From NCBI GenBank assembly GCA_025361765.1, contig JANYJS010000026.1, forward strand, positions 1 through 64,000: a stretch of DNA of 64,000 bases, in the 5' to 3' direction. Origin of the DNA: Bacillota bacterium (GTDB lineage Bacteria; Bacillota; Clostridia; Peptostreptococcales; Anaerovoracaceae). The notes under the pieces are model-generated. The model searched no databases, was not told where the DNA came from, and was given only the letters and a program-made list of their open reading frames with translations. Of the stretch, positions 1 to 64,000 are shown one piece after another. The translations under genes and the position numbers were made by a program. Numbering within the stretch: the stretch's first letter is position 1; every line of letters begins with the position of its first letter.

Positions 1-827
1 ACGCCCAATACAGCATAGCAGTCTTGTACCGAATTAACCAGAACTCTGATTGCTGTGAGATCAAATATCTCATCCAATTGTTTTTCTTGATACTTCATTT
101 TTCTATAAATACTGTAGAAATGTTTTGTTCGTCCTGAGATATCATATTTGATATCAAGCTCATTAATGCTTGATTTTAATTCTTCAATAACGCTGGCAAT
201 ATTTGCCTCCCGTTCCTGACGTTTGATTTTAACTTTTTCAACTAAATCATAATAAGCTTCCGGCTCAAGCTGTTTTAAGGCGATATCCTCAAGCTCAAAT
301 TTCAATTTATAGATACCAAGCCTGTTGGCTAATGGGGCATAAATTTCAAGTGTTTCAATACATTTTTCTCGGATTTGTTCATCATTCATATAGTTGATTG
401 TGCGCAGATTGTGAAGTCTATCCGCCAACTTAATAATCAGTACACGTATATCCTTTGACATGGCAAGAAACATTTTCCTGAGATTTTCTGCCTGTCTCTC
501 TTCTTTTGTCTCATACACAAGTGAACCCAATTTTGTGACGCCATCAACAAGTAATGCAACCTCTTCTCCAAAGTCACGCTTAATATCTTTTGTTGTATAA
601 GGGGTGTCTTCAACGGCATCATGAAGCAGTCCGGCAACTATGGTGTTTTCATCCATACCCAGATCTGCGAGAATTTTTGCGACCTCAATTGGATGAATTA
701 AATACGCTTCACCGGATTTTCTTAATTGCCCTTCATGCATTTGATCAGCCTTTCTATAGGCTTTTTCAATTAAGGCAATATCAATATTGGGATTGATGTT
801 AAGCAAGTAATTTAAAAAATCTTCCAT
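1..827 (-). CDS. relA: Bifunctional (p)ppGpp synthetase/hydrolase RelA/SpoT (Rel), N-terminal part
   Basis: Makes and hydrolyses the alarmone (p)ppGpp in the stringent response. Only the first 275 codons lie in the window; the gene runs off the left edge. The translation begins MEDFLNYLLN and carries the HD hydrolase signature, with His45 in YLIHPIE and the HDAVED motif at residues 69-74, so the hydrolase half looks active. The beginning of the nucleotidyltransferase domain (DLTAIRVLV) is reached near the edge. The ATG at 825-827 follows a GGGTGAGGG ribosome binding site. It is the last visible gene of secD-secF-apt-relA; the apt-relA order is common in Firmicutes. Two hairpins lie between it and apt. 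Identity is firm; the catalytic synthetase residues are outside the window. Confidence 0.95.
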   Translation of the reverse strand, partial: MEDFLNYLLNINPNIDIALIEKAYRKADQMHEGQLRKSGEAYLIHPIEVAKILADLGMDENTIVAGLLHDAVEDTPYTTKDIKRDFGEEVALLVDGVTKLGSLVYETKEERQAENLRKMFLAMSKDIRVLIIKLADRLHNLRTINYMNDEQIREKCIETLEIYAPLANRLGIYKLKFELEDIALKQLEPEAYYDLVEKVKIKRQEREANIASVIEELKSSINELDIKYDISGRTKHFYSIYRKMKYQEKQLDEIFDLTAIRVLVNSVQDCYAVLG

Positions 828-850
828 ACCCTCACCCGTCTGAAATTTTA

Positions 851-955
851 GCAAAAAGGGGTTGCCCCCTTTTTGCTTGATGATTATTTGGATTACTCTT
901 TCTAATGTTTAAATGATTATTTGGATTACGCTTGTCTTTTATTCAAAGACAAGCG
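851..955 (-). other. apt-relA spacer with two perfect hairpins and a direct repeat
   Basis: The spacer holds a hairpin with 11-bp arms at 851-861 and 866-876 (GCAAAAAGGGG / CCCCTTTTTGC), and a second with 11-bp arms at 929-939 and 945-955 (CGCTTGTCTTT / AAAGACAAGCG). A 16-nt direct repeat, TGATTATTTGGATTAC, occurs at 881-896 and again at 914-929. Neither hairpin is followed by a clear T tract on the minus strand, so they are not textbook terminators. The first sits just 24 nt upstream of the relA start, so an mRNA processing or attenuation role is possible but inferred. Confidence 0.6.
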
Positions 956-970
956 TTTGGATTGTTTTGA

Positions 971-1483
971 TTAATATTTCAGTAATGTGTAAATGGTATA
1001 ATCCGAAAGACGATCCCGGCCCCTTAGCGCCTCAAGTTCAATAAGTGCCACTATAGCAACAACTATGCCTCCCAATTGTTCCACCAGATTGATAGCCGAT
1101 TGAAAAGTTCCGCCAGTTGCCATCAGATCATCTACGATGATGACTCTTTCGCCAGGTTTAATAGCATCTACATGCATCTCGAGACTATCTGACCCATATT
1201 CCAACGAATAATCATATTTTACTGTAAGGCAAGGAAGCTTCCCGGGTTTTCGTAATGGCACAAAGCCTTTTTCCATGGCATAAGCTAAAGGTGTTCCAAC
1301 TATAAAACCCCTGGATTCAGGCCCTACAATCAAATCAAAATCGTACTTTGAAATCTCGGTTTTAATTTCGTCCACCGCATATTTAAATGCAATTCCATCT
1401 TTTAGCAAGGTCGTGATATCTCTAAACAGTATTCCTTTTTCCGGAAAATCAGGAATATCTCGAATTTTTTCTTTCAGATTCAT
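971..1483 (-). CDS. apt: Adenine phosphoribosyltransferase
   Basis: Converts adenine plus PRPP to AMP in purine salvage in the cytosol. At 170 residues it has the usual family length. The N-terminus (IRDIPDFPEKGILFRDIT) is the conserved Apt opening, and the PRPP-binding motif VIIVDDLMATGGT lies at about residues 114-126. The start is supported by a GGGAGG site upstream, and the stop of secF lies 11 nt before it, so it is probably cotranscribed with secDF. relA follows downstream, linking salvage and (p)ppGpp metabolism as in many Firmicutes. The final residues (YTIYTLLKY) are typical. Confidence 0.97.
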   Translation of the reverse strand: MNLKEKIRDIPDFPEKGILFRDITTLLKDGIAFKYAVDEIKTEISKYDFDLIVGPESRGFIVGTPLAYAMEKGFVPLRKPGKLPCLTVKYDYSLEYGSDSLEMHVDAIKPGERVIIVDDLMATGGTFQSAINLVEQLGGIVVAIVALIELEALRGRDRLSDYTIYTLLKY

Positions 1484-1494
1484 TGCTGACCTCC

Positions 1495-2427
1495 CTATTT
1501 GGATTTATACTTACTATTTTTTGGCTTATCCGCAACATACTTCGGTGCCTTCTCCATGAGCATATTTATTTCATACCATATTGGGCTGGCAACAAATATG
1601 GAAGATAGAGTTCCAACGGATATCCCTACTATGAGCGGCAATGTGAACTGCTTGATGGTCTCTCCACCCAGAATATAAAGTGCCACAATCGATAAGACCG
1701 TTGCAAAAGATGTCGCTATAGACCTTACTAAGCTTTGATTAATACTTTTATCAATTAAATCCTCCAGCTTGGTTCTTTTCATAATTTTAAGATTTTCTCT
1801 AATTCTATCAAATATGACAATGGTGTCATTTATAGAGTAACCTAAAATAACCAGAATAGAGGCTATAAATGGTGTGTTAACAGGGATTTGGAGCAGGCCA
1901 TAAAACCCAACCAATATAGCGATGTCATGAACCAGTGCTACGATGGCCGCTATGCCGAATTTCCATTCGAACCTTATCGCTATATAAGCGAGCATAAATA
2001 GTATGGCTATAATCATAGCCTTAACCGCATTTTGTTTTAGCAGTTCTCCTATAGAGGGGCCAAATTGTTCAGCAGCCAAAACATCTGCATTAGTGATTCC
2101 ATATTTGACGCCCAGATCTTTTATTAGCTGATTACGCATACTGCTATCTAAGGATTGGGTGGTTCTTATGATAATTTGCGTGTTGCCAGCTCCGGCATAA
2201 ACCACATCAGCCACAATTTTATCTGCCTTGATGATCTGTTTTACCTCATCAACTGGCACTTCCTTTTTCATGTCAATTTGCATCATTGTTCCTCCGGTAA
2301 AATCGATACCGAAGTTAAAACCTTGAAGCAAACCGCCACCTATTCCAATTACAATGACCAGAATGGAAATCAAATAGCCTATTTTTCTATATTTAATAAA
2401 ACTAAATTCTCGCTTAAATTTGAACAT
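1495..2427 (-). CDS. secF: Protein translocase subunit SecF
   Basis: Partner of SecD in the membrane complex that uses the proton motive force to aid late steps of Sec protein export. The 310-residue product has an N-terminal membrane segment, the conserved GFNFGIDFTGGT motif that opens the periplasmic domain, and five further hydrophobic segments with the RND-type region SILVILGYSINDTIVIFDR. I place the start at the ATG at 2425-2427 (MFKFKREFSF) because AAGGAGG lies at proper spacing; an ATG eight codons further upstream lacks one. It overlaps the 3' end of secD by 14 nt, which suggests translational coupling. Confidence 0.96.
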   Translation of the reverse strand: MFKFKREFSFIKYRKIGYLISILVIVIGIGGGLLQGFNFGIDFTGGTMMQIDMKKEVPVDEVKQIIKADKIVADVVYAGAGNTQIIIRTTQSLDSSMRNQLIKDLGVKYGITNADVLAAEQFGPSIGELLKQNAVKAMIIAILFMLAYIAIRFEWKFGIAAIVALVHDIAILVGFYGLLQIPVNTPFIASILVILGYSINDTIVIFDRIRENLKIMKRTKLEDLIDKSINQSLVRSIATSFATVLSIVALYILGGETIKQFTLPLIVGISVGTLSSIFVASPIWYEINMLMEKAPKYVADKPKNSKYKSK

Positions 2428-3715
2428 TTTTGCTGTCCTCCTTAATTCCAAACCATTTTCTTGTGGCTAATGTTTTATATTCTGTGATAACGCCAAGGAA
2501 TGTATGAGTGACAAACAAAGCTGTGAACATGCTGGCAATGATACCAATCATTAGAGTCGCGGCGAATCCTTTAACAGGACCTGCGCCAAATTGATAAAGT
2601 ACTAATGCTGCAATTATAGTGGTTGAATTTGAATCTATTATAGTAGCCATTGCTCTCTTGAACCCTTGATCTGTAGCTACTCTAATCGATTTGCCGTTCA
2701 ATACCTCTTCTTGAATTCTCGCAAAAATGATGACATTGGCATCTACGGCCATTCCTATGGATAAGATGATCCCCGCGATACCTGGAAGCGTCATAACGGC
2801 GCCAAGGAAGATGATTACCCATATAACCAATATGACATACAGCAATAAAGCAAGATTTGCTGCAAAGCCCATAATTCTGTACATAAGGAGCATGAATATC
2901 ATAATGCAGGCGATACCGATGGCACCACCAAGTACGCTGTTATTAAAAGCATCAAGGCCCAGAGTAGGTCCAACAATTGAAGTTTGGACTTCTTTCAAGG
3001 TGACTGGCAATGCGCCTCCCCTAATCAGTATCCCTAGCGTAGTGGCTTCTTCTTGAGGAAAACCTCCGGTTCCTGCAGTAATGATTGCTTGACCATTAGG
3101 TATTACTTCTGAAACACCCGGGGCAGAAATGACTTTTCCATCAAGAACAATCATTATAATATTGCCATTAACAGTTCCATATTTTTCAGTAGTAGACGTT
3201 GGAACGCCACCAGAGACAATTTTAGTGGTAGCATCCTTAAAGGCGGTCGATCCTTCACTTGTAAACTTAAGTGATACCGCATACCCACCATTTTGCTGAT
3301 CTATTTGGACGCCTGCATCTGCTACTTGACTACCGTCAAGGACAACAGTGCCATCAGCCAAAACGAATTCGAGTTGGGCAGTCTGCCCAATCGCTGCGAT
3401 GGCAGCCTCAGCATCTTTTGCTCCAGGCAATTCAACGCGGATACGCTTTTCGCCCTCAATGGTAACTATTGGCTCTGATAGTCCCATGGCGTTTACTCTG
3501 CGCTCTATGATTTGTTGAGTTTGTGCCATTAGCTTTTTTAGTTCTTCTCCTTTGACATCAGTCACGGCTTCCATGACGACATAAACGCCACCCTTTAAAT
3601 CTAGCCCTAATTTGAGCTGATCTTTAATGGGTTTTACGCTTCCCGCTCCAAATAGGCCGATGATCCAGCCAGCTGCCATAAGGATGATCAATATAATTGA
3701 TAATGCCTTCTTCAT
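2414..3715 (-). CDS. secD: Protein translocase subunit SecD
   Basis: Membrane component of the SecDF export accessory complex. At 433 residues it shows an N-terminal membrane anchor, the D-x-x-GG-type segment LGLDLKGGVYVVME, a large extracytoplasmic domain, then a block of membrane helices with GIILSIGMAVDANVIIFARI, the conserved Asp-containing helix used for proton coupling. A GGAGA ribosome binding site precedes the ATG. secF overlaps its end. Upstream on the same strand are scfB, scfA and yajC; yajC-secD-secF is the classical order, here separated by the SCIFF pair. The length is typical for Firmicutes with separate SecD and SecF. Confidence 0.97.
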   Translation of the reverse strand: MKKALSIILIILMAAGWIIGLFGAGSVKPIKDQLKLGLDLKGGVYVVMEAVTDVKGEELKKLMAQTQQIIERRVNAMGLSEPIVTIEGEKRIRVELPGAKDAEAAIAAIGQTAQLEFVLADGTVVLDGSQVADAGVQIDQQNGGYAVSLKFTSEGSTAFKDATTKIVSGGVPTSTTEKYGTVNGNIIMIVLDGKVISAPGVSEVIPNGQAIITAGTGGFPQEEATTLGILIRGGALPVTLKEVQTSIVGPTLGLDAFNNSVLGGAIGIACIMIFMLLMYRIMGFAANLALLLYVILVIWVIIFLGAVMTLPGIAGIILSIGMAVDANVIIFARIQEEVLNGKSIRVATDQGFKRAMATIIDSNSTTIIAALVLYQFGAGPVKGFAATLMIGIIASMFTALFVTHTFLGVITEYKTLATRKWFGIKEDSKNVQI

Positions 3716-3743
3716 TTCTTTGTCTCTCCTTAATTGAATAATT

Positions 3744-5087
3744 TTATATCAGTTCTGCTTTTATTCCTATAGCACATTCTACTCTCTTTCGCTCCATTTC
3801 ACAACCTAAAACATAAGGTTTTCGAATATCTCCATTTGCATTGAATGCATTAGCATGACAGCCACCACTGCAATAAAATTTAGCCCAGCATTTGGAGCAT
3901 GCTTCCTTGTTATAGATATGTGCAGAATTGAAAGTATCGTAAAATTTATTTTCATAGTTTACATCATACAAATTGCCGATTAAAAATTGTCTGTTGCCAA
4001 CGAACTGATGACAGGGATATAAGTCACCCTCTGGAGAAATAGCCATATATTCCGTTCCAGCACCGCATCCTGATAACCTCTTAATAATGCAAGGGCCTTG
4101 ATTCAAATCAATATTAAAGTGGAAGAAATCGAATTGATCCCCTTTTTTAACATAGTCAATATACATGTCTGCTAATTTGTCATACTCAGATAATATTTGT
4201 ATTAAATCCGCTTCTTGTAGTGCGAAACCAATAGATTGATCTAGTACAACTGGCTCTAAAGACACATTTTTAAAGCCACTTTCCACAAGATGACGTACGT
4301 CTTCTGAAAAATCAAGATTATCTCTAGTAAATGTACCTCGCACGTAATAAAGACCTCTACGTTTATGAATAAAAGTCTTATAGTTTTTTACAATTAAGTC
4401 ATAAGTCCCCTGGCCATTTAACGTTTTACGCATATGGTCATTGACCGATGGCCTGCCATCTATACTTAAAATGACATTATCCATATGCCTATTGATAAAG
4501 TCTGTTTTGGCGTCATCAAGAAGTAAGCCATTGGTTGTGATGGTAAATCTTATAGATTTATCGTATTCCGATTCATTTTTTCTACCATAGTCAACAAGTT
4601 GCTTAACAACTTCAAAGTTCATTAATGGCTCGCCACCAAAAAAATCAATTTCTAGATTTTTTCTGGATCCCGAATTCTTAAGTAAAAAATCAATAGCTTT
4701 TTGACCTGTTTCATAAGACATAAGCGACCTGTCTCCATCAAAAGCGCCTTTGTCCCCAAAGCAGTACTGGCAACTCATGTTGCAGTCATGCGCTACATGC
4801 AGGCATATTGCCTTAATTACCGCTCCTTTTCGCTCGAGCATATCTTGGGTTATATGAGAATCATTAGTGAACAAAAGGTCAGTTTTGATCAAGGTGTCAA
4901 TTTCTTCTATGGCATCAATTAATTCAGCCACAGAGTATATGCCTTTTAGCGCATTAATTATATATTCGGTGTCATATTGCTCGTAGTAATCAAGAATGTC
5001 ATAAATAATTTTATCGACAACATGCACGGCCCCACTATTGACATCAAGTACGATATGGTTTTTTTTGAAAATATACTTATAAATCAT
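3744..5087 (-). CDS. scfB: Radical SAM/SPASM maturase of the SCIFF ranthipeptide
   Basis: Predicted to install thioether cross-links (Cys sulfur to a neighbouring residue, reported as Thr in a characterised homologue) in the SCIFF precursor encoded just upstream. The 447-residue protein has an N-terminal region of about 90 residues, consistent with a PqqD-like peptide-recognition domain, then the radical SAM motif C102-x3-C106-x2-C109, and a C-terminal SPASM region with many cysteines (GCGAGTEY, CSKCWAKFYCSGGCHA, GCEMERKRVEC) expected to bind two auxiliary [4Fe-4S] clusters. The ATG has an AGGAG site. It lies 114 nt after scfA, beyond a terminator that would hold maturase levels below precursor levels. 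Family assignment is strong because of the paired precursor. Confidence 0.95.
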   Translation of the reverse strand: MIYKYIFKKNHIVLDVNSGAVHVVDKIIYDILDYYEQYDTEYIINALKGIYSVAELIDAIEEIDTLIKTDLLFTNDSHITQDMLERKGAVIKAICLHVAHDCNMSCQYCFGDKGAFDGDRSLMSYETGQKAIDFLLKNSGSRKNLEIDFFGGEPLMNFEVVKQLVDYGRKNESEYDKSIRFTITTNGLLLDDAKTDFINRHMDNVILSIDGRPSVNDHMRKTLNGQGTYDLIVKNYKTFIHKRRGLYYVRGTFTRDNLDFSEDVRHLVESGFKNVSLEPVVLDQSIGFALQEADLIQILSEYDKLADMYIDYVKKGDQFDFFHFNIDLNQGPCIIKRLSGCGAGTEYMAISPEGDLYPCHQFVGNRQFLIGNLYDVNYENKFYDTFNSAHIYNKEACSKCWAKFYCSGGCHANAFNANGDIRKPYVLGCEMERKRVECAIGIKAELI

Positions 5088-5102
5088 GAGTTCTCCTAAA
5101 TG

Positions 5103-5168
5103 AGGTGCTTAGTTATTAATTAAAAAAACAGCAGAAGGTGCTTAGTTATTAATTAAAAAAACAGCAGA
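5103..5168. repeat. 33-bp tandem duplication between scfA and scfB
   Basis: The 33-nt segment 5103-5135 is repeated exactly at 5136-5168, and the identity continues two bases further. The unit carries the T-tract side and one arm of the scfA terminator, so only the scfA-proximal copy can form the complete hairpin. A recent duplication by replication slippage is the simple explanation. Confidence 0.95.
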
Positions 5169-5180
5169 AGCTGCTGTTTT
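5154..5180 (-). terminator. Rho-independent terminator after scfA
   Basis: On the minus strand the arms AAAACAGCAG and CTGCTGTTTT form a 10-bp stem with a 3-nt loop, followed by a run of T that reaches seven in total. It lies 22 nt after the scfA stop and before scfB, so it should reduce read-through from precursor to maturase. Confidence 0.85.
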
Positions 5181-5201
5181 GATTATTAAACCTCGGCTGT
5201 A

Positions 5202-5351
5202 CTATCTGCGTTTAATGTTTTCGCAGGTTTGATTGGCTACGGTACAGGAAGTTTTGCAGGCCGATTGACATGAAGTCTGGCATTCGCCACATCCGGCATT
5301 GCTTGCGGTGGATTTTAATGTAGGCTTTGCAATAGTATTAATCTTCTTCAC
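5202..5351 (-). CDS. scfA: SCIFF ranthipeptide precursor (six Cys in forty-five residues)
   Basis: A 49-residue precursor peptide starting at a GTG (5349-5351) behind the ribosome binding site AAAGGAG. The N-terminus MKKINTIAKPTLKS is a short leader, and the core holds six cysteines at positions 21, 24, 28, 32, 36 and 43 (GCGECQTSCQSACKTSC then CTVANQTCEN), which is the hallmark of the SCIFF family, found nearly throughout Clostridia. Threonines between the cysteines, including Thr37, are the likely thioether acceptors. It has its own consensus promoter (5385-5413) and terminator (5154-5180), and is followed by its radical SAM maturase. The biological role of SCIFF is not established. Its small size and GTG start make it easy to miss. 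Confidence 0.96.
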   Translation of the reverse strand: MKKINTIAKPTLKSTASNAGCGECQTSCQSACKTSCTVANQTCENIKRR

Positions 5352-5384
5352 GATGTGTCTCCTTTACTTCAAATTTACTTGCTC

Positions 5385-5413
5385 ATTTTATAATTAATTA
5401 TCTGAACTGTCAA
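5385..5413 (-). promoter_or_regulatory. scfA promoter
   Basis: TTGACA (5408-5413) and TAAAAT (5385-5390) on the minus strand are separated by 17 nt, close to the sigma-A consensus. It begins about 34 nt upstream of the scfA start and downstream of the yajC terminator, so scfA is an independent transcription unit. Confidence 0.85.
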
Positions 5414-5428
5414 GGTTTTAAAGACCAT

Positions 5429-5453
5429 AAAAAAAGAAGCATATGCTTCTTTT
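5429..5453 (-). terminator. Terminator after yajC
   Basis: AAAAGAAGCAT/ATGCTTCTTTT is a perfect 22-bp palindrome (5432-5453) followed on the minus strand by further T residues, 12 nt past the yajC stop. Confidence 0.8.
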
Positions 5454-5464
5454 AAATAGATCTT

Positions 5465-5869
5465 TTATTCTTTTGTCTCATCCATTTCTTGCGTCGTGGA
5501 TTCTTCTTGAGTGACTTCAGTGTCGTTTACTGGCTGTTTATCTTTTTTAGTATCCGGCTTTTTACCTTTTGTCGTTTTTGTTGCCAATTCTTTTGCAGCA
5601 TCACTTGATAATGATTTTGAAACTGCCCATCGCATGATTTCAAACTTTGTTTTATCTGAGCCTACTTCTATGGTGATCTTTTCATCTTTTAACCTGACGA
5701 TTTTGGCGCAAATACCACCTATGGTAATGATTTCGTCTCCGACCTTAAGGCTGTTTCTCATCTGATTAATGGTCTTTTCTCTTTTCTTCTGTGGTCTAAT
5801 AAGAAGAAAATACATAATAAAAATTAATAATACTAATGGCATCAATTGAATTAAGGCTTGTGTGCTCAT
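5465..5869 (-). CDS. yajC: Preprotein translocase accessory subunit YajC
   Basis: Small single-pass membrane protein associated with SecDF. The 134-residue product has one N-terminal membrane segment (about residues 8-24), the conserved LLIRPQKKREK motif right after it, and a soluble domain with GDEIITIGGICAKI. The C-terminal 35 residues are Lys/Thr/Glu-rich low-complexity tail, longer than the minimal family. GGAGGAGG precedes the ATG. A consensus promoter lies at 5900-5928 and a terminator follows, so it is probably transcribed mainly on its own. Downstream are scfA-scfB and then secD-secF. Confidence 0.93.
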   Translation of the reverse strand: MSTQALIQLMPLVLLIFIMYFLLIRPQKKREKTINQMRNSLKVGDEIITIGGICAKIVRLKDEKITIEVGSDKTKFEIMRWAVSKSLSSDAAKELATKTTKGKKPDTKKDKQPVNDTEVTQEESTTQEMDETKE

Positions 5870-5899
5870 AGTTCATCCTCCTCCTGCATTCTAGCTGGA

Positions 5900-5928
5900 A
5901 TTATATAATATTTTTTTATTGTTGTAAA
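5900..5928 (-). promoter_or_regulatory. yajC promoter
   Basis: TTTACA (5923-5928) and TATAAT (5900-5905) on the minus strand are spaced by 17 nt. The start codon lies 31 nt downstream of the -10 box. It stands back to back with the tRNA-Leu promoter, only 10 nt away. Confidence 0.85.
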
Positions 5929-5938
5929 TGTTTTTTTC

Positions 5939-5967
5939 TTGCTATAGATTATTAAATATGGTAGTAT
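5939..5967 (+). promoter_or_regulatory. tRNA-Leu promoter
   Basis: TTGCTA (5939-5944) and TAGTAT (5962-5967) with a 17-nt spacer; the mature tRNA begins 23 nt after the -10 box. Confidence 0.75.
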
Positions 5968-5989
5968 ACGAATTGCGACTATGTCATTG

Positions 5990-6072
5990 GCCGAAGTGGC
6001 GGAACTGGCAGACGCACACGACTCAAAATCGTGCGGTTATCCATGCGGGTTCGAGTCCCGCCTTCGGCACCA
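5990..6072 (+). tRNA. tRNA-Leu (anticodon CAA)
   Basis: An 83-nt class II tRNA including an encoded CCA. The acceptor stem GCCGAAG pairs with CTTCGGC, followed by discriminator A and CCA at 6070-6072. The anticodon stem CACGA/TCGTG encloses the loop CTCAAAA, giving anticodon CAA, which reads UUG. A long variable arm, as expected for leucine, and a normal T arm (GCGGG TTCGAGT CCCGC) complete it. It stands alone, with its own promoter and a long palindromic terminator that begins at the CCA end. Confidence 0.97.
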
Positions 6073-6116
6073 TAAATAAAAGAAGAACATTTGCAAATGT
6101 TCTTCTTTTATTTATG
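6071..6116. terminator. 46-bp perfect palindrome, bidirectional terminator
   Basis: Positions 6071-6093 are the exact reverse complement of 6094-6116. It begins inside the tRNA CCA sequence, and its other half overlaps the stop codon of the convergent MFS gene (6108-6110). T-rich arms follow the stem in both directions, so it should end both transcripts. Confidence 0.85.
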
Positions 6117-7343
6117 GGCTTTATTTATGGATTTTTCAAATGCCAACAATCCAGAAAACGCTATGGAAGCTAAAAGACACAACCATCCGACCAATAACCA
6201 CGATTCTTCAATCGTATTCCCAATGAGATACCATCCAATAATCATAGGCCCTATAGCCCTTCCTGTTCCTTGGATGATTTCGTATATCGCTTGAAGCCTT
6301 GCTCTATGAGAAATCGGCGTGCGGTTAGCAATGTAAACGCCTGTATTGGTCGCCGATAATACTTCTCCAATAGTCCATATCACCACAGATAGAACAAATA
6401 TTCCTAAGCTCTTTGTAAAAGCATACATACCAAAACCAATCACGTAGCATACACTGGCCATCACTAGGTTAATTATCGGATTAATACGCTTCGTTAAAGC
6501 AACTATAATAGGTGTAAATAAAACGACGACAATACCATTTACTGACATTAAAATGCCAAAAAGTTTAGCTCCTGTACCGATGCCAAAATCTTGACTTAAT
6601 TGCAGCGGTAAAATAAATCCAGTCTGAGCATAGGCGAAAGATAATATGGCGCATATAATCACAAATGTCAGCAGTATGGGCTTTTTTAGTAAAATAGATA
6701 AGACCGATCCAACCACAGCAGCTTCATCTTTGCGGCCTGAATTTAAAATATTTTCATAATCTTCAGGTGTTGGCTTAGTATCTTTAATAAACATAAGCAC
6801 GAGTCCAATTGCAAGCAGTCCACTGATTGCATCACCCCAGAATATCCATGATGTATAATTTTCAAATAATAAACCCGCGATTAGTGGGCCAATGGCGACG
6901 CCTATATTCATACCAAGATACATAATGGAAAAAGACTCCTGCCGATTGGTTGGATCTGTTAGATCCATAAGCATTGCGGAAGAGCCCGTGGAGGCTATGC
7001 TATTAAAGAAAAACGCTGGAATGAGCAAAATCGGGATTAAGATAGAATTGCCAAGAAAGCCGCAGATAAAAAAAATGATATTAGCCACTAGTGTCGCAAA
7101 GAGATAAGTGTATTTTCGGCTGAAATGATCGGCAAGTTTTCCGCCAATTATAGCCCCGGGAATATAAACAACTGAAGCTAAAAATAAGAAGATCCCAATT
7201 TCACTTTCAGAAAAACCGATTCTAGAGCTAAGAAAAAGAGTCATGAATGGAAAAATAAAAAAACCTAAACTATTGATTGTTCTAGCGATAAATAGCACAT
7301 ATATTTGCTTTGGCAAACCCTTATATTGTGTTATGAATTTCAT
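6108..7343 (-). CDS. MFS transporter, multidrug-efflux-like
   Basis: Predicted 12-helix major facilitator exporter of 411 residues, acting in the cytoplasmic membrane; the substrate is unknown. The family signs are the loop 2-3 motif GGKLADHFSRKYTY (about residues 67-80), a GAIIGG segment before it, and regularly spaced hydrophobic helices throughout. The start has AGAGGAT upstream. It is convergent with tRNA-Leu and divergent from an XRE/S24-like regulator whose start lies 274 nt away, so the regulator may control it. The stop codon falls inside the 46-bp palindrome. Sugar or peptide efflux would also fit the fold. Confidence 0.85.
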   Translation of the reverse strand: MKFITQYKGLPKQIYVLFIARTINSLGFFIFPFMTLFLSSRIGFSESEIGIFLFLASVVYIPGAIIGGKLADHFSRKYTYLFATLVANIIFFICGFLGNSILIPILLIPAFFFNSIASTGSSAMLMDLTDPTNRQESFSIMYLGMNIGVAIGPLIAGLLFENYTSWIFWGDAISGLLAIGLVLMFIKDTKPTPEDYENILNSGRKDEAAVVGSVLSILLKKPILLTFVIICAILSFAYAQTGFILPLQLSQDFGIGTGAKLFGILMSVNGIVVVLFTPIIVALTKRINPIINLVMASVCYVIGFGMYAFTKSLGIFVLSVVIWTIGEVLSATNTGVYIANRTPISHRARLQAIYEIIQGTGRAIGPMIIGWYLIGNTIEESWLLVGWLCLLASIAFSGLLAFEKSINKAHK

Positions 7344-7541
7344 CTTATCCTCTTTTGTGCTTTAGCTGAAGAACAATAACGATGTTTAGAATTTGACGAT
7401 GATTACCGTTTTTAATTTTATCATAAACATCTATAGGAATGCTAGTTATTTTAGGACCCCAACAGAAGAACATTTCCGACATTAATTTAGTCCTTATGAA
7501 TATACCCCATTTAATGTCATCATCAGGTAAACTGTTAAGTG

Positions 7542-7581
7542 AAAATTAATTTTGACAGAAAGAAGGCGTTAATGCTATATT
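7542..7581 (+). promoter_or_regulatory. Promoter of the XRE/S24-like regulator with an overlapping palindrome
   Basis: TTGACA (7552-7557) and TATATT (7576-7581) are 18 nt apart, with a TG one base before the -10 box (extended -10). The 12-bp palindrome AAAATTAATTTT at 7542-7553 overlaps the -35 box and is a possible operator, for instance for autoregulation; that role is inferred. The rest of 7344-7541 shows no other clear element, and I could not settle on a promoter for the MFS gene there. Confidence 0.7.
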
Positions 7582-7617
7582 GATTTTATTGTTAAAATGA
7601 TTATTCAGGAGGTTAAG

Positions 7618-8376
7618 ATGAGTTATGCTAAAATGCTTGAATCAATTATAAATGCTAGTGAATTATCTTTAAGGCAAATTGCGAAAAGATGTTCCGATAT
7701 AGATGTGAGAATCACTCCCTCTTACATTTCCCAACTAAAAAATGGCAAACTTTCTCCACCATCTGAAGATATTTCACTTGCGTTAGCCAAGGTTTGTGGT
7801 TCTAAAAGTCAATCTCAATTAGTATTTCAAGGATATATGGAAAAAGCGCCTAACCTTGTTAGAGAATACATGCTGGCATCATCAGCTTTAAATAAAATAA
7901 TGCTGGAATCTTTATGCAAAACTTCCGGAGAAGTCACTTCTGAGTTCAGAAAATATATTGAAGATTTAGATGTTCTTTCCGCGCTGGAAATGTCTTCAAG
8001 GTTTGTAGGCACAGCAAGTCAAGTAAAAGGTTATAATTTACTTAAAGAAATATCACTGTCTACGGGCAATGTTGTTAAATCAGATGAGCAAAGCAATATG
8101 GTCAATTTCTTTTTATCTGATTCTTCCATGTCGCCCACAATCCCTGTTCATTCATATGTATACATTCTCCCTACCCGAAAAGAGTTGCTTAAAGACCGTG
8201 ATATTATTGGATCTTATCCACCTAATAGCAAGGTGGTCACTTTGCGCAGAATCTTCACAGCACAAGGAAAGCTGATGCTTATACCCGAAGACAAGTCACA
8301 TCAGCTTTACTTATTCAATACTATTAGTGAGATTAATTATGTGGGTAAAGTAGTGTCCTATAAAGTAGATTTATAG
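7618..8376 (+). CDS. XRE-family transcriptional regulator with S24/LexA-like C-terminal domain
   Basis: 252-residue predicted repressor. Residues 5-65 form a helix-turn-helix of the XRE type (ELSLRQIAKRCSD ... ITPSYISQLKNGKLSPP). The C-terminal half resembles the LexA/S24 fold, with SSMSPTIP at 169-176 in place of the usual GDSMEPT; Ser170 matches the nucleophile. The catalytic lysine expected in a VKRL-like strand is not evident (KVVTLRRI at 205-212), so self-cleavage may be lost and the fold may act in dimerisation or ligand sensing. I start it at 7618 because AGGAGG lies just upstream; an earlier ATG at 7597 precedes that site. It is divergent from the MFS exporter, its likely target. Confidence 0.85.
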   Translation: MSYAKMLESIINASELSLRQIAKRCSDIDVRITPSYISQLKNGKLSPPSEDISLALAKVCGSKSQSQLVFQGYMEKAPNLVREYMLASSALNKIMLESLCKTSGEVTSEFRKYIEDLDVLSALEMSSRFVGTASQVKGYNLLKEISLSTGNVVKSDEQSNMVNFFLSDSSMSPTIPVHSYVYILPTRKELLKDRDIIGSYPPNSKVVTLRRIFTAQGKLMLIPEDKSHQLYLFNTISEINYVGKVVSYKVDL

Positions 8377-8391
8377 CATCACTAGTCAAGT

Positions 8392-9672
8392 TTATTCGTC
8401 AATATATTCGAACTCATACTCCTTGATTTTGACAATATCGCCTTCTTCTATACCCAATGCCTTCATTTGATCTACCGCGCCTTTTAATCTTATGTACTTA
8501 TAAAGATATCTAAGGGAATCAAGATCATTAAAGTTTGTAGAATTAAAAATTTTCTCCAGCTGTTTACCGGAAAGTATATAAATCTTATCTTGTTTTGTCA
8601 CATGAATATCTCTGTAATCTTCATCAGAATCATGTATATCGAAATCAAACATCTCATAAATTTCTTTGGGAGTCTCTCCAATTTCATCCAGCGCAAGCGC
8701 TGCAGCTGCCATCAATTCCTTAATCCCTTGGTTAATTGCTGCCATTATTGGAAATACCCTATATCCCTTAGCTTCCACATAAGTTTTGAATTTTTCGTAT
8801 TTTTCTTGGTCGCTAAGCAGGTCCATTTTATTGGCTGCAACCAGTTGAGGCTTTTTGCTGAGTTCTTTTGAGTAACTGAACATTTCCAGATTGATTTTGT
8901 CAAAGTCCTCTATGGGGTCTCTCTCTTCGGATCCGGCAATATCTACAACATGAATAAGTAGTTTAGTGCGTTCAATATGCTTTAGGAAATCAAGCCCAAG
9001 GCCTGCTCCTTCGTGAGCGCCTTCAATCAATCCAGGTATATCTGCCATGACAAAGCTGCTATCATAAATTTCAACAACACCAAGATTTGGCGTAATAGTT
9101 GTAAAATGATAATTGCCAATTTTGGGCCTAGCGCTGGTTGCAATAGACAATAACGTTGATTTTCCGACATTGGGAAAACCAATAAGGCCTACATCAGCAA
9201 TAAGCTTTAATTCCAGTATGACAAAACGTGATTTTGATATGCCGCCCGCTTCAGCAAAATTCGGTGCCTGGCGTATAGAATTCTTGAAATGCACATTGCC
9301 TTTGCCACCTTTACCACCTTTAACAGCAATGATACTGTCGCCATCATTAACAAGATCTTTCATAACAAGGCCTGTTTCCTCGTCAATAACCACAGTTCCC
9401 ATAGGTACTTTAATGATTAAATCTTCAGCATATTTGCCGAATTGTTTCTTTTTTCTTCCGTCTTCCCCAGGCTGCGCCTCATATTTAGTCTTATATCTAA
9501 AATCCATAAGAGTCCTATAATTGGCATCAGCGACAATTACAACATCCGCACCTTTGCCGCCATCGCCACCATCAGGACCGCCTTCGGGCACATAAGGCTC
9601 CCTGCGAAAGGAAACGCTGCCATCTCCGCCCTTACCTGACTTTATGAATATTCTCGCTCTATCTACAAACAT
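8392..9672 (-). CDS. obgE: GTPase Obg
   Basis: Essential GTPase in 50S ribosome assembly and stress signalling. The 426-residue protein has the glycine-rich Obg fold at the N-terminus (GGDGSVSFRREPYVPEGGPD), the GTPase domain with G1 GFPNVGKS, G3 DIPGLIEGA and G4 NKMD, and the C-terminal OCT domain present in many Firmicutes homologues. The site AAAGGGG precedes the ATG. It follows rpmA in the classical rplU-rpmA-obg cluster, but a strong terminator lies between rpmA and obg, so expression is attenuated relative to the ribosomal proteins or uses read-through. Confidence 0.97.
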   Translation of the reverse strand: MFVDRARIFIKSGKGGDGSVSFRREPYVPEGGPDGGDGGKGADVVIVADANYRTLMDFRYKTKYEAQPGEDGRKKKQFGKYAEDLIIKVPMGTVVIDEETGLVMKDLVNDGDSIIAVKGGKGGKGNVHFKNSIRQAPNFAEAGGISKSRFVILELKLIADVGLIGFPNVGKSTLLSIATSARPKIGNYHFTTITPNLGVVEIYDSSFVMADIPGLIEGAHEGAGLGLDFLKHIERTKLLIHVVDIAGSEERDPIEDFDKINLEMFSYSKELSKKPQLVAANKMDLLSDQEKYEKFKTYVEAKGYRVFPIMAAINQGIKELMAAAALALDEIGETPKEIYEMFDFDIHDSDEDYRDIHVTKQDKIYILSGKQLEKIFNSTNFNDLDSLRYLYKYIRLKGAVDQMKALGIEEGDIVKIKEYEFEYIDE

Positions 9673-9690
9673 TTATTCACCCCTTTTAGA

Positions 9691-9717
9691 GAAAAAAGCC
9701 CCTATATAAATAGGGGC
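9691..9717 (-). terminator. Terminator between rpmA and obgE
   Basis: AGCCCCTAT / ATAGGGGCT (9696-9704 and 9709-9717) is a 9-bp perfect stem with a 4-nt loop, followed on the minus strand by T residues. It lies 9 nt after the rpmA stop. Confidence 0.88.
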
Positions 9718-9725
9718 TACTGATA

Positions 9726-9986
9726 TTATGCTTCTTTTGAATATACGCTGACTTTTTTTCTGTCTTTGCCGTATCTTTCAAATTTTACCATTCCTTCTAT
9801 CTTAGCAAACAGAGTGTCATCTCCGCCGATGCCTACATTGTTTCCAGGATGGATTTTAGTCCCTCTCTGTCTAACAAGTATGCTCCCAGCACTTACAGTC
9901 TGACCATCTGACCTTTTTACGCCAAGACGCTTGGATGCACTATCTCGACCGTTCTTGGAGCTACCGACTCCCTTTTTACTTGCCAT
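9726..9986 (-). CDS. rpmA: 50S ribosomal protein L27
   Basis: 86-residue L27, whose N-terminus reaches the peptidyl transferase centre. The sequence opens [16 protein letters not shown] and holds the usual [15 protein letters not shown] segment. An AAGGAGG site lies directly upstream of this ATG, so there is no room for the cleavable N-terminal extension (ending LQLFA) that Firmicutes L27 normally carries and that the protease Prp removes. No prp gene lies between rplU and rpmA, where it usually sits; only 58 nt separate the two genes. The mature N-terminus is thus encoded directly, as in proteobacteria. Confidence 0.97.
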
Positions 9987-10044
9987 CGACTACACCTCCT
10001 TAATTACTTGCGTGCGTCTTTTTATATTATTTATATAAAAACAT

Positions 10045-10650
10045 TTATTTCTCTGATTTAGTAGCCATTTTAGCAGAAGACTTCACTGCTTTTTTAGTTG
10101 CTGGATTAGCCGCTTTAGCTTCAGGCTTTGTTGCTTTAGCAGTGCGGACAGCCGGCTTTGCCTTAGTAGCTGCTTTTTTAGCTGCTGGCTTAGCTGCTTC
10201 TAGTTCCAGTTTCTTAGCTGCAACTTTATCTGCTTTTTTAACTGCTGGTTTCGTAGCAGGCTTAACGCCTTTTTTAGCTGCTGGTTTTGCCGCTGAAAGT
10301 ATCGCTGATTCTTTGGCTGCAAGATCTAAAGCTTCGCCATCAAATGCAATTGCTACTATTCTAACCATAGTGTAAGGCTGCCTGTGTCCCTGTTTCTTTC
10401 TATAGTCTTTTTTGGATTTGTATTTAAAAATGATAACCTTTTCAGCTTTACCATTTTCAACTACCGTTCCATAGACTTTAGCTGTCTCTACAATAGGCGT
10501 GCCAATCGTGACATTTTTGCCATCACTGCAAGCAAGTACTCTATCAAATTCAATACGATCCTCAGCAGAAACTTTAAGTTTTTCTACTGTTATGACATCA
10601 CCTTCTTGAACTCTGTACTGCTTTCCACCGGTTTCAATTACTGCATACAT
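10045..10650 (-). CDS. rplU: 50S ribosomal protein L21 with a long Lys/Ala-rich C-terminal tail
   Basis: Binds 23S rRNA in the large subunit. Residues 1-105 are a normal L21 ([18 protein letters not shown] ... KQGHRQPYT), which by itself is the full usual length. Residues 106-201 are an added low-complexity tail rich in Lys, Ala, Pro and Thr with AAKPAAKK-type repeats, resembling histone H1-like tails. I start at the ATG at 10648-10650, which has AGGAGG upstream; an in-frame start 17 codons earlier does not. The gene has its own promoter at 10740-10768 and a structured leader. Codon repeats encoding the tail are prone to slippage, but the frame is intact. Confidence 0.95.
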
Positions 10651-10735
10651 TAATTCTTTACCTCCTCTATCCAGTCTCGCCATCTTAAGGTAAGCTTTCA
10701 CACTTTTTAAAACCTATTCTGAGCGGCTTACAGTC
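10651..10735 (-). promoter_or_regulatory. Probable L21 leader (ribosomal protein autoregulation)
   Basis: The 5' untranslated region of rplU contains a long-range helix GTAAGC / GCTTAC and the segment AGATGGCGAGACTGGA just before the ribosome binding site, which I recall as characteristic of the Firmicutes L21 leader. The function (feedback by L21) is inferred from that family; a covariance-model search would decide. Confidence 0.45.
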
Positions 10736-10739
10736 ATTG

Positions 10740-10768
10740 ATGTTATCATATCGGACTATTTATGTCAA
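10740..10768 (-). promoter_or_regulatory. rplU-rpmA promoter, overlapping the end of the AOR gene
   Basis: TTGACA (10763-10768) and TAACAT (10740-10745) with 17 nt between them. The -35 box lies within the last codons of the upstream AOR gene, whose stop is at 10760-10762. Confidence 0.85.
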
Positions 10769-12508
10769 TAATAATTCTTCATTCTTCTGATTAAACATGG
10801 CGATAAGTTCATAGGCAATCTTCTCGCTCAAGATTCCATTCATGGAATCCGTCTTAAAAAAGCGGCTTGGCAGCTGAACTTTACCTAAATCAAAGCCTAA
10901 GGACTTTTTTATTCTCAATTTGGTTTTATAAATCTCTTTACTGATACTTGTAAGATCTTCGTTAGTCACGTCCTCAAGGCCGATTGACTTTAAAGCCATT
11001 AATATGGTTTCGCGATCATATACTTTTCTGGCGAAAAGACAAATTGTCAGTGAATTCAACATACATCTTTCGATTTCTTCATCGAATAATGCGTCTACCA
11101 ACTTTTGCTTATCAAATTCTTTCATGCTTTGATCAAAGGAATATCCTCCGTTACAAAGGTGAGAGTGTCTTGCGCCAACGGTTGCCCCAATAAGCGAACC
11201 ATACCCCGTATGATAGCCTGCCATTTCGTTTCCCGCAACAGACATGGCGAATTCTTTTCCGCCATATTTTTCAGAGGCCTTTTGAACGCCCCCGCCTAAA
11301 TGTTTGTAAAACTCCAGTTCTTGTTCGCTCAAATAATTAATTGCAATTAAATAGTTTTCAGCGTTGCCGAAGCTTAATGGAATGATCGTCTCATTTTCAG
11401 TAATAATGCCACGCTCAAATGCCTCCGTAGCCCAGCCAAGGCAAACACCCGTTGACATAGCATCCATGCCTACTTCTTCTACTGCTTCAATTAGTCTGAG
11501 TATATCCTTTGGATTATCAATCCCTAAAAAGCTGCCTAAGGCAAAAATCAGTTCATAGTCATAGCCTACAGAAACGGATTCATATTCATAACCCTGATCA
11601 AATTCAGCTCTATATTGGCCAATATGAATACAGCCCACAGGGCATCCGGTACAAGCTACTTTTCTGACAAGATTATTTATAGCAAAGGACTCTCCTGAAA
11701 TAGCCTCTGCACTTTCAAATCTGGCCTGCTTGAGATTATAGGTTGGCAAAGCACCCGCTGCATTTAAGGGTTCAACATTGACCGGTGTGCCAAGATCATG
11801 GTATTTAGACATCAGTTCTGTATTCGTTGCTTTTGTATGAATGTCACGGTACGCCTGAAGATAGCCTTTTAAATTTTGTATGGGTATGCTTTTCTCTCCT
11901 GTAATTGAGATCGCCTTTAAGTTTTTGCTGCCAAAAACTGCGCCGAGCCCTAACCTTCCAAAATGGCGATAGGTATCAACACACACGCTGGCATATTTGA
12001 CCATATTTTCCCCTGCTGGACCAATCCTTAATATGCTTCTTTTGCCAGCGCCAGGCTCCCTGTCTCTAATATGACGGCCGATTAAATTTGTTTTAACCGA
12101 TTTAAATGCTCTGGCGTCCATAAATGAAACATCATGAGAGTTTATGGAAAGATAAGTCAATCGTTTCTTTTTCCCTATAATCACCATCGCATCATACCCG
12201 GCCATTTGCATGGTCATAGCCATCCTGCCTCCAGCATAGCTCTCTCCAAGTTCTGCAGTTAATGGCGACTTAAACATAGCTACAGTTTTTGTTATTACAG
12301 GGAAAATACTAGAAAGAACTCCAATTGCAAAAACGATAGGCTGATTCTCATCTAAAGCATCAAGCTCCGGCCTTAGATTCTCTTCCAATAACTTTGCTGC
12401 AACACCGACACCACCCAAATACTTTTTAAGATCTTCTCTAAGTTCAACATGGATTCTTTCTATAGTCAGATCTATATATAAAACTTTGATATAATTCTCA
12501 TATAACAT
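10760..12508 (-). CDS. Tungsten/molybdopterin aldehyde ferredoxin oxidoreductase family protein
   Basis: 582-residue member of the AOR family, which oxidises aldehydes to carboxylic acids (or the reverse) with ferredoxin, using a bis-pterin tungsten centre and one [4Fe-4S] cluster. Seen are the N-terminal KYLGGVGVAAKLL segment, pterin-binding stretches (SYAGGRMAMTMQMAGYDA, GRLGLGAVFGSKNLKA), and the cluster cysteines CTGCPVGC at about 283-290, with a further Cys near the C-terminus in SLTICLFARK. The ATG at 12506-12508 has GGAG at good spacing; an earlier ATG eight codons upstream has none. The partner polyferredoxin is encoded 5 nt upstream. The substrate (aliphatic, aromatic or amino-acid-derived aldehyde) cannot be told from the sequence. 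Confidence 0.92.
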   Translation of the reverse strand: MLYENYIKVLYIDLTIERIHVELREDLKKYLGGVGVAAKLLEENLRPELDALDENQPIVFAIGVLSSIFPVITKTVAMFKSPLTAELGESYAGGRMAMTMQMAGYDAMVIIGKKKRLTYLSINSHDVSFMDARAFKSVKTNLIGRHIRDREPGAGKRSILRIGPAGENMVKYASVCVDTYRHFGRLGLGAVFGSKNLKAISITGEKSIPIQNLKGYLQAYRDIHTKATNTELMSKYHDLGTPVNVEPLNAAGALPTYNLKQARFESAEAISGESFAINNLVRKVACTGCPVGCIHIGQYRAEFDQGYEYESVSVGYDYELIFALGSFLGIDNPKDILRLIEAVEEVGMDAMSTGVCLGWATEAFERGIITENETIIPLSFGNAENYLIAINYLSEQELEFYKHLGGGVQKASEKYGGKEFAMSVAGNEMAGYHTGYGSLIGATVGARHSHLCNGGYSFDQSMKEFDKQKLVDALFDEEIERCMLNSLTICLFARKVYDRETILMALKSIGLEDVTNEDLTSISKEIYKTKLRIKKSLGFDLGKVQLPSRFFKTDSMNGILSEKIAYELIAMFNQKNEELLLT

Positions 12509-12513
12509 TACTA

Positions 12514-12915
12514 TTACTCCATTCTCAGACAATCATGGGGGCAAAACTTGACACAGAGGCCACAATGTTTGCAAATGATTGGGTTTTTGGTTTCTTCATC
12601 AAAGAATACTGCACCTGCTATACAGGCCTTTGTACATTTTCGGCAACCGATACACTTGTCATGCCTAAAAATTACGCCGCCGCCTTCTCGCGGTTCAAGA
12701 GCAGAAGATGGGCAAGCTTCAGCGCAGGCAATTTCTTCAACACACCCAAGACATACCGTAGAAAAGAATCTTCCTTCAATTCCGCCGGAGGTTCTTATCT
12801 TAATGGCACTTTTTGTAATAGAATGGTTCTTTTGATTGACAGAGGCACATACAAGCATGCAACTGAAGCAACCAATGCAAATATTCATGCCATCTGCTTT
12901 TAATATTTTACCCAT
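12514..12915 (-). CDS. Polyferredoxin-type electron-transfer subunit for AOR
   Basis: 133-residue iron-sulfur protein with four cysteine clusters that can each hold a [4Fe-4S]: CIGCFSCMLVC, CLGCVEEIACAEACP, CIGCRKCTKAC and CKHCGLCVKFCP. It resembles the HybA/DmsB-like four-cluster subunits and lies directly upstream of the AOR gene, so it probably carries electrons between AOR and a soluble ferredoxin or another acceptor. I prefer the ATG at 12913-12915 (MGKILKADG), spaced about 9 nt from AAAGGG; the ATG three codons earlier is too close to that site. The promoter and an unusual dyad lie at 12951-12995. Confidence 0.9.
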   Translation of the reverse strand: MGKILKADGMNICIGCFSCMLVCASVNQKNHSITKSAIKIRTSGGIEGRFFSTVCLGCVEEIACAEACPSSALEPREGGGVIFRHDKCIGCRKCTKACIAGAVFFDEETKNPIICKHCGLCVKFCPHDCLRME

Positions 12916-12950
12916 GCGGATCATCCCTTTCCTTTTCTAAAATAGCTTTC

Positions 12951-12995
12951 GGCAAGTATATACCACAATGCAATAATTGTAAATCACAACTTGCC
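12951..12995 (-). promoter_or_regulatory. Ferredoxin-AOR promoter with nested dyad (candidate operator)
   Basis: On the minus strand TTTACA (12978-12983) and TATACT (12955-12960) are 17 nt apart. Two inverted repeats share almost the same centre: GGCAAGT/ACTTGCC at 12951-12957 and 12989-12995, and ACAAT/ATTGT at 12965-12969 and 12976-12980. They bracket and cover the promoter, as expected of a regulator-binding site. The regulator is unknown. Confidence 0.65.
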
Positions 12996-13016
12996 ATAAA
13001 GCCTAATCACTCTACC

Positions 13017-13072
13017 AAAAAATTAAAATGTTGGGGTTCTGACATATTTTCATTTAGGCCCACCCCAACATT
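13017..13072 (-). terminator. Terminator after recA
   Basis: AATGTTGGGG (13027-13036) pairs with CCCCAACATT (13063-13072) across a 26-nt loop; a T-rich tract follows on the minus strand, ahead of the ferredoxin-AOR promoter. Confidence 0.75.
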
Positions 13073-13109
13073 CTTATTAATCCTTCTAATCTTTACGTTC
13101 TTTTGATAT

Positions 13110-14165
13110 TCATTCTGGTGTTTTTTCTGTATCCTCAGGCAAATCAAGATCAATACTTGCGGGCTTTTGGACTTTAAATGTTTCTCTAAGCTGATCCTCC
13201 ATTTTTGCCAATATTTCCGGGTTCGCAATAAGGAAATTCTTGACATTCTCTCTGCCCTGCCCGATACGAGTCCCATTAAAACTATACCAAGCCCCTGCCT
13301 TTTCGACAACCTTGGCCTCGACGCCGCAATCTAAAACGTCGCCTTCACGTGAAATGCCAAAGCCGTACATGATGTCAAATTCAGCTTGCTTGAAAGGTGG
13401 CGCTACTTTATTCTTGACAACTTTTATTCTGGTTCTATTACCTAGTATCTCATCGCCGGACTTGATGGTATCAATTTTTCGCACATCAAGTCGCATACTC
13501 GAGTAAAATTTTAATGCACGTCCACCAGTTGTAACCTCAGGGTTGCCAAACATTATGCCAACTTTTTCTCTGAGCTGATTGATGAAGATTACTGATGTAT
13601 TTGATTTACTGATTGCGCCGGCAAGTTTTCTAAGCGCCTGGGACATAAGCCTAGCCTGAAGGCCCACATGACTATCTCCCATATCTCCCTGAATCTCTGC
13701 TTTAGGAACTAGGGCTGCAACAGAGTCTATAACAACAACATCAACCGCATTACTTCTTACTAAAACTTCGCAAATTTCTAGACCCTGCTCCCCCGTATCA
13801 GGCTGAGATACCAAAAGTTCATCGATATCCACACCTATTTTGGCTGCATAAATTGGATCTAAAGCATGCTCCGCATCAATAAAAGCTGCTTTCCCACCCA
13901 ACCTCTGAGCCTCTGCTATGATATGCAAGGTGACCGTAGTCTTCCCTGAAGATTCAGGGCCAAAGACCTCAGTTATTCTGCCTCTGGGGATACCACCTAT
14001 ACCTGTAGCTATATCCAAACTGACAGACCCCGTTGGGATAAAACCTATTCCAAGATTCGCCTCCGCACTGCCCAGTTTCATGATGGAGCCTTTTCCGAAT
14101 TGCTTTTGTATTTGGAGCATTGCTGCTTCAAGGGCTTTATTCTTATCATCTTGATTAATTGCCAT
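13110..14165 (-). CDS. recA: Recombinase RecA
   Basis: ATP-dependent strand-exchange protein and coprotease for LexA. At 351 residues it has the Walker A motif GPESSGKTT, the region [15 protein letters not shown], and the DNA-binding loop segments of the family ([20 protein letters not shown]). The C-terminus is acidic ([11 protein letters not shown]), as usual. The ATG is preceded by AAGGTGGTGG. Its promoter at 14213-14241 and a perfect LexA box at 14189-14202 place it in the SOS regulon. It follows cinA, a frequent Firmicutes neighbour, across a 215-nt spacer. Confidence 0.98.
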
Positions 14166-14188
14166 TATTCCACCACCTTCATAAAGTA

Positions 14189-14202
14189 AGAACGTATGTT
14201 CT
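14189..14202. promoter_or_regulatory. LexA (SOS) box upstream of recA
   Basis: AGAACGTATGTTCT is a perfect 14-bp palindrome matching the Gram-positive SOS box GAAC-N4-GTTC. It lies just after the expected transcription start and 24 nt before the recA ATG, where LexA would block early transcription. Confidence 0.9.
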
Positions 14203-14212
14203 CTATGGGTAT

Positions 14213-14241
14213 ATCATATGTCAGCTTCAAATCTTAGTCAA
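14213..14241 (-). promoter_or_regulatory. recA promoter
   Basis: TTGACT (14236-14241) and TATGAT (14213-14218) on the minus strand, 17 nt apart, immediately upstream of the LexA box. Confidence 0.8.
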
Positions 14242-14261
14242 GCTTTTTTACAGATATTTTA

Positions 14262-14359
14262 ATCGCTAAATCGTTTGCGATATTTAAGTTTGCTACCTCC
14301 TACTTATACTGTAACACAATTTAAATAAATGTAAATATTTACCATTGATAAATTGTGTT
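14262..14359. other. cinA-recA spacer: inverted repeats
   Basis: An 11-bp inverted repeat, AACACAATTTA at 14313-14323 with TAAATTGTGTT at 14349-14359, encloses the palindrome GTAAATATTTAC (14331-14342). A smaller hairpin ATCGC/GCGAT lies at 14262-14266 and 14277-14281. The larger element may end cinA transcription, although its T tract favours the plus strand. A strong AGGAGG on the minus strand near 14300 has no start codon after it. Confidence 0.55.
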
Positions 14360-14380
14360 TATTTTTTCTCAAGTATTTAA

Positions 14381-15625
14381 TCAATCAACGTTTTGATCAA
14401 GTAACTTGTTAACCATATCCAGCATGAGCAGTACAGTGTAGTTTCGATTCCATGACCTACTCATAGCACGCATATGAAACTCCTTACAGATTTTATGATC
14501 ATCAAGCATGGCACACATATAAACCAGCCCAACGGGCTTATCATCAGTGCCTCCATCAGGTCCCGCAATACCAGTGACTGAAACGCATAATCTGCTGCCG
14601 GTAGCTCGCCTCAGCCCCTGCATCATTTCTTGAGCGACCTCAAAACTCACTGCGCCGAATTTATCAAGCGTAAGCTCATTGACGCCCAGTTCTTCAATTT
14701 TTGCCTTATTACTATAAGTGACCAATCCTCTATCGAAAACACTCGAAATCCCTGGTATATCTGTCAAATTGGCTGAGAATAATCCGCCAGTACATGATTC
14801 AGCGCAGGATATGCTGATTTCCCTGGCTAGCAATTTTTTTGTAACTACATCGACCAGCTCCTCGTCGTCATAACTATAAATATAGTCTCCGACTCTTTGT
14901 TTGATCGCCTTGACTAAACCTTCTACCGAAGATTTCGCCTCATTATGGTTTTGACGTTTCGAAGTCACCCTGATCGCAACCTCGCCCTCCTTTGCATAAG
15001 TTGCGATAGTCGGGTCTGTTTGCTCGGTAATCATATCTTTTAATTTATCCTCTAGCGCTGATTCACCAAGCCCAAAAATGCGCAACATTTTATAATAAAT
15101 AACATGGTGAGATTTTTCTTCCAGGAAGGGAAGGACTTTTTTGGAAAACATATGAATCATTTCTCTAGGCGGGCCTGGAAGACAGACAATGATTTTATCA
15201 TGTATTTCCAAAGCAAACCCTGGAGCTGTTCCAGCGTCATTGTCAAATATCACTGCATTTTCAGGCAGAAGCGCTTGTTTGGTATTGTTCTCAGTCATAA
15301 TTCTATTGATTTTGTTGAAAAAATGCTCAATCCGCTCTAAAGAAGGCCGGTGAAGAATCAATGGTTTATTCATTACTTTTGCGACGACTTCTTTGGTTAG
15401 GTCGTCTTGAGTTGGGCCAAGACCGCCAGTCATAATAATCAGATCGCACTTATCAAGAGCGATCCTAATGGTCTCTTCAAGTCTGTCCGGATTATCTCCT
15501 ACTGTAAAATGATAAAGGACATCGATGCCCAAAGCATTTATTTGTTGAGACAGATACACGGTATTGGTATTTGTAATCTGTCCGAAAAGAAGTTCTGTAC
15601 CTACGCTAATTAGTGCTGATTTCAT
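14381..15625 (-). CDS. cinA: CinA-like protein (ADP-ribose pyrophosphatase / NMN amidohydrolase family)
   Basis: 414-residue CinA. The N-terminal half is the MoaB/MogA-like COG1058 domain (ISVGTELLFGQITNTN, MTGGLGPTQDDLTKE), linked in some species to ADP-ribose hydrolysis. The C-terminal half is the PncC-type nicotinamide-nucleotide amidase domain, with SCAESCTGGLFSANLTDIPG and SVTGIAGPDGGTDDKPVGL. The length is that of full two-domain CinA. It lies between pgsA (13 nt upstream) and recA; the pgsA-cinA-recA order is common in Firmicutes. The name refers to competence induction in streptococci, which is not implied here. Confidence 0.95.
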   Translation of the reverse strand: MKSALISVGTELLFGQITNTNTVYLSQQINALGIDVLYHFTVGDNPDRLEETIRIALDKCDLIIMTGGLGPTQDDLTKEVVAKVMNKPLILHRPSLERIEHFFNKINRIMTENNTKQALLPENAVIFDNDAGTAPGFALEIHDKIIVCLPGPPREMIHMFSKKVLPFLEEKSHHVIYYKMLRIFGLGESALEDKLKDMITEQTDPTIATYAKEGEVAIRVTSKRQNHNEAKSSVEGLVKAIKQRVGDYIYSYDDEELVDVVTKKLLAREISISCAESCTGGLFSANLTDIPGISSVFDRGLVTYSNKAKIEELGVNELTLDKFGAVSFEVAQEMMQGLRRATGSRLCVSVTGIAGPDGGTDDKPVGLVYMCAMLDDHKICKEFHMRAMSRSWNRNYTVLLMLDMVNKLLDQNVD

Positions 15626-15638
15626 TTAAATCGTCCCC

Positions 15639-16166
15639 TTACATTGAAAAAATTTGTTTATTCTTTAAAATATACTCTACTCCGGAATAAATCGTCATAA
15701 ATAAAGCCGCCCAAAGCATGGCGTCTGCGAAAGGAATATGCCATATTGAAAAAGGATAGTTTTGAAAAAGCAGAGCGATAATAGCCAACATTTGAAGTAT
15801 TGTTTTAAGTTTCCCCGAATTAGCCGCAGAAATAACTATGCCTTCACTAGCGGCAACCGCTCTTAATCCAGTTATAGTCAATTCTCTTGCGAGAATGATG
15901 ATCACCATCCAAGCGGCCACATCGCCAAGCTGCACCAAACACACAAACGCGGCCGTAACGAGTAGTTTGTCCGCTAGAGGATCCATTATCTTGCCAAAAT
16001 TAGTGATGAGATGATATTTGCGGGCGATGTAACCATCAAGGGCATCCGTCAAGGATGCGGCTATAAAAATTACTGCAGAGATTGCATAATGCCCCGTCAT
16101 GAGAACACCCATAAATATTGGGATTAACGCAATTCTGAGCAAGGTTAGCTTATTAGGTAAATTCAT
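15639..16166 (-). CDS. pgsA: CDP-diacylglycerol-glycerol-3-phosphate 3-phosphatidyltransferase
   Basis: Membrane enzyme forming phosphatidylglycerol phosphate from CDP-diacylglycerol and glycerol 3-phosphate. The 175-residue protein holds the CDP-alcohol phosphatidyltransferase signature D-G-x2-A-R-x8-G-x3-D-x3-D, visible as DALDGYIARKYH followed by FGKIMDPLADK, plus several hydrophobic helices. Its ATG overlaps the rimO stop (ATGA), so translation is coupled. cinA follows 13 nt downstream. Confidence 0.96.
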   Translation of the reverse strand: MNLPNKLTLLRIALIPIFMGVLMTGHYAISAVIFIAASLTDALDGYIARKYHLITNFGKIMDPLADKLLVTAAFVCLVQLGDVAAWMVIIILARELTITGLRAVAASEGIVISAANSGKLKTILQMLAIIALLFQNYPFSIWHIPFADAMLWAALFMTIYSGVEYILKNKQIFSM

Positions 16167-17485
16167 TCAATAGTCTCCTCTCCGGTTAGGTCGTAGTCAA
16201 ATGCATCAGTGATCTTTACTGTGGCAAATTCCCCTGGCCTATGGCTAATAGTTGATGTAAAGATAATAGAATTATCTATTTCCCGTGCATCATAACTTGT
16301 TCTGCCAAGAAAAGTGTTTTCTCCTTCAATCTGTTCTTCTATGAGGACTTCCATAATCTTGCCAATTTTTTTCTGATTAAGCTCCAGTGATATAGGCCTT
16401 TGAAGTCCCATAATGTCTTCTTTTCTTTTGACTTTTGTCCGCTCTCGAACCTGGCCACTCATTGCAGCCGCTGGCGTTCCCTCTTCTTTTGAATAGTGAA
16501 ATACGCCCAACCGGTCAAATTTCGTTTTCTCAACAAAATCCAAAAGTTCTTTAAATTCAAGCAGAGTTTCCCCAGGAAATCCTGTGATGATGGTAGTCCT
16601 AATATGAATATCAGGAATTACCTGCCGCAATTTTTCAATCTTGTTAGTTATTGAGTTTTTAGTAGACCTTCTATTCATAAGCGTAAGCAATTTATCGCTG
16701 CAATGCTGAATAGGAATGTCCAGATATTTGCAGATTTTTTCTTCCTTTGCTATGACATCGATAAGCGCATCTGAAATTCTGTCCTCATAGCAGTACATGA
16801 GACGAATCCATTTCAATCCTTCAATTAAGCACAACTCTTCAAGTAAGCTCGGTAAAACATAGCCTCCGTAAAGATCTATACCATAAGCCGTTACATCTTG
16901 GGCGACTAGGACAAGTTCTTTGCAGCCATTTTCCACCAATTCTTTTGCTTCATTTATAATATCGTCACGTCTTCTGCTTCTATAAGGTCCTCTTATTGAT
17001 GGAATGACGCAATAAGAACAACTATTGTCGCAGCCTTCAGCAATTTTCAAATAGGCCGTGTATGGAACAGATAGTAATTTCTTTTCAGGAATTTCCAGAT
17101 AGTTCTGAGTATGGCTGCTATCGTATTTGTACCGCTTGCCCTTTTCATGCTCCCCTATAATTTGGGGCAGGTTTTGATAATCATTGACACCCATAAAGAT
17201 ATCTACTTCGGGCATTTCTTTATAAAGCTCCTTACTATATCGCTGGGCGAGACAGCCAGTGACAATGAGCAATTTATCCTCAGTTTTATTGACTGAAAGA
17301 TCAAGGATTGCATCAATGGATTCTTTTTTGGCATCATTGATAAATCCGCAGGTATTAACCATTATGACGTCTGCAGAGGCAGGGTCTTCTATGATTGTAT
17401 GCCCAGCTTTTTCTAGAATGCCAGCCGCACTCTCGGAGTCCGTAATATTTTTTGGACAACCAAGGGTTTCTATATATATTTTCAT
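16163..17485 (-). CDS. rimO: Ribosomal protein S12 methylthiotransferase RimO
   Basis: Radical SAM enzyme that methylthiolates a conserved aspartate of ribosomal protein S12. The 440-residue protein has the N-terminal UPF0004 domain (MKIYIETLGCPKNITDSE, NTCGFINDAKKES), the radical SAM motif CDNSCSYC, and a C-terminal TRAM domain ending near FDYDLTGEE. The sequence GCPKN distinguishes RimO from MiaB. I start at the ATG at 17483-17485, which has AGGAGA upstream; an in-frame ATG 17 codons earlier lies inside ftsK. It begins directly after the ftsK stop and overlaps pgsA. Confidence 0.96.
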   Translation of the reverse strand: MKIYIETLGCPKNITDSESAAGILEKAGHTIIEDPASADVIMVNTCGFINDAKKESIDAILDLSVNKTEDKLLIVTGCLAQRYSKELYKEMPEVDIFMGVNDYQNLPQIIGEHEKGKRYKYDSSHTQNYLEIPEKKLLSVPYTAYLKIAEGCDNSCSYCVIPSIRGPYRSRRRDDIINEAKELVENGCKELVLVAQDVTAYGIDLYGGYVLPSLLEELCLIEGLKWIRLMYCYEDRISDALIDVIAKEEKICKYLDIPIQHCSDKLLTLMNRRSTKNSITNKIEKLRQVIPDIHIRTTIITGFPGETLLEFKELLDFVEKTKFDRLGVFHYSKEEGTPAAAMSGQVRERTKVKRKEDIMGLQRPISLELNQKKIGKIMEVLIEEQIEGENTFLGRTSYDAREIDNSIIFTSTISHRPGEFATVKITDAFDYDLTGEETIE

Positions 17486-17486
17486 A

Positions 17487-19874
17487 CTATTCTCCTTTTT
17501 CAATTTTTTCCAGTCTTTCGAGTTCTTCAAATTCATCTTTTGAAATCAGAACTTTTCTGGGTCTGCTGCCATCCGGCGGACTGACTATGCCTCTTTCTTC
17601 CATCATATCTATAAGCCTGGCTGCTCTATTATAACCAATTCTAAATCTTCTCTGAAGCATGGAAACTGAAGTTTGCTCCGTAGCAACAACTGTTTCGATC
17701 GCATCTTTAAGAAGTTCATCGCTCGTATCCATAGTGACATCGGTTTTAACTTTTTCTATGCTGTTAATGATTTCGCTGGAATAATCATGATTCGGTACCT
17801 GCTCTTTTAAAAAGTTTATGACGTTATGCACTTCGGTATCTGAAATAAAAGCCCCCTGCACTCGGATGGGTTTTGACATACCGAGCGGATTGAAAAGCAT
17901 GTCACCTTTTCCAACCAATCTCTCTGCCCCAGCCATATCAAGAATGGTTCTCGAGTCGAACTGCGATGATACGGCGAAAGCGATTCTTGAGGGGATATTG
18001 GCTTTGATGACGCCTGTAATGACATCTACCGAAGGTCTTTGTGTGGCTACTATAAGATGCATTCCGGCAGCCCGCGCCATTTGAGCAAGTCTGCATATGG
18101 ATTCTTCAACCTGCGCCGGAGCAACCATCATCAAATCAGCAAGCTCATCAATAATAATGACAATTTGCGGTAATGGGCTTGATTTATCCTGCCTCATTTT
18201 ATCATTAAATGTCTCTAAATCCCTTACGCCAACTTCTGCAAACCTTTTATAGCGTCCCGTCATTTCCTGTACCGCCCAATTAAGCGCCGCCGAGGCTTTG
18301 CTCGGGTCTGTTACCACAGGGATTAATAAATGCGGTATACCATTATAATTATTAAGCTCAACTACTTTTGGATCAATGAGCAGAAACCTGACTTCATCTG
18401 GTTTTGCCTTGTAAAGCATGCTGACAATAATGCTATTAATACAAACGCTTTTCCCCGAACCCGTAGAACCCGCGATCAGCAAATGTGGCATCTCTTTGAG
18501 ATTTGATATAATAGCATTGCCCGAAATATCTTTTCCTACGACAAAGCTAATCTTAGATTTTGCATTGTTATACTCCGTTGATTCGCACATTTCTCTAATA
18601 GTCACCAGATTCACACGCTCATTCTCAACTTCGATGCCAACCGCAGCTTTTCCAGGTATTGGCGCTTCTATTCTGATACTCTTCGCTTCCAGATTCAAGG
18701 CGATGTCATCAGCTAGTCTCACAATACTGCTCACTTTGACTCCAACGTTTGGCTGAATTTCATATCTTGTAACCGCCGGACCTTTTGTTACTTGAACAAC
18801 TCTAGCATTGACGCCAAAATTTTGCAAAGTGGTTTCAAGTGTAGCCGCTTTAGCTTTTAAGTTTACGGATTCATTGATTTGTCCATCGGTCTTTATTTTT
18901 GTAAGCAAGTCAATCGGAGGAAGTCTAAACTCAGAGGCGGCATTGTCTAAATTTACTTTCACGTCCGTGATCGGAACAGTTTTAGTAATAGTTTTTAGTG
19001 TCTCATTCTTATTCTCAAGCAAGGTTTCCTTATAGTCTTCAAACTTCGAGTTTTCCGTCTCTTTTTTATCGAATAACTGGTCATCTTTCATATAATCCAT
19101 GATTTTCATCTGTTTATCCGAGATGCTCCCTTTACGATCATACTGTCCGGATTGAGCCCCTACAATATTGAGTGCTCCTGATAAATCTCTATCCTCAGCA
19201 TCCTTTCGGATATTGTCATTAATTATCTCCGCCTTTTTGTCCTCATTTGTCAGGGCAGTTGCAAGTCTTTTTTCCTTCCATTTGTCAAAGAATTGAGATA
19301 CCGGCGTATTGATAACCAAAAGAACGGAAATCAAAATCAGTAGGGTGCAAAAAATGAATAGCCCAGTCATGCCCACAATCTTAATCAAAAGCGATCCAAG
19401 AAGCATACCTAAAAGCCCACCGTTTGTAAGTTTTGTGCCACTGTCAAAAGTATCCCGCATCATTTGCATTGAAAAACTAAGATCCATATCCCCGTTCAAG
19501 TATCTCGAAGAGTTGAGAATTGTTATACAGATAAAGATCAAAAGTAGAAAAAAGGTTGATCTCCCAGTAATGTGGGTTGTTCTTTTGACAAAAAGTAAAA
19601 AGCCATAAACTATAAGATAATAAGGCAGAATATAGGCAACTAAACCAAAACTGCCCTGCATGAGCAAAGCCAAGGCAAGACCAAATTGACCAGCGGCTTC
19701 AGTTTGTAAAGATATGGCCAAAAAAGCGCCAAGTGCCAATATAACAATCGCCCAAATCTCATCCTTGAGTCTGGCACTAACCTTAGGTTTTAATGGCTGT
19801 TCGGAAATCTTCTTAGAATCAGTCCTCTTTTTATTGGTAGAACCCGGAGGCCTTCCCCTTCTTTTCGATGCCAT
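17487..19874 (-). CDS. ftsK: DNA translocase FtsK/SpoIIIE
   Basis: Pumps chromosomal DNA through the closing septum. The 795-residue protein has four or more N-terminal membrane segments, an acidic/polar linker (about residues 180-330), the motor domain with Walker [10 protein letters not shown] near residue 470 and the Walker B region [13 protein letters not shown], and a C-terminal gamma winged helix ([25 protein letters not shown]) that reads KOPS-like DNA. The basic N-terminus SKRRGRPPG follows the ATG at 19872-19874, chosen for its GGAGAG site; an in-frame ATG 36 codons upstream overlaps uppP. Whether it acts in division, sporulation or both is not decidable here. Confidence 0.95.
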
Positions 19875-19896
19875 AATTTCTCTCCATTTCGAATGT

Positions 19897-20730
19897 TTAT
19901 TTAATAAGTGTATAGGCAATGACGGCTGCGCCAAGAATCCAAGTATAATAGGAGAAATAATGAAGCTTTTTATTTGAAACAACTTTAATCATGGTCTTAA
20001 TTGCAATAAATCCCGTAACTGCAGCTATAATAACACCTGTCGCTACAGGAAGCCATGAAGCCTGGTTCAATCCATTGGAAAAGACATCGGGTGCTTCTAT
20101 CGCTAATGCTCCTAATACGGATGGTATTGAAATCAAAAAAGCGAATCGAACTGCTAGCTCACGCGTTGCCCCAGTGAATAATCCTCCCACGATTGTAGAA
20201 CCAGATCTCGAAATACCTGGCGCTATAGCCACTGACTGAAAAAGTCCAACTATAAAGGCATCCCGAAAAGTCATCTCATTCGTTCCCTTAATACCTTTTC
20301 CTAATTTTTCGGCTACGAATAAGAGAGTTCCGGTTAGTATAAACCCAATTCCGATGGTTAATAAGGAATTGTACATAGCGCCAAATGCATCTTTAAATAG
20401 TATTCCAAAAAATGCGGTAGGTATTGAGGCCATGATAATCATGAGTCCAAGCTTACGATAAGCGTTTTTATTAGGCTGGAGTCCTTTGCCTGAAAGCACA
20501 TCCTTGAACACAGAAATCAATTCTTTAAGCAGCATCCATATATCCAAATAATATACCGCGAAAATCGATAGAAGCGTACCGAAATGAAGAAGCACGGCGA
20601 ATAATAGAACATCGCCTCCTTTAATGCCAAAAATATACTGAAGAACTGCAAGATGACCAGAACTGCTGATCGGAAGAAATTCTGCCAATCCTTGTACAAA
20701 ACCTAGTATTATAGCTTCGAAAAATGTCAT
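19897..20730 (-). CDS. uppP: Undecaprenyl-diphosphatase UppP (BacA)
   Basis: Integral membrane phosphatase that recycles undecaprenyl pyrophosphate to the lipid carrier used for peptidoglycan; high activity gives bacitracin resistance. The 277-residue protein shows the two family motifs, [14 protein letters not shown] (residues 15-28) and [10 protein letters not shown], within eight hydrophobic segments. AGGAAA precedes the ATG. ftsK follows 22 nt downstream, so the two probably share a transcript. An inverted repeat TAACGCG/CGCGTTA stands just upstream. Confidence 0.96.
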
Positions 20731-21047
20731 TGGATATTTCCTTTCTTGTTTAACGCGATTGCGGACATAAAATAGAACTGCGCGTTACTTATTAAGTTGA
20801 ATTATAATTAAATTATTATATCATATTAGCATAGCTTTTCGGCACTAATTCTGTTTGACACTGAAAAAATATTCTGTTATTATTTCTACTAATTATATAG
20901 TGGCAAGATTATATTGGTTCACTTTTTTCACAAATCACCTTACCAACCGGCTTAAAATACGATATAATAAACCCATAAATATGATATGCCATTGTGGATG
21001 AAATCAATTTACTGCAACAATAATAAATGCATTTGGAGGATAAATAA
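20731..21047. other. 317-bp divergent intergenic region uppP/asd
   Basis: No gene. It contains the asd promoter (TTACCA at 20940-20945, TATAAT at 20963-20968, 17 nt apart), an inverted repeat TAACGCG (20751-20757) / CGCGTTA (20781-20787) that would form a hairpin in the uppP leader, and AT-rich sequence at 20805-20830 that probably holds the uppP promoter. The asd leader is only about 75 nt, too short for a lysine riboswitch or a T-box. Confidence 0.7.
20940..20968 (+). promoter_or_regulatory. asd-dap operon promoter
   Basis: TTACCA and TATAAT are separated by 17 nt, with the asd start 80 nt after the -10 box and a GGAGG site before it. Confidence 0.75.
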
Positions 21048-22034
21048 ATGAAAAAACCAAATCTCGCAATAGTTGGAGCTACGGGCCTTGTTGGCAGTAC
21101 CTTCCTAAAGGTATTAGAGGAGCGTATTTTCCCGTTTGAAAACCTTTATCTCATGGCTTCTGCCAAGTCAGCTGGCCAGACAATACTTTTTAAAGGCAAG
21201 TCATATATTGTTGAGGAGCTTTCGGAGAAATCATTTGATAAGCCAATTGATATTGCTCTATTTTCCGCCGGCGGCTCAATAAGTTTAAAATATGCATCAT
21301 TAGCAGCAGCAAAAGGCTGTGTAGTGGTCGACAACAGCAGTGCCTGGCGCATGGATCAATCTGTGCCTCTTGTCGTTCCCGAGGTAAATCCTAAAGACAT
21401 AACATGGCACAAAGGAATTATTGCAAATCCTAATTGTTCTACAATTCAAGCGGTGGTCGCTTTAAAACCCCTTCATGATCGTTATAAAATCAAGCGAATT
21501 GTTTATTCCACATATCAGGCAGTATCAGGCTCAGGGGTGAAGGGCATTAAGGATCTGGAAGAAGGTTTAAAGGGCAATGATATTTCAATCGCTTATCCAC
21601 ATCCAATTGCGGGCAATTGCCTACCACAAATTGATGTATTTTTAGAGAATGGTTATACTAAAGAAGAAATGAAAATGGTCGATGAGACCCTTAAAATTAT
21701 GGGGGATCCCTCGATTAAAATAACAGCTACCACAGTACGAGTACCCGTTTTTTCTTGTCATAGCGAGTCAATAAATATCGAATTCGAAAACGCCTTTGAC
21801 TTGGATGAAGTATTTGAAATTCTTAAAAATGCTCCAGGACTTGTGGTTCAAGATGATCCCCGAAACAGCATCTACCCTCTCGCCAGAGAGTGCGCAGGAA
21901 AAAATGAAGTCTTTGTAGGTAGAATCAGAAGAGACTTCAGCCTTGAAAATGGCCTTAATTTATGGGTTGTCGCTGATAATATTCGAAAAGGCGCTGCCAC
22001 CAATGCTGTTCAAATCGCAGAATTGCTGATTTAA
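21048..22034 (+). CDS. asd: Aspartate-semialdehyde dehydrogenase
   Basis: Reduces aspartyl phosphate to aspartate semialdehyde with NADPH, the branch point to lysine/diaminopimelate, threonine and methionine. The 328-residue protein has the nucleotide-binding GATGLVGSTF at the N-terminus and the catalytic cysteine in IANPNCSTIQAV (Cys about 130). TTTGGAGGATAA precedes the ATG. It heads the operon asd-dapA-dapB-dapH; the 17-nt gap to dapA suggests cotranscription. No regulatory RNA is visible in the short leader. Confidence 0.97.
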   Translation: MKKPNLAIVGATGLVGSTFLKVLEERIFPFENLYLMASAKSAGQTILFKGKSYIVEELSEKSFDKPIDIALFSAGGSISLKYASLAAAKGCVVVDNSSAWRMDQSVPLVVPEVNPKDITWHKGIIANPNCSTIQAVVALKPLHDRYKIKRIVYSTYQAVSGSGVKGIKDLEEGLKGNDISIAYPHPIAGNCLPQIDVFLENGYTKEEMKMVDETLKIMGDPSIKITATTVRVPVFSCHSESINIEFENAFDLDEVFEILKNAPGLVVQDDPRNSIYPLARECAGKNEVFVGRIRRDFSLENGLNLWVVADNIRKGAATNAVQIAELLI

Positions 22035-22051
22035 GTGAAAGGAGTATCACC

Positions 22052-22930
22052 ATGGCATTATTTACCGGCTCAGGTGTTGCAATAGTAACACCCTTCAAGA
22101 ATAGAGGAGTTGATTTTGAAAAGCTCGGACAATTGATTGACTGGCAAATACAAGAAGGCTCCGATGCCATTATTATCTGTGGAACCACTGGAGAAGCTTC
22201 TACGCTTTCCGACGAAGAACAAATTGAAACTGTAGCCTTTACTGTTAAAAAGGTTGCCAAGCGTGTGCCCGTCATCGCTGGAGGTGGTAGTAACGACACC
22301 CACCACGGTATCAATTTAAATATTGGATTAGAAAAAACAGGGGTTGATGGTCTATTACACGTGACCCCATATTATAACAAGTGTACACAAAAGGGACTCA
22401 TTCAGCATTACACAGCCATTGCAGACAATGTCAGTATTCCAATGATCATCTACTCTGTCGCCTCAAGAACCGGCGTCAATATCGCTCCCGATACTGTCGC
22501 CGAACTGGCTAAGCATAAAAATATCATCGGTATAAAAGAAGCTAGTGGGAGCATTTCGCAGGTTGCAGAAATAGCAAGGTTAGTTCCCAAGGATTTCAGT
22601 ATCTATTCAGGAAATGATGACATGGTAGTCCCTCTTTTGTCATTGGGTGGACGCGGCGTTATTTCAACAGTTGCCAATATTGCGCCTAGAGATACCCATG
22701 ATATGGTTGCACGTTTCATGACTGGCGATATTAAGGGTGCATGCAGCCTCCAGCTTAGCATGAAGCCATTGATAGACTCCTTGTTTGTTGAAGTCAACCC
22801 CATTCCGGTTAAAGCAGCTCTCTATTTAATGGGCAAAATTAATCTTGAATATAGACTGCCCTTATGCCCACCAGAAAAGACTTCGCTAGAACTAATCTCT
22901 AAAGAACTTAGAGCCTATGGCCTTATATAG
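22052..22930 (+). CDS. dapA: 4-Hydroxy-tetrahydrodipicolinate synthase
   Basis: Condenses pyruvate with aspartate semialdehyde. The 292-residue TIM barrel carries the Schiff-base lysine in NIIGIKEASGS (about residue 162) and the catalytic tyrosine in IIYSVASRTG (about residue 133), plus CGTTGEAST for substrate binding. The usual family motif YNVPSRTG is altered to YSVASRTG, a mild change that keeps the tyrosine. AAAGGAG lies upstream of the ATG. Overall length and order (asd, dapA, dapB) are standard. Confidence 0.97.
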   Translation: MALFTGSGVAIVTPFKNRGVDFEKLGQLIDWQIQEGSDAIIICGTTGEASTLSDEEQIETVAFTVKKVAKRVPVIAGGGSNDTHHGINLNIGLEKTGVDGLLHVTPYYNKCTQKGLIQHYTAIADNVSIPMIIYSVASRTGVNIAPDTVAELAKHKNIIGIKEASGSISQVAEIARLVPKDFSIYSGNDDMVVPLLSLGGRGVISTVANIAPRDTHDMVARFMTGDIKGACSLQLSMKPLIDSLFVEVNPIPVKAALYLMGKINLEYRLPLCPPEKTSLELISKELRAYGLI

Positions 22931-22942
22931 GAGGTAATGACT

Positions 22943-23692
22943 TTGATACAAATTATTTTGCATGGATGTAATGGAAAGATGGGTAAGGTTTTACGACAAC
23001 TGATTTCCTATGATAATGAGCTTGAGGTTATTGCAGGCATTGATAAAAATAGCGATACACCTAGTCCTTTTAAGATTTATAGTGCCCCTTCAGATTGTAG
23101 GCATAAGGCAGATGTTATTATTGATTTTTCTCATTACTCAGCCATTGCCGACCTTCTTGAATATTGCGTTGCATCAAAAACACCAGTAATCATAGCCACA
23201 ACTGGTCTTGGCGACAATGAACTGTTTCTAATTAAAGATGCTTCAAACGAAATTCCAATATTTCACTCAGCCAATATGTCAGTTGGTATCAATGTGATTG
23301 ATAAAGTTCTAAGAGGATTGGTTCCAACTCTTGAAAAAGATTTCAACATGGAAATTATAGAAAAGCACCATAACAAAAAGACTGATTCCCCCAGTGGAAC
23401 CGCCCTTCTATTAGCCGAATCCATAAATAACGCCTGTATGGTTAAAAAAGAATTCATCTATGGCAGGCACAGCAAATCTGATGACTGCAAAATGACAGAT
23501 CTTGGCATTCATTCAATTAGAGGGGGTACTATACCCGGAGAGCACACCATACTCTTTGCTGGCCCGGATGAAATCATTGAGATTACACATACCGCTCTCT
23601 CTAAAGAAATATTTGCAAGGGGGGCCATCAAAGCCACTAAATTTCTATCAACTAAAGAGAAAGGCCTCTATTCTATGAAAGATCTAGTCTAA
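22943..23692 (+). CDS. dapB: 4-Hydroxy-tetrahydrodipicolinate reductase
   Basis: NAD(P)H-dependent reductase of the diaminopimelate pathway. The 249-residue protein shows GCNGKMG for nucleotide binding and EKHHNKKTDSPSGTA, which includes the catalytic histidine and lysine. I choose a TTG start at 22943 because AGGAGG lies 8 nt before it and the product then begins MIQIILHGCNGKMG like other DapB; the in-frame ATG at 22937 is only 2 nt from that site. A 24-bp tandem duplication covers the end of the gene and its stop codon. Confidence 0.94.
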   Translation: MIQIILHGCNGKMGKVLRQLISYDNELEVIAGIDKNSDTPSPFKIYSAPSDCRHKADVIIDFSHYSAIADLLEYCVASKTPVIIATTGLGDNELFLIKDASNEIPIFHSANMSVGINVIDKVLRGLVPTLEKDFNMEIIEKHHNKKTDSPSGTALLLAESINNACMVKKEFIYGRHSKSDDCKMTDLGIHSIRGGTIPGEHTILFAGPDEIIEITHTALSKEIFARGAIKATKFLSTKEKGLYSMKDLV

Positions 23693-23724
23693 CTGAAAAG
23701 GAAAGATCTAGTATAACTGAAAGG
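23677..23724. repeat. 24-bp tandem duplication at the dapB 3' end
   Basis: Positions 23677-23700 and 23701-23724 are nearly identical (two differences). The first copy encodes the last dapB codons and the stop; the second lies in the spacer and supplies the AAAGGA used by dapH. Confidence 0.9.
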
Positions 23725-23737
23725 AACATGATTCAAG

Positions 23738-24454
23738 ATGAGCACCCTATTTGATTTAACCGATCCTTATGAAATTGCAAAATATATTAAAGAAGCAAAA
23801 AAGCAGACTCCCGTTAAAGTCTATATCCAGGGTAATCTTGAAGGAATTGAAGCTGATGGTATTCAGGTTTTTGGTCAAGGGAATTTCTGGATACTTATTG
23901 GTGATTATGTTGAGGTCAAACTACTGCTGGAAAATAATTCAAAATTAATCCACGATTATCATATGGAAAATGACAGACGTAATTCTGCAATCCCAATGCT
24001 TAATCTTAAGGAAATAGAAGCTAGAATTGAGCCTGGCGCTATCGTCCGTGACGGTGTAACAATTGGTAAGCAGGCCGTGATTATGATGGGTGCGGTGATT
24101 AATATAGGCGCATCCATCGGTGATGGCTCTATGATTGATATGAATGCGGTTTTAGGAGCAAGAGCAACTATTGGCAAAAGGGTTCATGTAGGTGCCGGAG
24201 CCGTCGTAGCGGGTGTTTTAGAGCCTCCAAGCGCAACACCCGTAATTGTTGAAGATGGTGTGTTGATTGGTGCCAACGCCGTAATTCTTGAAGGCGTTCA
24301 TATTGGCGCTGATTCTGTGGTGGCAGCAGGATCCGTAGTGACTGAAGATGTTCCGGCAAACTGCGTTGTAGCAGGAGCCCCAGCAAAAATCATTAAACAA
24401 AAGGATGACAAAACAAGATCTAAAACCCTGCTTCTAGATGACTTGCGAAAATAG
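23738..24454 (+). CDS. dapH: 2,3,4,5-Tetrahydropyridine-2,6-dicarboxylate N-acetyltransferase
   Basis: Acetylates tetrahydrodipicolinate and so marks the acetylase branch of diaminopimelate synthesis typical of Firmicutes. The 238-residue protein has a small N-terminal domain and a left-handed beta-helix built from hexapeptide repeats ([20 protein letters not shown] and the following turns), with the acyl-CoA loop around [17 protein letters not shown] lies 12 nt upstream of the ATG. It ends the operon, followed by a bidirectional terminator; the matching deacetylase and aminotransferase genes are not in the window. Confidence 0.95.
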
Positions 24455-24496
24455 TCGCACTAAACACGGTTGTTCAATACCTTACCTTTAAACACT

Positions 24497-24527
24497 AAAA
24501 AAGAAGCTGCCTTGCAGCTTCTTTTTT
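24497..24527. terminator. Bidirectional terminator dapH / rpmF
   Basis: A perfect 14-bp stem (24497-24510 with 24514-24527, GAAGCTGC/GCAGCTTC core) with a 3-nt loop is flanked by six A and six T, so it works for both convergent genes. Confidence 0.92.
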
Positions 24528-24536
24528 GATACTATC

Positions 24537-24719
24537 CTACGCTTCTGAAGCGATAACTTCCCTGCCGTCATAGTAATTGCAATTTGGGCACACCCTATGT
24601 GCAAGCTTAGGCTCATGACATTGCGGACATATGGACAACCCTGGTAATGTCTTTTTCATGTTTGGGGCTCTTCTTTTATCTCTTCTCGCTTTTGATATTT
24701 TCCTCTTTGGTACTGCCAT
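24537..24719 (-). CDS. rpmF: 50S ribosomal protein L32
   Basis: 60-residue zinc-binding ribosomal protein. The N-terminus MAVPKRKISKARRDKRRA is canonical, and two CxxC pairs (CPQC and CPNC) form the zinc ribbon, so this is the zinc-containing paralogue. AAGGAGGTG precedes the ATG and a perfect consensus promoter stands at 24759-24787. The DUF177 gene (yceD) that normally precedes rpmF is not present; ackA lies upstream instead. Confidence 0.97.
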   Translation of the reverse strand: MAVPKRKISKARRDKRRAPNMKKTLPGLSICPQCHEPKLAHRVCPNCNYYDGREVIASEA

Positions 24720-24758
24720 TCTAAAACACCTCCTTGCATCATAAAACTAACGAACTTC

Positions 24759-24787
24759 ATTATATTGCAGAGTATAATCTTTGTCAA
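24759..24787 (-). promoter_or_regulatory. rpmF promoter
   Basis: TTGACA (24782-24787) and TATAAT (24759-24764), 17 nt apart: full consensus. The rpmF ATG is 40 nt downstream of the -10 box. Confidence 0.9.
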
Positions 24788-24808
24788 TATTTTTTTACTT
24801 AAGTTTGC

Positions 24809-26008
24809 TTACGATTTCCCCACGATTTCAACGGTATCTCTAGCAATAACAAGCTCTTCATTGGTTGGAATAAGGAAAACTTTGATCGCAGAATCTTCTG
24901 CACTAATTTCTGTTTCCTTTCCTCTCACTTTGTTTCTGACAGCGTCCATTTTAATGCCGATATGCTCAAGATTGCTACAAATACTCATTCTGGCTTCAAT
25001 GCCATTTTCTCCTACACCAGCTGTAAATACAATGGCATCGGCGCCATTCAGTTCAGCCAAGTACGCACCGATGTAAGATTTAACCTTAAGCGCAAAAACG
25101 TCCAAAGCTAATTGCGCTCTCTCATTTCCACCTTTTGCGGCATCTTCTATGTCTCTAAAATCACTGCTGATCCCTGAAATGCCGAGCACTCCAGATTTTT
25201 TGTTCAGTATATTGGTCACTTCATTAACCGTTAGGCCTTCCTTTTCTTTTATGAAGGATATGATAGCAGGGTCAATATCCCCGGACCTTGTGCCCATGAC
25301 GAGCCCTTCTAGCGGTGTAAATCCCATGCTGGTATCCATACATTTACCGCCATCAATTGCGGCCACGCTGGCCCCATTCCCCAAATGACAGGTAATGACC
25401 TTTGTATCCTGAACAGATTTGCCTAAAAGAAGGGCAGCTCGCTCAGAGACAAATCTATGACTGGTTCCATGGAAACCATATCTTCTAACGCCATATTTTT
25501 CATAATATTCGTACGGAATGGCATAGATATAAGCTTCTTTTGGCATAGTCTGGTGAAAGGCGGTGTCAAATACACCAACCATGGGTGTGTTTGGCATAAG
25601 TTCTTGACACGCGCGTATCCCTAATATGTTTGGCGGATTATGCAGTGGTGCCAGTTCTGTGCATTCATCCAAAGCAGCCATGACGTCTTCATTAATCAGC
25701 ACCGATCCACTGTATTTTTCTCCCGCATGCACAACACGGTGACCGACAGCTGCGATTTCATCCATGCTATTCAATACGCCATTCACTGGATCAATGATTG
25801 TTTTAAGAACATGACCTATTGCCTCTTTGTGGGTTTTCATTGGTGTTTCAAGTATATATTTGTCACATCCATTTCGCTCCTGTTTTAATACAGAGCCTTC
25901 GATCCCAATTCTTTCAATTAACCCTATTACGAGGACACTTTCATTTTTCATATCAAGGACTTGATATTTTAATGATGAGCTTCCGCAGTTAATTACCAAT
26001 ACTTTCAT
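24809..26008 (-). CDS. ackA: Acetate kinase
   Basis: Interconverts acetyl phosphate plus ADP with acetate plus ATP, the ATP-yielding end of acetogenic fermentation. At 399 residues it is full length, with the N-terminal [15 protein letters not shown], the substrate region [21 protein letters not shown], and the C-terminal [17 protein letters not shown] precedes the ATG, and a promoter lies at 26047-26074. No phosphotransacetylase gene is adjacent in this window. Confidence 0.98.
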
Positions 26009-26046
26009 TGTTTGTAGCCTCCTCTTTTATATTAATACCATTATAA

Positions 26047-26074
26047 ATTATATGTTAAATCAAAAAATTATCAA
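26047..26074 (-). promoter_or_regulatory. ackA promoter
   Basis: TTGATA (26069-26074) and TATAAT (26047-26052) with a 16-nt spacer on the minus strand. Confidence 0.7.
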
Positions 26075-26119
26075 TCATTATTTCATATTTATTCTAGGTC
26101 TTTATTATTAGCCCTTGTT

Positions 26120-27352
26120 CTAGGCTAAATCTTTAAAGTATAATTTTTGAACGTGGTCTGAATTTTTATAGATTTTACGATTTGCTACCAAATTGTAGAC
26201 GTCTGACGCCATAATATCAAAGTCCAGAAGCTCTTTGACATCCGGCAAATCAGCCATCTCCTTGTTAATATTTGTTATTATTGGAATTCGTGCACACTCT
26301 TCCTCTTTAATGTGCGATAGAATTTTTGCTCCTTTACCATTGAGCGCAAGCACTCTTGCATATAAACAATTCCTACTGTCAGCAAATGTTTTCATTTTAT
26401 CTTTAGTCAGATGAAGCAATAAGTGAATCAGCAACCTCTGAATGTGCGTCTCGGTATAGCGTTTTGTCTTGATGCCTCTGATTAATGCCTCAACGGAATC
26501 AGATTTTTTTGCATAGGCCAATACGCGATTTTCAAGTCCTTCCGAGGCAGAGAATATATTATTAAGTTCCGATGAATGCGTTAGGGTTTCATACATAATC
26601 AATTCATAAAAATCTTCAAAACTTATGGGATTAATATCCGGCTTACCTTTGATGGCTTCTAGGGTAATTGAAGAGATCACCTCCGCAATGCTATCTAGGC
26701 CAAGGTTTTCAATCAGCATCTTTTGCCTTATTGCTGTAGCGCTAGCAATGGAGCCAATCCAGTTTTTTTCATCATAGTCAGAGCCAAAGCGCTTTATAGT
26801 GATTGGCGTCATTAGGCTTTTTGTTTTGATGCATTGTTTGAGGTACTCAACTGCGAGAATGTTGTTTGAACCCTTAATGGCTTCCGATATTTGGTCTCCA
26901 GCGTATCTTCTAAGTCCTTCATATCTCGCCTTAGGAAAACTTAGTCCTTTTCCCATTTCTTCTTTTATAAATTGCCCTAGCTTAGGGTTTTCTATTGCAA
27001 GTATTGAAGCTGCATCAATAAGCCTAGAAATATCGCCATTTTCACTGCCAAAAGACAAATGAGTGATACACCCAAGTCCATTTAAAACGCCTACAGCTCC
27101 TTTGGCAAAATATTCAGCGCTGTTGCAAGCAAAAGCAACTGGGATTTCTATGACCAGATCGACGCCATTTTTAACTGCGATTTCAGCTCTTGTCCACTTA
27201 TCATAGAGGGCTGGCTCACCCCTTTGTAAAAAATTTCCGCTCATCACTGCTACGCTATATTCTGTGGATGCCTTTTCAAGAGACTCCTTCAGATGATACT
27301 CATGTCCATTGTGGAATGGATTGTATTCAGCAATTATGCCGACAATGTTCAT
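26120..27352 (-). CDS. tmcAL: tRNA(Met) cytidine acetate ligase TmcAL
   Basis: Firmicutes enzyme (formerly YlbM) that uses acetate and ATP to form N4-acetylcytidine at the wobble base of elongator tRNA-Met. The 410-residue protein has the nucleotidyltransferase motif AEYNPFHNGHEYHL at the N-terminus (residues 8-21) and the family segment SGNFLQRGEPALYDKW. Acetate kinase lies just downstream, an interesting but possibly chance pairing since both use acetate. The ATG has a GGAGG site. No catalytic residue appears missing. Confidence 0.93.
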   Translation of the reverse strand: MNIVGIIAEYNPFHNGHEYHLKESLEKASTEYSVAVMSGNFLQRGEPALYDKWTRAEIAVKNGVDLVIEIPVAFACNSAEYFAKGAVGVLNGLGCITHLSFGSENGDISRLIDAASILAIENPKLGQFIKEEMGKGLSFPKARYEGLRRYAGDQISEAIKGSNNILAVEYLKQCIKTKSLMTPITIKRFGSDYDEKNWIGSIASATAIRQKMLIENLGLDSIAEVISSITLEAIKGKPDINPISFEDFYELIMYETLTHSSELNNIFSASEGLENRVLAYAKKSDSVEALIRGIKTKRYTETHIQRLLIHLLLHLTKDKMKTFADSRNCLYARVLALNGKGAKILSHIKEEECARIPIITNINKEMADLPDVKELLDFDIMASDVYNLVANRKIYKNSDHVQKLYFKDLA

Positions 27353-27364
27353 ATGCCCTCCAAT

Positions 27365-27390
27365 TTAAAAAGAGCCTATTAAAGCTCTTT
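27365..27390 (-). terminator. Terminator upstream of tmcAL
   Basis: AAAGAGC (27369-27375) pairs with GCTCTTT (27384-27390), followed on the minus strand by T residues, 12 nt after the coiled-coil gene. Confidence 0.6.
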
Positions 27391-27401
27391 CTATATTCAA
27401 T

Positions 27402-27935
27402 CTAATCGTTGCCATTTTCATTCTGTGTTTTATAGATCAGCTCTTTAACTTCGTTACGATTAGCCGATAATGTGCCGTTTACCTGATCAAATGTTCTCTG
27501 AAGATTGCCGAACATCTCTTCAAAATAGACAGAATTCAATTTATCCATCTTTTCTTGAAAATTAAACAAAATACTGTCGATGTAATCAAAAGTTCCCATT
27601 TTTAGATTTTTGGAAGTCGCTTCAGCGAGTCTCAGGATTTCATCCGCTCTGGCCTTTGACTTAAGCATAATATCATCATTTTCAATCAAAGCTTCCGCCT
27701 GTAATCTGGCTTCTTTTAAAACATTGTCATACTCTTTTTTAGCTTCGTCTAAAATGCGTTGCCTTTCGTCTTTAATCCATTGGGCTTGCTGAATCTCAGC
27801 AGGAAGCTCAAGCCTAATCTCGTTTACAATCTCAAGCACCTCTTCTGCATCTATGAGCACCTTGCCAGTAAGTGGAAAGCCTGTGCTGGTGTCAATAATA
27901 TCCTTCAATTCATCCAAGAGTTCCAAAACCTTCAT
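27402..27935 (-). CDS. Conserved coiled-coil protein, function unknown
   Basis: 177-residue soluble protein that I do not assign to a characterised function. The N-terminal 50 residues (MKVLELLDELKDIID, GFPLTGKVLIDAEEVLEIV) resemble a small conserved Firmicutes domain, followed by a charged helical stretch predicted as coiled coil (about 60-130) rich in Glu, Lys, Ala and Arg. It resembles proteins loosely annotated as ATPase subunits or DivIVA-like, an annotation that probably rests on the coiled coil alone. It follows coaD by 20 nt, with rsmD and recG upstream, an arrangement seen in related Clostridia. GGAGG precedes the ATG. Confidence 0.75.
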   Translation of the reverse strand: MKVLELLDELKDIIDTSTGFPLTGKVLIDAEEVLEIVNEIRLELPAEIQQAQWIKDERQRILDEAKKEYDNVLKEARLQAEALIENDDIMLKSKARADEILRLAEATSKNLKMGTFDYIDSILFNFQEKMDKLNSVYFEEMFGNLQRTFDQVNGTLSANRNEVKELIYKTQNENGND

Positions 27936-27955
27936 TTTTATTCCCTCCTCAATAA

Positions 27956-28435
27956 TTATTTATTGAACTTGTTTTTCATATATTTTAGCACTTCATCTGG
28001 CACAAGCCCTGATATATTACCATCGAGCTTAAATACCTCTTTAACGATACTCGAACTGACAAATGAATTGTTTGGATGTGTCATTAAAAAAATGGTTTCC
28101 ATTTTATCGTATAGCCTAGCATTCATCTGCGCCATTTGGATTTCATACTCAAAATCCATGCTTGCCCTAAGTCCTCTAACCACAGCATTAATGTTATTTT
28201 TAGCCACATAATTTGCAAGCAAACCTGAGAAACTATCCACTTCAACGTTCTTATAGTTCGATGTCACAGATTTGAGCATGTCTAATCTTTCCTCAACTGT
28301 AAAAAGTGCATTCTTCGACTGATTCTGAGTGACACATACAATAAGTTTATCCGTGAGTCTAGCCGCTCTGCTGATCAGGTCTAAATGACCATTGGTAATA
28401 GGATCAAAGGAGCCCGCATATAAGGCAGTTTTCAT
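27956..28435 (-). CDS. coaD: Phosphopantetheine adenylyltransferase
   Basis: Penultimate step of coenzyme A synthesis: transfers AMP from ATP to 4'-phosphopantetheine. The 159-residue protein has the nucleotidyltransferase T/HxGH motif in GSFDPITNGHLDLI (residues 8-21) and the ISSS-like site FVSSSIVKEV. I start at the ATG at 28433-28435 behind CCAGGAGG; an in-frame ATG nine codons earlier falls in the rsmD end. It is placed directly after rsmD, the conserved rsmD-coaD pair. Confidence 0.97.
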   Translation of the reverse strand: MKTALYAGSFDPITNGHLDLISRAARLTDKLIVCVTQNQSKNALFTVEERLDMLKSVTSNYKNVEVDSFSGLLANYVAKNNINAVVRGLRASMDFEYEIQMAQMNARLYDKMETIFLMTHPNNSFVSSSIVKEVFKLDGNISGLVPDEVLKYMKNKFNK

Positions 28436-28437
28436 CG

Positions 28438-28992
28438 TTATTTTTCCTCCTGGCTCTGACAATAAATGTCAACCACACTCTTGCCATATCTTTTTTCTTT
28501 TAGTTTTACCATAGAATCAATTGTATCTGGCAACTTCACATCATAACCGTGTTCGCAGACAAGAATGCCGTCTTGGGCAAGCAAGGATAGTTTAGCGATC
28601 TTCATTATGCATCCCTCTAAATATCCTGCTTTATAGGGTGGATCTAGAAAAACAACATCGACCTTCTCTTTGATCGCAGTTAAACCTCTCTCATAATCAG
28701 AACCAAAAATAATAGCCTTATTTTCAACTTTGCAGTAAGCAATATTTTTTTTGGTCAATAAAATACTCTCTCTGGCCTTATCGATGAAATAAGCACGCTT
28801 TGCTCCCCTGCTTATGGCTTCAAGCCCCATATTGCCAGTACCACAGAAGAGATCTACAACAACGGCGTCCTCTGTATATTCGGCAACCATGTTAAAGATC
28901 GATTCTTTGACCTTGTCTGATGTGGGTCTGATGCTTTTATCATTTGGAGAATAAAGTCTTCTCCCTTTTAATTCACCTGATATAATTCTCAA
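28438..28992 (-). CDS. rsmD: 16S rRNA (guanine966-N2)-methyltransferase RsmD
   Basis: SAM-dependent methyltransferase of the small subunit rRNA. The 184-residue protein opens MRIISGELKGRRL, has the SAM-binding VVDLFCGTGNMGLEA and the catalytic motif DPPY (VFLDPPYKAG), all standard. Only 2 nt separate its stop from the coaD start. recG lies 67 nt upstream in the same direction. Confidence 0.96.
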   Translation of the reverse strand: MRIISGELKGRRLYSPNDKSIRPTSDKVKESIFNMVAEYTEDAVVVDLFCGTGNMGLEAISRGAKRAYFIDKARESILLTKKNIAYCKVENKAIIFGSDYERGLTAIKEKVDVVFLDPPYKAGYLEGCIMKIAKLSLLAQDGILVCEHGYDVKLPDTIDSMVKLKEKRYGKSVVDIYCQSQEEK

Positions 28993-29059
28993 AAGGCTTC
29001 GCCCCTTTCACGCATTATTCTATCACATATCCTATTATTTACAAATGCAATCTTTTGTT

Positions 29060-31117
29060 TTAAAGTGTAAATTCCGAAACCTTTTCGAACATCTTAGCGA
29101 TATGCTCTTTAAATCCTGCATTTTCTTCTCGGGTCAGATTGGGGTCTAGATTTAAAATCATTTGCGCTTCAATTTTGACGCTGTTTAATATTTTAATATG
29201 CTTAATCAAATTCGCTATTTTTAATTCCGGTATACCGTGTTGCTTTGTCCCGAAGAATTCCCCAGGTCCACGCAAATCCAAATCCTTTTCAGCAATAATA
29301 AATCCGTCATTGGTTTCCTGCATAATTTGGGTTCTTTGCCTAGCTAAACTCGTCTTTGAATCCGTTATGAGAAAGCAAGTTGACTGATGTTCAGCTCTCC
29401 CAACTCTCCCTCTTAGCTGATGCAACTGAGCGAGACCAAAACGCTCAGCATTCTCAATAAGCATGCAGGTGGCATTGGGCACATTAATGCCCACCTCAAT
29501 AACCACTGTAGAGATCAATGCGTCAATTTCACCCGAATGAAATCTTGCCATTATGGCGTCTTTTTCCTGCTGCTTGAGTTCGCCATGCAAAAGTGCCAGT
29601 CGCATAGACTGAAATTTCTCTTTTAATTCATCATATAAAGCAGTGGCAGATTTGCTTTCGAGTTGATCTGAATCTTCAATTAATGGGGCTACAATATAAG
29701 CTTGTCTACCTTTCTTGATCTCTTCTTCTAGATGGGCATAAGCGGCAGTCCTTAATCGCTGATCCATGACCTTAGTAATGATTGCTTTTCTGCCTGGTGG
29801 TAATTCATTTAATATTGAAATGTCTAAATCTCCGTATAATATGATCGCCAAAGTTCTTGGAATTGGTGTTGCTGTCATAATAAGGATATCCGGATTAGAT
29901 CCTTTTTTTGTTAGCAAAAGTCGCTGGGCAACGCCAAATCGATGTTGCTCATCCGTTATGACCAAGCCAAGTTTTTTAAAACAGACTGTAGGCTGTATCA
30001 AAGCATGAGTTCCAATCAATAAGTTGATCTCTCCATTTTCCAGGCTTTTAAGCAACTCCCGCCTTGCAATGCCAGAAATGCTTGACGTGAGATAACCAAC
30101 TTTGAAATCAAATGCTTTAAATCCCTCCGTCATGGTCTCAAAATGCTGCTTTGCAAGAAGTTCAGTAGGGGCCATCATAACAGCCTGATACCCTGACCGA
30201 ATGGCTTTATAGATAGCGGCTGCCGAAAGCACAGTCTTGCCTGAACCAACATCGCCTTGAATGAGTCTGTTCATGACTTTTAAGGCTTCCATATCCTTAA
30301 TAATGTCTTCTAGAACTCTCTCCTGCGCCTTAGTTAGCTTATATGGCAAACTATGAATAAATGGATCTATGCTTATTTTTTCTGAAAAACCAATCCCATT
30401 TCCCGATTCAGTTAGTCTGCTTCTCATTATTAATAGTCCTGTTTGAAGAACCAGCAATTCTTCAAATATAAGTCTGTATTTTGCCTCTTTCAATCTTTGA
30501 AGATCTTTAGGAAAATGGATATTTGTCAGAGCATATTCTATATCGCATAAGCAGTTACGGCTCAAAGTGTCTTGCGGCAAATAGTCTGAACAGCATGAAA
30601 GTAAATCTAGTGCAGAACGGATCCATTTTCTCATGTCATTTTGGCTAATCCCTAGTGTCAGATTATATAATGGCATAATCCCAGTAGACCTGTTGTCCTC
30701 CCATTTTGTCATATCAGGATGTATGATCTGAATTCGACCATCATTTTTCGATATTTTGCCAAAGAAACAATAGATCCCGTTTTTTATTATAGTGCTTTCC
30801 AAATAAGCCGCATTAAAAAAAAGGACTTCGATGGTTCCAGAACCGTCCGAAGCCAGAAGACGCAAAGTTCTCTGCTTGCCATAGCGATAATTATTTTTGA
30901 CGATTAGGTCGACTCTACAGCGCAGCAGGGCAATCTCTCCGTCTACCAGTTCGGCTATTTTTTTGAGACATCGTCTATCTTCATAATCCCTAGGAAAACG
31001 AGACAACAAATCCTCAATTGTAACTATCTCCATTTTTTTAAGTTTGGCTGCCTTTTGAGGCCCAATCCCTTTGATGCTGGATACTTTGCTTTTTAAGCTA
31101 CAAATAGAGTCCTTCAT
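29060..31117 (-). CDS. recG: ATP-dependent DNA helicase RecG
   Basis: Branch-migrating helicase that remodels stalled forks and Holliday junctions. The 685-residue protein has an N-terminal wedge/OB domain, Walker A GDVGSGKT near residue 290, the DEQH box (VITDEQHRFGVAQR), motif III TATPIPRT, and the C-terminal motifs LRGRVGR and DLDLRGPGEFFGTKQHG. The length matches the family. It begins 1 nt after the Asp23-family gene upstream, so the two are coupled. Related recombination genes (ruvABC, recN, recA, rarA) occur elsewhere in the window. Confidence 0.97.
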   Translation of the reverse strand: MKDSICSLKSKVSSIKGIGPQKAAKLKKMEIVTIEDLLSRFPRDYEDRRCLKKIAELVDGEIALLRCRVDLIVKNNYRYGKQRTLRLLASDGSGTIEVLFFNAAYLESTIIKNGIYCFFGKISKNDGRIQIIHPDMTKWEDNRSTGIMPLYNLTLGISQNDMRKWIRSALDLLSCCSDYLPQDTLSRNCLCDIEYALTNIHFPKDLQRLKEAKYRLIFEELLVLQTGLLIMRSRLTESGNGIGFSEKISIDPFIHSLPYKLTKAQERVLEDIIKDMEALKVMNRLIQGDVGSGKTVLSAAAIYKAIRSGYQAVMMAPTELLAKQHFETMTEGFKAFDFKVGYLTSSISGIARRELLKSLENGEINLLIGTHALIQPTVCFKKLGLVITDEQHRFGVAQRLLLTKKGSNPDILIMTATPIPRTLAIILYGDLDISILNELPPGRKAIITKVMDQRLRTAAYAHLEEEIKKGRQAYIVAPLIEDSDQLESKSATALYDELKEKFQSMRLALLHGELKQQEKDAIMARFHSGEIDALISTVVIEVGINVPNATCMLIENAERFGLAQLHQLRGRVGRAEHQSTCFLITDSKTSLARQRTQIMQETNDGFIIAEKDLDLRGPGEFFGTKQHGIPELKIANLIKHIKILNSVKIEAQMILNLDPNLTREENAGFKEHIAKMFEKVSEFTL

Positions 31118-31118
31118 T

Positions 31119-31508
31119 CTAGCCTTTTACCTCGATATTTCTTCGCGCAAGTTTCTTTGCCTGCATACCTGAAACCACAATGGAGATGCTACTCGCCTCA
31201 ATTCCTGCGCTCTCAAGAACCTTTTGTCTAATAATCTCAATAAGAAGTTCCGTAATCTTCGTGATACTAGTGCCGAATTTTATGACAATGTATAATTTGA
31301 TATCAAGACCTATATTGCTTCTTGATACAATAATATGGTTCGTATCATCAAGTCCTACTATGCCTGCTACAATTCCGGCAACCTGACCTTTGTGATTGGC
31401 AAGCTTGACTTTACCGTTCATTAATGCGATGCTCTCTATCACGATTCTTTTTATAACGGAATCCTTTACCATGATTAATCCTAAGTCAGACTGAAATTTA
31501 TAGTACAA
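31119..31508 (-). CDS. Asp23/Gls24 family protein
   Basis: 129-residue protein of the alkaline-shock Asp23/Gls24 (DUF322) family, found in small copies in most Firmicutes; its function is unclear. The family pattern is visible in the N-terminal SDLGLIMVKDSVIKRIVIES and in the middle VAGIVAGIVGL and VIKFGTSITKI. I start at a TTG (31506-31508) that has AAAGGAG 10 nt upstream and gives the expected N-terminus; an ATG 12 codons further in would truncate the conserved strand. It precedes recG, a frequent neighbour, and is divergent from rpmB, as in many Clostridia. Confidence 0.88.
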   Translation of the reverse strand: MYYKFQSDLGLIMVKDSVIKRIVIESIALMNGKVKLANHKGQVAGIVAGIVGLDDTNHIIVSRSNIGLDIKLYIVIKFGTSITKITELLIEIIRQKVLESAGIEASSISIVVSGMQAKKLARRNIEVKG

Positions 31509-31584
31509 TCAAGTCACGCTCCTTTCTCTTTGAGAATCATATCTGTCATTATATATTTTTTTTACTAATATTTAAACATTTTAT

Positions 31585-31613
31585 TTTACACAGCAGATTT
31601 AGTGTGTTATAAT
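31585..31613 (+). promoter_or_regulatory. rpmB promoter
   Basis: TTTACA (31585-31590) and TATAAT (31608-31613), 17 nt apart, 58 nt upstream of the rpmB start. Confidence 0.88.
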
Positions 31614-31670
31614 AACGCTTGTTCAATACGAAAAATGTGCGGATGCATTACAAATAAGGAGGTGCAGCAA

Positions 31671-31865
31671 ATGTCAAAAAAGTGTGAAATATGTGGCAAA
31701 GGTCAGGTTTCTGGCAATAATGTCAGCCATTCCAACAGACACACCAGAAGAAAATGGAATGCGAATATCCAGACTGCCGTTATCAGTGTCGATGGCACTG
31801 TGTCAAGAAAAAAGATTTGTACAAGATGCCTTAGAACCAGCAACAAAGTCAGTAAAGCCGTTTAA
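31671..31865 (+). CDS. rpmB: 50S ribosomal protein L28
   Basis: 64-residue L28. The product starts [20 protein letters not shown] and carries two CxxC pairs (CEIC and CTRC), the zinc-binding form. The ATG at 31671 has AAGGAGGTG upstream; a longer frame that begins in the promoter at 31602 is not the gene. It stands alone between divergent asp23-recG and a convergent glycosidase gene, with its own promoter and terminator. Confidence 0.97.
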
Positions 31866-31875
31866 AATACCACTC

Positions 31876-31908
31876 AAAACCTGCATCCATGCAGGTTTTT
31901 TATTTTTT
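31876..31908 (+). terminator. Terminator after rpmB
   Basis: AAAACCTGCAT pairs with ATGCAGGTTTT and a T-rich run follows; 11 nt past the rpmB stop. It may also slow transcripts arriving from the convergent glycogen operon. Confidence 0.9.
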
Positions 31909-31923
31909 GAACCAGCCTCAGTC

Positions 31924-33762
31924 TTATAGACAGATCACAAAACCTGATCTCGCGCCTACCAGACAGAAGCCATTTGGGCTGATAGTTACATCCCCATTTA
32001 TAAAAAGCAACTCTTGCGATAATGTGATTTCGGGTTTCAAATCGAAGGTCTCTAGACTATCCCCAGAATTCACGGCCACATATAGTGATTTTCCCCCTTT
32101 ATGCCTACTGAAAACAAAAAGACTGTTTTTCGCTAATTCCGGTCTGTAATCAAATAAATTTATGTCGTTGACTAAGCACCTGAAAGACAGGACTTTTTTA
32201 TAATAGCTCAAAATATCAAAATCTGCGTGGTTCTCATCAAAGCAACCTCTGTTAAAGGGGTCTTCGGCTCCCTGCATACCGATTTCATCGCCGTAGTAGA
32301 TACAGGGTATGCCCGGCAGAAACGCCCAAATGATCAGTAAGTTGAAAAGTCTGATCTTCGCTTGCTCTAGCTGTTCTTTTGATAAATTTAAGGTTGCTTT
32401 TTCATCTCTGTTATATTTAACAAGTCCCTCGGGGTTTCCGAGAACTGTTAGGATTCTTGCCGTATCATGAGTCCCAAGTGAATTCATGAGACTGTTGAAG
32501 GCAGGCCACGGGTAGTCCTCCCAAAGTTCCTCAATAATTAATGCCAACTCTTCCGCTTTTTTCCCTTGGCTAACAAAACGAATTAACGCATCCTTTACTG
32601 GATAGTTCATAACACTATCCAGCTCTTCCCCTAAAAAATATTTCCTACGTTCCCCATAGCTGATCTTATTGGAGGCATTTTCCCAAACTTCACCAATGAT
32701 GCCAGCATTTGGATTCATCTTTTTAACTGTCTTACGAAGCTCCTTAATAAACTCCGAAGGCAGTTCATCGGCAACGTCCAGCCTGAAACCCGAAGCGCCT
32801 GCTCTCATCCAGAATTTCACCACTGAGTTTTCATTTCTTAAAATGTAATCTATATAGGAATCCTCTCGTTCCTTTACTTGAGGCAGTGTGGCTATACCCC
32901 ACCACGCCTCATATTTGTCTGGAAATTCGGTAAAGTGATACCAGCTATAATAAGGAGAATCCTTGCTTTGATAAGCGCCAAGGCCGGGATATGTACCTGC
33001 TTTATTAAAGTATATACTGTCACTGCCGGTATGATTGAATACCCCATCCAAGATAATCCGGATACCATACTGATCGCATTTTGAGCATAAATCCTTAAAA
33101 TCATCTAGAGTGCCCAGCAAAGGATCCACTTTCTTAAAATCACCAGTATCATATCTATGGTTAGAAAAAGCTTCAACGATAGGATTAAGATAAATTACAG
33201 TTACACCAATACTCATAAGATAAGGTAATTTCTCGATGATTCCTAAAATATTTCCACCAAAAAAGTCGTTGTTCTGAATGACACCTTTAGCATCTTGTTT
33301 ATAGTTTGGTAATGCGCCCCAGTCTTTCCTATAGAAATAGTCTTTTAGAAGTGCTGGAGGATTATAACTAGCGCTTCTGCAAAAACGGTCTGGGAAAACC
33401 TGATACATCAGACCTTGCTTAAGCCAATCCGGAGTTTGATATGCTTTATCATAAACCGATAGTTGATATATTTTACTGGAATCCCAGCCGTCATCATGAA
33501 AATGCGCTTCAAAGAAATAGGAATAAAGCCCTATTTGTGAAGATGTAAAGTCAAAGTGATACATATCATAACCAAGCTTAAGTTCGACCCAGCTTCCTTT
33601 AATATCGAAATCGATGCCGCCTTCGCAACGTAGGCGTAGGTATATTTCATCAATCAAAAGTCGTCTATCTACGCCCGCTTTAAAAATGACAGTCGTCCCT
33701 AATGTCACTGCGCCGAATGGATTTTTAAAATACTTTTCTTTTGAATTATATAGACATTCCAT
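31924..33762 (-). CDS. GH13 alpha-amylase family glycosidase (maltodextrin-active, neopullulanase-like)
   Basis: 612-residue glycoside hydrolase with an N-terminal beta domain (residues 1-115) and the catalytic barrel. Conserved regions: YLNPIVEAFSNHRYD, DGVFNHTG (region I), GFRLDVADE with the nucleophile Asp (region II), IIGEVWENA with the acid Glu (region III), LGTHDTARI (region IV). It has no signal peptide, so it is cytoplasmic, and it ends the glycogen operon directly after glgP. It likely trims maltodextrins released from glycogen by debranching or phosphorolysis. A dedicated GlgX-type debranching enzyme is not seen here, and this protein could cover part of that role. Confidence 0.88.
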   Translation of the reverse strand: MECLYNSKEKYFKNPFGAVTLGTTVIFKAGVDRRLLIDEIYLRLRCEGGIDFDIKGSWVELKLGYDMYHFDFTSSQIGLYSYFFEAHFHDDGWDSSKIYQLSVYDKAYQTPDWLKQGLMYQVFPDRFCRSASYNPPALLKDYFYRKDWGALPNYKQDAKGVIQNNDFFGGNILGIIEKLPYLMSIGVTVIYLNPIVEAFSNHRYDTGDFKKVDPLLGTLDDFKDLCSKCDQYGIRIILDGVFNHTGSDSIYFNKAGTYPGLGAYQSKDSPYYSWYHFTEFPDKYEAWWGIATLPQVKEREDSYIDYILRNENSVVKFWMRAGASGFRLDVADELPSEFIKELRKTVKKMNPNAGIIGEVWENASNKISYGERRKYFLGEELDSVMNYPVKDALIRFVSQGKKAEELALIIEELWEDYPWPAFNSLMNSLGTHDTARILTVLGNPEGLVKYNRDEKATLNLSKEQLEQAKIRLFNLLIIWAFLPGIPCIYYGDEIGMQGAEDPFNRGCFDENHADFDILSYYKKVLSFRCLVNDINLFDYRPELAKNSLFVFSRHKGGKSLYVAVNSGDSLETFDLKPEITLSQELLFINGDVTISPNGFCLVGARSGFVICL

Positions 33763-33769
33763 TACCTTA

Positions 33770-36202
33770 TTATCCCTTTAGGGGCTTAATTCCCCATATT
33801 CTATCTGCATAATCCCTAACGCTGCGATCAGCAGAAAAAATACCCGCCTTAGCAATATTTACTAGAGACATCCTGTTCCATCTTTCTCTATCTAGCCATG
33901 CATTGCTAATATCACTTTGAGCAAGTCTATAGGCTTCGAAGTCTGCTAGAATGTAGTAATGGCCTGCCGAACCACTATTTGCAGCTGTGAGCGTATTGAT
34001 GATATCGGTAAATAAGATTCCATTAATCCCCTGTTTCATAAATTCTATAATGCCTCTTATTGCCGGACTATTTTCAATATAAAATCTCGGGTCATAACCC
34101 CCTTGCTTTTCCAGGTTTTCAACTTCGAAAGCGCGCAGACCAAAAATGAAGATATTATTTTCTCCCACAGCATCAAATATTTCTACATTTGCGCCATCCA
34201 TAGTGCCAAGCGTGATTGCACCGTTAATCATTAGCTTCATATTGCCTGTACCTGAAGCTTCCTTGCCGGCAAGTGAGATCTGTTCCGAAACGTCCGCAGA
34301 AGGCATGATTATTTCTGAAAGTGATACCGAATAATTTTCTAAAAAAACGATCTTAATTTGGTCTCTAACGATAGGATCCTTGTCGATTTGCACCGATAAA
34401 TGATAGGCAAGGCTGATGATCTGCTTTGCCATATAATAGCCAGCAGCAGCTTTAGCCCCAAAAATAAAGGTTCTAGGTGAAATCATCATATTCGGATTTT
34501 CTCTGATTTGAAGATATAAATGCATAATATGCATTAAATTCAGCAATTGCCTTTTGTATTCGTGAAGTCTTTTGACTTGAACATCAAAGATTGAATTGGG
34601 ATCTACTATAATATCGTTAGATGCCTTGATATAGCTAGCCAATCTCTCTTTATTTTCTTTTTTAATTCTTTCAAGTTTTGCCAGGGTCTGCTTGTCATCT
34701 TTGAATGATAATAGCTTTTCAAGTTCCAAGGCTTGATATTTAAATCCGGGTCCACAAAGGTCTTCAATCATATGGCTCAATTTCGGATTTGCCTGACAAA
34801 GCCATCTACGATAGGCAATACCGTTCGTAACATTCGTAAATTTGTTGGGCATTAGTCTATAGTAACCGTTAAATAAATCCTCTTTTATGATTTGACTGTG
34901 CAATGCTGAAACCCCATTAACCGTATGGGCCGTTGCCACGCAAAGATTGGCCATGTGCAGTTGTCCATCATGCACGATTGCCATCTGATTTCTAAGATCC
35001 TGAGCATCTGGAAAAGCTTCAAGGAGAATAATATTAAGTCTGCGATCTATCTCGACAATGATGGAGTGTATTCTAGGGAGCAAGTCTTTGAAAAGATTTT
35101 CTGGCCATTTCTCCAGCGCCTCGGGCATGATGGTATGGTTTGTATAAGAAATTGTTTTTTTGACAATCTCCCAAGCCTGATCCCATTCATAGCGATAGTC
35201 GTCAACAAAGATACGCATCAGTTCAGGAATTGCCATTGTCGGATGGGTATCGTTAATATGGACAGCAACCTTTTCATGGAAGTTATCTAAAGTTCCAAAT
35301 TGTAGCATATGTCTTCTGGTAATACTTTGCATTCCAGCGGAAATAAAGAAATACTGTTGTGACATTCTTAGGGTCTTGCCTTCTGCATGGGCATCTTCCG
35401 GATAAAGCACTTTCGAAATAATCTCCGCTAGGTGCTTTTGTTCCATTGACTTAAGGTATTTCCCCTGGGCAAATAAATTCATATCTATGCTAACAGGGGA
35501 TGAGGATTTGTAAAGTCTTAAAGAGTTCACAACTTCACTGCCAAAGCCCGAAACGTGAAAATCATAAGGCACCGCCAAAACCGTAGTATAATCAACATGG
35601 CTGATTCTAATCTTGCAATCTTCCCAAGTTTCCAGGAGCTTCCCACCAAAGTGAACGCGTTCCGTTTCATCTTCCTTTTCAAGAAGCCAGACGTCACCCA
35701 TGTCAAGCCAGTCATCTGGCTCTTCAATCTGGATGCCATTAACTATTTTTTGCTTGAATATGCCATATTCATAGCATATAGACATGCCATGACCAGCCAT
35801 ACCAGTTGCAGCTATTGCGTCCAAATAGCAGGATGCAAGACGGCCTAATCCGCCATTGCCAAGTCCTGCATCAGGATCAAGCGCGTATAAATCTCCAATT
35901 TTTTGTCCGAAATTTAAAAGAGCATCCTCAAATGTCTCTTCAAGTTGGAAATTGAAAATGTTATTTTTGAGCGACGTTCCCGGCAGAAACTCCATCGACA
36001 AGTAATAGACCTGTTTCTTTTTATGAGCATGTACCAAATCGTGATTTTTAAGCCAGTACACTGACAAAATGTCGCGCATAACCATGCATGTCGCCTTGTA
36101 GAGTTGTTGTTTACTTGCCTTTCCAGGCTCCCGGCCAAAATAGCGTAATAATTTTCCGGATATTAATTCAGAAATGTCTTTTGATGTATAATCCAGTTCC
36201 AT
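33770..36202 (-). CDS. glgP: Glycogen/maltodextrin phosphorylase
   Basis: Releases glucose 1-phosphate from glycogen. The 810-residue GT35 enzyme has the pyridoxal-phosphate lysine in EASGTGNMKLMINGAITLGT and the N-terminal segment QVYYLSMEFLPGTSLKNN, with GLGNGGLGRLASCYLDA for substrate binding. I start at the ATG at 36200-36202 (MELDYTSKD), with AGGAG seven nt upstream; another ATG two codons earlier is too close to that site. It lies after glgA and before a GH13 enzyme, so synthesis and breakdown are in one transcript. Glycogen and maltodextrin phosphorylase cannot be told apart by motif; context favours glycogen. Confidence 0.96.
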   Translation of the reverse strand: MELDYTSKDISELISGKLLRYFGREPGKASKQQLYKATCMVMRDILSVYWLKNHDLVHAHKKKQVYYLSMEFLPGTSLKNNIFNFQLEETFEDALLNFGQKIGDLYALDPDAGLGNGGLGRLASCYLDAIAATGMAGHGMSICYEYGIFKQKIVNGIQIEEPDDWLDMGDVWLLEKEDETERVHFGGKLLETWEDCKIRISHVDYTTVLAVPYDFHVSGFGSEVVNSLRLYKSSSPVSIDMNLFAQGKYLKSMEQKHLAEIISKVLYPEDAHAEGKTLRMSQQYFFISAGMQSITRRHMLQFGTLDNFHEKVAVHINDTHPTMAIPELMRIFVDDYRYEWDQAWEIVKKTISYTNHTIMPEALEKWPENLFKDLLPRIHSIIVEIDRRLNIILLEAFPDAQDLRNQMAIVHDGQLHMANLCVATAHTVNGVSALHSQIIKEDLFNGYYRLMPNKFTNVTNGIAYRRWLCQANPKLSHMIEDLCGPGFKYQALELEKLLSFKDDKQTLAKLERIKKENKERLASYIKASNDIIVDPNSIFDVQVKRLHEYKRQLLNLMHIMHLYLQIRENPNMMISPRTFIFGAKAAAGYYMAKQIISLAYHLSVQIDKDPIVRDQIKIVFLENYSVSLSEIIMPSADVSEQISLAGKEASGTGNMKLMINGAITLGTMDGANVEIFDAVGENNIFIFGLRAFEVENLEKQGGYDPRFYIENSPAIRGIIEFMKQGINGILFTDIINTLTAANSGSAGHYYILADFEAYRLAQSDISNAWLDRERWNRMSLVNIAKAGIFSADRSVRDYADRIWGIKPLKG

Positions 36203-36255
36203 ACTCATACTCCTAATAATTCGATTTTAACTATGATAGTAATGCTATCGGCATT

Positions 36256-37677
36256 TTATCGCAAAGATTGATAAAGATTCATGTAGTCATTAGCTGATTT
36301 CTTCCAGGAAAAATCCGATTTAAAGGCATTAGCAACCAACTTTCTCCAATTCTTCGGATCTTTGTATAATTCGAGACCCCTATTAATTGCATACAGCAAC
36401 TCCTCCTTCTCATAATGAACGAAAGTAACGCCGTTTCCCTTTTGGGTATTGGGGTTGAATGCCTGTATGCTGTCCCTAAGTCCTCCCGTTTCTCGAACTA
36501 TGGGAATGGTACCATATCTGAGTGAAATCATCTGCGCAATACCGCAAGGCTCACTTTTTGATGGCATAAGAAAAAAATCAGACCCTGCATAAATTTTATT
36601 GGCCAATTCAGGAGAAAAATGGATTGAAACTGCAACCCTACCAGGATAATCCTGTGCCTTTTTTAAGAAGAAATCCTGATAAGCTTCATCTCCAGTTCCG
36701 AGAATAATAATCTGAACCTGTTCCAATAATAGTGCGTCAAAATCTTGTGCAATGAGGTCTATGCCTTTATGCGCTACAAGTCTTCCTATCATGCCAACTA
36801 AAGGTATCTTCGGGTCCTGTATTAGCCCCATCCTGTCTTGAAGCTTAATTTTATTCGCACTTTTTCTTTTGATCGCTCTTGGCGTATAATTTAAAAATAG
36901 CAAAGGGTCTGTCTCGGGATTATATTTTTCCTGATCTATTCCATTGATTATGCCTACGAACTTATAAGCATACTGGCTAATAACAGGGTCTAATTTGTGA
37001 GAGAAGTAAGGATCCTGCAGCTCTTTTGCGTAGGTCGGACTGACAGTTGTCAGCTTATCACAGCAAACAATTGCGCCTTTCAATAAATTGATGATGCCAT
37101 TGTATTCGATAAGAGCAAAATGGCTCTGGGAAATGCCGAACAAATCCTGAACAACGCCGCTATCAAATAGTCCTTGATACTCAACATTGTGAATCGTAAA
37201 AACTGTGCGCATATCATTATAAAAAATATCCGATATCAATTCGCTTTTAAGATAAATTGGCACCAAGGACGTTTGCCATTCATTGCAGTGCAAAACTTTG
37301 GGTAGCCAGTCCAGCTTTTTTAGCATCAATAAGACAGCTTTTGAATAAAAAGCGAAGCGTTCCCCATCATCAAAATAGCCATAATAAGATTCTCGTCCAA
37401 AGTAGTTTTCATTATCCAGAAAATAATAGACGATACCCTCATAATCTATCTGATAAAGGCCACAATAGAGATTTCTCCATGCTAAATCAACGTTATACTC
37501 GTATAGGAACTGCAATTGGTCCTGATATTTTTGCTTAATAGACTGGTAAAGCGGCAGTACAACCCTGACGTCGGCACCTTGCTTTATGAGTTCCTTTGGC
37601 AAGGAACCGACAACATCTCCAAGTCCCCCGCTTTTAGCAAAAGGCTCAGCCTCTGTACTAACAAAAAGTATTTGCAT
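36256..37677 (-). CDS. glgA: Glycogen synthase (ADP-glucose)
   Basis: Transfers glucose from ADP-glucose to the growing alpha-1,4-glucan. The 473-residue GT5 protein carries the N-terminal ADP-glucose motif KSGGLGDVVGSLP (residues 15-27) and the C-terminal motif SEPCGIAQMISLRYGTIPIVRETGG. GGGGG precedes the ATG. glgD lies 28 nt upstream and glgP follows 53 nt downstream. Length and motifs are fully conserved. Confidence 0.97.
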   Translation of the reverse strand: MQILFVSTEAEPFAKSGGLGDVVGSLPKELIKQGADVRVVLPLYQSIKQKYQDQLQFLYEYNVDLAWRNLYCGLYQIDYEGIVYYFLDNENYFGRESYYGYFDDGERFAFYSKAVLLMLKKLDWLPKVLHCNEWQTSLVPIYLKSELISDIFYNDMRTVFTIHNVEYQGLFDSGVVQDLFGISQSHFALIEYNGIINLLKGAIVCCDKLTTVSPTYAKELQDPYFSHKLDPVISQYAYKFVGIINGIDQEKYNPETDPLLFLNYTPRAIKRKSANKIKLQDRMGLIQDPKIPLVGMIGRLVAHKGIDLIAQDFDALLLEQVQIIILGTGDEAYQDFFLKKAQDYPGRVAVSIHFSPELANKIYAGSDFFLMPSKSEPCGIAQMISLRYGTIPIVRETGGLRDSIQAFNPNTQKGNGVTFVHYEKEELLYAINRGLELYKDPKNWRKLVANAFKSDFSWKKSANDYMNLYQSLR

Positions 37678-37705
37678 TTTTCCCCCTTAATATCTGATTG
37701 TGGAA

Positions 37706-38872
37706 CTAAACAATCGTTGCTTTTTCGATAACCACAGGGAATGTCTCGTGTCCTGAAAGTTTTCTATTTTCCCTTACAATCACATCTTTATCCAAGATGA
37801 CGTAGTTCAGATTGACGTTTTCCATAATGGTCGTGTTTTGCATAATCACTGAATTACGAACAATTGAATCCTTTGCAATCTTGACGCCTCTTGACAATAC
37901 GCAATTTTCAATCGTGCCTTCAATCCTACATCCATCTGAAATGATTGAATTTTTAACTACGCACCCCGAAACATACTCCGCTGGAACGCTGTCTTTAACT
38001 TTTGTATAAACAACATTTTCAAAGACTTTGTTTCTAATCTCCACATCCAGAAGCTTTAAGTTTGCACGCATGTAACTGCTGATTGAGTCAATACCCATGA
38101 AATATTTTTGATACTCATAGCCTTGAATATTCAAGGAACCTGCTAATCTTTGAAGGATATCTCTATAAAAATCTAAGCGGCCATAGGCCATTGCATCTGC
38201 TATTAAAGAATCGAGCAGTGATTTTCTAATGACAAATACGCCCAAACCGCAGCTTTTATTTATTGGCTCATTTTCCCCGTTTGCAGATCTATAGTCATCT
38301 ATGCGTCTTCCATTTTCTTCAGAAAACAAACGCACGTCTTCTATTCTACCCGAATCGTTAACATGATAGAATGGCGCGTCATAGGCTAGGAGTGAGGGAT
38401 CTTGAATATTATTTGTATAAACTGCTGTAATGTCTGCTCGACGGTCAACATGAAATCTGAGTAATTCCTCAAAATCAATATTGTAGATGGTGCTGCAATT
38501 GGTCATAATAACATATTCAGCCCTGGATCTTTTAATGGAATTCATATTGTAGGAAAGTGCTTCAACCCGCGAATTGTAAATGCCGTTTCCTTTAGCATCT
38601 GGGCTTGCAAATGGCGTCAATACGCGTAATCCTCCGATTTTCCTGGTCAGATCCCATTCTTTTCCCGAACCAACATGGTCAATTAAAGAATGATAATTAT
38701 TCTTTGTGATAATAGAGACATCGAAAATGTTTGAATTGACAAAATTAGACAAAATAAAATCTATCATCCTATATTTCCCGCCAATCGGTAGCGAAGCGAG
38801 GGTCCTAGGTTTAGTGAGTTCACGCAGATTATCTCTCTCAGCGTAGGAAAAAATAATTCCTAAAACATTCAT
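37706..38872 (-). CDS. glgD: Glucose-1-phosphate adenylyltransferase subunit GlgD
   Basis: Second, regulatory-type subunit of the two-gene ADP-glucose pyrophosphorylase of Firmicutes. The 388-residue sequence has the nucleotidyltransferase fold and a C-terminal left-handed beta-helix ([20 protein letters not shown]), but the N-terminal GGxGxRL motif is replaced by [15 protein letters not shown], so it probably is not catalytic by itself and modulates GlgC. It overlaps the glgC stop by 4 nt (ATGA), as expected for subunits made in equal amounts. Confidence 0.95.
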
Positions 38873-40098
38873 CGCAAAGGCTCCTTTCCGGGTAGGCTAA
38901 ACTCTACCATTTCTCCTGCAGGAATACTATTCTTTGCCCCTATCCTAATATCCTGACCGATAACTGTAATCTCTCTATGCTCACCGGAAAGCTTAGCAGT
39001 GTTGATGCAACCAACTGTCGCGCCTTGCTCAATGATGGCGTTTTCGCCAATGATAGCGTATTCAATAACAGCCCCTTCTCCTATAGACACATTTGGCATG
39101 ATTATTGAGTTGCTGACAATCGCATTATTGCCAATGGTAACAGAAGGAAAAATAATGCTGTGATCGACCTTGCCATAAATCATACAGCCTTCAGAGATGC
39201 TGCAGTTTTTAAGTTCTGCATGTTCGCCGATATAATGCGGCGGCTGCCCTGCATTTCTGGCATATATTTTCCAAGGTGGATCATTTAGCTTAAGTGGAAC
39301 ATTAGGATCAAGTATATCCATATTAGCTTCCCAAAGGGATTCAATAGTACCTACATCTTTCCAATAACCGCCATAGGTATAGGCGAACAAGCGCTCACCA
39401 GCATTCAGCATATTGGGGATGACATTTTTGCCAAAATCGTTTTCTGAATTCGGATCGTTATCATCTTCAATCAAATAATCCTTTAGTTTTTCCCAATTGA
39501 AAATATAGACGCCCATGGATGCCAGATTGCTTTTGGGATCCTCCGGCTTTTCCTGGAACTCATACACTTGTCTATTCTGATCTGTGCTCATAACACCAAA
39601 TCGGTTGGCTTCTTCAAAAGGAACCTGAATTACCGCAATAGTGCAATCAGCATTGGTTTCCTTATGAAAATCCAACATCAATTCATAGTTCATTTTATAG
39701 ACATGATCCCCCGAAAGAACGAGAACATAATCAGGGTGATACATTTCAATAAAATTGCTGTTTTGAAGTATGGCATTGGCTGTACCTTTGTACCATTCTC
39801 CAGCTTTGCCCTTCACATATGGCGGTAGAATACTGACTCCCCCATTTATGCGGTCAAGATCCCAAGGTTGGCCGTTTCCAATGTAAGTGTTTAATTCTAA
39901 GGGTTGGTATTGTGTCAGAACGCCAATCGTGTCAATACCGGAATTGACGCAATTAGACAATGGAAAATCAATAATACGGTATTTCCCACCAAATGGAACT
40001 GCTGGTTTTGCAACATCCTTGGTCAAAACACCAAGCCGGCTTCCTTGTCCTCCTGCTAAGAGCATGGCAATCATTTCTTTTTTCTTGGCGTAAATCAT
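38869..40098 (-). CDS. glgC: Glucose-1-phosphate adenylyltransferase, catalytic subunit
   Basis: Makes ADP-glucose from ATP and glucose 1-phosphate, the control step of glycogen synthesis. The 409-residue protein has the active site [16 protein letters not shown] (residues 11-26), VSGDHVYKM-type acceptor segment ([12 protein letters not shown]), and a C-terminal beta-helix. AAGGAGG lies upstream of the ATG inside the glgB end, with a 4-nt overlap. glgD follows with another 4-nt overlap. Confidence 0.97.
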
Positions 40099-42002
40099 GT
40101 CAATCCCTCCTTTTTAATGCGGTCTCTCCAGCAGCTCAGATAGACGGCTGCCAGCGGCGGTAAATTAATACTCAATGAATAGTCATAACCATGGGTTTTA
40201 ATGTTATCTGTTATTAGAGGTCCTAGGTCAAATCCCTGCCCCCCAAAGCGCTTATTGTCACTGTTTAATATCTCAAGATAATTGCCATCATATTTTACGC
40301 CGATTCTATAATTTTCGCGATATACTGGCGCAAAATTACATATAATAACGCAATCTTCTCCGTTTTTTTGTATTCGTCTGAATGCAACAATGTTCTGCTC
40401 ATAATCCTCATGGGAAATCCACTGAAAACCATCCCAACTGTCATCCTGCTCCCAAAATTCCGGCTTTTTAAGATAAATATGATTGAGTTCCTGAAAATAG
40501 GTTTTAAGCATTCTATGTTTCTCCTGCTGGAGCAATTCCCATGAAAGCTCCGTGTTATGATTCCATTCTGAAAGCTGTCCAAACTCCGATCCCATAAACA
40601 ACAGCTTTTTGCCTGGATGGGCCATCATAAAGCCCATATAGCATCTCACATTAGCAAACTGATCTTCATAGCCTCCAGGCATTTTACTAATGAGAGATTC
40701 TTTTAAGTGAACAAATTCATCATGTGACAAGGGTAAAATAAAGTTTTCTGAAAATGCGTAGGTCAATGAAAACGTTAAAGCGTCATGCCTAAATTTACGG
40801 AAAATAGATTCATGCTTCATATAATCAAGAGTGTCATTCATCCAACCCATATTCCATTTAAAATTAAAGCCTAATCCGCCTAAATATGGCGGTTTAGTGA
40901 CCATAGGCCAAGACGTCGACTCTTCAGCAATCATAAGAACATCTGGGAAATGTTCAAATACAGTGGTATTCAGCTGCCTAAAAAAGTCTACGGCTTCCAA
41001 ATTTTCCCTTCCACCATACTTATTCGGCCACCACTCTCCCTTATTTCTGCCATAGTCTAAATAGAGCATTGACGCGACGGCATCCGTTCTTAGACCATCT
41101 ATATGAAAGTAATCGAACCAATAGACCGCGTTTGAGATAAGGAAACTTTTCACTTCATTGCGGCCCCAATCAAATAGCATGGTGCCCCATTCCTTATGCT
41201 CGCTTTTCAAAGGATCCTCATACTCATAACAGCTACTGCCATCAAATTTCCTTAGTCCAATGTCATCTTTCGGAAAATGACCTGGAACCCAGTCAAGAAT
41301 AACGCCTACACCCTTCTGGTGGCACTGATCTACAAAAGACATAAAGCCCTTTGGGGTTCCATATCGTGATGTTGGCGCATAATAACCAATAACTTGATAA
41401 CCCCACGAATCATCCAAAGGGTATTCTGAAATTGGCATTAATTCAATATGGGTGTAGCCCATTTCCTTCACATAAGGAATAAGTTCAGTGGCTAATTTTT
41501 CATAATCAAAATGATTCCCATCTTTAAAGCATCGCCAAGAGCCTGCATGAACCTCGTAGATGTTTATTGGCGCATTATAGGGAACCTCCTGCTTTCTATA
41601 CTCCAACCAATTTTGATCCTGCCAGTCATACTGTTCTAGTGAATAAGTAATTGAAGCGGTAGCAGGCCTTGTTTCCATGTGAAATCCATAGGGGTCTGCC
41701 TTTTCATGAGTATTGCCACTTTTGTCTGTTATTATAAATTTGTATTTATTATAGTCTGAAATGCCTGAAATAAAAAGCGCCCATATGCCTTCCTCCGATA
41801 ATTTAATCATCTCATGACTTATAATATCCCACTGGTTAAAATCTCCGGTAATATGAACTGAAATGGCATGAGGGGCCCAAAGCCTAAACATATAGCCGGC
41901 CATGTCGCCCTCCATATGAGGATGTGCGCCCATGAGTTCATAAGCTTTTGCTGCCGTTCCTTGATGAAATAAATAGACTGGAAGTTCACTATCTTTGTTC
42001 AT
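40095..42002 (-). CDS. glgB: 1,4-Alpha-glucan branching enzyme
   Basis: Forms the alpha-1,6 branches of glycogen. The 635-residue GH13 protein has an N-terminal CBM48 domain (about residues 25-115; [19 protein letters not shown]), and the catalytic regions [11 protein letters not shown] (region I), [17 protein letters not shown] with the nucleophile Asp (region II), [10 protein letters not shown] with the acid Glu (region III) and [10 protein letters not shown] (region IV). Its start overlaps the rlmD stop by 4 nt, with GAGGT upstream. It heads the glycogen part of the run. Confidence 0.96.
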
Positions 42003-43156
42003 TTCAGATACCTCAGTTTCACAACGGCCTCGCTATGTTTTGTATGGGGGAAGTTATCAAATATGATCATTTTTTCAGTTTCATACCCAAATTCCTTTGC
42101 AATTGCAAGGTCTTTAGCTAATGTCTTGGGATTGCAAGAGATGTATATTATTTCATTAACCTTATAGTTAAGTATTTTTTGTAGGGCTTTAGGATGTACC
42201 CCGGAGCGCGGCGGATCAAGAACAATAATGTCCGGCTGATCGACTAATATATCAAGGCTTTTAAGAACATCGCCCTCAATAAATGTACAATTCTTGAGAC
42301 CATTCATTTCTGCATTTTCTTTGGCGGAAGCAACTGCCTCAGGAACCAGCTCGAGGCCGAAAACTTTTTTTGCTTTAAGTGCAACAGCCTGAGTTATGCT
42401 TCCTGTCCCACTATAAAGATCATATACGATTTTTCCAGAAGCATCACCCATAAATTCAAGAGCCGTGCGATAAAGTTTTTCTATAGCCGGAATATTGGTT
42501 TGAAAAAATGAAAAAGCACTGACTTTAAACTTTAATCCCAACACTTCTTCCAAATAATAATCTCTCCCATAAAGGATATTTAGGCTATCGCAATAAACAA
42601 AATCTGCTTGAGAATCATTGATCGTGCTTAGTATGCCTATAATTTTATTGCTTAAAGGCAGTTCTAAAAGTCGTTTTACCCATTCCGCTTTATCAAAATC
42701 CATTTGGCTTGAAGTGACGAGATTGACAAGTAGTTCCGATGTTCTCTCTCCTTTTCGGATAATGAGATTTCTTTGAAGACCCAAATGAGTCTTTTTATTA
42801 TAATGTGGGTAATTCTTTTCGACAAAATAGGCCAAAGTGCACTTTAATATGGCGTTAAAATCTTGATCTACCAGCAAGCACTCATCTACTGTTATAATAG
42901 ACATAAACTGTTTGCGTTTATGAAGCCCCAATGTTTTGGGACCATCTTTAATTTCATCGCCAAAGGTGTATTCCATCTTGTTGCGATAAGCCAACTGTTT
43001 GTCACTGCCTATTATGCCCAGGTAGTCTCGAACTATAATCTTATTGTTCTCAAGATGATCTATGGCCTCTTGATTCTTGAGCTTTAGCTGCACATTATAG
43101 GGGATATCCTGGTAAGTACATCCGCCGCAAAAGTTGAAATGTTTGCAAATCAACAC
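41999..43156 (-). CDS. rlmD: 23S rRNA (uracil-5-)-methyltransferase, RumA/RlmD family
   Basis: SAM-dependent enzyme forming 5-methyluridine in 23S rRNA (or tRNA in some members). The 385-residue protein has an N-terminal iron-sulfur motif CKHFNFCGGCTYQD plus a later Cys in VDECLLV, the SAM region YDLYSGTGSITQ, and the catalytic cysteine in VLDPPRSGVHP ... YISCNPKTLAKDL. The usual N-terminal TRAM domain is absent. I start at a GTG (43154-43156) with AGGAG seven nt upstream, outside metA; a longer frame overlapping metA by 14 nt lacks such a site. The exact target base cannot be told from the sequence. Confidence 0.9.
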   Translation of the reverse strand: MLICKHFNFCGGCTYQDIPYNVQLKLKNQEAIDHLENNKIIVRDYLGIIGSDKQLAYRNKMEYTFGDEIKDGPKTLGLHKRKQFMSIITVDECLLVDQDFNAILKCTLAYFVEKNYPHYNKKTHLGLQRNLIIRKGERTSELLVNLVTSSQMDFDKAEWVKRLLELPLSNKIIGILSTINDSQADFVYCDSLNILYGRDYYLEEVLGLKFKVSAFSFFQTNIPAIEKLYRTALEFMGDASGKIVYDLYSGTGSITQAVALKAKKVFGLELVPEAVASAKENAEMNGLKNCTFIEGDVLKSLDILVDQPDIIVLDPPRSGVHPKALQKILNYKVNEIIYISCNPKTLAKDLAIAKEFGYETEKMIIFDNFPHTKHSEAVVKLRYLK

Positions 43157-43190
43157 TAGTATTCTCCTTTCATTATATGCTCGAATATAC

Positions 43191-45262
<2,072 letters not shown>

Positions 45263-45282
45263 CTATTCCATACCTTTGATCA

Positions 45283-46317
45283 TCATATGATGAACATGGC
45301 ATCTCCATAACTAAAAAATCTATAGTTTTCTTTAATGGCAATCTCATAGGCTTCTAATACTTTTTCTCTATCATAAAATGCCGATATCAACATCAACAAA
45401 GTCGACTTTGGAAGATGAAAATTTGTAATCAGACCGTCCATAATTTTAAACTTGTAACCCGGATAGATAAAAATATCTGTGCTTTTCTGTCCGGATTTAA
45501 CCAGTCCATTTTCCAAGGAAGCACTTTCTATGCTTCGCGCAGAGGTCGTTCCCACGCAAATGATACGGTTGCCACTTTGCTTTGCCTCATTGATAATCCC
45601 TGCATTTATGTCATCTATTTCATATTCCTCAAAATGCATGCGGTGATCTTCAACTATTTCCGACTTTACCGGTCGAAAAGTACCAATCCCAACATGAAGT
45701 GTGACATAGGCTATTTTTACACCTTTATCTAAAGCTTTAGCAAGCAACTCTTTTGTAAAATGAAGGCCTGCTGTTGGCGCAGCCACTGAGCCATCTTTTT
45801 CACTGTATACCGTCTGATATCGGTCTTTGTCCTCCTCTTCGATTTCCCGGTCGATATAAGGCGGAAGTGGCATTTTGCCAATTTTTTCGAGGAGCTCTAG
45901 AAAAATTCCCTCATAAAGAAATTTTACAATTCTAGTACCATCTGACCCATAATCTATGATCTCAGCCTTAAACAATGGCTCGGATGAAAAAATGACCTCA
46001 TCGCCAGGATGCAGCTTTTTTCCAGGTCTTACCATAGCTTCCCAAATATCGCCTTCAACTCTTTTTATGAGTAGAAATTCTATCTTTGCGCCAGTCTTTT
46101 CTTTAACGCCTAAAAGACGGGCCGGAATGACTCTCGAATTATTCAGCACCAAGCAATCTCCATCCCTTAAATAGTCGATGACATCATAGAAGTTTTTGTG
46201 GGTAATCGATTTGCTAGCCCTTTCAATAATCATGAGTCTTGACATTTCTCTCTGATCCGTAGGATGCTGAGCAATCAACTCCTGGGGTAAAATATAGTCA
46301 AAATCTTTAATTTCCAT
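45283..46317 (-). CDS. queA: S-adenosylmethionine:tRNA ribosyltransferase-isomerase QueA
   Basis: Adds the epoxycyclopentanediol ring to preQ1-tRNA, using SAM as ribosyl donor. The 344-residue protein opens MEIKDFDYILPQELIAQHP and holds the family motifs GAKIEFLLIKR, VAAPTAGLHFT and THVGIGTF-type (LHVGIGTFRPV). The ATG at 46315-46317 is chosen; an in-frame GTG two codons upstream sits right at the spoIID stop. tgt follows. Confidence 0.95.
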   Translation of the reverse strand: MEIKDFDYILPQELIAQHPTDQREMSRLMIIERASKSITHKNFYDVIDYLRDGDCLVLNNSRVIPARLLGVKEKTGAKIEFLLIKRVEGDIWEAMVRPGKKLHPGDEVIFSSEPLFKAEIIDYGSDGTRIVKFLYEGIFLELLEKIGKMPLPPYIDREIEEEDKDRYQTVYSEKDGSVAAPTAGLHFTKELLAKALDKGVKIAYVTLHVGIGTFRPVKSEIVEDHRMHFEEYEIDDINAGIINEAKQSGNRIICVGTTSARSIESASLENGLVKSGQKSTDIFIYPGYKFKIMDGLITNFHLPKSTLLMLISAFYDREKVLEAYEIAIKENYRFFSYGDAMFII

Positions 46318-46323
46318 TTTCAC

Positions 46324-47679
46324 CTACTTAATTTCAATATTGGCATAATAGAATTTTAATATGTCTTCATAGCCAATTCCCTGGTTTGCCATAGCAATGG
46401 CCCCATCCTGGCTCATACCTAATCTGTGTCCATAGCCAAATCCAGAAAATGTAAAACCACTGGGTGATGCCTGCCCGTCTTGTAGACGATTTGTTTCCTT
46501 ACCATTTGACACGTAAACATCGCCAATTGCTACTTGATTCATAGTCCCATCCGAAGATAAAATAGTAATTTCTCCAGAATTGCTTTCTGATTGACTTGCG
46601 CCTTGAAGGGATATGCTCTGCTCACTTGGTTTTATTACTTGAAAATTCAACGATTTAATGACAGTTGCACCTAAAATTGATCTGATCTTTTCTTTCTCAA
46701 GCTTAACATTTCCTTGCTCTCCTTTGATTTCCAGGCTCAAAACTCCGTCTGCCTCAGTTCTTTCATTAATATTAATTGCTTGAACTACTCCAGTGTTATA
46801 ACCTCCGGCAGTTAGTAGCGACTGAATAGAGTCGGCAGTAAAGTTCGCCGACCAAGGATAAATCGGTGAATAAGGATCAGAAACGCCTCTTAAATATGGC
46901 AACGCAGCAAACCATACATTTTCGCTGTTTTCTGTATGCCCTCCACTGTTTTTATGGTAATAAGCCTGGACCAAAGCTCCGTCGCAATACATCAAAAGGT
47001 TTCTGGTCTCATCAACTGCCTGATTTGTTTTTGGGTATTCACCGCCATAGCCCTTATATACTTGGCAATGTGTGTTTGGGCATACATCAAAACCCTCTTT
47101 AGAATGGGCACCCATTCTGATCGTTGTAAAACTTCTTGCAGCAATCGCTTGAGCCTTAAGGGCTTCTAAAGGATTAGACTGAGACATTTCTTGGTGCAGC
47201 ACACCATATAAATAATCTTCTAGCCCAAGTCTGTTAATGACGGTGATTTTACCCGCACTGTCTTGGCGTAATACTATACTCCCCCTATAGGGCACATTGT
47301 TGAATCTGATGATTCCACCATCGGCCGAGTTAGAAGCTATTAAACAGCAAACTACATTGGCTTCAACCTGCTCTAAAATAGTGTCATTTGCATCACTGAT
47401 GACCAGTTTGCCGTCTTGAATCTTTGCGGAAATTGATTTTGCACCTTTGAGATCCGAAATCAACGTGAAAGTTTCTCTTTCAAGTGTCCCAAACTGCAAA
47501 CCCTGATCCGTTTCAATCGCCGCCAAGTTCACGGCAGTGATGCCATAACGCAGCCCCACTTTAACATACTCCGGCAACTCATACGCAAGCGAATAAGTTA
47601 TTGTGGCGGCAAAAGCAAATGCGAGCATAAGTGTTGCCGATAATATTTTTATTGTAAACCTAAGACATTTATTCATCAT
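46324..47679 (-). CDS. spoIID: SpoIID/LytB domain protein
   Basis: 451-residue membrane-anchored protein with a signal anchor at residues 9-31 and the SpoIID/LytB domain, including EDYLYGVLHQEMSQSNPLEALKAQ-type region and IAARSFTTIRM, then HSGGHTENSENVW-type KNSGGHTENSEN, and the C-terminal GYGHRLGMSQDGAIAMA. In sporulating bacteria SpoIID is a lytic transglycosylase for engulfment; here it sits between ruvB and queA, an arrangement seen in other Clostridia. It may be a vegetative or sporulation paralogue; the sequence cannot say. Two adjacent ATGs are possible starts. Confidence 0.9.
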   Translation of the reverse strand: MMNKCLRFTIKILSATLMLAFAFAATITYSLAYELPEYVKVGLRYGITAVNLAAIETDQGLQFGTLERETFTLISDLKGAKSISAKIQDGKLVISDANDTILEQVEANVVCCLIASNSADGGIIRFNNVPYRGSIVLRQDSAGKITVINRLGLEDYLYGVLHQEMSQSNPLEALKAQAIAARSFTTIRMGAHSKEGFDVCPNTHCQVYKGYGGEYPKTNQAVDETRNLLMYCDGALVQAYYHKNSGGHTENSENVWFAALPYLRGVSDPYSPIYPWSANFTADSIQSLLTAGGYNTGVVQAININERTEADGVLSLEIKGEQGNVKLEKEKIRSILGATVIKSLNFQVIKPSEQSISLQGASQSESNSGEITILSSDGTMNQVAIGDVYVSNGKETNRLQDGQASPSGFTFSGFGYGHRLGMSQDGAIAMANQGIGYEDILKFYYANIEIK

Positions 47680-47703
47680 AATACCTTCTTTGAATTACCT
47701 TCT

Positions 47704-48708
47704 TTATTCAGGCAGGGCTATGCCAAGATGCTTATAAGCCTGCCCGGAAACCGTCCTGCCTTTTTGCGTTCTGTGCAAAAATCCAGCCTGAATCAAATAT
47801 GGCTCGTAGACATCTTCAATAGTGATCCGCTCTTCCCCAACGGCGGCAGCAATAGTTTCTATGCCTACAGGTCCTCCGTTAAACTGTTCAATAATTATGC
47901 GGATAATCTCACGGTCTAAATTTTCCAGACCTTCTCTGTCAATGCCTAATGATAATAAGGTGGAATCCGTTATGGCAATATCAATGCGCCCGCTACCCTT
48001 AACCTGACTGAAATCTCTGACCCGTTTAAGAAGCCTATTGGCAATTCTAGGCGTACCGCGAGAGCGCCTTGCCATCTCATTGGTAGATTCTTCATCTATG
48101 ACGATGTTCAAAATATCTGCGGATCGTTTTATAATAGTTTTAAGCTCATCAATAGAGTACATTTCGAATTTATTAATAACGCCAAATCGGTCTCTAAGCG
48201 GCGCTGATAGGCTTCCTGCTCTAGTTGTTGCACCTATAAGTGTAAACTTTGCCAAATCAAGCCTTATAGACCTTGCCGAGGGTCCCTTTCCAATGATAAT
48301 GTCCAGCACATAGTCCTCCATGGCGGAGTATAGAATCTCTTCTACCGAACGATTCAACCGGTGGATCTCATCAATAAACAGAACATCATGATCGCTCAGA
48401 TTAGTGAGAATGGCAGCAAGGTCACCGGCCCTTGCTATTGCTGGACCAGATGTTATCCGCATATTAACGCCAAGTTCATTGGCAATGATACCAGCTAAGG
48501 TTGTTTTGCCAAGCCCTGGAGGGCCATAAAATAAAACGTGGTCAAGAGGCTCTTTTCTAAGTCTTGCAGCGTCAATAAAGACCTTCAGATTATCAGTAAC
48601 ATTCTTTTGCCCGATGTAATCACCCATATGCTTCGGTCTTAAATGTACTTCTGTTTCTTCGTCCTCTTGGCTTATATCCGTTTGCAGTAGTCTTATGTCT
48701 TTTTCCAT
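47704..48708 (-). CDS. ruvB: Holliday junction branch migration helicase RuvB
   Basis: Hexameric AAA+ motor that drives branch migration with RuvA. The 334-residue protein has Walker [12 protein letters not shown], Walker [11 protein letters not shown] and the C-terminal winged helix ending near LPE. AGGAGA precedes the ATG; ruvA ends 12 nt upstream. It is the third gene of ruvC-ruvA-ruvB. Confidence 0.98.
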
Positions 48709-48720
48709 GGAGAGTCTCCT

Positions 48721-49314
48721 TTATCTTCTCAGTAAACCCTTAAGGGCCTCTTTCATATAAGCTTCAGTAGAAGGTTTCTCAAGCTTTACCATGTTTATAG
48801 CCTCTGCCGCTTCACTACGGCTATAGCCAAGGGTCATAAGACCAACAATCGCCTCATCTTTTTCATCATTGAAACTTTTAGTATCTTTACCCATAACTGA
48901 ATCTGGTGTATTGGGCTGCATCTTGTCTTTAAGCTCTAGAACTATTCTTTGCGCTATTTTTTTACCAATGCCTTGAGCTTTAGTTAATATTAGTGCATCC
49001 TCATAAACGATGGCCTTTTTCAGATCCAAAAGAGGCATGGCGGATAATAAAGACAGGGCCGCCCTTGCCCCGACGCCATTGACAGTCATGAGTCTTTTGA
49101 AGGTGTCTAGACTATCTCTGTCAGTAAATCCGTATATACTGACATCATCCTCCCGAATAATCATATTTGTATAGACAAGTAACTCTTGATTAAAGTCGGT
49201 CAAATACGCAGCCGAATTATCGGGGACGAAAATTTCATACCCGATTCCCCCGGTTTCAAGAACGATACCGCCTTCGAATTTCATACTGACCTTGCCTTTT
49301 ATATAATGAAACAT
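48721..49314 (-). CDS. ruvA: Holliday junction branch migration protein RuvA
   Basis: Tetrameric junction-binding protein that recruits RuvB. The 197-residue protein has the N-terminal OB fold (MFHYIKGKVSMKFEGG), two HhH motifs (LMTVNGVGARAALSLLS and LTKAQGIGKKIAQRIV) and the C-terminal RuvB-binding domain with SRSEAAEAI. TTGGAGG precedes the ATG; ruvC stops 24 nt upstream. Confidence 0.97.
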   Translation of the reverse strand: MFHYIKGKVSMKFEGGIVLETGGIGYEIFVPDNSAAYLTDFNQELLVYTNMIIREDDVSIYGFTDRDSLDTFKRLMTVNGVGARAALSLLSAMPLLDLKKAIVYEDALILTKAQGIGKKIAQRIVLELKDKMQPNTPDSVMGKDTKSFNDEKDEAIVGLMTLGYSRSEAAEAINMVKLEKPSTEAYMKEALKGLLRR

Positions 49315-49338
49315 ACTGATCCTCCAAAAAAATGATAT

Positions 49339-49836
49339 CTATTTGTTTTGGCCAATTTTGTTTTGATACTGCGCCGAATGGCCATGGCAGATTGCTACCG
49401 CTAAAGCGTCTGCTGTATCGTCGGGTTTTGGCACCTCACTTAAGTTTAGAATTGTTTTGACCATAACTTGAACTTGTTTCTTGTCCGCCCTCCCATACCC
49501 TACAATACCTTGTTTTACCTGAAGCGGCGTATAGTCAAAAACCGAAAGACCGGAATTGGCTCCGCAAAGTATGGCGACCCCTCTAGCTTGACCAACAAGC
49601 AATGCTGTCTTGGTATTTTTATTGAAAAACAAAGCCTCAATTGCTACTACATCAGGTTTATACTCTGTGATAATTTCCATTAATTCGCTGTACAAATTCT
49701 TCAAACGGTTTGGCATATCAAGGCCTGCATCAGTTGTTATAGCACCATAACCGCATACTGAATAGTGGTTGTGATGTTGCTCTATAATTCCGTAACCCAA
49801 TATGGCATAGCCTGGATCTATTCCTAATATTCTCAT
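49339..49836 (-). CDS. ruvC: Crossover junction endonuclease RuvC
   Basis: Resolves Holliday junctions by symmetric nicking. The 165-residue protein has the acidic residues in [16 protein letters not shown] (Asp7), VAIEALFF, and [13 protein letters not shown], forming the metal site. AAGGAA precedes the ATG. It is the first gene of the minus-strand run, with its own promoter divergent from argR. Confidence 0.97.
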
Positions 49837-49872
49837 CCGAAATTCCTTAAAGTCTTCAATTTTAATAGAATT

Positions 49873-49901
49873 ATTATATCATACAACCAATTTAATACCA
49901 A
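49873..49901 (-). promoter_or_regulatory. ruvC promoter, start of the ruv-glg run
   Basis: TTGGTA (49896-49901) and TATAAT (49873-49878), 17 nt apart on the minus strand. No other strong promoter was found between it and the GH13 gene 18 kb downstream, although weaker internal ones are likely. Confidence 0.75.
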
Positions 49902-49911
49902 AGAAAAAATC

Positions 49912-49939
49912 TTGCCTTGCAAGTTGTTTATGCTATAAT
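49912..49939 (+). promoter_or_regulatory. argR-recN promoter
   Basis: TTGCCT (49912-49917) and TATAAT (49934-49939) with a 16-nt spacer and an extended -10 TG. It begins 11 nt from the divergent ruvC -35 box, so both can be affected by the same bound factor. Confidence 0.75.
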
Positions 49940-49984
49940 ATTTATCAGTAAGCTTTAATAATTATTCATTGTTTGGAGGGTACT

Positions 49985-50434
49985 ATGCGTTATTCAAGGC
50001 AAAATAAAATTTTAGATATCATCAATTCTAACGAGGTAGAAACACAGGATAAACTCGTTGCCCTTCTTAAAAAAAGTGGTTACAAGGTAACCCAAGCAAC
50101 TGTGTCTAGAGATATCAAAGAACTTCAACTGATTAAAACCCTATCTCCAAGCGGTAAATATAAATATACAGTGGGAACAAATAATGATCAACCGGTTACC
50201 GAAAGGTTTATCAAGATATTCAAGGATACCATTCTCACCGTCTCTTTTTCTGGAAATATCATCGTCGTTAAAACCCTGACCGGTTGCGCAAATGCCGCTT
50301 GTGAAGCGATCGACTCATTAAACGTTCAAAATATCATTGGGACAATCGCTGGAGACAGCACTGTTTTTGTGGTGGTGAATGAACCTGTCAATGTTTCAGG
50401 TATCGTCGGCAGGTTCAATGAATTAATCAAATAA
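49985..50434 (+). CDS. argR: Arginine repressor ArgR/AhrC
   Basis: Hexameric arginine-dependent regulator. The 149-residue protein has the N-terminal winged helix (MRYSRQNKILDIINSNEV, VTQATVSRDIKELQLIK) and the C-terminal oligomerisation and arginine-binding region with GTIAGDSTVFVV, where the conserved GD(D/S)T is present. I start at the ATG at 49985 behind TTTGGAGG; a frame beginning four codons earlier starts inside the ribosome site. The argR-recN pairing is a standard Firmicutes arrangement. Confidence 0.97.
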   Translation: MRYSRQNKILDIINSNEVETQDKLVALLKKSGYKVTQATVSRDIKELQLIKTLSPSGKYKYTVGTNNDQPVTERFIKIFKDTILTVSFSGNIIVVKTLTGCANAACEAIDSLNVQNIIGTIAGDSTVFVVVNEPVNVSGIVGRFNELIK

Positions 50435-50460
50435 TCATTCAATGAAAGGCTGGTGATCTT

Positions 50461-52104
50461 TTGATCAAACATCTGTCCATTAAAGATTTTGCCATAATTG
50501 ACAACATCAGTGTTGACTTTCATGAAGGCTTAAATATATTGACCGGGGAAACCGGCGCAGGTAAATCTATTATTATCGAAGCTGTAAGTCTTGCTCTAGG
50601 AAGCAGAGCGGATACAGCTTTTGTGCGTTCGGGCAAAGAAAAATCAATCATTCAGTTAATTGTTTCAGATAATAATGATGACGAGAGCATCATCACGAGG
50701 GAAGTTTTTTCATCCGGAAAAAGCACCTGTAAAATCGATGATGTCCTGGTGACTTTGTCTCATCTTAATGCAGTTTGCAAGGAGATTGCAGATATTCACG
50801 GTCAATATGATCATCAATCCTTGCTGAACTCAGATCAGCACATACAGCTTGTTGATTCATATGATTCTGCCTTAATCCTTCCACTAAAAGAGCAATTAAA
50901 AACCAAATTCAAAGCTTATGATGATATTAAAAGGCAGCTCTCAACCCTAACGCGCAATCAGTTAGAAGCCTCTCGCAAAATGGATTTTATGCGCTTCGAA
51001 AGTCAGGAAATCCTCTCAGCTAAGCTCAGTCCATGTGAAGATGAAGAATTAACTGGTCGCCTACTGCTGCTTCAAAATAGTGAAAAGATAGTCGCCAACT
51101 TATCTGCCACCTATGATTTGCTCTATTCTGATGAGCATTCAAGTTTAAGCGGCTTGATCAAAGGAGCCAACTACTTGAAAGAAGTGTCTTCATTCAGCAC
51201 TGGCATTGCTCAATTTGAAGCTGAAATCTTAGATAGCTATTATAAACTTGAAGATGTCTGTCACGATATCAAAAAGTATTTGGATCAGATTTCCTTTTCT
51301 CCGATTGAGATCGATGAAACCATAAAGAGGCTTGAACTGATTGATGGTTTCAAACGAAAATACGGAAGCACCATCGAAAAAATTCTCGACTATGAAAAAG
51401 CCATTAGTCAGCAACTTGAGGAAATTGAACATAGTGATGAATTAAAGGAAAAACTTCAAAGAGAGTTGACTCTTTATCAGGATGAACTGACTGGTTTATC
51501 CCACGAATTGAGCAAGCATAGATGTGCATCGGCGGAAATCATTGAGAAAAAGATCAATAAAGAACTTCTTGAGTTGAACTTTAACCATGCCGCCTTAGTT
51601 GTTCAGTGTCAAAATTTAAAGGATGTTGATGGCAATCCCTTATTAACTGACAATGGCTATGATCATATTGAATTTTTAATCACGACGAATAAAGGCGAAG
51701 TGCCTAAACCCCTCGTTAAGATTGCTTCTGGTGGAGAAATTTCCCGTATCATGCTGGCTTTCAAACGCATCATCGGGGATTACGACCTGATTCCAACCAT
51801 GATATTTGACGAAATTGACAGCGGTATAAGTGGCGCCACCGCAAGTATTGTGGGTAAGAAATTAGCCGAAATTTCAAAAAATCATCAGGTTATTTGCATT
51901 ACTCATCTGCCTCAAATTGCTGCTGCCGGGGATTATAATTATAAAATTGACAAAAAAACGACTGATCAGCACACATTTACTGTCATCTCTCCCTTAGATG
52001 ATGACAGCAAAATCAAGGAGATTGCCCGTCTACTAGGTGGTATGACCATTACATCCCATACTCTTAAGAACGCAGAAGAACTAATTAATCTGGCAAAGTT
52101 TTGA
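50461..52104 (+). CDS. recN: DNA repair protein RecN
   Basis: SMC-like ATPase that gathers broken DNA ends. The 547-residue protein has Walker A GETGAGKSI at the N-terminus, a coiled coil in the middle (about 150-360, with a hinge), and the C-terminal signature ASGGEISRIMLAFKRI and Walker B MIFDEIDSGISG. A TTG start at 50461 follows GGTGATC and AAAGG; no ATG gives the N-terminus. It lies 26 nt after argR and probably shares its promoter. Confidence 0.96.
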   Translation: MIKHLSIKDFAIIDNISVDFHEGLNILTGETGAGKSIIIEAVSLALGSRADTAFVRSGKEKSIIQLIVSDNNDDESIITREVFSSGKSTCKIDDVLVTLSHLNAVCKEIADIHGQYDHQSLLNSDQHIQLVDSYDSALILPLKEQLKTKFKAYDDIKRQLSTLTRNQLEASRKMDFMRFESQEILSAKLSPCEDEELTGRLLLLQNSEKIVANLSATYDLLYSDEHSSLSGLIKGANYLKEVSSFSTGIAQFEAEILDSYYKLEDVCHDIKKYLDQISFSPIEIDETIKRLELIDGFKRKYGSTIEKILDYEKAISQQLEEIEHSDELKEKLQRELTLYQDELTGLSHELSKHRCASAEIIEKKINKELLELNFNHAALVVQCQNLKDVDGNPLLTDNGYDHIEFLITTNKGEVPKPLVKIASGGEISRIMLAFKRIIGDYDLIPTMIFDEIDSGISGATASIVGKKLAEISKNHQVICITHLPQIAAAGDYNYKIDKKTTDQHTFTVISPLDDDSKIKEIARLLGGMTITSHTLKNAEELINLAKF

Positions 52105-52194
52105 TGCCTTATAAAGACTAAATATTTATGCCCCTTTTGGCAACCACAATACAGCATAACCCACCTCCTTGCCTGCTAAATACTACATAAAAAT

Positions 52195-52242
52195 CTCCCC
52201 TCCTGAATCTTCAGATTTACAATCCGAACTCAGAAAGGGGAG
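52195..52242. terminator. Hairpin terminator between recN and ispH-rpsA
   Basis: CTCCCCT..CTGA (52195-52206) pairs with TCAG..AGGGGAG (52230-52242), with a second inner stem. T-rich stretches follow on both strands. The inner stem fits better on the minus-strand RNA, where one position is a G-U pair rather than an A-C mismatch, so its main role may be to end the ispH-rpsA transcript. The rest of 52105-52315 shows no gene. Confidence 0.7.
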
Positions 52243-52315
52243 CTTTCATTTTTGCGACTTTACTGGTCTTAATACAATCAATCATGTAGACTTCGGCGCA
52301 CCAGTTTTTATTTAA

Positions 52316-54655
52316 TTAAACCAATATTTTATCAAGCACTACATCTTTATCTATTACGTCATCTTCCATGTTCATTTCTTCAGGTACAGTAATATCTTCA
52401 TCGTGGGCATCCTCGGGATCAATAGTGTCTTCGCCATCGTCCTTTGATGCGCATTCAGGATCATAGGCACATACCACAGCCTTAAGGTCCTTATCTGCCA
52501 CCGGCTCATCATAGTCAGCAGTTTCTTCAATAACCTTTTCCATAGAAACCTCTGCCTCAACTTCGCCATTTTGGTCAACGTCATAGTCTTCTTCTATAGC
52601 TTCACCCTCTGTTTTGTCATCATATTCGTTGGGAACGTAAGCTTCTTTTTCTGCAATGGCAGCTGCTCTAGATATGGCTGCAGCTTCTCTCTCAGCAGCA
52701 ATTTCTTCCGCTGTAGGAGGCTCAACTGTTTCCTTAATACTTAAACTGATTCTTTTTTTATCTTTGTCAATTTCAAGTATTTTTGCAGAAACCATTTGTC
52801 CAACTTGAATTTCATTGCCAATATTGGTAACGCGCTTATGGGCTATTTCTGAAATATGAACTAGTCCATCTAGACCAGGTTGAAGCTCAATAAATGCGCC
52901 ATATTCTTTTAGTTGAACTACTTTTCCGGAAACGATCGCGCCAACTACATAATTTTCATCAATAGCAGCCCACGGTTCAGGTTTATTTTGTTTTAAGCCA
53001 AGAGAAATTTTTCCCTTTTCAGTGTTCATCGAAAGAATTTTAGTCTGAACTTTTTCTCCTATTTTTAATGCTTCTTGTGGATGTTTGAGTTTTCCCCAAG
53101 ATATTTCAGAGATATGAAGCAGTCCATCAAGTCCACCGATATCAACAAAAGCACCATAATCAGTAAATCTCATTACTGTGCCCTCGACAATATCGCCAAC
53201 ACTTAAGGAATTCCAAATTTCAGCAACTTTTTTGTTTCTCTCTTCATTTAAGAAAGCTTTATGTGAGAATACCGCTTTATTTCTCTTTTGATCCACTCTA
53301 GTAACTCTTACTGGCAGAACTTTTCCTATAAACTCGTCCGCCTTCTCAATAAACCTGTCAGAAAGCTGAGACATAGGTATAAACCCATACACTTCTTTGT
53401 ATACAGCAATAACGCCACCTTTGACTTCTTTAATAACCTTGGCGTTAACAAACGATTTATTTTCAATAGCGTTGGTAATTTCATCCCAATGCTCGTTTAC
53501 TTCAAGTTTTTTCTTTGATAGCAAAATATTTCCATCGCCATCATCAGTTTTTAAAACTTTCGCTTCAATCATGTCTCCAGCTTTAAATAAATCTGTAAGT
53601 TCCTGGCCTGGTTCAAGGCTGATTTCATCTTTTGGTAAAATTCCATCTTTTTTGCAGCCTAGATTCACGACGACTTCACGATTTGTAACCTGAATAATTT
53701 CTCCGTTAATAATTTCATTTCTACCTGGCAATCTTAACGATTTTTCAATCTCTGCCATTAAGCTATGCATTTCGTTTTGTTCTTCTTCCATCTCGTCCAT
53801 TGATTCAGTGATAAATTCACTCATAGTAGCAATAACCTCCTTAATAATACGTTCAGGTGTCGAAGCACCCGTCGCAATTCCTATCTTACTATATTTTTGC
53901 ATATCTTTCAATGGTAAATCTTCTTTTCTTTCTATAAAAAATACACTTTTACAATTATCTTTGGCTATTTCGTAAAGTTTCTTTGTATTGGAGCTCTCTC
54001 TTCCACCAATGATCACCATTGCATCTACAGTCTTTGAAAGGTTTTCGCAGGATTTCTGCCTTATTTCTGTTGCACTGCAAATCGTGTTGTTTTCTATTAA
54101 TTTTATCCCCTTTTTATTTAAAGCTTCACGCACATTCGTTAAGAAATCAGAGGTTATCGTGGTTTGAGCGACAAGACAAACTTTGGGTTCTCTTATGCTA
54201 TCAACATCTTCTAATTTCTGAATAATAAAAGCGGCATTTCCACACCATCCATTTATCCCTATGACCTCAGGGTGGCTTCGATCTCCAACAATAGCTACAG
54301 GAATACGCTCAAGGAAAGCTTCTTTAACTATCCTATGAATTTTTTCAACAAAAGGACATGTGGCATCAACAATCGTAATATCTTTCTGTTTCGCTTCGTG
54401 ATACAAAACCTCAGGTACGCCATGCGACCTGAGGATAACAATCGAATTCGGTTCTGCATCTTTTAGATCAGTTATAATTTCTACGTGTTGTGCAGACAAT
54501 TCATCGATCATATCCTGATTATGAATCAGGGGACCAAAGGTATATATTCTGGATTCATTTCCCGAATTCTTTTGAATGGTATCATCAGTTTTCCTGACAG
54601 CTTCACGAACACCAAAACAGAATCCTGAATTTTCATCAACTATAATTTCCATCAT
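52316..54655 (-). CDS. ispH-rpsA: Fusion of IspH (4-hydroxy-3-methylbut-2-enyl diphosphate reductase) and ribosomal protein S1
   Basis: 779-residue bifunctional fusion known from Clostridia. Residues 1-283 are IspH (LytB), the last step of the MEP isoprenoid pathway, with the cluster cysteines near ENSGFCFG (Cys13), DATCPFVEK and NNTICSATE. Residues about 315-650 hold four S1 RNA-binding repeats (for example FTDYGAFVDIGGLDGLLHIS, and LKEYGAFIELQPGLDGLVHI). The last 115 residues are strongly acidic. It overlaps the rarA stop by one nt, with only a weak ribosome binding site, so coupled translation is likely. Whether the halves work together is unknown. Confidence 0.94.
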   Translation of the reverse strand: MMEIIVDENSGFCFGVREAVRKTDDTIQKNSGNESRIYTFGPLIHNQDMIDELSAQHVEIITDLKDAEPNSIVILRSHGVPEVLYHEAKQKDITIVDATCPFVEKIHRIVKEAFLERIPVAIVGDRSHPEVIGINGWCGNAAFIIQKLEDVDSIREPKVCLVAQTTITSDFLTNVREALNKKGIKLIENNTICSATEIRQKSCENLSKTVDAMVIIGGRESSNTKKLYEIAKDNCKSVFFIERKEDLPLKDMQKYSKIGIATGASTPERIIKEVIATMSEFITESMDEMEEEQNEMHSLMAEIEKSLRLPGRNEIINGEIIQVTNREVVVNLGCKKDGILPKDEISLEPGQELTDLFKAGDMIEAKVLKTDDGDGNILLSKKKLEVNEHWDEITNAIENKSFVNAKVIKEVKGGVIAVYKEVYGFIPMSQLSDRFIEKADEFIGKVLPVRVTRVDQKRNKAVFSHKAFLNEERNKKVAEIWNSLSVGDIVEGTVMRFTDYGAFVDIGGLDGLLHISEISWGKLKHPQEALKIGEKVQTKILSMNTEKGKISLGLKQNKPEPWAAIDENYVVGAIVSGKVVQLKEYGAFIELQPGLDGLVHISEIAHKRVTNIGNEIQVGQMVSAKILEIDKDKKRISLSIKETVEPPTAEEIAAEREAAAISRAAAIAEKEAYVPNEYDDKTEGEAIEEDYDVDQNGEVEAEVSMEKVIEETADYDEPVADKDLKAVVCAYDPECASKDDGEDTIDPEDAHDEDITVPEEMNMEDDVIDKDVVLDKILV

Positions 54656-55926
54656 TATTTTTTTTTGAGGCTCTGTAAATAGCGCTTAAAAGCCCCTTCC
54701 TTTCCATTTTCTGTAGGTTGGTAATAGCTTATATTGGCTTTAAATAAATTATCCGGTAAATATTGCTGTTCAACGTATCCACCATAGGCGTGAGGATATT
54801 TGTAATCCAGTCCTATGCCTCTACTTTTCGCACCAGAATAGTGGGAATCCTTAAGATGTAAAGGTACATCATCAATTTTTTTGGATTTAATGTCCTCAGT
54901 AGCCATTTCAATGGCCATGATTGCAGAATTCGATTTAGGACATGAAGCAAGCAGAAGGGTTGCTTGTGCTAAAATAATCCTTGCTTCTGGAAACCCAACC
55001 ATAAGGGCAGACTGAACGCAGCCAGTCACGATAGAAATAGCGCTAGGATAAGCAAGGCCTATATCTTCACTGGCCATGATCATTAGTCTTCGCCCAATCA
55101 TTTGAATATCGCCTCCACCTTCAATAAGTCTAGCAAGGTAATGGACAGCTGCATCTGGATCACTGCCCCTTATGGATTTTTGCAGTGCAGATAACAGGTT
55201 GAATTTGTCTTCACTTTTATTGTAAAAATTCGTTTGACGCTGCATAGCTTCAGAAACGACGTCGCTGTTAAGTCTTCTGCCAATCGTCATGTTATCAGCA
55301 ATAAACCCGAGCGTATCTAAAGCGATACGCGCGTCTCCATTGCTCAATTCCGCAATAAGCGAAAGGGCTTCTTCTTCATAGTCAAGTTGACACTTGGCCA
55401 CGCCCCGTTCACTGTTTCCAAGGGCGTTTTTCAGTATTCTAACTAACGCGCCATTGTCTAATCGTTTAAATTCGTAAATCGAGCGTACCCTGCTCAGTAT
55501 CGCGTCATTAACAGCAAAATAGGGGTTTTCTGTTGTGCTGCCAATAAATCTTAGGACTCCTTCTTCCAATGCTTTTAATAAGGAATCCTGCTGCAGTTTG
55601 TTCCATCTATGAAACTCATCAATATAAATATAAGTTTTTGCCTTCTGAAGGCCAAAGAACTTTAATTTTGCCCGATCAATTATTTCTTTAAGCTCCTTGA
55701 TACCCGTTGTAGAGGCATTAATCTCATAAAAATCAGCATCCATCTCTTTAGCTATGATTCTTGCAAGCGTTGTTTTCCCTGTTCCCGAAGGACCATAAAA
55801 GATGGCGGATTCAAATGTTTTATTCAAAATAGCATGGTACAAAAGCGCATCTTTATACATAAAATGCTGCTGTCCAAAAAATTCATCCAGGTTTTCCGGT
55901 CTCATTCTTGTCGAAAGAGGAATCAT
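54655..55926 (-). CDS. rarA: Replication-associated recombination protein A (RarA/MgsA)
   Basis: AAA+ ATPase related to clamp-loader subunits, acting at stalled forks. The 423-residue protein opens PLSTRMRPENLDEFFGQQH and has Walker A GPSGTGKTT near residue 47, a Walker B IYIDEFHRWNKLQQD, and sensor 1 GSTTENPYF. The DEFH reading instead of the common DEIH is a mild variation. The start overlaps the upstream membrane-protein stop by 4 nt, and its stop overlaps the ispH start. Confidence 0.96.
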   Translation of the reverse strand: MIPLSTRMRPENLDEFFGQQHFMYKDALLYHAILNKTFESAIFYGPSGTGKTTLARIIAKEMDADFYEINASTTGIKELKEIIDRAKLKFFGLQKAKTYIYIDEFHRWNKLQQDSLLKALEEGVLRFIGSTTENPYFAVNDAILSRVRSIYEFKRLDNGALVRILKNALGNSERGVAKCQLDYEEEALSLIAELSNGDARIALDTLGFIADNMTIGRRLNSDVVSEAMQRQTNFYNKSEDKFNLLSALQKSIRGSDPDAAVHYLARLIEGGGDIQMIGRRLMIMASEDIGLAYPSAISIVTGCVQSALMVGFPEARIILAQATLLLASCPKSNSAIMAIEMATEDIKSKKIDDVPLHLKDSHYSGAKSRGIGLDYKYPHAYGGYVEQQYLPDNLFKANISYYQPTENGKEGAFKRYLQSLKKK

Positions 55927-56444
55927 TTACTCACCTTAATTCTTTTTAAATAAAAACCGATGACCAAAGTATATAAATAGTCGTAGGCAAAAAATGCTAT
56001 TTCAAAAGCAATGATAAGAATCACAAAAGGGAAATCCGGTAAATTAATGCTCCCAAGGATCAGCTCCCGAAAGAAAATTATCATAATACCCAAAGAAAAA
56101 TTGAAAAAAATCATTTTCAATATGAGTTCAATGGGCAGTTTTCGCAATAGTTCAATATGGTACTTCACGACGCCATAAATGCCAAAAAAGAGAATATAGG
56201 GAATAACAAATACTTTATCTGGCACAAAAATCAGCGCAAAAATGCATGAGGCGATATAAAAAAGCCACCCTGCCTTTGGTCCGGCCTCCATAATCACGAA
56301 GGCTACATAAAAGGAACTTAACATGTAGAGAGTAAAATTAGCGACAGGCAGAACTGTTTGTATATATAGAGTTGTAACTGAAATAGCAAGCAGCATTGCG
56401 CTGATTGCAATGCCTCTGGTTCTTACTTTAGAATTATTTCCCAT
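55923..56444 (-). CDS. Predicted multi-pass membrane protein
   Basis: 173-residue protein with about five hydrophobic helices covering most of its length, a short basic N-terminus (MGNNSKVRTRGI) and a basic C-terminus (YLKRIKVSK). The sequence resembles small ECF-type S components or similar integral proteins, but I see no diagnostic motif and do not assign a substrate. It sits between the DnaJ-like gene and rarA in one operon, with a 4-nt overlap to rarA. Confidence 0.7.
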   Translation of the reverse strand: MGNNSKVRTRGIAISAMLLAISVTTLYIQTVLPVANFTLYMLSSFYVAFVIMEAGPKAGWLFYIASCIFALIFVPDKVFVIPYILFFGIYGVVKYHIELLRKLPIELILKMIFFNFSLGIMIIFFRELILGSINLPDFPFVILIIAFEIAFFAYDYLYTLVIGFYLKRIKVSK

Positions 56445-56477
56445 TCATCCTCCAGGGTTATTCAAATTTTTATACGC

Positions 56478-57092
56478 TTAAAAACAATTGCACAACAAGT
56501 CCGTGCAAATGAAGCACTGAAACATTCGGCACAAGTCGTCGTTATTTGAACCGTATCCTCTTCCATTTGCCGCGCTTCTAAATCCGCCGCCGTTACCAGC
56601 CATTGTGTTCAGAGCGTTTCTATATTCATAATTTCCTGGATCCATAGCATTAGCTTTCTGCAAATTAACTAGTGCATCATCATACCAGCCCTTTCTTTGA
56701 GATAGAACACCTCTTAAAAAGAACCATTCGGCATTTCTCGTTCTGCTTTTATTCAGCAAGGCTTCTGCGCCTTCTGCATTGCCTCTTTCAATTGCGGATC
56801 TGATTTCATAAAATTCTGGGCTTGGGCTCTGTCCCCTAGTACCGGACTGATTGCCATAACTATTGCCGTAGCCACTATTCGAATTAGCAGTTCCATTATA
56901 TGAGTTGCCGTTTTTTGTCAAGGTTTCATAAGCTTCATTAACTTCTCTCAGCTTTTCTTCGGCCAAGTCATAAAGTGGATTGTTCTGATATTTGTCGGGA
57001 TGATACTTCTTAACCTGTTCTCGATAGGCTGCTTTAATTTCGGCCTCGGTTGCCCCCTGTTTTATGCCAAGTACTTCATATGGATTCTCCAT
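56478..57092 (-). CDS. J-domain protein with TPR-like repeat and Cys-rich tail
   Basis: 204-residue protein. Residues 1-62 are a J domain with the HPD motif (VKKYHPDKYQNN), so it should stimulate an Hsp70/DnaK partner. A Gly/Asn/Ser-rich linker (about 62-95) leads to a TPR-like part (about 95-165). The C-terminus, CRMFQCFICTDLLCNCF, has five cysteines in the last 17 residues, compatible with a membrane anchor or metal site; comparable Firmicutes J proteins have a Cys-rich end too. It overlaps the start of the DUF5685-like gene's 3' end by 17 nt, so the two are translationally coupled. Confidence 0.85.
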   Translation of the reverse strand: MENPYEVLGIKQGATEAEIKAAYREQVKKYHPDKYQNNPLYDLAEEKLREVNEAYETLTKNGNSYNGTANSNSGYGNSYGNQSGTRGQSPSPEFYEIRSAIERGNAEGAEALLNKSRTRNAEWFFLRGVLSQRKGWYDDALVNLQKANAMDPGNYEYRNALNTMAGNGGGFRSAANGRGYGSNNDDLCRMFQCFICTDLLCNCF

Positions 57093-57975
57093 TTTGTTTG
57101 CTACTCCCTTTCGCTAATACTTCCTCTGTTTTTTTTAATAAGCCTAAATAAATAATATTCTCTATTAATGCTTTATTTTTTTTAATTGGCAATAAATCAT
57201 AGGCTTTTGATAATTCTTCAAGGTAACTCAGCAGATTAAATTCAATTCGTTCTCTAATCCTTGCTCTAAACTCATAGAGCGTCTCTTCCTTCTCTGAGTT
57301 AAAATCAAAATGAATGAGAATAGGGTTAAATGACTTATCTTTTAAGTTTATTTCCATGTCATCAAAGGCATCTATAATATAAATCCATTTTCCAATATGA
57401 TAGCCTATTCTGCCTAGAATCATTTCAGTCCCTGTTTTTAAGCCGTCTGTACCATCCCAAGTGAATATGGTTTCCATAATCTTGGCAAAAGGTTCTGCTG
57501 CCTGGTCTAAGGATGCTGTTTTTGTGTTTTCTATATCTGAAAGTTCTTTTAGTCTGCTTGCGATTATGCCACTTTTTTCTGGATACCTTTCAGCTAATCT
57601 ATTGAATTGTTTGTTAGCTAAAAATGCTGCAGTGCCAGCCAATATATTGCGATCATCTTTATAGTCATCTATTAATTTATAAAAGCTCAAAATGAGATGC
57701 ATGTCGGAGGCATAATCTACCGACTCATTCTCATATAGAATGGGTTTTTTTCTAATCGGATGAATTGGGCATCGCTTTATCCGGATGATCTCCCTACCAT
57801 CCTGAAGGCCAGCTAAAATAAGCGCTAAAAATACGGAATCATAGCTTAAGGTTAATCTAGGTAATTGACCATATCTTTTGCCAATAGACTTGCAGATTCC
57901 GCAATAATATCCGCTATAAAGCTCATATTCTCTTATTTTAAGTTCCGGTTTATCCGGAGCTATATATCCTCGCAT
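57076..57975 (-). CDS. DUF5685-like family protein
   Basis: 299-residue protein of a family I recognise by the N-terminus (MRGYIAPDKPELKIREYELY), the motif YYCGICKSIGKRYG (Cys25, Cys28 region) and RCPIHPIRKKP, which put two cysteine/histidine groups near the start. It is mostly helical and of unknown function; known members lie beside a J-domain gene, as here. The C-terminal part is charged and ends with EEVLAKGSSKQNGES. It starts 14 nt after the small membrane protein with GGAGA, and its 3' end overlaps the J-domain gene. Confidence 0.8.
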   Translation of the reverse strand: MRGYIAPDKPELKIREYELYSGYYCGICKSIGKRYGQLPRLTLSYDSVFLALILAGLQDGREIIRIKRCPIHPIRKKPILYENESVDYASDMHLILSFYKLIDDYKDDRNILAGTAAFLANKQFNRLAERYPEKSGIIASRLKELSDIENTKTASLDQAAEPFAKIMETIFTWDGTDGLKTGTEMILGRIGYHIGKWIYIIDAFDDMEINLKDKSFNPILIHFDFNSEKEETLYEFRARIRERIEFNLLSYLEELSKAYDLLPIKKNKALIENIIYLGLLKKTEEVLAKGSSKQNGESI

Positions 57976-57989
57976 AAGGTCTCCGAAGT

Positions 57990-58250
57990 CTATTTGAATT
58001 GCTTTTTAAAATGATTAATTACAATATATGTTACGCTCATATCAATAACATAGCATCCACCCAAAATGACATTAAAAACTTTTTGTTTTTTCGTCATATG
58101 ATTGCAAACATCACTCGGACACAGTGATTTTTCGTCTTCAGGTATTTTTTTACCTAAAAGCGCATTTCCAGCGACAGCCAGTCCTACATATAGTCCCGTA
58201 AAAGTCGCCGCATGCTTCGGGTAAGTCCAGTTTTCTATAAAATGAGACAT
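57990..58250 (-). CDS. Small two-helix membrane protein, function unknown
   Basis: 86-residue protein with two hydrophobic segments (about 15-33 and 58-78) and a polar loop with two cysteines (LCPSDVCNHM). It has the very good ribosome binding site GGGAGGT and is the first gene of the DUF5685/J-domain/membrane protein operon. I know no family for it. The CxxxxC pair in the loop could bind a metal or form a disulfide; that is only inferred. Confidence 0.75.
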   Translation of the reverse strand: MSHFIENWTYPKHAATFTGLYVGLAVAGNALLGKKIPEDEKSLCPSDVCNHMTKKQKVFNVILGGCYVIDMSVTYIVINHFKKQFK

Positions 58251-58342
58251 CCTATTACCTCCCTAAAAATGTAACCAACAAAAGCTTCTCAACAATATCG
58301 TCTTTCTGTTTTGATTATAGCTCATAACACACCAAAAAACAA

Positions 58343-58378
58343 ACAAAATGAAATACGGCATGCAATCGAAGGCATGCC
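58343..58378 (-). terminator. Terminator after speE
   Basis: GGCATGC (58357-58363) pairs with GCATGCC (58372-58378), with a T-rich tract on the minus strand that reaches the start of the small membrane protein operon. Confidence 0.75.
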
Positions 58379-58404
58379 ATATTCATTAATTATAAGGATT
58401 AATT

Positions 58405-59283
58405 TTAAATTTCTACACTCTCAAGGATCCGTTTCACATAGGTTGGAAGTGCAAAACAACCTTTATGCAAATCTGTATTATAATAGTTCGTTTTAAGCCC
58501 AAGCTTCGCCCATGCCTCCGGTTTAAAGTCTGCAATTGGATCATATTTCTTTGAAGCAAAGCCAAAGTACCAGTATCCGGATGCATATGTTGGTGTATTA
58601 AATCCAAACACCTTTGCTATTGGAAAGGTTTTTCTAATTTTTGCATGGGCTTTTTTCATTTCTACAATGTCACCATCAAAGAAAGCGCCCTCATGCTGAT
58701 TGATGAGAATGCCATCTTCGCTTAGGCATCTATAACAATCGTTATAGAATTCAACCGAGAAAAGTCCTTCGCCAGGGCCTTCAGGGTCAGTTGAGTCAAC
58801 AAGAATTAAATCGTAAAATCCTGCTTCTGCTTCCTTAACAAACTGTAGCCCATCCCGAAATATGAGATTTATTCTAGGATCCTTATCAAGAATATCTGCA
58901 GTTGACGGCATATATTTTTGACAAACGCGAACAACCAGTTCATCAATCTCAACCATATCTATTTGCTCAATTGTCTTGTACCTGGAAACTTCTCTTGCTG
59001 TTCCTCCGTCGCCACCGCCAATAATTAGTACCCTCCTGATTTTTGGGTTGACCGCTAAGGCAGGATGACAAATCATATCATGATACACAAATTCGTCCTT
59101 TTCCGTGACCTGAGTATAACCGTCCAAAACAAGAAATACGCCAAAGGTTTCATTTTTCATCACTTGAACCATTTGAAATGGTGATTGCTCCACATGCAAA
59201 ATCTCGCTGACCTTGAGCGATAATTTAACATCGTCATCCATATAGTATTCTGAAAACCAAAAATCATGATTTTTTTGCAACAT
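58405..59283 (-). CDS. speE: Spermidine synthase
   Basis: Transfers the aminopropyl group of decarboxylated SAM to putrescine. The 292-residue protein has the SAM-type nucleotide region VLIIGGGDGGTAREVSRY (residues 86-103) and the catalytic DSTDPEGPGEGLFS. AGGAGG precedes the ATG. speD lies 15 nt upstream, so the two enzymes that make and use decarboxylated SAM share a transcript. No putrescine-forming gene (speA or speB) is adjacent, so putrescine must come from elsewhere. Confidence 0.97.
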   Translation of the reverse strand: MLQKNHDFWFSEYYMDDDVKLSLKVSEILHVEQSPFQMVQVMKNETFGVFLVLDGYTQVTEKDEFVYHDMICHPALAVNPKIRRVLIIGGGDGGTAREVSRYKTIEQIDMVEIDELVVRVCQKYMPSTADILDKDPRINLIFRDGLQFVKEAEAGFYDLILVDSTDPEGPGEGLFSVEFYNDCYRCLSEDGILINQHEGAFFDGDIVEMKKAHAKIRKTFPIAKVFGFNTPTYASGYWYFGFASKKYDPIADFKPEAWAKLGLKTNYYNTDLHKGCFALPTYVKRILESVEI

Positions 59284-59298
59284 TTTTATTTTCCTCCT

Positions 59299-60093
59299 TT
59301 ATAATGGCAAATTAACGCCATAAAATATTTCATCAACTTCTTTTTTTAATTTGGAAGTGATTCTATGAACCTCCGGAACAGAAATATCCGATTCCGAGAA
59401 GTTAAAGAAATAATTATCCAAAACAAAGTCTTTTAGCTTGCATTTCGTGTGAAATATATTTTCCTGATAAACGTTGACGTCTATCATTTGATACTTATTC
59501 CGATTGTCCTCATCAATATAATTCTGGATTGACGTGAGGTCATGATCGATAAAAAGCTTCTGGCCCGTTATATCCCTTGTAAAACCTCGTATTCTGTAGT
59601 CAAGCGTCATCATATCTGCTTCAAAGCTTTCTATAAGATAGTTAAGCGCATTCAGCGGTGATATTTCTCCACAGGTTGACACATCAATATCCGCTCTAAA
59701 AGTGCACACGCCGCCATCAGGGTGATATTCAGGATAGGTATGCACAGTGATATGACTTTTATCAAGATGCATCGCTACAGATGGATTGCTTGGATAACTT
59801 TGCTCAGACACCTTTGAAATTGGAGGTTTTGAGGCCTCGCAAATCAAAATCGTTACACTGGCCCCTTGAGGGTCATAATCCTGAACCGCGATATTCAGTA
59901 TATTTGCGCCAATAATTTCGCATACCTTATTTAGAATGCTTGTCAGCTTTTCCGCATTATACTGCTCATCGATATATTCAATATATGCTTTTCGATCTGC
60001 CACAGATTTAGTATAGCAGATATCATACATATTAAATGACAATGTTTTAGTTAAGTTATTAAAACCGTGCAATTTTACTTTTTTATTTTCCAA
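59299..60093 (-). CDS. speD: S-adenosylmethionine decarboxylase proenzyme (E. coli-type SpeD)
   Basis: Forms decarboxylated SAM for spermidine. At 264 residues it is the long, E. coli-like class, not the short 120-130-residue class of many Firmicutes. The self-cleavage serine that becomes the pyruvoyl group is in [14 protein letters not shown] (Lys-Ser bond), and the catalytic Cys is in [17 protein letters not shown] start (60091-60093) follows GGGGG; the product opens [11 protein letters not shown] promoter is seen at 60141-60168. speE follows. Confidence 0.93.
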
Positions 60094-60140
60094 CTAACAA
60101 TCCCCCAATCAAAATTTCGTTTCCATTCGACAAGATATCA

Positions 60141-60168
60141 TTGTATCACTATTGATTAAAAATTCAAT
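60141..60168 (-). promoter_or_regulatory. speD-speE promoter
   Basis: TTGAAT (60163-60168) and TACAAT (60141-60146), 16 nt apart on the minus strand. Confidence 0.65.
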
Positions 60169-60224
60169 AGTTTTTTGTTTAATAAACAATCGGGCATATT
60201 TACTCACACATTTTCAGATAAACA

Positions 60225-60263
60225 AACAATCGGGACTTCGAAGCCAAACCCCGCGATCCCGAT
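60225..60263 (-). terminator. Terminator after the CBS-ACT gene
   Basis: ATCGGGA (60229-60235) pairs with TCCCGAT (60257-60263) with a 21-nt loop and a T-rich tract on the minus strand. Nothing else is seen in the 262-nt spacer apart from the speD promoter; the sequence AACAATCGGG occurs twice (near 60186 and 60225). Confidence 0.65.
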
Positions 60264-60355
60264 TTTTGAAGTGTTATTAATTCTCGATGCTTACTTTGAT
60301 TTTGTGCTAATTTTTTGGCATATACTTTTCTTAAAATCAGAATTATTTATTATGA

Positions 60356-60985
60356 TTACTCGTTTTTTAGCACGGATACAACTTTATATCCTTTAGCTTC
60401 GATTGCCTTTAGAATTTCGGAAATATTGGTGGTATTCACGCGAACGATTAGTTCTGATCTAAAAGCGGCAAGGTGTGTAATATTGATTTGGAATCCAGCA
60501 ATAATTCCAGTGACTTCAGCTAAAACTCCCGGATGATCCACTCCTATATCAAGAGTAATCCTAGACCCCTTGTCTCTAAACCCCATAATTTCAATAAAAG
60601 CGTCAAAAAGATCAGTCTCTGTAATAATGCCAACGAGTTTGTTCTCTGAGACTACAGGAAGTCCGCCTATCTTAAACTCCCGCATCAGCAAGGCCGCTTC
60701 TTCTAAAAGCATGTCAGGACTGACAGTAATGACTTTTTTGGTCATAATGCTATCTATTTTAGTCTTTGCCAGAAGATAGTTGATTTCAAAAACACTCAGC
60801 GAGGTTGCTGGCGAGGGTGATACTTCAAGCAATTGACTATGGCTAATAATTCCCACAAGCAAATCATTTTTCATTACTGGAAGTCGCTTAATACCCTTAG
60901 TCCTCATAAGCTCCATGGCTTCCACTATCGTGGATTCAGGTGATAATACATACGGATTCGTGGTCATACTGTTTTTAACATACAT
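60356..60985 (-). CDS. CBS-domain pair plus ACT domain protein (AcuB-like)
   Basis: 209-residue likely regulator. Two CBS motifs cover residues 1-130 (MYVKNSMTTNPYVLSPE, IDSIMTKKVITVSPDMLL), and the C-terminal 70 residues are an ACT domain (ITLDIGVDHPGVLAEVTG). Such AcuB-type proteins bind adenine nucleotides and a small ligand, often an amino acid. It follows the liv transport operon by 66 nt, so it may sense branched-chain amino acids, which is inference. I start at the ATG at 60983-60985 with GAGGAG upstream; a longer frame lacks that. Confidence 0.85.
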   Translation of the reverse strand: MYVKNSMTTNPYVLSPESTIVEAMELMRTKGIKRLPVMKNDLLVGIISHSQLLEVSPSPATSLSVFEINYLLAKTKIDSIMTKKVITVSPDMLLEEAALLMREFKIGGLPVVSENKLVGIITETDLFDAFIEIMGFRDKGSRITLDIGVDHPGVLAEVTGIIAGFQINITHLAAFRSELIVRVNTTNISEILKAIEAKGYKVVSVLKNE

Positions 60986-61010
60986 CAGAATACTCCTCCT
61001 CGTATAATAT

Positions 61011-61044
61011 GTTTTGCATACAAATATTAACAAGTTTGCAAAAC
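61011..61044. repeat. Inverted repeat between livF and the CBS-ACT gene
   Basis: GTTTTGCA (61011-61018) and TGCAAAAC (61037-61044) form a perfect 8-bp dyad with an 18-nt spacer. No T tract follows on the minus strand, so it is not a simple terminator; a processing or regulatory hairpin is possible. Confidence 0.55.
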
Positions 61045-61051
61045 GTTTTAG

Positions 61052-61759
61052 CTATTTTCCGCCTAAATAGGCCTTGCGTACCTCAGAACTTGCGGCCAGC
61101 TCCTTTGCATCACCGGACAGACTAATTCGGCCAGTTTCTATGACATAAGCTCTGTTTGCAATAGATAAGGCCATATTTGCATTTTGTTCTACTAAAAGCA
61201 CTGTCGTTCCTGCTTTATTAATATCCTTAATAATCGAAAATATTTCGCTGACAAAAAGAGGTGCTAGTCCCATTGAAGGCTCATCCAAAACTAAAAGCTT
61301 CGGTCTAGCCATTAGCGCTCGTCCCATAGCAAGCATCTGCTGCTCTCCGCCACTTAATGTTCCGCCGATTTGTTTGATTCTTTCTTTAAGTCTTGGAAAC
61401 CTATGGAAAACGATGTCATAATCAGCTTTTAAATTTTTGGTATCTTTTCTGGTATAGGCTCCCATTTCGAGATTCTCCATGACAGTCAAATTCGCAAATA
61501 TTCTTCTACCCTCTGGCACATGGCATAAGCCCATTTCGACAATTCTACTGGCATCACATTTTAAAAGATTTTGCCCTAAAAAAGAAATTGATCCGGTTTT
61601 GGGGCGCATTAAACCCGAAATGGTGCGAAGTGTTGTTGTCTTACCTGCTCCATTTGCACCAATTAGGGTTACAATTTCTCCCTCATTAACCTCAAAGCTA
61701 ATCCCACGAAGAGCCTGAATTGTACCATAAAAAACGTTGATTTCATCAACTTTAAGCAT
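61052..61759 (-). CDS. livF: Branched-chain amino acid ABC transporter ATP-binding protein LivF
   Basis: One of two cytoplasmic ATPases of the LIV-type uptake system. The 235-residue protein has Walker A GANGAGKTT, signature LSGGEQQML and Walker B LLVLDEPSMGLAP. I start at the ATG at 61757-61759 with GAGGAGG nine nt upstream; a TTG three codons earlier is less well placed. It overlaps the livG end by 8 nt. The CBS-ACT gene follows. Confidence 0.95.
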   Translation of the reverse strand: MLKVDEINVFYGTIQALRGISFEVNEGEIVTLIGANGAGKTTTLRTISGLMRPKTGSISFLGQNLLKCDASRIVEMGLCHVPEGRRIFANLTVMENLEMGAYTRKDTKNLKADYDIVFHRFPRLKERIKQIGGTLSGGEQQMLAMGRALMARPKLLVLDEPSMGLAPLFVSEIFSIIKDINKAGTTVLLVEQNANMALSIANRAYVIETGRISLSGDAKELAASSEVRKAYLGGK

Positions 61760-62543
61760 CAAACTCAACCTCCTCGCCTAAGTATACTTTTATGACTTTA
61801 GGGTTTTTGCTAATCTCTTCTGGTGGACCCTCAGCAATCATTTGACCATAATCAAGAACAATAATTCTCTCGCATATACCCATAACCAGTTTCATATCAT
61901 GCTCAATTAAGAGAATCGTCAATTTAAACTCATCTCTTATAAACCTGATTAACTTCATGAGGTCTTCTGTTTCCTGTGGGTTCATTCCAGCAGCAGGTTC
62001 ATCTAATAAAAGAAGGTTTGGTCCCGTAGCTAAGGCTCTTGCAATTTCGAGTTTACGTTGCTCTCCATAGGGAAGATTCTTTGCCAGTTCGTTTGCTTTT
62101 GTATCAATATTGAATATTTTCAAGATCGCCATAGCTTTTTCTACAAGCTTTTCTTCTTCTTTATAAAAAGCGGTTGTTCTTAGTATCGCCTGTAAAGAAT
62201 TATATTTCACATTAAAGTTTAGTGATATTAATACATTGTCTAAAACAGAAAGATCTTTAAAAAGTCTGATGTTCTGAAAAGTCCTTGCTGCTCCATTTTG
62301 TGTTATTTGATAGGGTTTAAACCCATTCACCCGTTTTGTTAAGTTTTCTCTATTGCTTAAAAATATATCGCCAGTTGTCGGTTTATACACACCCGTAAGC
62401 ATATTGAAAATTGTTGTTTTTCCAGCGCCATTCGGTCCAATCAAGCCAACCAGTTCCCCCGATTCAAGCTTTAAATTAAAGTTGCTAACTGCCTTTAAAC
62501 CGCCAAATTCTATTGAAATATTTTTTACTTCAAGTACCGCCAT
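61752..62543 (-). CDS. livG: Branched-chain amino acid ABC transporter ATP-binding protein LivG
   Basis: The second ATPase of the system. The 263-residue protein has Walker A GPNGAGKTT, signature LPYGEQRKLEIARAL, Walker B LLLDEPAAGMNPQE, with the C-terminal LivG extension. It starts directly at the livM stop (TAAATG) and overlaps livF. Confidence 0.95.
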   Translation of the reverse strand: MAVLEVKNISIEFGGLKAVSNFNLKLESGELVGLIGPNGAGKTTIFNMLTGVYKPTTGDIFLSNRENLTKRVNGFKPYQITQNGAARTFQNIRLFKDLSVLDNVLISLNFNVKYNSLQAILRTTAFYKEEEKLVEKAMAILKIFNIDTKANELAKNLPYGEQRKLEIARALATGPNLLLLDEPAAGMNPQETEDLMKLIRFIRDEFKLTILLIEHDMKLVMGICERIIVLDYGQMIAEGPPEEISKNPKVIKVYLGEEVEFDA

Positions 62544-63608
62544 TTAGTCAGCCCTCCCGTCTTTTTTTCGACCTTTTTTCTGTCTGAATTCGTTCCATTT
62601 GGTCTTTATTTGTCTTGGGCTGAATTCTCCAGATCGAAGCTGTCTGATGAAACCGGTAATAGATAATTCTTTATTGCCCATTAGGCCCTTTGGCCAGAAT
62701 ATCATCAATATAATTAATGCGAGTCCAAATATAACCAATCTGAAATCCGCAAAAACTCTCAGCCATTCTTGTAAATAGGTGAACACAACAGCAGCAATAA
62801 TAGTGCCTGTGATGCTTCCCATACCACCTAATACAACAATGACCACAAAATTTACTGAGTTTAGCCAACCAAACATGGCAGGATTCAGATATCCAAAGAA
62901 GATTGCATAGAGTCCACCACCTACTCCAGCAATAAAAGCTGAAAGGGTAAAGGCATAAACTTTATAATAAGCCACATTGACTCCCATTGAGGTGGATGCA
63001 ATGTCGTCCTCACGAATAGATATAATTGCTCTTCCTTGTGAAGAATTAATAAGATTGTGTATTACCGCAATGACCAAAATCATAATAATATAAACCCAAG
63101 AGAACCTTATGATTGCATCGATAATGAAATCACCTGTATTTGAAAAGGTTGGAATTCCCTTTAAACCAGCTGCTCCTCCCGTCAATGAATCTAAATTAAC
63201 GATGATGACTCGAATGATTTCTCCAAAACCTAGTGTTGTGATTGCAAGATAATCCCCGCGAAGACGAAGCGTTGGTATTCCTATTGCAAGTCCAAATAGA
63301 GCCGTCATTATTCCTCCAAGAATCAATGCAATTGGAATAGGCATACCATATTTAATAATAGCGATTGCCGTTGTATAGGCGCCAACACACATAAAGCCTG
63401 CATGTCCTAAAGACAACTGACCTGTAAATCCGGTAATGAGATTAAGGCTGAGAGAAACAATGACATAAATCCCAGCAAGCGTTAGTAATAATCCTGTATA
63501 CTCGCTGATAACCTTAAAATACTGAAGAATGAGTAATATCACGAAAATCACAGTTGATACCAAAGTCAATGTAAGGATATTAAATGCTCTGTTTTTCAAA
63601 TTGATCAC
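62544..63608 (-). CDS. livM: Branched-chain amino acid ABC transporter permease LivM
   Basis: Membrane subunit of the LIV-type transporter. The 354-residue protein has about ten hydrophobic helices and the permease motif region LSLNLITGFTGQLSLGHAGF (residues 52-71). It starts at a GTG (63606-63608) directly after the livH stop, with no gap. The C-terminus is basic (FRQKKGRKKDGRAD). Confidence 0.93.
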   Translation of the reverse strand: MINLKNRAFNILTLTLVSTVIFVILLILQYFKVISEYTGLLLTLAGIYVIVSLSLNLITGFTGQLSLGHAGFMCVGAYTTAIAIIKYGMPIPIALILGGIMTALFGLAIGIPTLRLRGDYLAITTLGFGEIIRVIIVNLDSLTGGAAGLKGIPTFSNTGDFIIDAIIRFSWVYIIMILVIAVIHNLINSSQGRAIISIREDDIASTSMGVNVAYYKVYAFTLSAFIAGVGGGLYAIFFGYLNPAMFGWLNSVNFVVIVVLGGMGSITGTIIAAVVFTYLQEWLRVFADFRLVIFGLALIILMIFWPKGLMGNKELSITGFIRQLRSGEFSPRQIKTKWNEFRQKKGRKKDGRAD

Positions 63609-64000
63609 CTACACTTTCTCGTTGGTATTCTTGCCAAATAACCCAGCAGGTTTGACTACCAAAATCAAAATAAGTATGCCAAAGGCTACACCATCAGCTA
63701 ATTTAGAAGAGATAAACCCTTTCGTTAGGGTTTCCGCAACCCCCAAAATAAAGCCGCCGAGCATGGCACCTGGTATGCTGCCAATGCCGCCTAAAACTGC
63801 GGCTACGAAAGCTTTAAGTCCAGGCATAAGACCCATATAGGGCTGTACCTGCGGGTATGCTGTTGCATATAGAATGCCCCCCGCCGCCCCAAGCGCAGCG
63901 CCGATGGCAAAGGTAAATGAGATGACTTTATTTACATTAATGCCCATCAAAAAAGCTGCATCCATATCATAGGATGTTGCTCTCATTGATTTGCCCATTT
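63609..64000 (-). CDS. livH: Branched-chain amino acid ABC transporter permease LivH, C-terminal part
   Basis: Second permease of the system, cut by the right end of the window; about 130 C-terminal residues are seen, including GKSMRATSYDMDAAFLMGI and GIGSIPGAMLGGFILGV, typical of LivH. An internal Met at 63998 is not the start, because the conserved segment continues upstream. The solute-binding protein and the operon promoter lie outside the window. Confidence 0.92.
   Translation of the reverse strand, partial: MGKSMRATSYDMDAAFLMGINVNKVISFTFAIGAALGAAGGILYATAYPQVQPYMGLMPGLKAFVAAVLGGIGSIPGAMLGGFILGVAETLTKGFISSKLADGVAFGILILILVVKPAGLFGKNTNEKV

What the first reader, a model, noticed from the sequence alone, without database searches (positions are those of the whole stretch)
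55923..58250. Unstudied four-gene module: small membrane protein, DUF5685-like, J-domain/TPR, membrane protein
Four genes of unknown role are coupled (14 nt gap, 17 nt overlap, 33 nt gap, then a 4-nt overlap to rarA). Cysteines recur: a CxxxxC loop in the small protein, CGIC and RCPIHP in DUF5685, and five in the J-protein tail. A membrane-linked, metal- or redox-dependent chaperone complex is one reading. It is the best candidate here for an undescribed system.
Basis: partly seen in the sequence, partly recalled or inferred. Interest (0 to 1): 0.55.

Follow-up and report, generated by a model that had tools for sequence, protein, structure and literature searches.

The report
Possible bacterial cysteine-prenylation module
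A conserved set of neighbouring genes in anaerobic bacteria pairs an unstudied protein shaped like isoprenoid-making enzymes with a chaperone-type protein that ends in a string of cysteines, which may mean that these bacteria attach isoprenoid lipids to a protein's cysteines.

Summary
The genes, spacings and cysteine motifs are as described. (1) DUF5685 is predicted confidently (pLDDT 94.6) to have the class I isoprenoid-synthase fold: all 50 solved-structure entries listed are prenyl synthases or MoeN5 (Z 19.1 to 15.9). A DDxxD motif (103-107) and a DAxxD motif (202-206) fall on the two Asp-rich motifs of those enzymes; D103, D107, D202, D206 and three cysteines (C25, C28, C69) are 77/77 conserved. 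(2) Its usual partner is a cysteine tail rather than the J domain: 609 of 634 cysteines of 77 partners lie in the last 40 residues; in four families the partner keeps the tail but lacks the J domain; in one genome a Cys-rich tail is fused to DUF5685. In 299 phylum genomes all 20 near-full-length partner matches lie in the 33 DUF5685-positive genomes; five of the 33 show no tail. (3) The membrane protein resembles ECF S components. The small protein is lineage-specific; rarA is a bystander. Best reading (inferred, no biochemistry): DUF5685 attaches an isoprenoid to tail cysteines, anchoring a TPR/J co-chaperone to the membrane. Main rival: the tail is a metal site.

The parts
57076..57975 (-). 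DUF5685 protein (299 aa): predicted class I isoprenoid-synthase fold; proposed prenyltransferase
   Evidence: PF18937 304 bits; model pLDDT 94.6; fold matches
57655..57669 (-). First Asp-rich motif D103-D104-Y-K-D107 (DDxxD)
   Evidence: D103 and D107 77/77, D104 56/77; set on the DDxxD of 31 prenyl synthases by hhalign
57358..57372 (-). Second motif D202-A-F-D-D206 (DAxxD), preceded by invariant G195 and Y199
   Evidence: G195, Y199, D202, A203, D206 each 77/77; set on the second Asp-rich motif
57892..57903 (-). C25xxC28 of DUF5685, part of a proposed three-Cys metal site
   Evidence: 77/77; also invariant in the 41-sequence alignment with divergent members
57769..57771 (-). C69 of DUF5685 (in the predicted beta-hairpin 63-81), third invariant Cys
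   Evidence: 77/77; invariant in A1; hairpin in the model
56478..57092 (-). J-domain/TPR protein with C-terminal cysteine string; proposed substrate
   Evidence: PF00226 65.6 bits; relative beside DUF5685 in 77/80 named loci
56913..57092 (-). J domain (match at residues 3-60) with HPD
   Evidence: HPD in 75/77 named relatives
56481..56540 (-). Cysteine-rich C-terminal tail DDLCRMFQCFICTDLLCNCF (residues 185-204)
   Evidence: Cys enrichment in relatives
55923..56444 (-). Six-helix membrane protein with an ECF S-component-like fold; proposed membrane partner
   Evidence: model pLDDT 93.3; RibU Z 10.8; relative in 50/80 named loci, in 49 of them within 400 nt after the partner gene
57990..58250 (-). 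Small hydrophobic protein, lineage-specific accessory
   Evidence: 5 of 58 unnamed loci, the window's own included, and 3 of 80 named loci; no Pfam or NCBIfam match

Best explanation
DUF5685 is an enzyme of the class I isoprenoid-synthase superfamily that binds a prenyl diphosphate through Mg2+ at its DDxxD and DAxxD motifs and transfers the prenyl group to one or more cysteines in the tail of the neighbouring TPR/J protein; the three invariant cysteines of DUF5685 could hold a zinc ion that activates the acceptor thiol. The lipidated tail would anchor the TPR module, and in most species the J domain that recruits DnaK, at the membrane, next to the ECF-S-like membrane protein. Shown by computation: the predicted fold, the place and invariance of the Asp motifs, the three invariant Cys, the close pairing with a cysteine tail, the gene order, the S-component-like fold. 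Inferred: catalysis, cysteine as acceptor, zinc, membrane anchoring, the role of the membrane protein.
For: Fold: model pLDDT 94.6; the 50 entries listed are prenyl synthases or MoeN5 by title (9a4c, 'ACP-HEPS2', taken as one), Z 19.1 (251 aligned, 3.0 A) to 15.9, above the 14 the tool quotes as typical best for helical models without clear relatives. Motifs: hhalign set D103/D104/D107 on DDxxD and G195/D202/D206 on the second motif; these residues are 77/77 except D104, 56/77. Pairing: partner beside DUF5685 in 77/80 named loci, overlapping in 63 of the 76 where it is downstream, by longest ORF; in 299 phylum genomes the 20 matches covering nearly the whole partner profile (E <= 1e-22) are all in the 33 DUF5685 genomes; all 12 tail-profile hits at E <= 2e-4 lie beside DUF5685. 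Tail without J domain in G127, G108, G147, G182, G339, G050, G039 (Pfam scan of three of them); Cys-rich tail fused to DUF5685 in G210. The genome has two ordinary prenyl synthases, so DUF5685 is extra; one sits beside a PF07456 ECF-S-type gene, the same sort of pairing. Precedents: isoprenoid-synthase-like enzymes prenylate peptides (PMC13290415 section 9); Ydj1 is farnesylated (PMC10939075 passages); zinc-activated thiols in farnesyltransferase and other alkylating enzymes (PMC539065 passages).
Against: No biochemistry. Sequence alone does not link DUF5685 to isoprenoid synthases: local hhalign P 0.018, probability 2.6%, and the global mode gave no alignment; no Pfam cross-match seen; best Foldseek E 0.0098, none <= 0.001. 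Clostridium-type tails keep fixed spacing and non-Cys residues (D, E, GGD), as a metal-binding or folded unit would. Five to 17 cysteines are more than prenylation needs. Four genomes of two divergent families (G114, G217, G285, G309) have DUF5685 with C25, C28, C69, D103, D107, D202 and D206 kept but no tail found; a 121-aa ORF with 5 Cys near its end lies about 4 kb away in G217 and was not resolved. The tail profile finds only one class of tail: it hits 12 of the 33 DUF5685 genomes and misses the window's own. Known isoprenoid-synthase-like peptide prenyltransferases act on Trp and share a Gln where DUF5685 has Tyr199. Where C25, C28 and C69 lie relative to the active site was not measured.
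Confidence: 0.33

Rival explanations
1. The cysteine tail is a metal site (zinc, Fe-S or a metallothionein-like cluster) or disulphide switch, and DUF5685, through its three invariant cysteines, loads or senses that metal; the isoprenoid-synthase fold has been reused. This is.
For: Fixed spacing and conserved D, E and GGD in 22 Clostridium-type tails; three invariant Cys and mostly His72 (64/77) in DUF5685; the divergent DUF5685 proteins keep these Cys though no tail was found.
Against: It does not explain why D103, D107, D202 and D206 stay invariant; tails of other clades differ in Cys number and spacing.
Confidence: 0.27
2. DUF5685 makes a small isoprenoid (terpene or prenylated metabolite); the tail protein and the ECF-S-like protein bind, chaperone or transport it, with no protein modification.
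For: Asp-rich motifs retained; ECF-S-like fold of the partner; an ordinary prenyl synthase beside a PF07456 gene in the same genome; MoeN5 among the fold matches.
Against: Does not explain the close pairing with a cysteine tail, nor a Cys-rich tail fused to DUF5685 in G210; no further neighbour recurs in more than 18 of 80 named loci.
Confidence: 0.2
3. DUF5685 is a non-catalytic scaffold that holds the tail protein at the membrane; the Asp motifs are structural.
For: The second Asp of the second motif is Ala in 77/77, the second Asp of the first motif varies (56/77), and the Arg pair that follows the first motif in ordinary synthases is missing.
Against: D103, D202 and D206 are invariant in 41 sequences down to 21% identity to the window protein, D107 nearly so, unusual for a mere scaffold.
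Confidence: 0.12
4. A lipid other than an isoprenoid (for example an acyl chain) is put on the tail by another enzyme, as in eukaryotic cysteine-string protein, and DUF5685 has a separate role.
For: J domain plus cysteine string resembles DNAJC5 (recalled; PMC4975591 seen only in the listing).
Against: Leaves the pairing of DUF5685 with the tail unexplained.
Confidence: 0.05

Closest known systems
ComQ/ComX and other trans-IDS-like peptide prenyltransferases (PalQ, ChrPC P domain)
   Same: Isoprenoid-synthase superfamily enzyme acting on a peptide (PMC13290415 section 9); ComQ and its peptide ComX are encoded side by side (PMC4008528, start of abstract in the listing). DUF5685 is predicted to have that fold and is encoded beside its presumed partner.
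   Different: All characterised ones act on Trp and share a Gln just before the second motif; DUF5685 has Tyr199 in 77/77, three invariant Cys and a Cys-rich partner. ComQ's second motif is NDxxx (PMC5331326 passage); here it is DAxxD.
Trans-isoprenyl diphosphate synthases (PF00348)
   Same: Fold (Z up to 19.1) and both Asp-rich motifs in register.
   Different: No PF00348 match seen; no Arg-Arg after the first motif and no Gln before the second, both present in the two synthases of the same genome; a predicted beta-hairpin with C69.
Farnesylated J proteins Ydj1/DNAJA1
   Same: A J protein with a prenylated C-terminal site that helps it to a membrane (PMC10939075 passages).
   Different: Modified by the eukaryotic farnesyltransferase, another fold (recalled), at one site; no cysteine string (recalled).
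Cysteine-string protein DNAJC5
   Same: J domain plus a dense string of cysteines (recalled).
   Different: Eukaryotic, palmitoylated, string not at the very C terminus, no TPR (all recalled).
ECF-transporter S components; PF07456 beside prenyl synthases
   Same: Six-helix fold of the membrane protein (RibU Z 10.8); a PF07456 gene lies beside an ordinary prenyl synthase in the same genome.
   Different: No Pfam family for the window protein; DUF2232 matched weakly in 5 of 49 relatives; hhalign to the PF07456 protein P 0.0047, probability 7.5%, over 67 columns only. ECF A and T genes were not looked for.

Membership tests
Class I isoprenoid-synthase superfamily (DUF5685) | All-alpha isoprenoid-synthase fold | tested here: met
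   Model pLDDT 94.6; Z 19.1, 251 aligned, rmsd 3.0 to 4jyx_B; the 50 entries listed are prenyl synthases or MoeN5. A predicted model, not a solved structure; Foldseek E not below 0.0098.
Class I isoprenoid-synthase superfamily (DUF5685) | First Asp-rich motif DDxxD | tested here: met
   D103 77/77, D104 56/77, D107 77/77; aligned on DDxxD
Class I isoprenoid-synthase superfamily (DUF5685) | Second Asp-rich motif | tested here: met
   D202 and D206 77/77, middle position Ala203 in 77/77; aligned in register. Met in altered form.
Class I isoprenoid-synthase superfamily (DUF5685) | Significant sequence homology | tested here: inconclusive
   local hhalign P 0.018, probability 2.6%; global mode no alignment; no Pfam cross-match seen
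Class I isoprenoid-synthase superfamily (DUF5685) | Mg2+-dependent use of a prenyl diphosphate | not testable with these tools
   needs protein
Chain-elongating trans-isoprenyl diphosphate synthase (PF00348) | PF00348 match above cut-off | tested here: not met
   absent from the Pfam matches of the window protein and from the 25 of 35 families shown for 41 members
Chain-elongating trans-isoprenyl diphosphate synthase (PF00348) | Arg-Arg after the first motif | tested here: not met
   present in both synthases of the same genome; no conserved Arg at positions 111-115 of DUF5685
Trp-modifying trans-IDS-like prenyltransferase (ComQ, PalQ) | Gln just before the second motif | tested here: not met
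   Tyr199 in 77/77; Gln rule from PMC13290415 section 9
Trp-modifying trans-IDS-like prenyltransferase (ComQ, PalQ) | Prenylation of a partner polypeptide | not testable with these tools
   needs mass spectrometry
Squalene/phytoene synthase (PF00494) | PF00494 match or closest fold | tested here: inconclusive
   no PF00494 among Pfam matches; not compared by profile, and not among the 50 fold rows shown
J-domain protein | J domain with HPD | tested here: met
   PF00226 65.6 bits; HPD in 75/77 named relatives
ECF S component (membrane protein) | S-component fold | tested here: met
   3p5n_A Z 10.8, 146 aligned, rmsd 3.6; S components at ranks 1-4 and 7-9 of 201 chains; best other row Z 8.0; below the 13 quoted for helical bundles, so moderate; Foldseek E 0.19
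ECF S component (membrane protein) | Works with ECF A and T components | not tested
   not looked for
CaaX or Rab-type prenylation substrate (tail protein) | C-terminal CaaX, CC or CxC box | tested here: inconclusive
   window ends CNCF; 38 of 77 end CC, 10 end CI; any Cys string would give such ends

The most novel reading that the evidence does not exclude
DUF5685 is a bacterial protein-cysteine prenyltransferase of the isoprenoid-synthase fold with a three-cysteine zinc site that activates the acceptor thiol: a separate invention of S-prenylation, unrelated to eukaryotic farnesyltransferase, making membrane-anchored TPR/J co-chaperones with a cysteine string, with an ECF-S-like protein as the membrane or prenyl-lipid receptor.
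Probability: 0.25. Interest if true: 0.92.

Novelty: new variant of a known kind. Interest (0 to 1): 0.7.

Why it matters
[quoted passage not shown] A 2021 paper argues that bacterial prenyltransferases acting on proteins may exist (PMC8669142 abstract and passages). This module names a candidate enzyme, a substrate and the residues to mutate, so the question becomes testable with one co-expression and one mass spectrum. It would also place a domain of unknown function in a known superfamily and give bacteria an analogue of prenylated or cysteine-string J proteins. Even if prenylation is wrong, DUF5685 with a cysteine tail is a closely paired, unexplained system across Clostridia.

Tried and rejected
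rarA as part of the module: rejected; its cluster occurs within the fetched flanks in 4 of 80 named loci and the lytB-rpsA cluster in 5 of 80 (clusters named by eye). The small protein as core: rejected; 3 of 80 named loci. The J domain as the fixed partner: rejected; seven genomes in four unnamed families have the tail without a J domain (three of the seven proteins scanned against Pfam, with weak TPR matches below cut-off only; the other four judged by length and profile coverage). DUF5685 as an ordinary prenyl synthase: rejected. Squalene/phytoene synthase likeness was my first lead, from memory of motifs; the window's genome has no PF00494 protein, and I ran the profile comparison only against PF00348-type synthases. 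Searches of solved structures by sequence, with the protein and with profile A1, gave no meaningful relative (best: designed helical proteins, E 0.0025). The tail has no Pfam match (22 sequences). The 13th tail-profile hit, G142 at E 0.0067, I take as chance: the ORF lies opposite a longer frame. One automatic tail call, L057, I take as spurious: the ORF there is a 67-aa frame of unlike sequence.

Rows dropped before counts: A3 (the 77's residue counts) is the window plus 76 of 79 DUF5685 ORFs (L068, L077, L100 left out as shortened; L095 gave no ORF). A4 is the window plus 76 of 78 partner matches (L138 and a second, weak L121 match fell to an E<1e-30 filter). The 77 partners and of the HPD count are the named ones at E<1e-15: L138 in, window out. 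A5 left out two of 50 membrane-protein matches (L082, L092).


Full report
Observation. The module reads on the minus strand: small protein 58250-57990, DUF5685 57975-57076, J/TPR protein 57092-56478, membrane protein 56444-55923, followed by rarA (55926-54655) and a lytB/ispH-rpsA-like fusion (named by eye). Pfam gives DUF5685 (304 bits) and a J domain (65.6 bits); the small and the membrane protein match nothing in Pfam or NCBIfam. A search for the word DUF5685 in 5.39 million open papers found one paper, which lists it among domains of C. difficile R20291 (passage seen).

Distribution. PF18937 is in 30 of 61 relatives, the own genome included, and in 33 of 299 genomes drawn from the phylum. 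A scan of named genomes kept the best 80 loci; by my reading of the titles they are Clostridia or unplaced Bacillota. The J/TPR gene is adjacent to DUF5685 in 77 of 80, downstream in 76 and upstream in L138. The misses are L072 and L095, where the contig ends, and L077, where no partner was found in 16.8 kb. By the longest ORFs the two genes overlap in 63 of the 76; the commonest overlaps are 4 nt (15) and 17 nt (14); some longer overlaps will be over-extended starts. A relative of the membrane protein is in 50 of 80, in 49 of them within 400 nt after the partner; the small protein is in 3 of 80. No other cluster of neighbours occurs in more than 18 of 80 loci.

The constant element is the tail. 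Each of 77 named partners has 5 to 17 Cys in its last 40 residues; 609 of their 634 Cys lie there. A common form is CxxCxxLWCADCCCECMGGDLISCC (22 sequences). A profile of that form, searched in the 299-genome phylum sample, hits 13: 12 are at the DUF5685 locus (E 2e-4 or better), and the 13th is marginal and looks like chance. This profile sees one class of tail only and misses the window's own. The search with the whole partner profile at E <= 1e-22 gave 20 matches covering nearly its full length, all in genomes among the 33 with DUF5685; G127 matched in the TPR and tail part (80-209); the remaining rows cover the J-domain end only, as ordinary DnaJ proteins do. The handles show that searches drew the same sample.

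Exceptions teach the most. In G127, G108, G147, G182 and G339 the partner is a 116-152 aa protein with the tail but no J domain, still beside DUF5685 (Pfam scan of the G108 and G339 proteins). In G050 and G039 DUF5685 stands alone, and elsewhere in the genome a protein without J domain carries the tail, followed by a relative of the membrane protein (E 3.5e-35 and 2.5e-37). In G210 a Cys-rich tail is fused to DUF5685 itself (18 Cys in 376 aa). Against this, G114, G217, G285 and G309 (two families, DUF5685 scores 116-143 bits) show no tail in the flanks or by profile, apart from an unresolved 121-aa ORF with 5 Cys about 4 kb away in G217, and none was found at G195, whose DUF5685 gene has an internal stop. 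Of 56 unnamed loci with a DUF5685 ORF the automatic count was 49 with a Cys-tailed ORF directly downstream; taking out one spurious call (L057) and adding L025, whose partner ORF start is over-extended, leaves 49 of 56, one fused (L052), two unlinked (L004, L007) and four without (L054-L057). Two further loci (L027, L028) are cut by contig ends. In the phylum sample that is 27 adjacent, 1 fused and 5 without, of 33.

What DUF5685 is. The AlphaFold2 model from 77 sequences has mean pLDDT 94.6. Foldseek's best matches are octaprenyl diphosphate synthase, MoeN5 and other prenyl synthases at E near 0.01, none at 0.001 or below. The DALI-like second look gives Z 19.1 (4jyx_B, 251 aligned, 3.0 A) and Z 15.9 at rank 50; the 50 entries listed are isoprenyl synthases or MoeN5. 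Comparison of profiles by sequence alone is weak (P 0.018, probability 2.6%; the global mode gave nothing) but sets D103-D104-x-x-D107 on DDxxD and G195...D202-A-x-x-D206 on the second Asp-rich motif of 31 prenyl synthases. D103, D107, D202, D206, Y199, N217, E149, D157, C25, C28 and C69 are each 77 of 77, and the Cys and D103, D107, D202, D206 also hold in the eight divergent members checked. The two ordinary synthases of the same genome carry Arg-Arg after the first motif and Gln before the second; DUF5685 has neither, so it is unlikely to be a chain-elongating enzyme.

What the membrane protein is. Its model (pLDDT 93.3) resembles ECF-transporter S components: RibU Z 10.8, TmRibU 10.6-9.1, ThiT 7.2, a further S component 6.9, against 8.0 for the best other row. 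This is moderate support. In the same genome an ordinary prenyl synthase lies beside a PF07456 gene that also matches the ECF S-component family weakly, so a prenyl-synthase-fold protein with an S-component-like neighbour occurs twice.

How it most likely works. A protein with a likely prenyl-diphosphate site, three invariant cysteines, and a partner whose cysteines are packed into its tail suggests transfer of a prenyl group to a thiol. Enzymes that alkylate thiols, protein farnesyltransferase among them, hold the thiolate on zinc (PMC539065 passages). Isoprenoid-synthase-like enzymes that prenylate peptides exist but are known only for Trp and share a Gln near the second motif that DUF5685 lacks (PMC13290415 section 9). 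Farnesylation of the yeast J protein Ydj1 helps it to the ER (PMC10939075 passages). A 2017 review states that cysteine isoprenylation had not been detected in prokaryotes (PMC5331326 passage). My searches for bacterial cysteine prenyltransferases listed no report of one in their titles and abstract starts; PMC8669142 argues that bacterial protein prenylation may exist (abstract and passages). These searches cover open papers only.

What weighs against it. Fixed spacing and conserved D, E and GGD in one class of tail fit a metal site as well as a recognition motif. Tails vary between clades. The divergent DUF5685 proteins without a found tail keep the same cysteines. I could not measure where C25, C28 and C69 lie relative to the active site, and no complex prediction was available. 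I give the prenylation reading 0.33 as the best single account, a metal-tail account 0.27, a small-isoprenoid account 0.20; that DUF5685 has the isoprenoid-synthase fold I hold at about 0.93.

Noticed in passing
52316-54655 (-): A 779-aa ORF joins an IspH/LytB-like part (isoprenoid precursor synthesis) to S1-like repeats, two genes downstream of the module (named by eye); the cluster recurs in 5 of 80 named loci, so its closeness to DUF5685 is probably incidental.
   Followed up: partly
58405-60093 (-): Spermidine-synthase-like and AdoMet-decarboxylase-like ORFs lie just upstream of the module (named by eye from the translations).
   Followed up: no
L166:1294-2800 (G000:C113): In the window's own genome a polyprenyl synthase (PF00348) lies beside a PF07456 (heptaprenyl diphosphate synthase component I) gene, a second prenyl-synthase-fold plus S-component-like pair.
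   Followed up: partly
L096, L097, L107, L113, L115, L116, L124, L130, upstream of DUF5685: In eight named loci a 177-184 aa gene of one cluster (CYTH-like from memory, not tested) precedes DUF5685, within 6 nt or overlapping in seven and 75 nt away in L130.
   Followed up: no
L138:7598-8900: In Candidatus Epulonipiscium viviparus the cysteine-tail protein (129 aa, 14 Cys, no HPD) is upstream of DUF5685 instead of downstream.
   Followed up: partly
L075:6449-7087: One partner protein has 19 cysteines, 17 in the last 45 residues, and no HPD: an extreme form of the tail.
   Followed up: no
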